Shown here: positions 1 through 42,342 of the stretch, one piece after another
Layout: every line of letters begins with the position of its first letter
Position numbering within the stretch: position 1 is the stretch's first letter
DNA from: Chlorobium sp.
GTDB taxonomy: Bacteria > Bacteroidota > Chlorobiia > Chlorobiales > Chlorobiaceae
Reading direction: 5' to 3'
Length of the DNA stretch: 42,342 bases
Assembly (NCBI GenBank): GCA_005843815.1
Contig: SZYA01000092.1
Location: 1 to 42,342, forward strand
Program-made: the position numbers and the translations under genes
The notes under the pieces: generated by a model
Seen by the model: only the letters and a program-made list of their open reading frames with translations
Told to the model about the DNA's origin: nothing
Databases searched by the model: none

Positions 1-1
1 G

Positions 2-349
2 CTGAAAGTTTTTGCCTATCTCCTGTTGTTGGAAGACCCGGAGCCACCACCGTTTATCTGCATTGAAGAGCCAGAGAATGGTCTTTATCACAAGTTGCTG
101 GAGACATTGGCTCAGGAGTTTCGTTTGCGTGCTACCGGCAAGAAGAACTCTCCACAGATTTTCGTGACCACGCACCAGCCCTATTTTGTGGATGCGCTGG
201 CGCCTGAGGAGGTGTGGCTGCTGGAGAAAGGTGCTGATGGCTATTCGGTCATACGACGTGTTTCCGACCTGGAAGTTGTAAAAAACCTTGTCGATGAAGG
301 GCTGCCGCTTGGAGGCCTCTGGTACAGCGACTATTTAGAGGCGAGGTAA
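2..349 (+). CDS. AAA-family ATPase, C-terminal part (5' truncated by window edge)
   Basis: The reading frame is open from base 2 with no start in view, so this is the C-terminal ~115 residues of a larger protein. It contains a Walker-B-like segment (FICIEEPENGL) followed by a TTHQP segment, as in the OLD/SMC-like AAA_21 ATPases that hydrolyse ATP next to a partner nuclease or TOPRIM-type protein. The gene ends with a normal stop. Two bases later comes the first part of a DUF4276-like gene, the usual partner arrangement. The downstream partner is destroyed, so the ATPase may be an inactive leftover; the missing N-terminus prevents a judgement. Confidence 0.7.
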   Translation: MKVFAYLLLLEDPEPPPFICIEEPENGLYHKLLETLAQEFRLRATGKKNSPQIFVTTHQPYFVDALAPEEVWLLEKGADGYSVIRRVSDLEVVKNLVDEGLPLGGLWYSDYLEAR

Positions 350-351
350 AA

Positions 352-378
352 ATGCACATTGAAATATTGGTTGAGGGC
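352..378 (+). pseudogene. Remnant: first codons of a DUF4276-like gene
   Basis: An ATG two bases after the ATPase stop opens the peptide MHIEILVEG, which resembles the start of DUF4276 proteins often found next to such ATPases. After about nine codons the similarity stops and the sequence passes directly into a DUF1016 fragment in another frame. This looks like a deletion junction. The identification rests on a very short match plus the neighbour. Confidence 0.4.
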
Positions 379-761
379 TGTTTTAACCCACCATATCGAA
401 AGCCGCCTCTACCAGCGCGAAGGTAAAGCTATCACCAACTTTAAGGCGACCCTGCCAGCCCCGCAATCAGATTTAGCCCAGCAAATCCTCAAAGACCCCT
501 ATAATTTCGATTTTCTATTTGTTGCGAAAGAAGCATGACTCAAAGGAGCTTGAATACGCCTTGATTGAGCATATCACCCGATTTTTACTGCGGCTTGGGG
601 CTGGCTTTTCATACATCGGGCGACAGTACAAGCTCGAAATAGGTGTCGACAACTATTTTATTGACCTTCTGTTCTACAATACCCGCCTGCACTGTTTTGT
701 GGTTATTGAACTCAAGGCGGTAAAGTTCAAGCCGGAGTTTGCCGGAAAACTGAATTTTTAT
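377..761 (+). pseudogene. DUF1016 (YhcG-like) PD-(D/E)XK nuclease, fragment with frameshift
   Basis: The translation from 377 (VLTHHIESRLYQREGKAI...) matches my memory of the central and C-terminal part of DUF1016/YhcG-like nucleases. It breaks at a TGA at 536-538 and resumes in the next frame from about 519 to 761 (KELEYALIEHITRF ... VVIELKAVKFKPEFAGKLNFY). The nuclease core is visible as FIDLLFY followed by IELKA, the PD-(D/E)XK pattern. The N-terminal half is absent, the frame is broken once, and similarity ends abruptly after the NFY residues where the family normally continues. It is therefore a dead fragment. Intact relatives accompany restriction or defence islands. Confidence 0.75.
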
Positions 762-997
762 GGCAAACATGCCATTAACTCATTCCATAAAGGCATAAAG
801 TATCTCCGGGGAATATTACAAGGTTGTCAAGTTTCTTGGTACCTATGGTGTTCAATTCTACCGATAAACCGAGAGGGCAGACCTGATGCAGAGCGGGCAT
901 GGTCTCCATAGATTCGCTTTTAGTACGCTGCTTCTGGTAAAAAGAACAAGAATAGTCCAATATATTTTTACATTACACTATGGATGCAGGCGATGAT
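762..997. other. Non-coding stretch between nuclease remnant and protease promoter
   Basis: I see no supported gene here. Short open frames exist on both strands but none resembles a known family. The stretch joins decayed genes to an intact promoter, so it may be degraded mobile or accessory DNA, but no insertion-sequence ends are recognisable. Confidence 0.4.
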
Positions 998-1037
998 TTG
1001 ACTTTCCGGTACGGCGTTTTTATACTGCGATTATCGC
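998..1037 (+). promoter_or_regulatory. Sigma-70-type promoter with overlapping palindrome
   Basis: TTGACT at 998-1003 and TATACT at 1021-1026 are separated by exactly 17 bases, close to the sigma-70 consensus. A palindrome, GCGAT-T-ATCGC, lies at 1027-1037 where transcription would start and could be an operator. The protease start codon follows at 1060. Confidence 0.65.
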
Positions 1038-1059
1038 ACACGAACCTTTTAACCAGCAA

Positions 1060-2796
1060 ATGTCCATGCCCACAGCATACACAACAACTCAGATCATCAG
1101 CCAGCTTACCACCTCATGGGGCGGCTCATTGGATGGGTACACCTTTAGCTGGCCGTCAAGCTTGAAAACAATATCGTTTTCAATTAATGCGGCAACACCA
1201 ACCAATGTGGGAGGAGTGAAACCTGCTGAAGGTGGAGCATTTCTTGTTAAAATGGATGCCATCCAGGTGGCAACTGCCACCCTGGCATTTCAATTATGGG
1301 ATGATGTGATCGGAAAAACCCTTGTCAAGTCGACATCTCCTTCAGCAAATATTACCCTGAACTATTCCTCCAACACAAGCGGAAACGGCACCTACACGCA
1401 GCTCTACGGCACAGCAATAAATAATACAACACACCAGTTAACCTTGGGTGCCGGGCAAGTATGGTTAAGTTCAAGCTGGGCAACCAATGGCGACAGAGGC
1501 ATGATGCCTGGGGGTTATGGCCTGTTTACCATGATTCATGAAATCGGCCATGCGCTGGGCTTGTCACATCCGGGTGATTATAATGCCGGAAGTGGTGCAG
1601 CCATCACTTATGCAAACAACGCACTCTTTGCACAGGACAACCGCCAATACACCGTCATGTCCTATTTCGGCGGATACCTTAAAGGTGTTGGATGGCAGCA
1701 GGACGGGACCTCCGCCAACTATATCTATCCGCAAACCTTGATGGTTTACGACATCGCTGCTATACAGGCAAAATATGGTGCCGATACAACAACACGATTG
1801 ACCAACACCGTTTATGGCTTTAACTGCTCGCTTGCGGCAACAGATCCAGAGGACAAGATTTTTGACTTTACCCTGAATTCCAACCCGATATTTACGATAT
1901 GGGATGCTGCTGGAACCGACACGCTCGATGGTTCTGGTTATGCCGGTGATCAAACCATCAACTTGACTCCTGGAGCCTACTCTTCAGTTGATGGCATGAT
2001 TGAGAATGTGGCCATTGCCTTTAACTGCTGGATTGAAGCGGCAGTTGGCGGAAAGGGAGCAGATACCATTATTGGCAATGGTGTCAACAACATCATTACT
2101 GGTGGAGTTGGGGCCGATCAGTTGGATGGTGGCAATGGGGCTGATCTTTACATGATTTATGCGGCCGCAGAGCATCCGGCAGGGGAGATAATTGCTGATA
2201 CCGGCACACCGGGCGTTGACGAAGTACGGTTCGCCTCCACCAAAGCAAAGGAGACTCTCACCTTATCCGCTGGAGATACTGGAATTGAAACTGTCGTTAT
2301 CGGCACAGGTACGGGAACAACGGCAATAACAAGCGGCAAGACAGCTCTGAACATCAATGCTTCAGGAGTGTTGAACGGCCTCAATATTATCGGAAATGCC
2401 GGAACAAACACACTGACAGGGACAGCTTATGCTGATACAGTAACAGGCGGAGCAGGCGCGGATCTGTTTGTTTTTAACACCCTGCCAGCTTCACCTGCAA
2501 ACAGTGATATTATTACCGACTTTCAGCCTGGTGTTGACCACCTGCAGTTCAGTAAAGCTGTTTTTACCGCATTTACCAGCACGGTTGGAAAGGCATTCAG
2601 CGCCACTGAGTTCTGGTCTGGTGCCGGAGTAATTGCCGGGCACGACACCAGCGACCGTATCCTCTACAACACTGCGACAGGTAATCTTTATTACGATGCT
2701 GATGGAAATGGCGCTGGGTCAGCGGTGTTGGTTGCTCTTGTCGGAGTTACGACACATCCTGCACTTGCAGCCACAGACATACAGGTTATTGCTTGA
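1060..2796 (+). CDS. M10 (serralysin-like) zinc metalloprotease with RTX repeats
   Basis: Probable secreted zinc endopeptidase of 578 residues. The N-terminal ~240 residues form the M10 catalytic domain: the zinc motif HEIGHALGLSHP places ligands at H160, H164 and H170 with catalytic E161, followed by the Met-turn M200 and Tyr202. The segment 240-330 resembles the serralysin C-terminal domain. Calcium-binding RTX nonapeptides occur near 330-362 and again near 447-470 (GGAGADLFVF). There is no N-terminal signal peptide, and the acidic/glycine-rich C-terminus ending DIQVIA is typical of type I secretion targets. No ABC exporter, membrane fusion protein or inhibitor gene lies nearby, so export must use a remote transporter. 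No clear ribosome binding site precedes the ATG. It sits beside decayed accessory genes, which suggests horizontal acquisition. Confidence 0.88.
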   Translation: MSMPTAYTTTQIISQLTTSWGGSLDGYTFSWPSSLKTISFSINAATPTNVGGVKPAEGGAFLVKMDAIQVATATLAFQLWDDVIGKTLVKSTSPSANITLNYSSNTSGNGTYTQLYGTAINNTTHQLTLGAGQVWLSSSWATNGDRGMMPGGYGLFTMIHEIGHALGLSHPGDYNAGSGAAITYANNALFAQDNRQYTVMSYFGGYLKGVGWQQDGTSANYIYPQTLMVYDIAAIQAKYGADTTTRLTNTVYGFNCSLAATDPEDKIFDFTLNSNPIFTIWDAAGTDTLDGSGYAGDQTINLTPGAYSSVDGMIENVAIAFNCWIEAAVGGKGADTIIGNGVNNIITGGVGADQLDGGNGADLYMIYAAAEHPAGEIIADTGTPGVDEVRFASTKAKETLTLSAGDTGIETVVIGTGTGTTAITSGKTALNINASGVLNGLNIIGNAGTNTLTGTAYADTVTGGAGADLFVFNTLPASPANSDIITDFQPGVDHLQFSKAVFTAFTSTVGKAFSATEFWSGAGVIAGHDTSDRILYNTATGNLYYDADGNGAGSAVLVALVGVTTHPALAATDIQVIA

Positions 2797-2808
2797 CTTG
2801 AAATCATT

Positions 2809-2880
2809 TCGGTTCAGAGTTTATCTCCATCAAACAGCTCCAGGGAGAATCACTTTTCCAGAAGCTGTGCTCTGAACCGA
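2809..2880. repeat. 11-bp perfect inverted repeat flanking 50 bases
   Basis: TCGGTTCAGAG at 2809-2819 is the exact reverse complement of 2870-2880. Inside it, ACAGCT and AGCTGT form a second nested pair, so the element could fold into an imperfect hairpin. It lies between the convergent protease and deoxyhypusine-synthase-like genes. It may be a terminator-like structure or the ends of a small mobile element; no target duplication is obvious. Confidence 0.5.
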
Positions 2881-2968
2881 TAAGCCCTGAGAAGCTGAAC
2901 TATCAATCCCTTGATGATAACCCACCACAGGGCCACCATTGAAATAATGGGTGAAGCCCTTCGGATCT

Positions 2969-4000
2969 CTACGAGAGCAGTGCGTTGAAGTTTCTGGCCT
3001 GACGACCCTCCCAGTTGCGTTTGTGCCAGGCATAGCCCGCAATGAGAGGCAACGCAATGGTAGCTTCAGCAAAGACCATCTGTTCATGAACAGTATCAAC
3101 CTTGCCCCATGAACTGGCCTCCTTGAGGGTTGAGCCTGAAAGGGCACCATCACGCTCATCGGCTACGGTGATCTGTACTGCATACGTGTGCATGGAGACA
3201 TTCTCGTGGCCAAGCACTTCGGCTGCCACCACAATGTCCTGGGTAAAGTTTTTTGGGACACCACCTCCGATCATGAAAATACCGGTCTTGTCGTTCTCAA
3301 TCTTGATTCTGGTCAGTTCACGAAAATCCTTGACCGAATCGATTGAGACATGTTTTTCGGGGTTATTCCACTGATGATGGACCAAACCAAATCCGGCAGA
3401 GCAGTCTGAAAATGCAGGACAAAATATCGGCACGCCCTTTATATATGCTTTATAGACAATGGAGTTTTTGTCGTGGTTATTTGCCTCAATGTATTTGCCC
3501 ATCTCCACAATAAATTCGCGAGAGGAGTAGGCCCCAGGCTCCATTGAGTTGGCGATAATGGCGGTGGTATCGTCACAGACGCGAAGATCATCTTCATCAA
3601 TATAGGTGTCGTAAATGCGATCAATGTGCAAATCCCTGAGAATGGCATCGTCCATAAACTGGCTTCCCTTGTAGTGACGGAAACCAAGCGCTTCAAAAAA
3701 GTCCTGGTCAACAATATTTGCGCCGGTGGAGACAATGGCATCCACCATATTGCTCTCAATCATGTCAATAACGACCTGCTTCAATCCTGCACTGATCAGT
3801 GAGCCCGCAAGGGTAAGAATGACCGCACACTCCTTGTCCTGCTGCATGAGATCAAGAATGGAGGCCGCTCGGGCAAGATTCCTGGCCTGAAACGCGGTGT
3901 CGGCCATCTGGTCGACAAATGGAACAATGTTCAGTTGCTTGATATCTATGTGGCAAACCGGCGCGCTCAGTAACTCCTCTTTTCTGAATCCTGTCGGCAT
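2969..4000 (-). CDS. Deoxyhypusine synthase-like protein
   Basis: Member of the deoxyhypusine synthase family (343 residues), which transfers the aminobutyl group of spermidine in an NAD-dependent reaction. The lysine that forms the imine intermediate in the eukaryotic enzyme lies in an SWGK context; here it is K300 in ASSWGK. Glycine-rich NAD-binding segments such as STGAN (91-95) and MIGGGVPK (243-250) are present. Bacteria generally lack the eIF5A substrate, and bacterial homologues are thought to make homospermidine or other polyamines instead, so the true acceptor is uncertain. The start is supported by GGGAGC four bases before the ATG. The gene lies just downstream of the SRP RNA on the same strand. 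Confidence 0.88.
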   Translation of the reverse strand: MPTGFRKEELLSAPVCHIDIKQLNIVPFVDQMADTAFQARNLARAASILDLMQQDKECAVILTLAGSLISAGLKQVVIDMIESNMVDAIVSTGANIVDQDFFEALGFRHYKGSQFMDDAILRDLHIDRIYDTYIDEDDLRVCDDTTAIIANSMEPGAYSSREFIVEMGKYIEANNHDKNSIVYKAYIKGVPIFCPAFSDCSAGFGLVHHQWNNPEKHVSIDSVKDFRELTRIKIENDKTGIFMIGGGVPKNFTQDIVVAAEVLGHENVSMHTYAVQITVADERDGALSGSTLKEASSWGKVDTVHEQMVFAEATIALPLIAGYAWHKRNWEGRQARNFNALLS

Positions 4001-4030
4001 AACTGCTCCCGATGCGATTTACATAGTGGC

Positions 4031-4038
4031 AAAAAAAA
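4031..4038 (-). terminator. T-run ending the SRP RNA
   Basis: On the minus strand the closing helix of the SRP RNA is followed directly by an uninterrupted T tract (A tract on the plus strand). The RNA's own terminal helix would act as the terminator hairpin. Confidence 0.7.
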
Positions 4039-4140
4039 AGAGAGTAAGCTGACTATATCACACACTCAAATCACCGGATGCTGCTTCCTTCCGGATCTGA
4101 CATGGTTGGGCAACTGAGCGTTGTATAGGACTTACTCTCT
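4039..4140 (-). ncRNA. ffs: 4.5S-type signal recognition particle RNA
   Basis: About 102 bases on the minus strand fold as a single hairpin. The ends AGAGAGTAAG and CTTACTCTCT pair, and the apical loop carries the conserved SRP core CCGGAAGGAAGCAGC close to the canonical GTCAGGTCCGGAAGGAAGCAGC. This RNA binds Ffh and guides co-translational targeting of membrane proteins. It has a good promoter upstream and a T-run at its 3' end. Confidence 0.95.
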
Positions 4141-4144
4141 AAAA

Positions 4145-4174
4145 ATATTGGCTTTCGGACTCCTCGTCTGTCAA
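4145..4174 (-). promoter_or_regulatory. Promoter of the SRP RNA
   Basis: On the minus strand a perfect -35 TTGACA (plus coordinates 4169-4174) and -10 CAATAT (4145-4150) are 18 bases apart. The -10 lies about six bases before the 5' end of the RNA. Confidence 0.65.
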
Positions 4175-4353
4175 GAAATCGAAAACACGAGAACAAATAT
4201 AGCTCTTATAACAGTGAAAACAAAAAACAAACAAAGGGCTTTTATCTTTCTGTCAACTATGATAAATTCGGGGTCAGTAATCAGTAGTCAGAACTCACAA
4301 CACGGCAGGAACAAGCCGCATCGCTGCCTGTTGGGGCGGCAACTATAATTTTT
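4175..4353. other. Intergenic region upstream of trpS
   Basis: No gene is supported. The region contains short tandem-like words (TCAGTAATCAGTAGTCAG near 4275) but no T-box or other known leader that I can recognise. The trpS promoter presumably lies here but is not evident. Confidence 0.35.
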
Positions 4354-5415
4354 ATGGGAACACAGCGAATTTTAAGTGGGATGCGCCCGACCGGCAAACT
4401 CCACCTTGGACATTATACCGGCGCTCTTGAAAACTGGGTTGAGCAGCAAAATCTGCTTGACGAAAGCGGCTCACGAGCTTATGAAACATGCTTTCTCATT
4501 GCCGATTATCACAATCTGACCACCTCGCTTGAAACCGGGGAGATCTATACGCATTCACTCGACATGCTGATCGACTGGCTTGCTGCCGGGATTGATCCCG
4601 AAAAAAGCCCGGTTTTCCGGCAGTCGCAGGTCAAGGAACATGCTGAGCTGTTTTTGATTTTCGCCATGCTGATCACCTCTTCACGCCTTGAGAGAAACCC
4701 GACACTGAAGGATCAGATTCGTGACCTGAATATGGAGTCGCTGACTTATGGCCACCTTGGCTACCCTGTTCTGCAATCGGCTGACATTCTCCTCTACAAG
4801 GCAAACGTTGTCCCCGTTGGTGAAGACCAGATTCCCCATGTTGAAATTACCAGGGAGATCGCCCGTAAATTCAACAATCAATACCCACACCCTCTTCTTG
4901 GTGAAGTTTTTTCGGAACCATCTCCAAAAATAACAAAATTTTCACGCCTTGCCGGCCTTGATGGCAAAGCAAAGATGTCGAAGTCGCTCGGCAACACCAT
5001 TCTGTTGTCAGACAATCCCGATGAAGTGCTCAAAAAAATGCGGACAGCGGTAACTGATACTCTGAAGATTCGTAAAAATGATCCGGGCCATCCGGAGGTC
5101 TGTACCGTCTTCAGCTATCATTCCAAATTTTCACCATCGCCACAACTGGAGAGTATCGCTGCTGATTGCCGTGCTGGCTCACTTGGCTGTGTAGACTGCA
5201 AGAAGTTGTGCGCTACAAATATATCGCAGGAACTCGCTCCACTGCTTGAAAAACGAGTCTATTATGAAGCGCATACAGATATGGTTAAGGATATTCTTCT
5301 TGAAGGAGAGATCAAGGCAAAACGTCTTGCCAGCGCGACCATGCAGGAGGTGAGAGCTGCCATGAGACTTGGCCAAATACCTTGCGAAAACCATCATGAT
5401 CAGGCTAAATGCTGA
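4354..5415 (+). CDS. trpS: Tryptophanyl-tRNA synthetase
   Basis: Class I aminoacyl-tRNA synthetase (353 residues) that charges tRNA-Trp. The HIGH signature is HLGH at 17-20 and the KMSKS loop is exact at 207-211. Four cysteines at C250, C272, C279 and C282 give C-x21-C-x6-C-x2-C. This is almost the C-x22-C-x6-C-x2-C pattern that binds a [4Fe-4S] cluster in Thermotoga TrpRS, so an iron-sulfur form is likely. No Shine-Dalgarno is visible before the ATG. The stop overlaps the next gene's start by seven bases, which suggests co-transcription with the HAD phosphatase and argS. Confidence 0.96.
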   Translation: MGTQRILSGMRPTGKLHLGHYTGALENWVEQQNLLDESGSRAYETCFLIADYHNLTTSLETGEIYTHSLDMLIDWLAAGIDPEKSPVFRQSQVKEHAELFLIFAMLITSSRLERNPTLKDQIRDLNMESLTYGHLGYPVLQSADILLYKANVVPVGEDQIPHVEITREIARKFNNQYPHPLLGEVFSEPSPKITKFSRLAGLDGKAKMSKSLGNTILLSDNPDEVLKKMRTAVTDTLKIRKNDPGHPEVCTVFSYHSKFSPSPQLESIAADCRAGSLGCVDCKKLCATNISQELAPLLEKRVYYEAHTDMVKDILLEGEIKAKRLASATMQEVRAAMRLGQIPCENHHDQAKC

Positions 5416-6110
5416 ACAAGAGAAGGCAAGCATTTATCTTTGATATGGATGGAGTGCTGACCGATAATATGCGCTTTCATGCCGATTCATGGGTTGAACT
5501 TTTCAGGGACTTCGGTCTTGAGGGGCTTGATGCCGAGAGGTATCTTGTGGAAACGGCTGGCATGAAAGGGCATGACGTGCTCCGCTACTTCCTCGACCCA
5601 AAGATCAGCGAAGCTGAAGCTGCCCGTCTGACCGAATTGAAGGACTTTTTATACCGCGTCATGTCGCGCAAACGCATTAAACCAATACCAGGGCTCGTAG
5701 CGTTCCTTGATGCTGCTAATCAGCAAGATATCTTGCTCGGCATCGGTACAGGTGCCGCCGAAAAAAACATTGAGTACGTGCTTGGCCTGCTTAATCTTGT
5801 AGGGAAATTTCAGGCAATTGTTGATCCATCGCAGGTGATCAATGGCAAACCAAACCCTGATATTTTTTTGCGTGTCGCCAATCTCCTGGAGGTGTCACCT
5901 TCAGAGTGTATCGTTTTTGAAGATGCCCTGCCAGGCATTGAGGCTGCCCGCCGGGCAAAGATGCCATGCGTTGCCATAACGACGACCAACAATGCCGAAG
6001 CCTTCAGCGCATTTGATAATGTTATCGCAATTATCGATGATTTTACAGAACTTGACCCACAGGAGCTCATTGAAACAATCTTCAGAACGAACTCCTCGAC
6101 TCTTTTATAA
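5409..6110 (+). CDS. HAD-superfamily phosphatase, beta-phosphoglucomutase-like
   Basis: HAD hydrolase of 233 residues. The nucleophile motif FDMDGVLTD carries D12 and D14, the conserved lysine lies in INGKPNPDIF, and the acidic metal-binding motif is VFEDALPGIEAA. The helical cap inserted after motif I places it in subfamily I with beta-phosphoglucomutase and phosphoglycolate phosphatase. The substrate cannot be told from sequence. The gene overlaps the end of trpS by seven bases and is followed nine bases later by argS. Confidence 0.88.
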   Translation: MLNKRRQAFIFDMDGVLTDNMRFHADSWVELFRDFGLEGLDAERYLVETAGMKGHDVLRYFLDPKISEAEAARLTELKDFLYRVMSRKRIKPIPGLVAFLDAANQQDILLGIGTGAAEKNIEYVLGLLNLVGKFQAIVDPSQVINGKPNPDIFLRVANLLEVSPSECIVFEDALPGIEAARRAKMPCVAITTTNNAEAFSAFDNVIAIIDDFTELDPQELIETIFRTNSSTLL

Positions 6111-6119
6111 AAAAAACTT

Positions 6120-7778
6120 ATGCACGAATTTCTTCTCCCTCTTATTCAGAAAGCGCTGCTCTCAGCCGGTATTATAACCGATAAACCAATCCAGATTGAA
6201 CAGCCGGCGGACAAAAAGTTTGGAGACTTTTCAACAAACATCGCCCTTCTTGCTGCAAAAGAGTGCAGGAGAAATCCTCGTGAATTGGCACAGGAAATCA
6301 TTCAGCACCTGACATTTCAGCCCGACACCATCGCGAAAATCGAGGTGGCAGGAGCTGGATTCATCAACTTTTATCTTGCACCGATCTTTATAATGCGCTC
6401 TGTCGAAATGGTGCTGGATAATGGTGGTGGGTATGGAAAGGGAAGCATGGGTAATGGTAAAAAAGCTCTTGTGGAATATGTCAGCGCAAACCCTACCGGA
6501 CCACTGACTATCGGGCGAGGCAGGGGAGGGGTGCTGGGAGACTGCATTGCCAATCTTCTTGAGACCCAAGGGTACCAGGTGACCAGAGAGTACTACTTTA
6601 ATGATGCCGGCCGACAGATGCAGATTCTGGGCGAATCGGTCCGGCTCCGTTATCTGGAGTGCTGTGGAGAGGCAATTGATTTTCCTGCAACCCACTATCA
6701 GGGAGAGTATATCGGAGAGATTGCTGAAACTCTGTATGCTGAACATGGCAAAGAACTTCTCGAAATGATGGATATCTCACTTTTCAAAAAAAGTGCGGAA
6801 ACCACCATCTTCGCCTCTATACGACAAACCCTTGACAGGCTGCAGATTCGGCACGACTCCTTTTTCAATGAGCATAAACTCTACACTGCTGAAGATGGAG
6901 ACTACTCAGCCAACCAGAAGGTGATCAATGCCCTCAGAGAAAAAGATTTCATCGTCGAGTACGATGGCGCAACTTGGTTTCAGACGACCCGACTCGGACA
7001 GGAAAAGGATAAAGTACTTATTAAATCGTCAGGAGAGCCAAGCTACCGGCTGCCTGATATCGCGTACCACATCACCAAATTTGAGCGTGGCTTCGACATG
7101 ATGGTAAATGTTTTCGGCGCCGATCATATCGACGAATATCCTGATGTTCTTGAAGCTCTGAAAATTCTCGGTTACAATACTGAGCGAATCAACATCGCCA
7201 TCAACCAGTTTGTCACCACAACAGTGGATGGTCAAACGATTAAAATGTCGACACGAAAAGGCAATGCGGATCTGCTTGACGATTTGATAGATGATGTTGG
7301 CGCTGATGCAACACGACTCTTTTTCATCATGCGTGGCAAGGATTCACACCTGAACTTTGATGTGGATCTGGCAAAAAAGCAGTCAAAAGAGAATCCTGTC
7401 TTCTATCTGCATTATGCCCATGCAAGGATCTGCAGCCTTTTGCGTATGGGGATCCAGGAGACAGGATTTGATCCAACATCCAGCAAAGAACATCAACTGC
7501 TCCGGCTCCTCAGTTCGCCAGCAGAAGTTCAGCTTGGTTTTGCACTGCTCAACTTTCCCGATATGGTAAAAACCAGCCTGCGCATGCTTGAACCGCAAAA
7601 AATGGTTGAATATCTGCACTCTCTTGCTGAACTGTTTCACCGCTTCTATCAGGAGTGCCCTATCCTGAAGGCAGAGGCTGATATCTGCAAAGCAAGACTC
7701 TTTCTTTCTGCAGCTACGCGCCAGATACTTCGGAACGGCTTCAGAATTCTTGGAGTCTCAGCACCTGAATCGATGTAA
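6120..7778 (+). CDS. argS: Arginyl-tRNA synthetase
   Basis: Class I synthetase of 552 residues that charges tRNA-Arg. It shows an N-terminal Add1-like domain, the family stretch SANPTGPL at 122-129, the KMSK-type loop KMSTRKGN, and the C-terminal anticodon-binding helices ([14 protein letters not shown]). The HIGH box is degenerate: residues 130-133 read TIGR where most ArgRS have HVGH, so both histidines are absent. Length and all other blocks are normal. It is the last gene of the trpS-HAD-argS run and meets nadD head-on after 13 bases without an obvious terminator. Confidence 0.95.
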
Positions 7779-7791
7779 AGAGAAAATATTA

Positions 7792-8373
7792 TTATCGATA
7801 GAGCGCCTGCTGCGTCATGTAGCAATGAATTGAAGATGGCACTAATGTGGAAACTGACTTACCGGAGGCCACAAGGGCCCTGATATCGGTTGATGAAACC
7901 GGATAGTGGAAATTGATAATTCGGATTCTTGCATTGCTCTCTGACATTCTGGCGCTCCCGTCATGCAAGGCCCTTCTGAACACAACAATATCACACATCT
8001 CAACAAGAGCCTCATGCTCTTTCCATGAGGGAAACTCTGTGAAACTATCTTCCCCAAGAAGGAGAACAAGTCTTTCCTGGCGATAAGATGATTTAATATG
8101 TCGCACAAGATCGACCGTATAGGAGGAGTGTCGTTTTTCAAGCTCCCAGTGACTCACCTCGCAGCAGGTGCCCGCCAGGTTGATTTCCCGTGCCAAAAGC
8201 TCAGTCATTCGTGCTCTATGTGGCTCTCCTGCCGCTCTGTTTGGCTTAAAAGGATTATTAGAGACCGAAATAATTATCCGGTCAAGAGCAAGCAGCTCTC
8301 TGGCAAAAAGAGCAAGAGCAAGATGACCATTATGTGGAGGGTCAAAGCTACCACCAAAAACCGCAAGACGCAA
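7792..8373 (-). CDS. nadD: Nicotinate-nucleotide adenylyltransferase
   Basis: Transfers AMP from ATP to nicotinate mononucleotide in NAD synthesis. The nucleotidyltransferase signature GGSFDPPHNGHL is at residues 7-18 and the second ATP-binding motif SSTDIRAL is near the C-terminus; length 193 is typical. The start codon is TTG, chosen because the signature must begin within a few residues and no ATG is available. It follows the bamD-like gene by 11 bases and is probably co-transcribed with it. Confidence 0.94.
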   Translation of the reverse strand: MRLAVFGGSFDPPHNGHLALALFARELLALDRIIISVSNNPFKPNRAAGEPHRARMTELLAREINLAGTCCEVSHWELEKRHSSYTVDLVRHIKSSYRQERLVLLLGEDSFTEFPSWKEHEALVEMCDIVVFRRALHDGSARMSESNARIRIINFHYPVSSTDIRALVASGKSVSTLVPSSIHCYMTQQALYR

Positions 8374-8384
8374 AAGGGGAAAGG

Positions 8385-9281
8385 TCAGATTTTTAAATTT
8401 TGAGCTATCTTATTCTTCAGAGACTGCATCTGCTTCTCTTTATCCGGAAAACGCTTCAGATACTGCTCAAGTGTCAGTCGAGCGTCAAACCACTTTTTTC
8501 TGGCTATAAGCACCTCTATCTTGCCCTCAATGGCCTGTTGAAGATAGCTTGTATCACCATACTGCTCGATCAATTCATTGTAGAATATTTCTGCCGCTTT
8601 GAACTTCCGAAATTGCAGATACTCGCGAGCAACCGTAATAACATTTTTTGCAAGTTTCTCCCTTAACCGAGTAATGGCCTTCGTCGAATACCTCAGACTG
8701 TCAACCCGCGCAAACTGAGTAGACGCTGTTGCGTAGCGCTGCTTGTAAGAATCATTATCGGGGTTAATTTTCAGTAACTCACGGTAGGTTTTGACATCAT
8801 TTGCAACCCGTGCCGAATCTTTCATTGGATACATCTCCATGTAAAGCGAAAAATTCTCAATGGCCTTGCGAGTCGGCTGTTGATCAAGTCCTACAGGAGG
8901 AGAAAGTTGTTCATAAGATTTGGCCAGCATAAACTGAGAGGCTCTAGCATAAGGGGATAAGGGCATCTGTTGCTGCAGTCGAAAAAACATATCAGATGCA
9001 AGCAGATACTGCTCAGTGTGGTAATAAGATTGCCCAAGCAGATAAACGATATCATCTTCAAGTGCCGTTGCCGGAGAGGTATAAAGAAGTGTTTCAAACG
9101 CAACAGAAGCTGACTGATACTCCTTGTTTTCGTAAAGTTTGGCTGCTCTGGCATAATTTTCTTTAAGGGCATCATTCACCGAAGTTGCCGGCTTGGAGGA
9201 TGAACACCCTGAACTCAATACCCCGACCGCCAACAGCATGGTGATAGAGCGTAAAAGAAAACTGGTGACAGGCTTATACAT
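8385..9281 (-). CDS. bamD: BamD-like outer membrane assembly lipoprotein
   Basis: A 298-residue lipoprotein. The signal peptide ends in a lipobox (LSSGC), giving lipidated Cys26. Tetratricopeptide-like helices follow (AAKLYENKEYQSASVAFETLL, LGQSYYHTEQYLLASDMFFRLQQ), matching the YfiO/BamD family that assists BamA in inserting beta-barrel proteins. It is longer than the E. coli protein by about 50 residues. A GGAG sits seven bases before the ATG. The gene heads a probable two-gene unit with nadD. Confidence 0.85.
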   Translation of the reverse strand: MYKPVTSFLLRSITMLLAVGVLSSGCSSSKPATSVNDALKENYARAAKLYENKEYQSASVAFETLLYTSPATALEDDIVYLLGQSYYHTEQYLLASDMFFRLQQQMPLSPYARASQFMLAKSYEQLSPPVGLDQQPTRKAIENFSLYMEMYPMKDSARVANDVKTYRELLKINPDNDSYKQRYATASTQFARVDSLRYSTKAITRLREKLAKNVITVAREYLQFRKFKAAEIFYNELIEQYGDTSYLQQAIEGKIEVLIARKKWFDARLTLEQYLKRFPDKEKQMQSLKNKIAQNLKI

Positions 9282-9367
9282 ACATTAGCTCCATTATCTC
9301 GTAAAAAAATTCAACCTAACTTACAATTACAAATAGACAAATTTCAGCCCTCAAAAATTTCCCCTTG

Positions 9368-9595
9368 TCAGGAGAGGCGAGCATTGCTCTTCCCTGGCTT
9401 CGATCCAACATTGCAACTCACGCATGTCGAAATACCAAGCAAGGTATAGAGAGGACAAAAACCTGTGATCGCCGTTACCAGCGGGACAAGTCCGACAGCA
9501 CCCCACCAGGAATGGGCTATAAACCCGGCGAGCAACATCACAACTCCTATCAAAAAGCGGATGACCCTGTCAGTTTTACCAATATTTTTTGCCAT
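9368..9595 (-). CDS. DUF2892 family small membrane protein
   Basis: A 75-residue protein beginning KNIGKTDRVIRFLIG, the usual opening of DUF2892 (the YgaP-type transmembrane domain). It has two membrane segments at about 13-31 and 33-55, and a CPLYTLLGISTC motif at the second with conserved cysteines. The function of the stand-alone form is not established; relatives are fused to rhodanese domains. Confidence 0.8.
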   Translation of the reverse strand: MAKNIGKTDRVIRFLIGVVMLLAGFIAHSWWGAVGLVPLVTAITGFCPLYTLLGISTCVSCNVGSKPGKSNARLS

Positions 9596-9736
9596 CTTTT
9601 AACTCTCGATCATCAATGGTTCGAAAATTCAACAACCGTGCATACTTCCCTGAATTACAATCACTCCTCCCCTGCAGTTGTCATCAACATATAATGCCGT
9701 ATACCTGCTATCGGGGAATAATGAGAATATACTTTG

Positions 9737-9809
9737 TGGAGCTTAGGGGAGTCGAACCCCTGACCTTCTCATTGCGAACGAGACGCTCTACCAACTGAGC
9801 TAAAGCCCC
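9737..9809 (-). tRNA. tRNA-Ala (anticodon CGC)
   Basis: A 73-base cloverleaf on the minus strand. The acceptor stem GGGGCTT pairs with AAGCTCC and contains G3:U70, the alanine identity pair. The D-stem is GCTC/GAGC, the anticodon loop is TTCGCAA giving CGC, and the T-arm is AGGGG-TTCGACT-CCCCT. The discriminator is A and CCA is not encoded. Confidence 0.96.
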
Positions 9810-9857
9810 GATTAATATCTGATGTCGAGATTTTCGCCAAAACTTGTTAACTGCGAA

Positions 9858-9884
9858 TAAAAATAGCCTGCAAAGGCAGGCTAT
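9858..9884 (-). terminator. Rho-independent terminator after atpH
   Basis: On the minus strand a perfect 9-bp stem (ATAGCCTGC/GCAGGCTAT) with a four-base loop is followed by ATTTTTA. It ends the ATP synthase operon and separates it from the tRNA gene. Confidence 0.85.
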
Positions 9885-9916
9885 CGACGGTTAAGCCATC
9901 AGGACGATCTCACTCC

Positions 9917-10462
9917 TCAAGCTCTCTCAGAAACAAGAGCCTCCTTGAGTTTACTAAGCTGGTGACTAATCGTACCATCGAAAATTGTGTCCCCAATTTT
10001 AACCGAAACACCGCCAATAAAAGCGGCGTTGGTGGAGGTATGTGCACGGACACGCTTTCCTGTATACGATTCAAGTTGAGCAACCAATTCAGCAGACTGT
10101 TGCTGAGAGAGGGCGACAGCACTGATAATATCGGCGTTGACAACTCCCATGCGCTCATCGTGGAGTCTTTGAAACTCGTCAATAATTTCCGGGAGCTGCC
10201 CAGCTCTCTTTTTTCTCGCGACCAGCCTTAAAAAAACGAACATTTGTTCACCAACAGAACCTCTGAAAATCTCTTCAAGTATCTTGATTTTCCTGTCCCC
10301 TTTTACAACCGGGCTCCGCAGCGTATGCGTTAGATCTCGGGAATTATGAAGAACCTCCTTGATCACCTCTAACTCTCCGACGATCTGATCAAGAAAATTC
10401 CCCTCCACTGCCGCAGTCAACAGTGCTGAGGCATATCGACGGCTTGCAATTAAACTTGACAT
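9917..10462 (-). CDS. atpH: F1F0 ATP synthase subunit delta
   Basis: A 181-residue delta subunit (OSCP family) that links the F1 head to the b-subunit stator. The start RYASALL and the C-terminal motif GGVSVKIGDTIFDGTISHQL are family hallmarks. It is the last gene before the terminator. The catalytic genes atpA and atpG, which normally follow, are absent, so they must be encoded elsewhere. Confidence 0.95.
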   Translation of the reverse strand: MSSLIASRRYASALLTAAVEGNFLDQIVGELEVIKEVLHNSRDLTHTLRSPVVKGDRKIKILEEIFRGSVGEQMFVFLRLVARKKRAGQLPEIIDEFQRLHDERMGVVNADIISAVALSQQQSAELVAQLESYTGKRVRAHTSTNAAFIGGVSVKIGDTIFDGTISHQLSKLKEALVSERA

Positions 10463-10475
10463 GTCGTGAGCGTTT

Positions 10476-11003
10476 TCAGTTACGTTTTGTTGAAAGATCC
10501 TGAAGCATGCTGTCCACTATCTTTCTCTGCATATCAGCATCAAGTGCATTTTTGATAATCTTTTCGGCCCCCATAACAGCAAGATCGGCAACCTCATTCC
10601 TTAAAACATCAAGCGCACGATGTTTCTCTTGCTCAATCGAACTTAAGGCTGCAGCAATCATTTTTTTCGACTCTTCCTGTGCCTTCCCGGTTATATCCGA
10701 ACGAAGTTTTTCGGCATATTCCTTTCCTTCGCGAATGATCTTGTCTGCCTCGGCATCTGCTTTGGAAAGAAGTTCCCTGTTCTTGCGCAAAATAGCCTCA
10801 GATTCATCCTTCGCTTGATGTGCACGATCAATAGAGGACTGAATCCCTTTTTCCCTCTCTTCCAGGGCGCTGATAATAGGGCCCCAGGCAATCTTCTTCA
10901 GAATAAGGAGGACAATGACAAATGTAACTGCTGTCCAGAAAATAAGGCCGGGATTCGGGCTCAAAAGATTAGCCTGAAGAAGAATAACTCCTGACGTAAG
11001 CAT
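10476..11003 (-). CDS. atpF: F1F0 ATP synthase subunit b
   Basis: A 175-residue b subunit forming the peripheral stalk. An N-terminal membrane helix (about residues 17-37, [18 protein letters not shown]) is followed by a long charged coiled coil ([16 protein letters not shown] onward) that dimerises and holds delta. The ATG at 11003 is preferred over an in-frame TTG six bases upstream. It lies between atpE and atpH. Confidence 0.94.
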
Positions 11004-11113
11004 GAACAATGTTTCCGTTAACGATTAATAAAGCCCGATTACGGCATCAGGTGTAGAATAATGCGGCAATCGGGATATCTCTCCTGTATCGAATCTGCAG
11101 ACCAATCCTGACC

Positions 11114-11341
11114 TTACTTAAGAGCAAGAAGCACACAGATAACTTCACCGAAAAGAGCAACACCTTCAATAAGCGCTGCGGCAATAATCATGGTGGTACG
11201 AATATCTGACGTAGCCTCTGGCTGACGAGCTGTACCCTCAGCGGCAGAAGCTGCAATATTACCAATACCAAGACCGGCACCAATAACTGCCAAACCGGCA
11301 CCAAGGCCTGCACCTAAATAAGCTAAACCTAAACCTTCCAT
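11114..11341 (-). CDS. atpE: F1F0 ATP synthase subunit c
   Basis: A 75-residue proteolipid of two membrane helices joined by the polar loop ARQPE (38-42). The ion-carrying carboxylate is E59 in AALIEGVALFG. The Q/ES pattern of sodium-type rings is not seen, so a proton ring is likely. GGAGG precedes the ATG by ten bases. High glycine content in helix one (GAGLGAGLAVIGAGLGIG) is typical. Confidence 0.96.
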   Translation of the reverse strand: MEGLGLAYLGAGLGAGLAVIGAGLGIGNIAASAAEGTARQPEATSDIRTTMIIAAALIEGVALFGEVICVLLALK

Positions 11342-11425
11342 CTTGTCATTACCTCCGTTTATTTGTTGTAAGTTTTTTGCTAAAAAATAATTAGCAGTTT
11401 TGAAAAACGATCTATAAAAAGCATT

Positions 11426-12442
11426 TCAATGATGAGCGACTTCTGCGGCAAGCTCATCATGACCTTCATGAGCTGTAGCAAGGCCTATAAAGAGTGCTGA
11501 AAGCATTGTAAAAATAAATGCCTGCAGAAACGCTACAAAAAGTTCAAGCAAATAGATGAAAATCGAAAACGGAACAGAAACTGCTACCGCGACGATATAA
11601 CTCTTGAGAATAAAGCTTATAAAAATAAGGCTGAGTATCACAATATGGCCGGCAGTCATATTGGCAAAAAGTCGTATGGCAAGAGCAAATGGCTTGGTGA
11701 AAAGACCAATAACCTCTATAGGAATCATGATAATCCACAAAGACCAGTGAGTGCCTGCGGTCAAATGGACCAGAAAACCCTTGAGCCCATGAGCTTTCAA
11801 CGCAGCAACCTGGGTAATAAAAAAAGTAAATGTTGCCAAGGCAAGGGTAACGTTAATGTTACCTGTTGCTGTCGCGCCATAAGGAACCAGACCAAGGAGA
11901 TTGCAAAGTAAGATAAAGAAGAATACTGTAAGCAGATAGGGAAGATGCTTTTCATAACCATGCCCAATGTTCGACTTTGCCACATCAAGCCTGATAAACT
12001 CGACCAGCGCTTCAACAGCATTCGTCAATCCTTTTGGTGCCTGGCGGTTGGTCATCTTTTTATACTTGCCACCCACGAAAGCAAAGACTACCAAAAGAAT
12101 TGCTGACACAAGCCACATCATGACGACATGCTTGGTAATTGAGATATCAATACCCGCAACAGGTGCTATTTTGGGCAGCTCTATCTCTCCAAAGGGATGA
12201 AAAGCAAAAATATTACTGTCAAAGACATGATGCATTATTACATCACCCGCTTTTTCCTCTCCATGAGCAGAAGGCGCGCCATGTTCAGATGCGGCAACCG
12301 TACCGGAAACCACCTCTGCAGAAGCTTCAGGCGACTGGGCAGCAGCCACGCCAGAGAAACCGCCCGTATTGACAAGAAGAGCAACAAGGATCGCCATCAC
12401 CTTGACAAGAGACTTGGGATGTAAGACGTTTAACCGTTTCAT
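11426..12442 (-). CDS. atpB: F1F0 ATP synthase subunit a
   Basis: A 338-residue a subunit forming the proton half-channels. The essential arginine lies in [14 protein letters not shown]. It carries an N-terminal extension of about 90 residues that starts with a signal-peptide-like stretch ([17 protein letters not shown]) and continues with a low-complexity alanine/histidine-rich segment; most subunits lack this. The start overlaps the stop of the preceding unknown gene in an ATGA, implying translational coupling. Confidence 0.94.
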
Positions 12443-12825
12443 GCACTATTCTTTTTCTGTTTGTTTTTCTTTTGATAACCAAGAATTTCAACGATCACAT
12501 AAATACAGTAAAAAGCGAAAAATGAAAAGACAAAATCATTAACAACAACAAGATTTCTGACAAGTACCAGGGCAATTATCCCCATCATCAGAAGTAACCT
12601 TACGGTAAGACCGCCAAATACAAACTTCGTAAAATCTGTAGAGCTTTTCTCAATTGCATACTCAAAGAGCAGATAACCAATCACGGTATTAGAGACTACC
12701 ATCACCCAGGCAAGAAAAACCGAATAATAATCTGTAGTTGCGGACTCAAACGAGAAATATACTGCCCCCCATAAAATGACGGATAAGATAAACAACTTAA
12801 TAAAAAATTCAAACAATGGCTTCAT
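12439..12825 (-). CDS. Unknown four-helix membrane protein in the ATP synthase operon
   Basis: A 128-residue hydrophobic protein with four predicted membrane segments (about 7-26, 34-55, 66-87 and 96-115) and a lysine/asparagine-rich tail. I do not recognise the family; by position and topology it may be an analogue of AtpI/UncI, which helps assemble the c-ring, but I see no family motif. The start at 12825 (MKPLFEFF) is chosen because AGAGG lies eight bases upstream; a frame continuing to 12903 lacks such a site. Its stop overlaps the atpB start by four bases, and it follows atpZ by 46 bases. Confidence 0.75.
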
Positions 12826-12871
12826 AACAACCGCCTCTTTCTTGCTAAACAATTGCAATGAACAATATAAA

Positions 12872-13120
12872 TCACTTTCGTTTTGCGTTAGCTGTTCGAA
12901 CAACCTTCATCAGCACAAGCGCCATTCCAACCATTCCGACCACAACTCCCGCCAAAAGCAGTAATGGCGACGTACCAGCCTGAGTATCCAGCCAATAGCC
13001 AATAAAAACAAAAAAAGCAAAGCTCGCCGCTATCTGTAACCCAATTCCCATATAGTCGGAAACCGCACGAACCGAACGGCCAAATTTATCCGGAAACCTC
13101 TCATCATCAAGCATTACCAT
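12872..13120 (-). CDS. atpZ: AtpZ/AtpI-like ATP synthase accessory protein
   Basis: An 82-residue protein with two membrane helices (about 27-42 and 51-73) and the pattern GIGLQIAASFAFFVFIGYWLD, matching the AtpZ/AtpI-like F0F1-ATPase subunit family. These small proteins accompany F0 genes and are implicated in c-ring assembly or Mg/Ca transport. The start at 13120 is set by AAGGAGC six bases upstream; a longer frame to 13201 has no support. It is the first gene of the atp operon. Confidence 0.82.
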   Translation of the reverse strand: MVMLDDERFPDKFGRSVRAVSDYMGIGLQIAASFAFFVFIGYWLDTQAGTSPLLLLAGVVVGMVGMALVLMKVVRTANAKRK

Positions 13121-13173
13121 CGTCAAGCTCCTTACGATTACATTCAAACAAGCGCCCCGATCTTCAAGGAACA

Positions 13174-13201
13174 AATATATGCGGCAATGGCAACAACTCA
13201 A
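13174..13201 (-). promoter_or_regulatory. Candidate promoter of the atp operon
   Basis: On the minus strand TTGAGT (plus coordinates 13196-13201) and TATATT (13174-13179) are separated by 16 bases. They lie about 55 bases upstream of the atpZ start. This is a plausible sigma-70 promoter but not a strong one. Confidence 0.45.
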
Positions 13202-13206
13202 TTTGT

Positions 13207-13250
13207 TGGTAAAGATACGACTACTTCCTTAAATAAGGAATGCTTTACCA
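13207..13250. repeat. Nested inverted repeat between atpZ and pgeF
   Basis: Outer arms TGGTAAAG (13207-13214) and CTTTACCA (13243-13250) are perfect complements. Inside, TTCCTT-AAAT-AAGGAA (13225-13240) forms a second stem. The element sits directly upstream of the candidate atp -35 and in the promoter region of the divergent pgeF gene, so an operator or structured leader is more likely than a terminator. A further imperfect palindrome, TTTTGCAC-CTTAA-GTGCCAAAA, lies at 13328-13349. Confidence 0.55.
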
Positions 13251-13399
13251 CAGATTCTCTCTCATATTTAAAAGAGATTGATAAAAATCTTATTATTCAC
13301 AGGAATGCGAGCTTCAGAAATATCCAGTTTTGCACCTTAAGTGCCAAAACATGAAGCGTTCCATAGTTATTGATTTTTTAAAGAATAGCCAGGATACTC

Positions 13400-14275
13400 A
13401 TGATTAACGCAAAGCTCAACTCTGAATTACAGACTGACTTTTTACCAGGCGCTTACGGAATGATCTCTGATATATCTGCCATACAGGAGGCTTGCAACCC
13501 TGAGCCCTCTGAGTATATCATCCCGGAGATTTTCAGAAACTTCCCGGAACTTGTAGCGCTGCAAAGCACCAGAACCGGTGGGGTGAGCGAAGGAGTGTAT
13601 GCATCATTGAACCTCGGAACCAATACTGGTGACAGACCGGAGTGTGTGCACGAAAACACACGTCGCCTTTGTGCTGCGGCAGGTATTGATCCTGAAAAAA
13701 TGGTTCGTTCGGAGCAAGTCCATGGCACAGAGATACTTGTCGCTGAAAAACCAGGAGCTTACCATGGCTATGACGCATTCATCACAAACAAAGAGAACCT
13801 CTTTCTCTCGGTCTTTACCGCCGACTGCTACCCTATACTTGTTTTTGACCCCCGACACAACGCCTCAGGCGCAATTCATGCTGGCTGGAAAGGTACCGCA
13901 GGTGAGATTGTGCTCAAAACCATTGATACGATGCAAAAAAACTATGGCTCTCGGCCATCAGAATGTCTTGCATGGATAGGGACTGGTATTTCAGGTGATG
14001 CCTATGAAGTCAGTCGAGAGGTGACAAAGGCATTTCGTGCTGATGAAAGCAGTCCGTCACACTTCTCCGCGAATGAGGAAAAATATCTGCTCGATCTTGG
14101 GCAGGTAAACTTCCGGCAACTGCTTGACGCAGGAATGCAGATTGCCAATATTGAACGTTCATCATTTTGCTCATATCGCGACAGCTCTCTCTTCTTCTCG
14201 TACCGCCGCGATAAAGGAACAACAGGTCGTATGGTGAGCCTTATCGGAGTCGGCTCCAAAACAACAGTTACATAA
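13400..14275 (+). CDS. pgeF: Peptidoglycan editing factor / laccase-domain protein (YfiH family)
   Basis: A 291-residue Cu-oxidase_4 (YfiH) protein. The metal triad is H108 (SEQVHG), C143 (TADC) and H160 (IHAGWKG). Relatives are reported both as purine nucleoside phosphorylase/deaminase enzymes and as PgeF, which keeps L-Ser out of the stem peptide added by MurC. It has about 45 extra N-terminal residues compared with typical members; CCAGGA just upstream supports the start used. Its stop overlaps the end of the convergent CoA-transferase-family gene by eight bases. Confidence 0.88.
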   Translation: MINAKLNSELQTDFLPGAYGMISDISAIQEACNPEPSEYIIPEIFRNFPELVALQSTRTGGVSEGVYASLNLGTNTGDRPECVHENTRRLCAAAGIDPEKMVRSEQVHGTEILVAEKPGAYHGYDAFITNKENLFLSVFTADCYPILVFDPRHNASGAIHAGWKGTAGEIVLKTIDTMQKNYGSRPSECLAWIGTGISGDAYEVSREVTKAFRADESSPSHFSANEEKYLLDLGQVNFRQLLDAGMQIANIERSSFCSYRDSSLFFSYRRDKGTTGRMVSLIGVGSKTTVT

Positions 14276-15563
14276 ACCTCCTGCCATAAGAGCCATAAAG
14301 TCCATGGGCCTGACGAGATATCTCCTCCCTGAAATCGGGATGGGCTATACTGGCAAGCGCTTCAGCCCTTTGACGGAGATTTTTGCCATGGAGATTGACA
14401 ATGCCATACTCGGTGACAACATACTGCACGTGCGCCCTTGTGGTAACCACTCCACCCCCTGGCTTGAGCATTGGAACAATTCTGGAAAGTCCTTTTGTTG
14501 TTGTGGATGGCAAAGCAATAATCGGCTTCCCTCCCTTTGAGAGGGCGGCCCCGCGAATAAAGTCCATCTGGCCACCGACACCGGAATAGTATTTCTGCCC
14601 GATTGAATCGGCACATACCTGGCCAGACATATCAATTTCAAGAGCGCTGTTAATTGCCGTTACCCGAGGATTGCGCCTTATCTCCCGGGTGTCGTTGACA
14701 AAATCGGAGGGAAGCATCTCAACCAGTGGATTATCGTCAACAAAATCGTAGAGCCGCCGCGTGCCAACAAGAAAACTGGCGACAATAATCTCGCGGTAAC
14801 TCCGCTTCTTGCTGCCATTGATCACCCCTTTTTCAACCAGATCAATCACGCCATCCGAAAACATTTCAGAATGAATGCCCAAATCCTTGTGACCGAAAAG
14901 CGCTGCAAGGGTTGCGTCAGGAATGGCGCCGATACCCATCTGCAAGGTTGCCCCATCCTCAACAATGGAGGCTATATGCTGGCCAATACGCATTTCAACA
15001 TCACCAGGAAGAGGACGAGATGTCTCAGGAAGAGGATCGTCCACCTCTACCATCGCATGAATTTTACTCGCATGAAGCAAGCCTTCGCCGTGCGTTCGAG
15101 GCATGTTCTGATTCACCTGTGCAATAACAAGCTTTGCAGTCTGCACTGCCGCCAGAGAGGCATCAACCGAAACTCCAAGAGAACAGTAACCATGCCGATC
15201 GGGAGGAGAGACATGAACCAGAGCGACATCGAGCGGAAGAATTCTATCGTAGAAAAGGGAAGGGACATCACTCAAAAAAACCGGAATGGAATCGCCATCC
15301 CCATGTTGAACAGATTGCCTCACATTTTTTCCCACAAACAGCGCGTTGAGCCTGAAGCTTTCCCGATATTCCGGTCTGGCATAAGCCGCCTCACCTTCGG
15401 TGTGGAGACTGACAATTTCAACATCTCTTAATTCATCGGCCCGCTGAACCATCGCCTCAATCAACCGTTGTGGAGTGGCTGCGGCAGTATGTAAAAATAC
15501 TCTGTCGCCTGACTTGATTTTTCCCACCGCATCTGCTGCGGAAAGCGTATAATAGTGCTTCAA
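14268..15563 (-). CDS. Acetyl-CoA hydrolase/transferase family protein
   Basis: A 431-residue member of the class including 4-hydroxybutyrate CoA-transferase and acetate CoA-transferases. The predicted catalytic glutamate is E233 in HSEMFSDGVIDL, with the oxyanion/CoA segment QMGIGAIPDA at 208-217 and GVGGQMDFIRGA later. The likely role is moving CoA between acetate and another acyl acid, but the substrate is not determined. The start is TTG, six bases after the ftsZ stop; the first ATG would remove the conserved N-terminal SAADAVGKIKSGDRVFLH, so TTG is preferred. Its position makes it the last gene of the dcw operon. Confidence 0.88.
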   Translation of the reverse strand: MKHYYTLSAADAVGKIKSGDRVFLHTAAATPQRLIEAMVQRADELRDVEIVSLHTEGEAAYARPEYRESFRLNALFVGKNVRQSVQHGDGDSIPVFLSDVPSLFYDRILPLDVALVHVSPPDRHGYCSLGVSVDASLAAVQTAKLVIAQVNQNMPRTHGEGLLHASKIHAMVEVDDPLPETSRPLPGDVEMRIGQHIASIVEDGATLQMGIGAIPDATLAALFGHKDLGIHSEMFSDGVIDLVEKGVINGSKKRSYREIIVASFLVGTRRLYDFVDDNPLVEMLPSDFVNDTREIRRNPRVTAINSALEIDMSGQVCADSIGQKYYSGVGGQMDFIRGAALSKGGKPIIALPSTTTKGLSRIVPMLKPGGGVVTTRAHVQYVVTEYGIVNLHGKNLRQRAEALASIAHPDFREEISRQAHGLYGSYGRRFM

Positions 15564-15569
15564 TTCTTT

Positions 15570-16862
15570 TTAATTTCCATTGTTTTTCCGGCGAAGATAT
15601 GCCGGGGTGTCTGACAATCCTTTCTGAATAATATTCCCTTGCTCTCCTCTTTCGCCTCCATTCGGCTGATGGTGATCAACCTCATGGTCTGCGTTACTTC
15701 TTACACCCACTTCATGGGGGTCATGAATCGACAACTGCCTGCGAATATAGGCCGGAATCCGCAAATCCTCCTCCTGCCTTTCAGGGTAGTGAGAAACCGG
15801 CTTTCGTCCGGTGGCAGGAATCTGTCCAGTCCTCATTCCAGGCACTGCGGCAACGGGGCGTCGTGCGGTCGGTCTCTTTTCTTCATCCTGATCTTTTCGC
15901 CTGAAACCGGTAACGATAACTGTCACCCTGATCTCACCCGATACCTGTGGCTCGTCAACATAACCGTTAATAATTTTTGCTTCGCTACCAACCTGCTCTT
16001 CAATATAGTTCATGGCATCCGACATATCACGCATGGTGACCTGGCCAGTAATGTTGACCAAAACCCCTTTTGCCCCTTTGATCGATACCCCCTCAAGAAG
16101 AGGACTGTTAATCGCGTCGGACGATGCCTTCAGCGCACGACGCTCACCCGCCGCAGCGGCAGAACCCATAACCGCATCGCCCGCTCCAGACATGATGCTG
16201 CGAACATCAGCAAAATCAACATTGACATGCCCGTGACGGGTAATAATATCGGCAATACCTTTTGCCGCCCTGTAGAGGACATCGTTTGCCATATTGAATG
16301 CTTCAGTGGCGCTTACCCCCTCTTCGGCAATACTGAGAATTTTCTCATTCTCAACAAGAATCAACGTGTCGATATATTTCCGCAGTTCGGCTATCCCCCC
16401 ATCAGCAATCTTCGACTTGACCTGTCCCTCAAAGTTAAACGGTCGGGTCACAACACCAATGGTAAGTATCCCCATATTTCTTGCAATAGAGGCAATAACC
16501 GGGGCAGCCCCAGTACCCGTGCCCTTGCCCATACCGGCGGCAATAAAGACAAGATCGGCACCGCGAAGCTGAGCCGCGATAATCTCACGATCATCTTCAG
16601 CCGCCTGTCGACCTTTGGCGGGATCGGCTCCCGCCCCAAGGCCACTTGTCGCCTTCTTCCCAATCTGCACCCTGAGAGGAGCTTTGGAATTCAGAAGAGC
16701 CTGACGGTCGGTATTAAAGACTATATATTCAACACCACTTATTTTCCGGTCGATCATGTTGTTGACGGCATTACCGCCACATCCGCCAACTCCAACAATT
16801 CTTATCGTCACCCCCTTGCCCTGGTCATTGTCAAACAGGCCAGGATCGAGCTCAAATGCCAT
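15570..16862 (-). CDS. ftsZ: Cell division protein FtsZ
   Basis: Tubulin-like GTPase of 430 residues that forms the Z ring. The nucleotide-binding [11 protein letters not shown] is at 24-34 and the tubulin signature [12 protein letters not shown] at 110-121. The T7 loop is represented by [11 protein letters not shown] at 214-224. After the core (to about 318) comes a proline/arginine-rich linker. Two copies of the C-terminal conserved peptide are present: [11 protein letters not shown] at 367-377 and [11 protein letters not shown] at 417-427, where one is usual. AGGGGAGAT lies five bases before the ATG. It follows ftsA by 42 bases. Confidence 0.97.
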
Positions 16863-16904
16863 CGTTCATCTCCCCTTTAAAACACGCTTGTTCCCTCTCG
16901 TTCA

Positions 16905-18206
16905 TCAAAGATTATCCCAAAATTTCTTCATTCGATCCACAATTTTTTTACCTGCGGGAGCCTGTTCCGGTGCATCTGACTGCTCCAGTGACCCCGGCAG
17001 CGCTTCACTTGGAAGAACCTCTGCTGTCGCCGCAAAACTCTGATTCACCGCAAGGTTATTCTGAAATGCGTGGGCAACAAGCCCCATAACCGTTGCATAC
17101 ATAGGGTTATTGACGGATCCCTTGATCCCACCGGAAACTCCTTCGGGATAACCGATGCGAACATCAAGCCCGAGAATGTCATGAGTAAGTTCCTCTGTGC
17201 CTGGTAGAAGTGAACCGCCTCCGGTTATAATCGCTCCAGCGTTAAGATACTCATAATAACCTGAACGTTTGATTGAGTCACGCACCAGTTCAAGAATCTC
17301 CATCATCCGGGCTTCAATGATCATCGTCAATGAGCTCTTTGGCACAGATTTCTGTGGCCGCCCTTCAATGCCCTCTATAAGAAGCTCCTCATCCTCCCCG
17401 CTCAGCTTGCCGTAAGCACAACCATGTTTGAGCTTGAGATCTTCGGCAACCTCGTAGAGCGCTCTGACACCATGGGCAATATCATGAGTAATATCGTTTG
17501 CCGCTACCTTGATCACCTCTGAATAGCGAATGGCACCATCAATATAGATTGCCACTTCAGTTGTGCCACCACCAATATCAATGACAACCACACCACTTTT
17601 CTTCTCACGCTCTTTCATCACCGCCATACCCGAAGCAACTGGCTCAAAGGTTATGGCACTGATCTCCAGACCTGCCTTTTCGACACACTGCCGGATATTT
17701 CGAATCTTTGTTCTCAAGCCAACAACAATATAGGCGCTGCCTCTCATGGTCGACCCTGCCATTCCTATCGGATCAAGAAGCCCATCCTGATCGTCCACAA
17801 TGAACTCTTGCGGAATGACATGAATAATTTCATGATCAATATCCAGATAGCGAATATTGGTCTTCGCCTTCTCCAAAAACCGCTTCACATCCGACTCATT
17901 AACAATCCCTGTCTGATTGACGCTGATTTCTGAGTTGCTGTGAATGCAATGAACATGCGCTCCGGAAATCCCGACATCAACGCCATGAATACGAATGGAG
18001 GACTCGCGCTCAGCATCAGCAACTGCCGCTCTGATAGCCGCCACCGTTTTGTTGATATTGACCACCGTAGCCCGCTGGAGACCATCTGAATTGGAACGCC
18101 CTTTGCCAAGAACATTAAGCTTGCCGATCTCATCTTTCTCGGCCACCACAACGCACACCTTCGTCGTTCCTATATCAAGACCTACCGCAATATTGCTTTT
18201 CAGCAT
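16905..18206 (-). CDS. ftsA: Cell division protein FtsA
   Basis: Actin-like ATPase (433 residues) that tethers FtsZ filaments to the membrane. The phosphate-binding loops are visible in GLDIGTTKVCVVVAE (9-23) and VVVIDIGGGTTEVAIYIDG, with the SHS2/1C subdomain insert in between. The C-terminal residues 414-433 (GKKIVDRMKKFWDNL) form the amphipathic membrane-targeting helix, preceded by a low-complexity linker. It starts four bases after the ftsQ stop. Confidence 0.97.
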   Translation of the reverse strand: MLKSNIAVGLDIGTTKVCVVVAEKDEIGKLNVLGKGRSNSDGLQRATVVNINKTVAAIRAAVADAERESSIRIHGVDVGISGAHVHCIHSNSEISVNQTGIVNESDVKRFLEKAKTNIRYLDIDHEIIHVIPQEFIVDDQDGLLDPIGMAGSTMRGSAYIVVGLRTKIRNIRQCVEKAGLEISAITFEPVASGMAVMKEREKKSGVVVIDIGGGTTEVAIYIDGAIRYSEVIKVAANDITHDIAHGVRALYEVAEDLKLKHGCAYGKLSGEDEELLIEGIEGRPQKSVPKSSLTMIIEARMMEILELVRDSIKRSGYYEYLNAGAIITGGGSLLPGTEELTHDILGLDVRIGYPEGVSGGIKGSVNNPMYATVMGLVAHAFQNNLAVNQSFAATAEVLPSEALPGSLEQSDAPEQAPAGKKIVDRMKKFWDNL

Positions 18207-18210
18207 TGTT

Positions 18211-19095
18211 TTACTCTTGCCTGATTATCACCGGGTTAGACCCGACTTGTGCCTCCGGAGGAGAAGACTGCGTTGTGAATATCCTCTCTTTGAACCGCAG
18301 ATCAACCGTGTCATAAAAGCCAAACCCTTTTTTTGAAACAACCTTTTGCCAGAATATCTCAAATTTTTTCAACTTTTCCTTAAAGTTGCCATCATTACCA
18401 ATAATAAAACGGGTGGGTGCCTGAACAGCTATACACCAACTCAAATTGTTTGCTGCAAGATGAAATTCCTTGACAAGCAGTCTGGCATAATCGCTCTTTG
18501 ACAGTGCATCAAGAAACTGGAGGATCAAGGCAACATCCCTTCTGTCAAGTTGCTGAAGACCATTATCGGCAATGGTCAAACGACTTACCCGGGCAATTGA
18601 AAACAGGTCAGGGAAGCGGATGGCAACCTCTTTTCTCCAGGGAAGAAGAAATCCTTCACGGTCGATAACCATGGTACTACGACCAATAATGGCAAGCGCT
18701 ACAGGCTCCCGTTCGACAACCTTGACTCGAACAATGCCATTCAACTCCTTGCTGATCACCGCATCCCTGAGATAGGGAAGCCTCTTAATCCGCTGTTTCA
18801 ACTCATCTGCATCAAGCTCCTGAAGATTTGCCCCTTTATAATCTGCCATTCGTGACAGCAGCTCACGTTCAGGAATAATCGATACACCGTCAACTATAAA
18901 ATCACGGACAATCACCTCTTTTTTCCACCGTGATGCTGAAGAGGCCAAGGCGGCAAGGGCAACAAGCAGGGCTATGATAAAAACCAACAGCACAAGCCTG
19001 CGGCCAGGAGCGGCTGGAACTGCGCTTACAGGTGATTCCTGGAGCGCTGGCTCAGTCAAATAATCGGAATAACCTCCGGTTTCGGAATCAGGCAT
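18211..19095 (-). CDS. ftsQ: Cell division protein FtsQ (DivIB type)
   Basis: A 294-residue bitopic protein: short cytoplasmic tail, one membrane helix at 33-52, a POTRA domain from about 62 to 130 (VIVRDFIVDGVSIIPERELL) and the FtsQ beta domain after it. It connects FtsB/FtsL with the septal synthase complex. Sequence conservation is low, as normal for the family, and gene order between murC and ftsA supports the call. Confidence 0.9.
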   Translation of the reverse strand: MPDSETGGYSDYLTEPALQESPVSAVPAAPGRRLVLLVFIIALLVALAALASSASRWKKEVIVRDFIVDGVSIIPERELLSRMADYKGANLQELDADELKQRIKRLPYLRDAVISKELNGIVRVKVVEREPVALAIIGRSTMVIDREGFLLPWRKEVAIRFPDLFSIARVSRLTIADNGLQQLDRRDVALILQFLDALSKSDYARLLVKEFHLAANNLSWCIAVQAPTRFIIGNDGNFKEKLKKFEIFWQKVVSKKGFGFYDTVDLRFKERIFTTQSSPPEAQVGSNPVIIRQE

Positions 19096-19146
19096 ACAAC
19101 ACTCTTTTTTCTTTCATGATACAACTCGCTCGACCTGTTTCACTCC

Positions 19147-20538
19147 TCAACGTGACCTGCAGGATTCAGCGACTTTTGAAGCCAGATGGGTAATATCTCC
19201 GGCTCCCATAAAAAGAAGCATATTCCCGTTGACTGCCTGCTCCATAATTGCAGCAAAGAGGGAGTCACGGTCCGCAAGATACTCTACATGCTTGCCACCT
19301 GCCTTCCGAACAGCCGAGGCAACAAGCTCACCCTCGACACCGGGATAATCAACCGCCTTCTCACGAGAGGGATAAATGTCTGCAACATAGACCATATCTG
19401 CCCTTGAAAGCGCCCAGCCATATTCATCGGCAAACTCCCTGGTACGGGAAAACAGGTGTGGCTGAAAAATAGCGACCACTCTGGAGTCAACCCATCCACT
19501 TTTTGCCGCACTGACGGTCGCCTTGACCTCTGAAGGATGATGTGCATAATCGTCAACCACCATCAAACCCTCATCATTACTGTATTTCACCTGAAACCTT
19601 CTCCTCATGCCGGTGTAACGACCTAATCCGGCAATAAGTTTTTCAGGCATAATTCCCAGCTCCAGTCCAGCGGAAAAGGCTGCCAGGGCATTCAGCACGT
19701 TGTGTCGCCCCGGAACATTGATACAGACATCGCGGTACTCATGACCATAAGCCTTTACCGTGAAGATGGCACGCCCTTTTTCCAAAACCAGATCAGATGC
19801 CATAACATCAGCGGGCTCATCAATACCGAAGGTGGTGTAGAGACGATTCATCAGGGGAATAATCTTTCTGATCTCCGGCCAGTCAACACAACAGATAACC
19901 CTCCCGTAAAAAGGCACTTTATTGGCGAAGGCAATAAAAGCCTGTTTCAGCTCATCCAGCGTTCCATAGGTATCCATGTGCTCTGATTCAAGGCTGTTGA
20001 CAATGGCAATGGTCGGGGTCAGCCTCAGAAAAGCGCGATCATACTCATCAGCCTCAATAACCATGAATTTCCCGTCACCAACAACCGTACTCCCTTTCAG
20101 ATAGTCCGATATACCTCCAATCATAACCGTCGGCAACTCACCCGACTCGATAAGCATCGTGGCAATCATGGCTGTCGTGGTGGTCTTGCCGTGCGTGCCG
20201 GAGATACATATCCCGTATTTATAGCGCATAAGCTCGCCAAGCATCTCGTCACGCTTGATCACCGGAATACCCGCTTTTCGGGCAGCAATGATCTCTATGT
20301 TCTCCTCTGGCTGGATCGCAGAGGAGTAGACAACCACATCACACGACGTAACCTGCTCTGCCCGGTGACCCCGATAAATTATTGCGCCATGTTCAACCAG
20401 CTTGTCGGTCACCTCTCCTGTCGTGAGGTCAGAACCAGTGATGCCGAAACCTGACTTGAGGAGCAACTCTGCAATTGCGCTCATGCCAGCTCCGCCTATG
20501 CCTACAATATGAACACTTTTTGTTCTTCCAAGTTCCAT
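19147..20538 (-). CDS. murC: UDP-N-acetylmuramate--L-alanine ligase
   Basis: Adds L-alanine to UDP-MurNAc using ATP. The Rossmann-like [14 protein letters not shown] is at 13-26, the P-loop GTHGKTTT at 114-121, and the Mur ligase C-terminal domain contains [15 protein letters not shown]. Length 463 is typical. AAGGAG eight bases before the ATG supports the start. murB and ddl, which often follow murC, are absent here; a 51-base gap leads to ftsQ. Confidence 0.97.
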
Positions 20539-20550
20539 GAGTCCAACTCC

Positions 20551-21648
20551 TTAAGGTTTTTGAGCAAGCGCAATTATACGCAGGGCAAGCTGATGGGCCG
20601 CATCAGGATAGGCCAATTTTCGGGAGGCCTCACCCATGATCCGCAATTTTTCGGGATTATTTAATAATGCAAGAATAGTATTGACCGCACTCTCCCCGGC
20701 AAGAGAGTCATCCTCAACCACAAGAGCAGCGCCTCCCTTCAACAGCGCTCTGGCATTATGACGCTGATGGTCACCAGTTGCATAGGGATAGGGGATTAGA
20801 ACCGATGGTTTGCCAAGATTGGTCAATTCCGCAAGAGATGAGGCCCCCGCACGGCAGAGCACAAAATCCGCAGCGCTATACGCCGCACCCATATCTTCAA
20901 TATAGGGGGAAATCCAGAGACGAGGGGATGAGTGCACCTGCCCGTTGATACGCTCATAATCAAGAGCTCCGGTCTGCCAGAGAAGGTTTGCTGAAGCGGT
21001 AATCCGGGCAAGATGCTGAAGCACCGCATTGTTGATTGCGCGCGCACCCCTGCTCCCTCCAAACACCAGCAGGGTCGGGCGCTCCTCGAACAAGCCAAAA
21101 CGAGCACGCGCCTGAAAGACATCTTCTCCCCTAAACAATCTCGCAGGATTACCGGATACAAAAATTCGACCGGTTTTTGGAAGAAATCGGCGAGCCTCCT
21201 CAAAAGAGAGATGCACCTCACTGGCAAGCAGCGCCAGCAGTTTTGTCGTCACACCGGGGAAGGCATTCTGCTCCTGTACCAGTGTTTTTTTTCGCATAAG
21301 CTGTGCCGCCAGAAGCAGTGGTGCACTCACAAATCCGCCAGTACCAACAACAACATCGGGTGCCTCGCGATGAACCAGAGTAATGGATCGACCCAGAGCT
21401 ACCGCAAAATCAGCGAGCACTCCAAGATTTGCACCTATGTTGGCAAACAATCGCCCCCGCTTCAACCCTCTGACTGGAATAAGGTGAAGCTTGTAACCCT
21501 GCCGAGGGACCTCTGTTGCCTCAATGCCGCTGGTTGTACCGGCAAACGAGATCTCCACATTCGGCACCATCTTCCTGAGTTCTCCAGCCATGGCAATACC
21601 TGGATATAAATGGCCTCCGGTGCCTCCGCCTGCGAAAAGTACCCTCAC
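20551..21648 (-). CDS. murG: Lipid II synthase MurG (GlcNAc transferase)
   Basis: Transfers GlcNAc from UDP-GlcNAc to lipid I on the inner face of the membrane. The glycine-rich [11 protein letters not shown] at 7-17 and the family segments [24 protein letters not shown] and [14 protein letters not shown] are present; length 365 is standard. The start is GTG, overlapping the ftsW TGA as GTGA, with an excellent AGGAGG five bases upstream. Confidence 0.97.
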
Positions 21649-22850
21649 ACGCTCCTCCTCTCAGCAACATCAGATTGCACTTTTTTCTGAAGTTCCCGTT
21701 TTTTATAGCGTGATATGCTCATCAGAATTCCGACACCAAGTGAGTTGAAAAGAAGCGCCGTTCCCCCATAGCTGATAAAGGGGAGAGCAACACCGGTTGT
21801 CGGCAGCAAATGGCATGCTACCGCAATATTAATGAATGCAAAAAGAGAGATTGCTGTCGTGATGCCGCTTGCCACATATTTGCCAAAATTATCAGGAGCA
21901 TGCTTGGCTATGATAATTCCGCAGACAAAAAATCCGGCAAACAACGCAACCACCACAAGAGCCCCCAAAAACCCGTACTCCTCTCCGATAACAACAAAAA
22001 CAAAGTCATTGTAGGAGAGCGGAAGATAGAGATCTCTCTGCTTGCTTGCCCCGATACCGAGACCAAACAGCCCTCCATTTCCCAAACCAATCAAGGCCTG
22101 CGCCACCTGGTAGCTCAACCCTTTTTCGTCTCCGCTGAAAAAAGAGAGCAAGCGGGCAACCCGATAGGGAGCCGCAATGGCAAAAACACCGGCAATGGGT
22201 ATCAGCAGTGAAAAGGTGGTCAGGAGATAACGGATATTGACCCCGCCGATAAACATGAGCATAAAGCCAATAATGGCAATAAGTGATGCTGTGCTGAAAT
22301 TTGGTTCAAGAGCGACAAGGGCAACCACTGTCATCAGAAGCGTCAGCAGCGGATAATAGGAGTTATTCAAATCCCTGATGTAAGGTTGTTTTTCGGTAAT
22401 TAGCCGCGAGAAATGGAAGATAATGGCATACTTTGCAAAGTCCGATACCTGGAATTTCATCGGACCGAACCCTATCCATCGCGCAGCACCGGAGATGAGA
22501 CCAACTACCTTCATCACCAGAAGCAGCGTCAACAGAATAATACTGGCAAAAAGAATAATCTTGCTCGTCTTCCAGAACACGTGGTAATCCATCTGTGCAA
22601 CAAGCAGAACAGTGAAACTTCCCAGCACCGCAAAGGTGAGCTGGCGCCAGAGAAAATACTCCGAACTTGAGTACTTTGTCACCGCCCATCCTGCTCCACT
22701 GCTATAGACAATGACAATGCCTATGCACATCAGAAGAAAAACAATGAGCATCAACAGTTTTCCGGCAATCACCTCACCAATTGAGGGCGATACAAGCGCC
22801 TCGGTGGCCGGGAAGGCTGATGAGCTGTGCATGGAGTCAGAAGTCAGCAT
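21645..22850 (-). CDS. ftsW: Lipid II polymerase FtsW (SEDS family)
   Basis: A polytopic SEDS glycosyltransferase of about 401 residues that polymerises septal glycan with FtsI. Family motifs include [30 protein letters not shown] and the C-terminal [19 protein letters not shown]. The start at 22850 overlaps the murD end by seven bases; a frame extending to 22871 is possible but would overlap more. No clear ribosome binding site is visible, consistent with coupling to murD. Confidence 0.95.
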
Positions 22851-24241
22851 AGCAATAACCGATGAACACATTGTTTAAACTGCCGGCCACGCTCCTCAAA
22901 ATTGTCGAACATGTCAAAACTTGCACATCCGGGCGAAAAAAGCACACTCTGCCCAGGCAAAGCAGCCTCACTGGCCATAAGGATCGCCTCTTCAAGTGAA
23001 CTAGCTGCCTTCAGGGGAACCATGCCATCAAAAGCGCCGACTATCTTTCCCCGAGACTCTCCAATCGCAATCAGCAGGGTGATTTTCTCTTTGACCAGTT
23101 CCGCAATGGTCGCATAATCGTTTCCTTTATCCCGGCCTCCGGCAATAAGGACTGCTGTGGCGGGAAGCGACTGAAGCGCCTGACGCATTGCGTTGAGGTT
23201 TGTCGCCTTTGAATCGTTAACCCAGTCAACCCCATTGATGCTCAGAACCAACTCCTGGCGATGCTCAACCCCCAGGAACGACCTGAGCGCGGAGAGAAGG
23301 GGCTCATCACCGATACCCAGCGCCCTGGCAACTCCGACGGCAGCCAGCACATTGGAGATATTATGCCGACCACGAAAACTTTTTTTGAGAAACTCAGAAG
23401 TCTCCATAATCCGCTCATCACCATGGGAGGTGCGCACAATAATGCACTCACCATCAAGCAAAACTGTACGACGGTCAATCTCTCCCTTGCCAACCGACTC
23501 CATGCCGAAAGAAAATATCCTGAAAGGGAATTGAGCATTATCGGCAGTAAAATGAGCATGCAAAAGCGGATCATCCGCATTATAAACGAGCGTATCCTCT
23601 GGTCGCTGATTCGCGTAAATCCTGAACTTTGCTGCCGCATAACACTGCATATCCCCACTATAGCGGTCAAGATGATCTGGCGTAATATTGGTGATAATCG
23701 AAACATCGGGCCGAAAGGCAGGGGAGCGCTCAAGCTGGTAACTGCTCAGCTCCACGACGGCGACATCATCGGGACTCATCTCCATGACCATCGAAGAGAA
23801 GGGTACCCCTATGTTGCCCACGCAGAAGGAGCGATAGCCGCGTCGGAGCCCGTCCTCTTCGCAGATGCGATGAACGATTGTGGATGTTGTGGTCTTTCCA
23901 TCCGTACCGGTAATACCGACAATCCGCGCCTGGCAAAACAGGCTCGCTATCTCTATTTCGCTGTAAAGAGGAATGGCTCGCGCCTGCATCCCCTGTACAA
24001 TTGGAGCAGAGGGGGGAATACCAGGACTGATGACACAAAAATCGGCATCATACACCCTCTCTGAGTGCCCCTCCTCTTCATAGGGAATCTGCATCTCCTG
24101 CAGCAGCAACACCCCCTTCTCACCAATACGGCGTAACTCGCTGACAAACGCCTCTGCCCCCTTGCGCACGAGCAACTCTGCAGCAGCAAGTCCACTCTTT
24201 CCCGCGCCAATGACCGATACCTTTTTTCCCTTTATATCCAT
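22844..24241 (-). CDS. murD: UDP-MurNAc-L-alanine--D-glutamate ligase
   Basis: Adds D-glutamate to UDP-MurNAc-Ala. The N-terminal GAGKSGLAAAELL (12-24), the P-loop GTDGKTTTS (112-120), and WVNDSKATNLNAMRQAL in the C-terminal domain identify MurD. Length 465 is typical. It begins five bases after mraY ends and overlaps ftsW at its 3' end. Confidence 0.97.
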   Translation of the reverse strand: MDIKGKKVSVIGAGKSGLAAAELLVRKGAEAFVSELRRIGEKGVLLLQEMQIPYEEEGHSERVYDADFCVISPGIPPSAPIVQGMQARAIPLYSEIEIASLFCQARIVGITGTDGKTTTSTIVHRICEEDGLRRGYRSFCVGNIGVPFSSMVMEMSPDDVAVVELSSYQLERSPAFRPDVSIITNITPDHLDRYSGDMQCYAAAKFRIYANQRPEDTLVYNADDPLLHAHFTADNAQFPFRIFSFGMESVGKGEIDRRTVLLDGECIIVRTSHGDERIMETSEFLKKSFRGRHNISNVLAAVGVARALGIGDEPLLSALRSFLGVEHRQELVLSINGVDWVNDSKATNLNAMRQALQSLPATAVLIAGGRDKGNDYATIAELVKEKITLLIAIGESRGKIVGAFDGMVPLKAASSLEEAILMASEAALPGQSVLFSPGCASFDMFDNFEERGRQFKQCVHRLLLC

Positions 24242-24246
24242 AATCG

Positions 24247-25353
24247 TTATCTGAGTTTCAGGGTCATGAGACTTGCGAGAAAAAAGAGAATGGTCAAAAT
24301 CCAGAACCTGATCACGATCTTCTGTTCAGCCCACCCTTTCAACTGAAAATGGTGATGAAGGGGGGCCATCAAAAAGATGCGCTTGCCCTCTCCTGTCATC
24401 ATTCTTGTGTATTTGAAGTAGAGTACCTGCAATGAGACCGAGAGTGTTTCGATAAAAAATATCCCGGCTATCAACGGCAGCAGCAGCTCCTGCTTGATAA
24501 GAAGGGCAATCACACCAATAGCGCTGCCAAGAGCCAGTGAACCGGTATCACCCATAATTATCTCGGCGGGATTGGTGTTGAACCACAAAAATCCAACACA
24601 GGACATAACAATTGCCATACTGACCACCGCCACCTCACCACCGCCAGGAATAAAGGGAATATTGAGGTAGACCGCATAGACCGCATTGCCAGCAAGATAT
24701 GAAAAACCGGCAAGACCTATGAACACAATAGCCGAACTTCCGGCCGCAAGCCCATCAAGACCGTCGGTCAGATTGACCGCATTCGATACCGCAGTAATAA
24801 TAAAAATGACAATCGGAATGTAAAAGATACCGTAATCAATGGTCAGGTGCTTGAAAAACGGCACCGTTGTGGTAGAAAGTAACACCGAAAATGCGGGATC
24901 AAACCACGTATAGAGGCCTATCACCAGACCAAGCGAGACCTGCCCGATAAGCTTGTAACGAGCGGACAAGCCCCCCTTGATCTTCAGCACCACCTTCCGA
25001 TAGTCATCAATAAAACCAATAACCCCCATCCAGAGAACGGCCAACATGATAAGCCAGACATGAGGATCCGTAAATTTTGACCAGAGCAGCACAGAGGTCT
25101 CAATGGAAAAGATAATAAGCACACCGCCCATGGTAGGCAACTGCTTTTTCTTTTTATGCTCCGGGGGCGCCTCTTCCTTGATTGGCTCAATAAAGCGGGA
25201 TTTCAGAAATCTGATAAATGTTGGTCCCGCAATGACCGTAATCAGCAGCGCAGTTATTGCTGCAGCGCTTGCCCTGAAGGTAAGATATTCGATAACATGG
25301 AGAGCCGGAGGATCAAATGTATCATTTATGTATTTTAACAGATAGTAGAGCAT
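24247..25353 (-). CDS. mraY: Phospho-MurNAc-pentapeptide transferase
   Basis: A ten-helix membrane enzyme (368 residues) that joins UDP-MurNAc-pentapeptide to undecaprenyl phosphate to give lipid I. Signature segments are [22 protein letters not shown] with the DD pair, [23 protein letters not shown] and HHHFQLKGW. It begins four bases after the murF stop. Confidence 0.98.
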
Positions 25354-25356
25354 ATT

Positions 25357-26790
25357 TTATTTTTGCCTGGTTATGATTCTTTCTTTGACCAGCGCGTCAA
25401 CAACACGCTCCAGTTTCATTCCTCTTGATCCCTTGAACAGCACAGTGTCACCATCACACAACTCGCCCAGCAGAGCGTTGAGAAGTGTTGCCTGGCTCTC
25501 GAAATGGCCTCGACAAGAGTTCGGGTTCTCCCGGCAAATCAGCCGAGCCTTCTCTCCGAGGGTAAAAAGTTTATCAACTGTCTGCTGGTGAAGATAACGA
25601 CCAATGAGCTCATGTTCAACATCTCCTGCCGCTCCAAGCTCAAGCATGTCTCCGAGCACAGCAACTCTGCGGCCTGCGCAGGGAATATCACACAGCGCAT
25701 CAATTGCCAGACGCATGGAGTCTGAATTGGCGTTATAGGTGTCATTGAGAATCCTCAGGCCAGCCGCATCCATCACCTCAAGGCGCTTCCAGCCAGGAGC
25801 AGGGGCAAGGGCTTCAAGCCCCTCACGAATCCGAACCAGGGGAAGGCCAAAATGGAGCCCGACAGAGGCGGCAGCAACCGCATTTATAACATTATGCTTC
25901 CCGGTAAAATTCAGGGTAACCTGTTCGACTTCGTTTGATGACGTTACCAGAAAAGAGAGCCGACCATCCTGCTCAACCGAAATACTGCTGGCCCGACAGT
26001 GCCGGTCAGGGCGATCCGATGTTCCGTAAAAGAGAGCCTCTGAAAGAGCTGCGCCTGAGGCCTGAAGACGAGGATCATCAGCATTGACAAAAGCAGTGCC
26101 GCCATTATCGCCAATATAGTCGAACAACTCTGTTTCTGCCGCAGCAACACCCTCGATATCAAGAAGAAACTCAAGATGCTCATGACCGATATTTGTCAAG
26201 AGAGCATGGGTCGGGCGTGCAATGGCAGCCAGCACACCCATCTCGCCCGGATGATTGATGCCTAGCTCGACCACGGCAACATCGGTATCACTCCTGATCT
26301 GCAACAGAGTCAGAGGCACGCCGATATGGTTGTTGCGATTCCCCTGGCTCATCGTCACCTTGAAGCCGGTAGCAAGAACCGACGCAACCATCTCTTTGGT
26401 GGTCGTCTTTCCATTACTTCCACCAATAGCTATGACAGGAATAGCAAAGGTGTTCCGATAGAGTATTGAAAGGTGTTGCAGCCCCGCGACAGGATCAGCG
26501 ACCACAATAAACCCTTTACCAGCAGGCGGCTCCGGTGATGCCTCTGCCTCATACCATGCACGGCTGACCATTGCCCAGCTCGCTCCCGTCTCAAAGACAG
26601 TGCCAATATAGCTGTGCCCATCTGTCCGCTCTCCCTGCAAGGCTATAAATATATCTCCACCGGTGATCTCCCTTGAGTCAATAACCACCTTCGGCCCAAC
26701 CATCTCAAAAGGAGGAGCGACACGCCTGGAGAGAACAACCTCTCCGACCTGACGAAAATCGTTGATCGTCAATACTCCTGTTACCGACAC
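25357..26790 (-). CDS. murF: UDP-MurNAc-tripeptide--D-Ala-D-Ala ligase
   Basis: Adds D-Ala-D-Ala to the tripeptide precursor. The P-loop GGSNGKTTT is at 123-131, the central domain contains RNNHIGVPLTLL, and the C-terminal domain carries LNDTYNANSDSMRLAID. Length 477 is standard. The start is GTG, ten bases inside the end of murE, so the two genes overlap and are probably coupled. Confidence 0.97.
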   Translation of the reverse strand: MSVTGVLTINDFRQVGEVVLSRRVAPPFEMVGPKVVIDSREITGGDIFIALQGERTDGHSYIGTVFETGASWAMVSRAWYEAEASPEPPAGKGFIVVADPVAGLQHLSILYRNTFAIPVIAIGGSNGKTTTKEMVASVLATGFKVTMSQGNRNNHIGVPLTLLQIRSDTDVAVVELGINHPGEMGVLAAIARPTHALLTNIGHEHLEFLLDIEGVAAAETELFDYIGDNGGTAFVNADDPRLQASGAALSEALFYGTSDRPDRHCRASSISVEQDGRLSFLVTSSNEVEQVTLNFTGKHNVINAVAAASVGLHFGLPLVRIREGLEALAPAPGWKRLEVMDAAGLRILNDTYNANSDSMRLAIDALCDIPCAGRRVAVLGDMLELGAAGDVEHELIGRYLHQQTVDKLFTLGEKARLICRENPNSCRGHFESQATLLNALLGELCDGDTVLFKGSRGMKLERVVDALVKERIITRQK

Positions 26791-28346
26791 ACGCTCTCCT
26801 TCGCCGGATCACCGGCCCCGTTTATTCGCATATTTCTTAAAAGATGCTCCTGATCCGAAAATGGGTATTTCACGCCGGCAATCTCCTGAAACCGTTCGTG
26901 CCCTTTGCCCGCAACGAGAAGCACGTCGCCCTCCCGGAGCATGGCGACCGCCCAGGTTATGGCTTCAGCACGGTCACTTATCCGCATATAATGGGCTCCT
27001 GTCATCCCTCGTTCAATTTCATCAAGAATCCTCTCCGGCTCCTCATCCCGAGGATTGTCGGAGGTGAGAATAACCACATCGGCGGCTTCCGAAGCGATAT
27101 GCCCCATTGCAGGACGCTTCGAGCGATCTCTGTTGCCACCACAACCGAACACCACAACCAGACGTGAAACCGCCGGTTTAAGATGGCGAAGGGTTTCAAG
27201 CACCTTGAAGAGAGCGTCAGGCGTATGAGCATAATCAACAAACACCGAGTAGCCCTGGCTACCATCACTCACTCTCTCCATACGCCCGTCAACAGCAGTG
27301 ATTGCCGAAAGAGAGTGGCAGATCTCTTCAGGGGAGAGCGCCATACCAACGCCAACGGCAGCAGCCTCAAGCACATTCATAACGTTGAAAGAGCCAGGCA
27401 GCCCTACCTGCATGGTGATAACCCTCTCCGGAAAATGGAGGGCAACCCTGCTTGATGCAAGCGTACTTCCAAGAATATCAGCTTCAACATGGTGACGACA
27501 CCGAGCCAGGGGAGGAACACCGCCCTGCAACGTACAACAGTAGATTTTTTCTGGCGCTACCCGTGAAGCCATCTGAACGGCAAAGGAGTCATCACTGTTG
27601 AAAACCGCAAACCCTTCCGGCGCAAGCTGGTCAAACAACTGCTGTTTGGCCGAAGCGTACTCATCCATGGTTGTATGAAAATCAAGATGCTCCCTGGTCA
27701 GATTGGTAAAGAGCGCCGCGTGAAACCGAATCCCATACACTCTTTGCAAAACGAGCGCATGGGATGAAACCTCCATCACAGCAGCCCTGCACCCGGCCTC
27801 CACCATCAGAGTGAAGAGGGCGTGCAGCTCATGAGCTTCGGGAGTGGTACGATCAAGCGGAATATCACACTCCCCAATCTGGCAAAGATTGGTGCCAATG
27901 TAGCCAGCCGGAATACCGTTGGCGTTGAGCATTGCCGTAATCAGCCTGGCTGTTGTTGTTTTCCCGTTAGTACCAGTCACTCCAATAATCTTCAATCGGT
28001 CAGCCGCATTACCGTAAAAGAGCCGAGCCACCTCGGCAAGAGCCTTGCGCGCATCGGCAACTTGTATATAGAGGCAGGATGGTGCCATATCAGGCGGAAA
28101 CTCCTCACAGATAACCACCGCAGCCCCGCGATCCACCGCACTACTCATGAACCGATGACCATCAGTACAGTACCCTCGTACAGCCACAAAAAGAGAGCCT
28201 GGCAGAACTTCTCTTGAGTCAATGGTGATATCCCGGACAACAACACCCTGCCCAACCTCTCCGGCAAGAGCAAGCGAGTCAACAGCATCCAGCAGCATAT
28301 CAAGGTGCAGCGCCTGCCGCCTGGCGCTCTTTATCGAAAGAGTCAT
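26781..28346 (-). CDS. murE: UDP-MurNAc-dipeptide--meso-diaminopimelate ligase
   Basis: Adds the third stem-peptide residue. The P-loop GVTGTNGKTTT is at 122-132, and the substrate-specificity motif DNPR at 430-433 indicates meso-diaminopimelate rather than lysine. Length 521 includes a slightly extended N-terminus. The start overlaps the ftsI stop in ATGA. It follows ftsI in the dcw order. Confidence 0.97.
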   Translation of the reverse strand: MTLSIKSARRQALHLDMLLDAVDSLALAGEVGQGVVVRDITIDSREVLPGSLFVAVRGYCTDGHRFMSSAVDRGAAVVICEEFPPDMAPSCLYIQVADARKALAEVARLFYGNAADRLKIIGVTGTNGKTTTARLITAMLNANGIPAGYIGTNLCQIGECDIPLDRTTPEAHELHALFTLMVEAGCRAAVMEVSSHALVLQRVYGIRFHAALFTNLTREHLDFHTTMDEYASAKQQLFDQLAPEGFAVFNSDDSFAVQMASRVAPEKIYCCTLQGGVPPLARCRHHVEADILGSTLASSRVALHFPERVITMQVGLPGSFNVMNVLEAAAVGVGMALSPEEICHSLSAITAVDGRMERVSDGSQGYSVFVDYAHTPDALFKVLETLRHLKPAVSRLVVVFGCGGNRDRSKRPAMGHIASEAADVVILTSDNPRDEEPERILDEIERGMTGAHYMRISDRAEAITWAVAMLREGDVLLVAGKGHERFQEIAGVKYPFSDQEHLLRNMRINGAGDPAKESVCR

Positions 28347-30364
28347 GAGGAGCTTTTATTCACCTTTCCTGAAGCAAGCTGTACCTTTATCGTTCTCTCC
28401 TTTTGAACCATACTTCCGGGAGTGATGTTCTGGCCAACAACAAACCCGTCAAAACTACCAGAATAATCCATCTCCAGCTTAAGCCATTTCAGCAATCGCT
28501 GCGCATCCCGCCCCGTGAGTCCCCTGAGTTCAGGAACCACTACCGTAGTAACAGCATCCAGAGTTGCCTGTTCCGGTGATGGAACGGCAAGATTTTTCTG
28601 CATCTCCTCCGAGCAGGCGATCATTCTGTTGGCAATACCTGCAAAAACCGGTACGGCAACCGCTGCGGCATAATAGGCAGTTCTCGGCCGCTCCACATTC
28701 ACAATAATTGCATAGCGTGGAGCTTCAACCGGAAAATAACCGACAAATGAGGAGACATAGACTCGATTGGCATACGAGCCTCCTGCCGCACGTTGAGCCG
28801 TTCCGGTTTTTCCGGCCACACTGATTCCGGGTAACGCAGCATTTTTCGCTGTACCACTGTCAACGACAGCCTTGAAGTACTCTTTGCCAAGATATCGCGC
28901 TGTAGCCACGGATACCACTCGACGTATTTTCTCAGGAACATTCTCCCGAACAATCCTGCCATCAGCCGCAATAATCTTTTTAATAATATAGGGACGCATC
29001 AACTCTCCATCATTGGCAATGGCCGCATAAGAGAGAAGGGTTTGCAGCGGAGTTACCATCACCTGATAGCCATAACCCATCCAGGGAAGGGTGGTTTTAT
29101 CCCAATGTGCAAGAGAACGAACCCTGCCCGGAGATTCACCGATAAGCCCAACACCTGTTTTTTTCCCAAAGCCAAAATTTCTCGTATAGGCATTAAAATT
29201 GTCTCGCCCAACCGCCATCGCTGTCTTTGCAGCAACAATATTGCTGGAATACATGAGAGCCTGGCGGAACGTTATGGTACCATAAGGCTCATGATCCTTT
29301 ATCTTCAGATTATAGAGAGGCAAAACACCATTATTGGCGAACACCATATCTTCAGCCCTCCTTTTGAGTATATCCGTTGCTGCCGCAGCCATGATCAGCT
29401 TGAAGGTCGAGCCTGGTTCGTAGCTGTCTGTTACTGCCCGATTACGCGCCAGTTCGGGTTTCCACGTCTCCCTGCGATTAAGATCAAAGGATGGATTGTT
29501 GGCCATGGCAAGAATCTCTCCGGTACGGACATCCATAACAATACTGGAGGCCGCTTCAGCCTGAAACTTCTGCACCGACAGCGAAAGCTCGTCTTCCACA
29601 ATACTTTGAATATCACTATCGATGGTCAATTGTACGGTATTGCCCTCTACAGCATCCTGCTGCTCGACATCAGGATCTGGATAGCGGACTCCTGTGGCAT
29701 TTCGCTGAAAAACTCTTGTCCCGTCAACCCCTTTCAACTCTTTATTCAACTGGAGCTCCAACCCGCTGCTCCCCTCATTTTTGCTGTCGGTCGACCCGAT
29801 CAACTGGGCTGCAACATTGAGATAATACCTCTGCTGCTCCTTGTCAAACCAGACACCATGCATCTTTTCCTGCATAAGGGGCAGTGCTTTTGCAACGGCA
29901 ATCTTCCTTCCAAGCACTGCCATACCTTTGGGGCGACGCAACTCTTGGAGATACTCCAGCCGATTACCTCCCAACTGCCTGGCGAAAACAGAAGCAATCG
30001 CGGTAGTATTGTCAAAAGTTTTCTGTTTTTTTGTCGCCTTGTCCATGACCGGCCTCTCTTTGTCGTCAAACAACGGGGTATTCCTCACTTTGACGGGATC
30101 AGCATAAAAGGAGATGGATTCAATACTCTCCGCCAGCATACGCGAATTGCGGTCAAGAATCACACCCCGCTGCGCAACCTCAGTGACAACCCTCTCATAT
30201 TGCTTTACCGCTTTTTCCTTGTATTTTTTAACGTTAACCACCTGAATGTTCAGTAACATACCAATGATTGCAGCAATAAACATCGAAAACCCGAAAACGA
30301 CAATACCGAGCCGCCGACCAAACTCTTTGTCATCCGGTTTCCTGATACCCTGTGGTTCATTCAT
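28343..30364 (-). CDS. ftsI: Septal peptidoglycan transpeptidase FtsI (PBP3) with PASTA domain
   Basis: Class B penicillin-binding protein of 673 residues. A membrane helix at about 20-41 is followed by the dimerisation/pedestal domain. The transpeptidase domain has the active-site serine S319 in GSTFK, the SSN motif at 373-375 and KTG at 519-521. From about 613 a C-terminal PASTA domain is visible (VVVPELRGLTGRDAQRLLKW), which E. coli FtsI lacks. It cross-links septal glycan made by FtsW. Forty bases separate its start from the end of the ftsL-like gene. Confidence 0.96.
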   Translation of the reverse strand: MNEPQGIRKPDDKEFGRRLGIVVFGFSMFIAAIIGMLLNIQVVNVKKYKEKAVKQYERVVTEVAQRGVILDRNSRMLAESIESISFYADPVKVRNTPLFDDKERPVMDKATKKQKTFDNTTAIASVFARQLGGNRLEYLQELRRPKGMAVLGRKIAVAKALPLMQEKMHGVWFDKEQQRYYLNVAAQLIGSTDSKNEGSSGLELQLNKELKGVDGTRVFQRNATGVRYPDPDVEQQDAVEGNTVQLTIDSDIQSIVEDELSLSVQKFQAEAASSIVMDVRTGEILAMANNPSFDLNRRETWKPELARNRAVTDSYEPGSTFKLIMAAAATDILKRRAEDMVFANNGVLPLYNLKIKDHEPYGTITFRQALMYSSNIVAAKTAMAVGRDNFNAYTRNFGFGKKTGVGLIGESPGRVRSLAHWDKTTLPWMGYGYQVMVTPLQTLLSYAAIANDGELMRPYIIKKIIAADGRIVRENVPEKIRRVVSVATARYLGKEYFKAVVDSGTAKNAALPGISVAGKTGTAQRAAGGSYANRVYVSSFVGYFPVEAPRYAIIVNVERPRTAYYAAAVAVPVFAGIANRMIACSEEMQKNLAVPSPEQATLDAVTTVVVPELRGLTGRDAQRLLKWLKLEMDYSGSFDGFVVGQNITPGSMVQKERTIKVQLASGKVNKSSS

Positions 30365-30404
30365 AAGTTACCCCGTTCATCGTTTCATTGAGCAACACGT
30401 CCAT

Positions 30405-30848
30405 TCAGGGGCGAAGTTCAACGGGAGGAATACCTGAAGGTTCAAGACCAATTTTTAACGCATCTTGGGCAATATTATGAATACCATGCAATTCGTGCAC
30501 TTTCAGCTCCTGCGAGGTAATCACACTGGTGGTCATAAGAATCTGTTCACGAAGTTTTTCACTCTGCCGGGCAAGGTTGATAATCGCAAGGGTATTATAG
30601 GTTTGCAGCAGAAAAATAAGTGTGCCACCAAGCAGATAAAGAAAAGTTTTGAGCTGCAACAAGGCTACTATATCAAACTTTACTGTAGAGACAACTGGCT
30701 CAGCCGACAAATTATCCTCAACACCTTCAATGCCCTTAACTTCATCGAATCGTTGGGAAACAGGAGTTCCCGCTGCCGCACCCCTCCCTTTACTCTTGAT
30801 GCTTTTCCGAAAACGCCCCAGAAAATCAATCACGTTGCTCTTGTTCAC
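30405..30848 (-). CDS. ftsL: FtsL-like bitopic division protein
   Basis: A 147-residue protein with a charged cytoplasmic tail of about 65 residues, one membrane helix at roughly 66-83, and a short periplasmic coiled coil at about 88-125 with heptad-like hydrophobics. There is no strong sequence signature; the call rests on topology and its place between rsmH and ftsI, where ftsL is always found. The cytoplasmic part is longer than in E. coli. The start is GTG, overlapping the rsmH TGA as GTGA. Confidence 0.75.
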   Translation of the reverse strand: MNKSNVIDFLGRFRKSIKSKGRGAAAGTPVSQRFDEVKGIEGVEDNLSAEPVVSTVKFDIVALLQLKTFLYLLGGTLIFLLQTYNTLAIINLARQSEKLREQILMTTSVITSQELKVHELHGIHNIAQDALKIGLEPSGIPPVELRP

Positions 30849-31834
30849 AACAGGCTCCTCAGAGGAAGTTTTTCAATAACGCGCAACTTCGCACTTCTTG
30901 ACCTCGAGTTCAACTCTATCTCCTCCGGTGTAGCACCCAGAGGTTTTCTTGTTATAAGAGTAATGTCGCCAGTGACCAAAGGCTCCCTCAAGCCGACCCC
31001 TTTTGGCCCCCAGTCACTTTTTGCTTTTTCAGCAAACGCTTTTTTGACAATCCTGTCCTCAAGGGAGTGATAACTGATAACTGCCATACGGCCATGTCCA
31101 TCCAGGCAATTAATTCCGCCGTCAATCGCCCTGATGAGCACATCAAGCTCACCGTTCACCTCAATTCTCAGTGCCTGAAACACTCTTGAAAGGGTTTTGA
31201 TCACCTTTTCCCCCCCATAGGCATTATCGCGAATGATTGCAGCAAGCTCTTGCGTCCCGTTGACTGAACCATAAGCCTGGCGGTGCGCAACAATAGCCCT
31301 GGCAATACTCCTGCTTCTTGGCTCTTCACCATATCGGTAAAAAAGCCTCGCCAGCTCTCTCTCTTCCCAGGTGTTGACAATCTCGCCGGCCGTCAGAGAT
31401 GCATCCCCATCCATCCTCATATCAAGTGCACCATCCCTGAGATAACTGAAACCCCGCTCTGCAGTATCAATCTGGAATGAGGAAACCCCGAGATCAAGCA
31501 GAATGCCAGCCACAAGCGGATCCACCCCTTTGTCGCGGCACACCCTGTTGATGATACCTTCAATATCCTGAAAATTCCCTTTGACCAGAACAGAACTGGT
31601 GGCAAAACCAGCAAGCCTGCCTCCAGCCTGGCGCAATGCATCATCGTCCTGATCAATACCAATCAAAAGCGATCGCTGCAGATAGCCTGCCTCACGAAGC
31701 GCATGCAGCATGGCAAGCGAGTGGCCTCCCCCCCCAAGAGTTCCATCAATATAAATCCCTGGCCTCCTGACCAGGAATGCAATAACTTCGGCAACAAGCA
31801 CCGGATCATGAAATCTCTCCTGCCCCATAGCCAT
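30845..31834 (-). CDS. rsmH: 16S rRNA (cytosine-1402-N4)-methyltransferase
   Basis: SAM-dependent methyltransferase of 329 residues that modifies C1402 in the ribosomal P site. The opening FHDPVLVAEVIAFL, the SAM loop DGTLGGGGHS, LDLGVSSFQID and the C-terminal ISYHSLEDRIVKKAF are RsmH hallmarks. The ATG at 31834 shares one base with the mraZ stop (TAATG). A longer frame to 31912 would run back through mraZ and is rejected. Confidence 0.96.
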   Translation of the reverse strand: MAMGQERFHDPVLVAEVIAFLVRRPGIYIDGTLGGGGHSLAMLHALREAGYLQRSLLIGIDQDDDALRQAGGRLAGFATSSVLVKGNFQDIEGIINRVCRDKGVDPLVAGILLDLGVSSFQIDTAERGFSYLRDGALDMRMDGDASLTAGEIVNTWEERELARLFYRYGEEPRSRSIARAIVAHRQAYGSVNGTQELAAIIRDNAYGGEKVIKTLSRVFQALRIEVNGELDVLIRAIDGGINCLDGHGRMAVISYHSLEDRIVKKAFAEKAKSDWGPKGVGLREPLVTGDITLITRKPLGATPEEIELNSRSRSAKLRVIEKLPLRSLL

Positions 31835-32304
31835 TAAAAATACCTGCCAGCGAGCAATACAAAGCGATCTGCACTCTCCCGCAAAAGAGCAGAGAGTCGT
31901 TCCGGCTCCCAAATAATCATCTTTGTATCAGCCCCAATAATCACAACATCCCTTGTAATACCTGCATATTCCAGAAATTCCCTTGACAAAGCAATCCTCC
32001 CTTGACGATCAAGCTCAACGATTTCAAGGCTTTCATACATCAACGTCTTCAGCAGGCGCTCATCAGGGTTGAAATCAGAAAGAGCAGAGATACCCCGCCT
32101 CATCCCGTTCCAGATAAATGGCTCATAAAGCTCAAGAGAACAATCTGGAGTCTTTATGATATAGAGAGCCTCTCTACTCTCAGCCACAAACCCATCATCA
32201 GCAATGGAAGCCACCAGCCCAAACTTTCGCCGAAATTTTACAGGAATCATCAGCCGTCCCTTTTCGTCGATGGAATGCCGCTCTTTCCCTATAAAGCCAG
32301 CCAT
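31834..32304 (-). CDS. mraZ: Transcriptional regulator MraZ
   Basis: A 156-residue MraZ (AbrB-like double SWIM fold) that binds repeats upstream of its own dcw operon. Both halves are visible: DEKGRLMIPVKFRRKF near the N-terminus and DRQGRIALSREFLEYAGI in the second repeat. The start at 32304 (MAGFIGKERHSID) is chosen because GGAGGGGG lies eight bases upstream. It is the first gene of the dcw cluster. Confidence 0.95.
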   Translation of the reverse strand: MAGFIGKERHSIDEKGRLMIPVKFRRKFGLVASIADDGFVAESREALYIIKTPDCSLELYEPFIWNGMRRGISALSDFNPDERLLKTLMYESLEIVELDRQGRIALSREFLEYAGITRDVVIIGADTKMIIWEPERLSALLRESADRFVLLAGRYF

Positions 32305-32342
32305 TACCGTGACCCCCTCCTGCAATGTTTGTACGGATGCCG

Positions 32343-32370
32343 CCCCATTTTTACCCCACCTTCACCCCCA
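32343..32370 (-). promoter_or_regulatory. Probable MraZ operator (TGGGG repeats)
   Basis: On the minus strand three TGGGG words (plus coordinates 32343-32347, 32354-32358 and 32366-32370) are spaced 11-12 bases apart, about one helical turn, and lie 39-66 bases before the mraZ start. Known MraZ sites are tandem TGGGN-type repeats with near-helical spacing. Further GTGG-containing words occur at about 32405-32435. Confidence 0.65.
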
Positions 32371-32453
32371 AGAGCGCCATAACGGAGGTGAATGAACTCA
32401 TTGCTCCACTTTTTACCATATTTTGCCACTCCAAAATGTATAAAAAAAGGAGG

Positions 32454-32486
32454 CACTAAAAAAATAGTTGTCTATTTTTAATAGTG
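32454..32486. repeat. AT-rich hairpin between mraZ and chorismate mutase
   Basis: Arms of 8 bp (AAAAATAG/CTATTTTT) and 5 bp (CACTA/TAGTG) enclose a TTGT loop with a small internal bulge. The element sits in the divergent promoter region of the dcw operon and the chorismate-mutase operon. It is AT-rich and lacks the GC stem of a normal terminator. Confidence 0.5.
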
Positions 32487-32574
32487 CTGTGAGGTTCATA
32501 TTTTACCCCTGTGAATCTTCATGGGCACGGGGCCATACGGAAAATTTTCTCATACACTTTTAACCGCTGTCATC

Positions 32575-32895
32575 ATGATGTCTGACAATCCCCTCAATAA
32601 TGCAGCACATTGGCAGGAACTTGACGAATGGAGAAAAAAAATCGACGCTCTTGATCAGCAACTCTCTTCTCTCCTTTGCAAGAGACTGGATTGCGCACAG
32701 AACATAAGCGCCCTGAAATTGAGAATCGGTGAGGAGGTACTCCAGCCTGAGCGAGAAAAAGAGGTTCTTGATAATGTACTGAACCATGCAGACTCACCTC
32801 TCAAGTCAAACGCACTGGAAAAAATCTATCGCTCCATCATCGAAGAGAGCCGCCTGTTTCAGTATGCGTGGAAAAACAACCAGCAGGACAAATAA
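32575..32895 (+). CDS. Chorismate mutase, AroQ type
   Basis: Converts chorismate to prephenate for phenylalanine and tyrosine synthesis. The helical AroQ pattern is clear: WRKKIDALDQQLSSLLCKR, then ALKLRIGEEVLQPEREKEVL and IYRSIIEESRLFQ, providing the arginines and lysine that hold the substrate carboxylates. It is a single-domain enzyme of about 106 residues, without fused prephenate dehydratase or DAHP synthase. The start is uncertain: ATG at 32575 or 32578 is preferred, but the frame is open to an ATG at 32521, and none has a ribosome binding site. mltG follows after 20 bases. Confidence 0.88.
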   Translation: MMSDNPLNNAAHWQELDEWRKKIDALDQQLSSLLCKRLDCAQNISALKLRIGEEVLQPEREKEVLDNVLNHADSPLKSNALEKIYRSIIEESRLFQYAWKNNQQDK

Positions 32896-32915
32896 GTTAA
32901 AGGGATTGTCGCGCA

Positions 32916-33929
32916 ATGGTATTTAAAAAAAAGAATTTGCAACTTTCGCTGTTGATTGGAGCCATCATGGTGCTGACCGTAGTGGTATCCTTTTTGTTTC
33001 TTCCGGGGCTCAACAGCTCATCCAGCATAACTCGCCTCACGGTACACCGTGGTACTGGATTCAGAACCATTCTTGACGAGCTGCGCCATAATGGCACTAT
33101 TGCAGAGACTTGGCCTCCACTGCTGACCGCAAGTATTGTTCCAAAACTTCGCAATATCAAGCCGGGCAGATATATCATACCTCCAGGCATGTCTAATTTC
33201 GGGCTCATGTACTACCTGCACAGCCGTCCGCAGGATGAGGTTCGTGTCACTCTCCCTGAGGGACTTGGTCTCAGCGATATTGCCAGAATACTCTCAAAAA
33301 ACCTTGATATTGATTCCACCGGATTCATGGCTGCAGCATCTGACCGGACAATGCTTTTGAAGTACGGTATTACCGCCAGCAATGCCGAAGGGTATCTTTT
33401 CCCCGGAACATACCATTTTGCCTGGGCAAGCACACCCCATGAAGCTGCGGTATTTCTTGTCGGTCGGTTCCACCATTTTTACACCGACAGCCTGAAAAAT
33501 GTTGCTTCCAAAAGAGGGCTGAAGACGGCCAGTTTGCTGACGCTTGCCTCTATTGTTGAAGCTGAAACCCCACTTGATGCCGAAAAGCCTGTTGTCGCAA
33601 GTGTCTATCTCAATCGGTTGAAAACAAAGATGCGTCTGCAGGCAGATCCAACAGTACAGTATGCCCTGGGTGGAACAGCCAGAAGACTTTACTACAAAGA
33701 CCTTGAAGCAGACTCACCCTACAACACCTACCGTTATAACGGGCTACCACCCGGACCGATCTGCAACCCTGGCGCAGCATCAATTCTGGCTGTACTGAAC
33801 CCGACAGAGTGCCGATTTCTCTACTTTGTTGCTACCGGAAAAGGTGGACACTACTTTGCAGAATCACTGGCAGAACATGCGGCAAACATTAAAAAATACA
33901 GGAAAGTACGGCTCAATACACTACCGTAA
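32916..33929 (+). CDS. mltG: Endolytic murein transglycosylase MltG
   Basis: A 337-residue YceG-family lytic transglycosylase that cuts nascent glycan and so terminates strands. The N-terminal membrane anchor is at 9-29, a LysM-like region follows, and the catalytic glutamate is E215 in LASIVEAET. Downstream family motifs are VASVYLNRL, LQADPTVQYALG and YNTYRYNGLPPGPICNPG. It is co-oriented with chorismate mutase and is near the divergent dcw cluster, fitting a cell-wall role. Confidence 0.96.
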   Translation: MVFKKKNLQLSLLIGAIMVLTVVVSFLFLPGLNSSSSITRLTVHRGTGFRTILDELRHNGTIAETWPPLLTASIVPKLRNIKPGRYIIPPGMSNFGLMYYLHSRPQDEVRVTLPEGLGLSDIARILSKNLDIDSTGFMAAASDRTMLLKYGITASNAEGYLFPGTYHFAWASTPHEAAVFLVGRFHHFYTDSLKNVASKRGLKTASLLTLASIVEAETPLDAEKPVVASVYLNRLKTKMRLQADPTVQYALGGTARRLYYKDLEADSPYNTYRYNGLPPGPICNPGAASILAVLNPTECRFLYFVATGKGGHYFAESLAEHAANIKKYRKVRLNTLP

Positions 33930-34021
33930 GGGAAGTGAACAAGCAACAGTATTACAATATATAGTATCAATTACATACATTGGAGGAATGTGGCATCTTA
34001 TTAACTCATTTAAAAAACAGA

Positions 34022-35215
34022 ATGCAGAAGAAGAGCTTGTCTGACATCGCAACCCAGGGGAAACGGGTGCTCATGCGCGTTGATTTTAATGTTCCCCTTG
34101 ACGAAAACAAACGAATTACCGACGACAAGAGGATAGTGGAGTCGCTTCCATCCATCAAAAAAGTGCTTGACGATGGAGGACGCCTTATTCTCATGTCTCA
34201 CCTTGGAAGACCGAAAGGCAAGGTCAATCCTGAATACTCGCTTGCTCCGGTGGCATCACGACTGGCTGAACTGATCGACTGCCCGGTTACCATGGCGAAA
34301 GATTGTATCGGAGTTGAGGTTATGCAACAAGTACTTGCGATGCAGGATGGAGAGGTTCTCCTGCTTGAAAACCTGAGGTTTCACGCCGAGGAAGAGGCAA
34401 ATGACCCGGATTTCTCCAGAGAGCTTGCTTCGCTTGGTGAAGTGTACGTTAATGACGCTTTTGGAACTGCACACCGTGCTCATGCGTCAACGGAGGGAAT
34501 TACCCATTACGTCAAAACCGCCGTTGCCGGATTTCTTATAGAAAGAGAGCTGCTCTATCTGGGAAAAGCTCTGCAGGAACCTGAACGGCCGTTTGTGGCG
34601 ATTCTGGGTGGCTCAAAGATATCAGGAAAGATTGATGTCCTTGAAAACCTTTTCAAAAAAGTTGATACCGTTTTGATTGGCGGAGCCATGGTTTTCACCT
34701 TCTTCAAGGCACAAGGGTATCAGATCGGTAAATCTCTTGTAGAGGAGAGCAAGATAGAGCTTGCTCTTGCTATTCTTGAACAGGCAAAAAGCAAGGGTAT
34801 AAAACTGCTCCTGCCAACGGATGTGATTCTTGCGCCAGCAGTTTCGGGAGATGTTGATTTTTACACCGACAAGATATCAAACATCCCTGAAAATATGATT
34901 GGTGTTGATATTGGCCCGGAAACGGTGGAGATGTACCGCAGGGAGATCCTCGCTGCACGCACCGTGCTGTGGAATGGCCCGATGGGTGTCTTTGAAATCG
35001 ATAATTTTGCCGCTGGCACTATGGCCGTGGCACAAGCTCTGGCAGAGGCAACCGAAAAAGGGGCTACAACCATTGTCGGTGGTGGTGATTCCGCTGCAGC
35101 GATAGCAAAAGCAGGACTGGCGAAAGCGATTACCCATATCTCCACAGGTGGAGGCGCCAGCCTTGAATTCCTCGAGGGCAAGGATCTGCCTGGCATCTCT
35201 GCACTGAACGATTAA
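34022..35215 (+). CDS. pgk: Phosphoglycerate kinase
   Basis: Interconverts 1,3-bisphosphoglycerate and 3-phosphoglycerate with ATP/ADP, in gluconeogenesis and glycolysis. The N-terminal signature [27 protein letters not shown], and the C-terminal nucleotide motif [10 protein letters not shown] identify it. Length 397 is standard. The ATG at 34022 (MQKKSLSDI) is preferred over an in-frame TTG at 33980 because the family begins here, although GGAGGA lies just after that TTG. The rhomboid gene follows 21 bases downstream. Confidence 0.95.
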
Positions 35216-35236
35216 AGCGCAACTATAACAGAGGCA

Positions 35237-36064
35237 ATGAATTATTCCCAACCATACAGCCCCGGGGGCTTTGAATTTATGCCCCCGGCCATCAAGACCA
35301 TTATTATTGTCAATGTCGCCGTTTTTCTGCTCCAGTTGACACCATTTGGAGAGACAGTTTCGGCACTCGGCTCCTTGTGGCCTTTGGGTTCCGGTAATTT
35401 CAGAATCTGGCAACCTGTGACGTATATGTTTCTTCACGGAGGCATGACACATCTCTTCTTCAACATGTTTGCACTCTGGATGTTTGGCGCAGAGATAGAG
35501 AATCACTGGGGCACCAGACAATTCAACATCTACTACTTTGTCTGCGGTATCGGTGCCGCAATCATCAACCTGGCGGCCACGATGGGTAGCCCTTTTCCCA
35601 CTGTTGGAGCCTCTGGCGCTATTTACGGTGTACTGCTTGCATTCGGCATGATGTTCCCCAATCGCTATATTTTTCTCTATTTTCTCTTTCCTGTCAAAGC
35701 AAAGTATTTCATTGCCGGCTATGCACTCATTGAGTTTATCTCCGGTTTCGGCAGTCGAACCATGGGAAGCGGCAGCAACATTGCCCACTTTGCTCACCTC
35801 GGGGGAATGCTGATCGGCTTTATCTTCATCAGCATCAAACGAGCTGAGTTATCACTCTCCGAATTACTCACGAAGGGACTTTCCACACTACGCTCCGCCG
35901 CAAAAAAGAGAGGTGGCCCGCGACTTCATACGCAGAAGAGGGTCACTCCACCGGTTTCAGAAGTCGAGATTAACGCAATACTCGACAAGATTTCAACGCA
36001 TGGATACGCATCATTAACCCCGGAGGAGCGGAGCAAACTGCTAAAGGCCAGCGGCCAAACGTAA
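35237..36064 (+). CDS. Rhomboid-family intramembrane serine protease
   Basis: A 275-residue six-helix membrane protein. The catalytic serine is S126 in GASGAIYG and the histidine is H187 in HFAHLGGMLIG; the asparagine of the oxyanion region lies in HLFFNMFALWMFG. The C-terminal ~70 residues are a soluble tail with EVEINAILDKISTHGYASLTPEERSKLL, a helical extension seen on Bacteroidota/Chlorobi rhomboids. Substrates are unknown. It ends seven bases before the convergent rlmD-like gene. Confidence 0.92.
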   Translation: MNYSQPYSPGGFEFMPPAIKTIIIVNVAVFLLQLTPFGETVSALGSLWPLGSGNFRIWQPVTYMFLHGGMTHLFFNMFALWMFGAEIENHWGTRQFNIYYFVCGIGAAIINLAATMGSPFPTVGASGAIYGVLLAFGMMFPNRYIFLYFLFPVKAKYFIAGYALIEFISGFGSRTMGSGSNIAHFAHLGGMLIGFIFISIKRAELSLSELLTKGLSTLRSAAKKRGGPRLHTQKRVTPPVSEVEINAILDKISTHGYASLTPEERSKLLKASGQT

Positions 36065-36071
36065 GCACTCT

Positions 36072-37511
36072 TCAGCGGGAGATGATCTTCTCAAAACAGG
36101 CAACGCTCTCAATATGGCTGGTATGCGGAAACATATCAACCGGCTGCACTGACGCAAGGGTGTAGCCGTGAAGAGCAATCTCTTTACCATCACGGGCGAG
36201 ACTGGCAGGGTTACAACTGACATAGACGATTCTCTTCGGCCTGAGCCTCAACATCGTACTGAGTGCCTTTGGGTGCATACCCGCTCGCGGGGGATCAGTG
36301 ATAATTACCCGAGGAGCATCATAAGCCTCAAGCGCCTCAAGAATAGCATGAAAATCTTTAAGATCGACCTGGAGGAATGCTGCATTGCCGATACCGTTCA
36401 ATGTTGCGTTGCTCCGGGCATCTTTGATTGAACTTTCAACCACCTCCAGACCTATTACCTGACGGCAGTGCTGAGCCAGATAGAGTGTGATGGTTCCTGT
36501 CCCGCAATAGAGGTCATACACTGTATCTTCTGGCTGCAGGCCAGCAACCTCAAGAATGCTGCTGTAGAGTACCTCAGCCTGTGATGAGTTGGTCTGAAAA
36601 AATGAGTTGGCTGATATTCTGAAATCAAGTCCACCAAGACGCTCGGTAATGTAGCCTGCACCACTGAGCGTATACTCTGCGTCACCTGTTGCAACACTAT
36701 TATGCCGCTCCGTCACATTATTCACCACCGTGAGCTTCTCTGCATCCAAACCAGCTTCGAGGTGCGCCCTGTAACACTGCATCAGCTCCTCATCATGCCA
36801 TGATGTCACAAGATTAACCATCACCTCCTCCCTGTCTTCGCTGAAACGGACAACCAGGTTTCTCAAAAAACCGGTATGAGCCTTTGCTGCATAAGGGGCA
36901 AGAGCATTGGCAATGGCAAACGAACGGGTCAACGCCAGCACCTGGTTCATCACTTCCTTGGCAAGGTAACAGGAGTCAATATCAATCACCTTTTCAAAAT
37001 TGCCGGGAGTATGAAAGCCAAGTGCAAACTCTTTCGGGCGTGAAAGCTCGGCAAGCGAAAGCTCTTCGGGCAAAAGATAGCGCATATTCGAAAAAGAGAA
37101 TTCTATCTTGTTCCGATAGTGAAATGGTGTTGAAGCTGCATGAACCTTGTGGAGCGGTGGATCCGAAAAGTCACCAATATGCTCAAGCGCATCATGCACC
37201 TTTTTTTGCTTGTAAAGGAGCTGTGCCTCATAGCGAATATGCATCAGCTTGCACCCTCCACAAACACCAAAATATGTACACAACGGGGTGGTTCTGTCTG
37301 ATGATGGTTCAAGAAGCTCAACCAAAATCGCCTCAAGGTATCGCTGGCGCACTTTTTTTATCTTTGCAGAGACACGGTCGCCAACAGCAAGCATGCCACT
37401 GACCATCACGGCCATACCATTATCCAGCCTGCCGAAGCACTGATCTTTTTCGGCAATATCCGTTACAGTCAACGTGATGACATCACCTTTCGTAAAACGC
37501 TCTTCAGCCAT
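36072..37511 (-). CDS. rlmD: 23S rRNA (uracil-5-)-methyltransferase, RlmD/RumA type
   Basis: A 479-residue SAM-dependent m5U methyltransferase. A TRAM domain occupies about 7-66. The [4Fe-4S] cysteines are C78, C84 and C87 (C-x5-C-x2-C), with C181 as the likely fourth ligand. The SAM motif YDLYCGTGTITLYLA and the catalytic cysteine in IVYVSCNPASLARD complete the enzyme, together with DPPRAGMH. Whether it targets U1939 or another uridine, or tRNA, cannot be settled by sequence. ATG at 37511 is preferred over a TTG six bases upstream. Confidence 0.9.
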   Translation of the reverse strand: MAEERFTKGDVITLTVTDIAEKDQCFGRLDNGMAVMVSGMLAVGDRVSAKIKKVRQRYLEAILVELLEPSSDRTTPLCTYFGVCGGCKLMHIRYEAQLLYKQKKVHDALEHIGDFSDPPLHKVHAASTPFHYRNKIEFSFSNMRYLLPEELSLAELSRPKEFALGFHTPGNFEKVIDIDSCYLAKEVMNQVLALTRSFAIANALAPYAAKAHTGFLRNLVVRFSEDREEVMVNLVTSWHDEELMQCYRAHLEAGLDAEKLTVVNNVTERHNSVATGDAEYTLSGAGYITERLGGLDFRISANSFFQTNSSQAEVLYSSILEVAGLQPEDTVYDLYCGTGTITLYLAQHCRQVIGLEVVESSIKDARSNATLNGIGNAAFLQVDLKDFHAILEALEAYDAPRVIITDPPRAGMHPKALSTMLRLRPKRIVYVSCNPASLARDGKEIALHGYTLASVQPVDMFPHTSHIESVACFEKIISR

Positions 37512-37571
37512 AACCAACAGGATTAAAAGATATTGATAATAAAATTATTTCTGCACACCCGCTACGCCCGG

Positions 37572-38168
37572 TTACTCTTGAGCTGAATGACGAATAAGAC
37601 GAGGTTGAAGAATATTCTTCAAAATCCAGGAATAGAACAGATAAACCAGAGAAGCGGCGCAAACTCCAATCACCATACCGGCAAGTATGTCGCCCGGGTA
37701 GTGAACACCAATATAGGCACGAGAGAGAGAGATCAGCAGGGCATACAGAATCATGATGCCCGTAAAGAGTTTTTCCACCATTACCCCGCGATGAAAAAAA
37801 ATCCAGATAATTGAGGCAACTGCGGCAGAATTGGCCGCATGGGATGAGGCAAACGAATAACTCCCCGGCTGAGAGACAAGCAGACGAACATGTTCGAGAG
37901 CGAAGCAGGGGCGGAGACGCTGCACCAGAGGTTTAAGCACACCTGATGCAACAAAATCTGAAAGCCCCAGCGAAAGAAGGGCAAGAAGAATGACCAAAAT
38001 GGCTGACTTTCCACCCCTGATCACCACAAAAAGAGCGACAAGCGACAAAATATGAACGGAAGAATTGCTTTGCGTCACAAAGAGCATAAGATCATCGGCA
38101 GCAGGGTGAACCAGGCGAAGGTTCAGCAGCCGGAACAGCCACACATCAACCTGCTCAATCAGCTCCAT
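37572..38168 (-). CDS. PAP2-family membrane phosphatase
   Basis: A 198-residue polytopic phosphatase. The three PAP2 motifs appear as KPLVQRLRP, FASSHAAN (SGH equivalent, with S in place of G) and SRAYIGVHYPGD, which carry the phosphate-binding and catalytic histidines. Members dephosphorylate undecaprenyl pyrophosphate, phosphatidylglycerol phosphate or lipid A. The location among membrane-biogenesis genes makes undecaprenyl pyrophosphate recycling plausible but unproven. It begins nine bases after yidC ends. Confidence 0.88.
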   Translation of the reverse strand: MELIEQVDVWLFRLLNLRLVHPAADDLMLFVTQSNSSVHILSLVALFVVIRGGKSAILVILLALLSLGLSDFVASGVLKPLVQRLRPCFALEHVRLLVSQPGSYSFASSHAANSAAVASIIWIFFHRGVMVEKLFTGIMILYALLISLSRAYIGVHYPGDILAGMVIGVCAASLVYLFYSWILKNILQPRLIRHSAQE

Positions 38169-38176
38169 AATGTTGC

Positions 38177-39928
38177 CTACCGTTTAGCTCCCCCTTTTTT
38201 CTGTTTCCTGGCAGAAGAAGGTGCACTCACCAGGCTTACGCTCGGCATATCGGCTGCGGTTGTTGTCTTATTGATGTAAAACTGCTGAGCAACACTGAAA
38301 ATATTGAACATCAGGTAGTAGAGGCCCAGACCCGCTGGCATGTTGTTGAAAAAGAGCAGCATCATGGCAGGGAACATATACATCATCACCTTCATCTGCT
38401 CATTCGACTGCGTTGTCGGGGTAATTTTCTGCTGCAGATAAACGGTAACTGCCATGAGAATCGGGAAAACCGCGATATGACTCCCGTACATCGGAATGGC
38501 AAAGCCAAAATCAAAGATTGAATCAGGTACCGAGAGATCTTTTGCCCAAAGAAATCCATGCTGACGTAGTTGGATCGATGAGCGAAATACATAGAACATG
38601 GCAAAAAGCAGGGGCATCTGAAGCACAACAGGCAAACATCCACCAATCGGGTTCACTCCAGCTTCCTTATAAATGCGCCCCAATTCACTCTGCAACTTTG
38701 CTGGATTATCCTTATACTTTTCCTGCAGCTCCTTCAATACCGGCTGAAGAGCTGACATTTTTTTCATCGACTTGGTCGATGCTATTGAAAGAGGATAGGT
38801 GACCAGCTTGATAAGAAAGGCAAAAATGATAATAATAAGTCCATAATTGCTTATAAATCCATTCATCCAATTAAAAACCGGGAGAATAATATACTCTGCA
38901 AATGGCCTGGTAAGCCAGTCCCACCCAAAGTCCATAACCTTTTCGAGGCCAACATTTTGTGCCTTGACGGTGTTGTAGTCGAGTGGACCAAGATAGATAT
39001 TGAATTTATCATGTACGGCTGTCCCTGTTGCAGGAACACCCATTTTCAGAGCCGCCACATAATTTTCAAACTCATTGCCAGCCACCCTTTTGCCATCAAG
39101 GTAGATCCCCGCTGTACGCCCCTGTGGAATCAGGGCAGCAACAAAATACTTGCTGTGCACAGCAACCCACTTCGCCTCCCCTGACTGTTCTTCACGGTAG
39201 CGCTCATTCTCTTTGCTTGCATCAACTTTTACCTGACTACCTCCAAGAAATGCACTTGCCCATGTACTTTGAGCCTCATCCTGCCGATTCTTTTCTGAAT
39301 AGGCAACACCACCGTCCCATTGCAACTGATACTCATTGCCAGCAAGTTCATTGGCAAATCCGGTCAGCTTGACATCATAACCAACACTGTAACTGTCACC
39401 TCCGAAATCCCAGATAATATCAACTGCCTGCTGTGGCGCAATACCAAGATGATAACGCAATGCATACCTCTCCTTTCCAGTAATGGTGCGAAGAGTATCA
39501 AGTGAAGGTGCGTTAAAATAGAGGTCACGAGTATCTATTTTTTTGCCTTCCCGAGTAAGAAAAAGGAGCGAAAGAGCACCATTTTTCCCATTGGTCACCA
39601 GATCAAACGCTTTGCGATTTCCGTCAAGATGCTTTTTCAGTACAAGGGATTTAAGAGTTGCCCCCTTCGAAGAAACTATTGCCCGAAAAAGGTCATTTTC
39701 AACGGTAAAGAGTTGCTCTTTGCCAGCCGCAGATGGAGCAAACATCCCAAAAGTATCAATAACGGGAGGTAACGAAAGTGAAGAGGCTGCAAGTCTCTGC
39801 TGCTCCACCTGTTCTGTATGTATTTCCTTGGCGTTTTGCAGCGATTTATTCTCCGGCGACATGAACTGAAGCCAGACCATCATGATCACCGCGATAATTG
39901 CCAGGCCAGTTACTGAATTTCTATCCAT
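38177..39928 (-). CDS. yidC: Membrane protein insertase YidC
   Basis: A 583-residue Oxa1/YidC insertase. An N-terminal anchor ([19 protein letters not shown]) is followed by a large periplasmic beta domain to about 350, then the insertase core: the hydrophilic-groove helix region [22 protein letters not shown], the coiled cytoplasmic loop [27 protein letters not shown], and three further helices. The basic C-terminus ends KKGGAKR. ATG at 39928 is preferred over an in-frame GTG six bases upstream. It sits in the conserved rpmH-rnpA-yidD-yidC order. Confidence 0.97.
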
Positions 39929-39957
39929 GACCACTCGCTTTACAGTTTACTAAAACA

Positions 39958-40206
39958 CTATTTTTTATGAACAGATACAGGAGGAACAGGATCAAACCCT
40001 CCTTTTGAAAATGGATTGCATCGAAGAATCCGCCAGACGGTCAACCACAAAGCGTAAAAGAAATTATGATACTGAAAAGCCTCCAGCGCATAACTTGAAC
40101 AGGTGGGATAATATTTGCAGGATGGAGCGATCAATGGCGAGATAAATGCCCGGTAGAATTTTATCAACGCTATCGGTAACCAATTAATAAACTTCCAGTT
40201 ACTCAT
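39958..40206 (-). CDS. yidD: Membrane protein insertion efficiency factor YidD
   Basis: An 82-residue DUF37 protein with the conserved [24 protein letters not shown] and [17 protein letters not shown] stretches and three conserved cysteines. It assists YidC-dependent insertion. Its N-terminus is an amphipathic membrane-binding segment. Confidence 0.96.
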
Positions 40207-40238
40207 GATCTAACGGCTCCTTTGCCCTGTATGAAACT

Positions 40239-40697
40239 TCATGAGCCATAAATAGAGCCAATCATCAGAATCCAGACAGGCAGCATACCCCCAATCAATT
40301 CCCTTATCTCCTTCCTGAATGCCTCAAGAGCGGGAAAAGTCTCTCTGCTGCCTATATAAAGAAACGAGATACAGAGTTGACCATCTGTTTCACTATCCTT
40401 AAGGAATCCTGCATTATAGGGTAATAAGGGTCTCTCAAGACGGTAAGCTTCCCTCATCATCCTCTTTACCCTGTTACGCTTGACTGCGGAGGGAATTTTT
40501 TTCTTCCCGGCCGTGAACAGCAAAATAGCCGAAACTCCATTACCCAAACGGTTTTCAGATTTCAGGGAGGCATACACTATTCTTAAAAAATCACCCCTTG
40601 CACTCTTCCCAATACTGAATAGTTGTGCAACAAGTTGCCTTTTCCTCAATATCTCATGCTTACGCAGAGAGTGCTGATGAACTTTAAGCAAAACCAA
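40239..40697 (-). CDS. rnpA: Ribonuclease P protein component
   Basis: The protein subunit that binds the RNase P RNA and the pre-tRNA leader. The RNR-type basic motif KKKIPSAVKRNRVKRMMREAYRL is clear, with LRKHEILRKRQLVAQLF at the N-terminus. The frame contains no ATG upstream of the conserved start, so initiation must be at TTG 40697, TTG 40691 or another unusual codon; no ribosome binding site is evident. It follows rpmH by 31 bases. Confidence 0.92.
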   Translation of the reverse strand: MVLLKVHQHSLRKHEILRKRQLVAQLFSIGKSARGDFLRIVYASLKSENRLGNGVSAILLFTAGKKKIPSAVKRNRVKRMMREAYRLERPLLPYNAGFLKDSETDGQLCISFLYIGSRETFPALEAFRKEIRELIGGMLPVWILMIGSIYGS

Positions 40698-40728
40698 AAA
40701 AATAAGAGCAATTATTGAACAACAGCCA

Positions 40729-40890
40729 TTACTGTCCCGCCGTACCCATATCAGAACTCACCGTCAGTGAATGACGCCCCTTTGCCCTTCTTGCAGAGAG
40801 AACTTTTCGTCCATTCTTGGTCGACATTCTCTGCCTGAAGCCGTGCTTGTTCCGTCTTTTTCTATTCCGCGGCTGATAGGTTCTTTTCAT
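40729..40890 (-). CDS. rpmH: 50S ribosomal protein L34
   Basis: A 53-residue, very basic protein with the L34 sequence [18 protein letters not shown] and [19 protein letters not shown], followed by a short extra tail ending SSDMGTAGQ. It is the first gene of the rpmH-rnpA-yidD-yidC run transcribed away from the origin. GTGGAG lies about ten bases before the ATG. Confidence 0.97.
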
Positions 40891-41370
40891 CGCTTATATA
40901 CTCCACACTTTATTAAAAATAGCCAAAAATTCAAATTTACTGGGCGCGCAATTTAACACAATTGATTATCAATAACAAATACTTCCAGAACCTCCCTGTA
41001 AATTGAGTCGCATAGACTGCTTTTTTGGGTATAGCAATGAAAGGCAGGTAGTAAAAATATTCCCGCACACATAAGCCTGTTAATAATGTGGACAACATGT
41101 GGACAACATATTTACAACCCAATAAACACCAAAGAATCATAATAATCAAAAGTTGCAACTATTGTTGATTACTCTTATACTTATAACACCTATTTTACTA
41201 TAAATAAATAACTTAAAGTGTTGATAACCTCGCATGGCATCACTTATGGATTAGGTCTGATTTTCGTTAAAGGAAATTGTTTTTTATCCACATAAAAAAA
41301 CTAACTTGCCTGCTCAGAATGTTGATGGTAATAACGATACCAACAATTATCCCTCGATTTATATTTATTT
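40891..41370. other. Probable chromosomal replication origin (oriC)
   Basis: A 480-base gene-free AT-rich region between divergent rpmH and dnaA, the classic origin location. A perfect DnaA box TTATCCACA is at 41284-41292 and two identical boxes TGTGGACAA (reverse TTGTCCACA) lie at 41088-41096 and 41099-41107, spaced 11 bases. A one-mismatch box TGTTGATAA is at 41219-41227. An A/T-only stretch around 41190-41215 could be the unwinding element. Confidence 0.8.
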
Positions 41371-42342
41371 ATGTCAGAAGTTACATCAACAATCGCACAA
41401 AAACATACACCGACTCAACCCAGGAAAAGCGGCACAATGGAACAGCAAGTCTGGGAGGCATGTCTTAACACTATCAGAGAAAAAATTAATCCTCTGGCTT
41501 TTAAAACCTGGTTTTTTCCAATTAGACCGATAGGCTTTTCTGGAAGCGAACTGACTATAGAGGTACCGAGCCAGTTTTTTTACGAGTGGATTGAAGAGAA
41601 TTACTCCTCTTTTTTGAAACAGGCCCTTAAAGAGGTCATCGGACCTGATGCTCGGTTGATGTACTCTATTGTAATGGATAAATCACAAGGTCAACCGGTT
41701 ACTATAGAGTTACCACATCGACATGCTGTAAATAGTGATTTTATTGCGGCAACTCATGCGGCTGAAGTTAAAAACAGGAATAGTGCTGATTTTGAGCGTA
41801 ATCTAGCCCGATTTGAGACACATTTAAATATCAAGTATACTTTTGAAACCCTTATCAGGGGGGATTGTAACTCATTGGCCTTTGCTGCGGCCAAAGCTGT
41901 TGCACAAAGCCCTGGGCAGAACGCTTTTAATCCTTTGGTGATTTATGGCGGAGTTGGTCTTGGTAAAACTCATATTATGCAGGCAGTAGGGAATAGTGTC
42001 CGTGAAAATAAACTTTCTGAAAGAGCATTGTATGTTTCAAGTGAAAAGTTTGCAATAGATTTTGTAAATGCAATACAAAACGGTAAAATACAGGAATTTT
42101 CCTCTTTCTATCGCTCAATTGATGTACTGATCATTGATGATATCCAGTTCTTTTCCGGCAAAGAAAAAACACAGGAGGAGATTTTTCATATTTTCAACAC
42201 CTTACATCAATCAAACAAACAAATTATTCTCTCGGCTGACAGGCCAATTAAAGATATTAAAGGTATTGAAGATAGACTCACGTCACGATTTAACTGGGGT
42301 CTCTCTGCTGATATTCAACCACCCGATTATGAGACCAGGAAA
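41371..42342 (+). CDS. dnaA: Chromosomal replication initiator DnaA (3' truncated by window edge)
   Basis: The frame from ATG 41371 stays open to the window end (324 codons). Domain I ([22 protein letters not shown]) is near residues 26-48, followed by a linker. The AAA+ domain III has Walker [10 protein letters not shown] at 193-201 and Walker B LIIDDIQF at 253-260, then the sensor region [11 protein letters not shown]. The DNA-binding domain IV lies beyond the edge. An alternative start is ATG 41437. DnaA binds the boxes just upstream to open the origin. Confidence 0.97.

Follow-up and report, generated by a model that had tools for sequence, protein, structure and literature searches.

We report that the open reading frame between atpZ and atpB in the window (the whole stretch of Chlorobium DNA that was analyzed, 42,342 nucleotides) is very probably a strongly diverged AtpI/UncI ('subunit I') gene, which escapes the family models that were scanned, and that its product would serve as an assembly chaperone of the c-ring of the ATP synthase. 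The AtpI-like identity is the most likely one on account of a homology chain of sequence profiles, which leads from the protein to ATP-synt_I and Cg1360-type proteins. The chaperone role of the window protein is probable by analogy, given the position of the gene, its descent and what is known of the AtpI family. UncI/AtpI is described as a c-ring assembly chaperone in the consulted sections of two papers (PMC4154653; PMC4453477).

The gene is located on the minus strand within a block of Fo genes. In the direction of transcription the features are the following.

12872-13120, minus strand: atpZ, 82 amino acids (PF09527 ATPase_gene1, 47.6 bits against a cut-off of 26.6)
12439-12825, minus strand: the atpI-like gene, 128 amino acids from an ATG start, a predicted four-helix membrane protein with a basic C-terminal tail
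12439-12442, minus strand: ATGA overlap of stop and start codon, read from the sequence
11426-12442, minus strand: atpB, ATP synthase subunit a (PF00119, E 1.1e-62)
11114-11341, minus strand: atpE, ATP synthase subunit c, the presumed client (PF00137, E 6.7e-18)
10476-11009, minus strand: atpF, subunit b (PF00430, E 4.8e-32), given as the longest open reading frame; the true start may lie further in
9917-10462, minus strand: atpH, subunit delta, the last gene of the Fo block (PF00213, E 5.8e-49)
9736-9809, minus strand: tRNA-Ala(CGC), immediately beyond atpH

A sequence-only reading of this DNA had placed the frame between atpZ and atpB and had let it overlap the atpB start by ATGA. Both statements hold: the gene directly upstream is atpZ by its PF09527 match and the one downstream is atpB by PF00119, while the TGA of the atpI-like gene (12439-12441) and the ATG of atpB (12440-12442) share the four letters ATGA. 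The ATG start chosen in that reading is likely to be the right one, because the first methionine is conserved in at least 90% of an alignment of 48 Chlorobi sequences (called A3 below) and because the alternative TTG start at 12903 overlaps the end of atpZ. AtpZ, likewise a small membrane protein, is encoded in this operon by a separate gene, has only 82 amino acids and shows a clear Pfam match of its own. As an identity for the window protein it was tried and rejected, since PF09527 matches the product of the neighboring gene and does not match this one.

The frame is a real gene and not a chance open reading frame, because an intact copy without internal stop is carried by all 37 genomes of the genus, the source genome included, and by 12/12 genomes of the same order. 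A simple sequence search also found it in three of 12 genomes from elsewhere in the phylum. The nearest named relative, at 97% identity, comes from an uncultured Chlorobiaceae genome (locus L091), which assigns the window to a green sulfur bacterium.

The position of the gene, whose conservation in Chlorobi and Bacteroidota the sequence-only reading had suggested examining, is kept. In 79/79 related loci from named records a stretch resembling atpZ ends not more than 400 bases upstream of the atpI-like gene, and in 77 of them atpB starts within 700 bases downstream; 59 of the 79 genes have ATGA at their end. Of the two loci without a near atpB, one is on a contig that stops 33 bases past the gene, and in the other about 1.7 kb separate the gene from atpB. 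The latter locus belongs to a Chlorobiales genome (G039, loci L037/L077; L168) in which other open reading frames, one of them resembling an OmpA-type protein by eye, lie between the two genes. A break of this kind is the sole case among the 79 named loci; locus L135 could not be judged.

The ancestral operon order has been inferred as I-sI-0A-0C-0B, where I stands for pfam09527 and sI for pfam03899 (PMC4154653, in the part consulted), and the window gene fits the sI slot of this order. Because the same slot is taken by E. coli atpI (atpI-atpB) and by the ancestral sI, the position counts in favor of the AtpI identity. The proteins are also alike in general build. AtpI/UncI is expected to be a short multi-helix protein of the inner membrane with about 100-150 amino acids; the E. 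coli protein has 126 residues, against 128 and four predicted helices in the hydrophobic window protein.

The main functional rival starts from the same gene order. It accepts an AtpI homologue but lets it work mainly with AtpZ in the uptake of divalent cations (Mg2+/Ca2+) instead of in c-ring assembly. The constant presence of atpZ as the next gene upstream, in 79/79 loci, speaks for such a partnership, as does a report that AtpZ aids Mg2+ acquisition in alkaliphilic Bacillus (PMC4453477, in the sections seen); the reference list of the same article contains a 2003 paper whose title credits atpI as well. On the other hand, atpI-bearing operons without atpZ exist, in E. coli according to our own inspection and in B. 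subtilis according to the consulted part of PMC4453477, which argues that AtpI acts independently of AtpZ. Furthermore, nothing resembling a transporter was noticed in the sequence. We regard this reading as unlikely and keep the c-ring chaperone as the preferred role.

The identity of the protein is not apparent from the single sequence. Scanned alone, the window protein matched neither PF03899 (ATP-synt_I) nor NF053722 (the Cg1360 ATP-synthase-associated family) at E <= 10. The Pfam scan returned weak matches to the unrelated families DUF898, PrgI and Sbt_1, each with E about 0.02-0.04, and the best value in the NCBIfam scan was E 1.3. The gathering cut-off of PF03899, which is a detection threshold and not a biological feature, was not reached. 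The Chlorobi proteins as a group differ from AtpI/UncI in the same respect, scoring below PF03899 detection: none of the 48 members matched this model at E <= 0.1. A PF03899 search of the source genome, which is 90% complete, gave nothing at E <= 1, and the lack of a second match there was counted in favor of the AtpI identity. In NCBIfam the most frequent match of the Chlorobi members was the Cg1360 family, found by 19/48 at E <= 1 with a best value of 5.7e-4. Seven of the 48 matched LhaT and three matched Phage_holin_3_6 of Pfam (best E 8.1e-4). Single matches mean little at this level, because the best LhaT value (1.2e-4) is better than that of Cg1360.

The relatives elsewhere in the phylum are more informative. 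We built a profile (A1) from 26 sequences, of which 23 belong to the order and three to other parts of the phylum. The profile found a match in 267 of the 392 Bacteroidota genomes, with one place per genome among the matches listed. The other 125 genomes gave no A1 match, a number in which absence of the gene and excess divergence are not told apart genome by genome. From the A1 match list we picked 20 distant proteins (A5), which were not chosen for resemblance to AtpI. All 20 of their genes have atpB directly downstream. Thirteen of the 20 proteins had an ATP-synt_I match with E <= 0.1, the best of them at 2.7e-4; any other Pfam family was matched by one member at most. Fifteen of the 20 matched NF053722 at the same threshold, with a best value of 8.6e-9. 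A profile-profile alignment of A3 with A5 in hhalign gave a probability of 99.5% and E 3.1e-22 over 120 columns; this pair was run without a decoy.

The Cg1360 family is thus the most frequent NCBIfam match of the distant relatives as well as of the Chlorobi members, yet all of them stay under its 40-bit equivalog cut-off. NF053722 matched 29 of 296 Bacteroidota genomes at E <= 0.001 and the cut-off was passed in none of the 296; locus L049 scored 36.6 bits. Among 14 control genomes the model matched in Corynebacterium glutamicum only.

We also searched in the opposite direction, with PF03899 against the 392 Bacteroidota genomes. Forty-five of them contained a match at E <= 0.001, and only one of these (G340) is among the 20 genomes that contributed to A5. 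The curated cut-off of the model was exceeded in 18 of the 392. In 17 of these 18 the protein over the cut-off is encoded by the open reading frame directly before atpB, where the placement of locus L171, which is cut by a contig end, was judged from its coordinates. At least 10 of these 17 frames coincide with places found by A1, among the matches listed. Of the 30 PF03899 loci that were returned 29 were examined around the gene. In 27 of these atpB follows immediately downstream, the exceptions being L185 and L198; the one locus left, L055, is remote from atpB in its own genome. Some of the genomes that gave no A1 match were also inspected in the slot before atpB. An open reading frame of 122-134 amino acids occupies it in four genomes (G050, G053, G057 and G058), and G054 has no such frame there. 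The stretch before atpB looks different in two examined genomes, namely G054 and G039, in the latter of which other frames intervene.

On the evidence of this unbroken chain of profiles the window protein is homologous to proteins that exceed the ATP-synt_I cut-off. The sequence-only reading had proposed an assembly factor specific to this lineage. The first part of this proposal fits, as the protein groups with AtpI/UncI through its Bacteroidota counterparts; the second part does not hold, given the occurrence of these counterparts in the corresponding slot of other Bacteroidota genomes and the spread of the A1 matches over the phylum. The description of the protein as one of an unknown family stands for the protein scanned alone, which has no convincing match in Pfam or NCBIfam, but not for the group, whose relatives match ATP-synt_I and Cg1360. 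A significant profile match to AtpI, which that reading had named as evidence against itself, was likewise found for the group and not for the window protein alone.

Direct comparison with E. coli AtpI gave a mixed result. In HMMER the profile of a set of 46 Bacteroidota proteins (set B), which may favor E. coli AtpI as 26 of its members were fetched for matching PF03899, scored 12.3 bits on the E. coli protein and exceeded all 1000 window-shuffled copies (maximum 10.9). In hhalign set B did somewhat better than the shuffles, of which 9/300 scored as high. The profile of the Chlorobi proteins was no better than the shuffles in either program, with 150 of 1000 copies as high in HMMER and 264 of 300 in hhalign. 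Since this direct comparison failed, the homology to AtpI rests on the chain through the other Bacteroidota.

These results bear on the possibility that an unrelated membrane protein, specific to Bacteroidota/Chlorobi, replaced AtpI as an analogous factor. Such a replacement would account for the failure of the Chlorobi members to match ATP-synt_I at E <= 0.1 (0/48) and of their profile to rise above shuffles with E. coli AtpI. It is opposed by the continuous profile chain, which connects the Chlorobi proteins to same-locus Bacteroidota proteins over the ATP-synt_I cut-off, and by the matches to the Cg1360 family, which go down to E 8.6e-9. We therefore consider a replacement highly improbable and return to a diverged AtpI as the preferred identity. 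Equivalence to AtpR (PF12966), which belongs to the sodium-type N-ATPase, is hardly credible: the gene does occupy the same slot after an atpZ/atpQ-type gene, but PF12966 was unmatched by A1 (26 sequences, E <= 1), A3 (48, E <= 0.1) and A5 (20, E <= 0.1), and AtpR is usually given three helices, against the four predicted here. In favor of AtpR, the Bacteroides fragilis gene order is similar to the N-ATPase one, although atpR is missing from it; against AtpR, the operon in the window contains atpH, which the N-ATPase does not have (PMC4154653, in the part consulted).

The AlphaFold2 model of the window protein has a mean pLDDT of 88.3 and a pTM of 0.80, with helices at residues 2-25, 33-57, 62-89 and 95-127. 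The four helices proposed in the sequence-only reading are borne out by this model. Both ends of the protein are probably cytoplasmic, as judged from the four helices together with the lysine-rich C-terminus. The predicted model contains three polar residues within the membrane, namely N46, R76 and E113. Their conservation was followed in an alignment of 46 Bacteroidota proteins (A4), in which the window protein stands beside 20 sequences selected with A1 and 25 selected with PF03899; residues that appear invariant in it lean towards these two profiles, by which the members were chosen. All 46 sequences have R76 in helix 3. At the position of E113 in helix 4 the acidic residue is Glu in 45 of them and Asp in one. 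N46 in helix 2 is found in 35 of the 46. In the hhalign alignment of the Bacteroidota profile on E. coli AtpI the Asn of helix 2 falls on Asn, and G-x3-R of helix 3 falls on G-x3-K. The arginine that is invariant here thus corresponds to a lysine in E. coli in this alignment, a difference from the E. coli protein.

Searches for related structures returned little. Foldseek gave 16 matches of the model in the PDB, none at E <= 0.001, and 66 matches among viral structures, again none at E <= 0.001. The best VIA-align result (Z 9.1) was to a designed helical protein and possibly reflects just the common arrangement of helical bundles. This lack of fold matches is no evidence for a new fold. In sequence searches of the PDB, A1 found only a 32-residue chain of cytochrome oxidase IIa (E 0.082) and A5 found nothing; neither E. 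coli AtpI nor A5 as query turned up an AtpI chain in these searches. E. coli AtpI (L090:7061-7441) had a sole match there at E <= 10, to VMA21 (8eau_p, E 0.018). The match is weak and may be due to chance, yet VMA21 is perhaps a functional parallel as an assembly factor of the V-ATPase.

Together with the knowledge of the AtpI family, these data suggest the following sequence of events. The gene would act from within the block atpZ-atpI-atpB-atpE-atpF-atpH as one for an inner-membrane protein, and its translation is most likely coupled to that of subunit a through the overlapping start. The protein would then help newly inserted c-subunits to form or to join the c-ring, and it is not expected to remain in the finished ATP synthase. 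The functional core of the protein may lie in the helix-3 arginine, which is invariant, and the helix-4 acidic residue, which is nearly so. One could speculate further that R76 binds the carboxylate that carries the proton in a free c-subunit, releases it once the ring has closed and pairs again with E113, its internal acidic partner. We think this distinctly unlikely. If it were true, AtpI would imitate the arginine of subunit a during assembly, and the Chlorobi/Bacteroidota branch, where the pair is nearly invariant, would be where to look for it.

A similar role has been described for more distant proteins. Plant CGL160 is a distant relative of Atp1/UncI and is needed for efficient formation of the c-ring (PMC9806626, in the sections consulted). 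The membrane domain of CGL160 and the cyanobacterial Atp1 would share the presumed role of the window protein in c-ring formation, a likeness drawn from their description alone. CGL160 differs in having an extra N-terminal domain, which binds CF1 (same source, same sections).

The gene is essentially ordinary in kind, a divergent AtpI, and of modest use for correcting annotations. According to the consulted part of PMC4154653, ATPI is missing from many species and 'extreme sequence divergence' is one possible cause. In Figure 4 and Figure S7 the same paper presents loci and an atpI tree by lineage, where an sI gene may already be assigned to Chlorobi. In the open-licence literature no title was found on an atpI-like gene in Chlorobi or Bacteroidota. 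Operon surveys would gain a missing entry if the gene were annotated. The gene also offers a concrete case, in Chlorobi and in the other Bacteroidota examined, in which the usual atpI slot contains a gene that the family models miss or only just reach. The two polar intramembrane residues that are conserved across the phylum sample provide specific targets for mutations in AtpI.

A further gene is found near this block in related genomes. The order bactofilin-atpZ-atpI-atpB, with the bactofilin gene not more than about 3 kb upstream of atpB, occurs in 17 of 24 order- and phylum-level genomes (G037-G060), a total that includes G047 with no atpB search and no bactofilin match. Examples upstream of atpZ are L031:119-568 and L042:13-462. 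A bactofilin match over the cut-off is absent in 35/37 genomes of the genus of the window, and there is none at 13121-13399 of the window itself. A gene for the cytoskeletal bactofilin is thus tied to the ATP synthase block, and most of these green sulfur bacteria have apparently lost it.

Three other features were noticed in the window. The plus strand encodes at 1060-2796 a protein of 578 amino acids, which by eye resembles a secreted peptidase of the serralysin type and contains the zinc-protease-like motif HEIGHALGLSHP and glycine-rich repeats. On the minus strand a frame of 343 amino acids (2969-4000) resembles, by eye, the deoxyhypusine synthase family, and a bacterial small SRP RNA is found at 4039-4137 with 64.6 bits.
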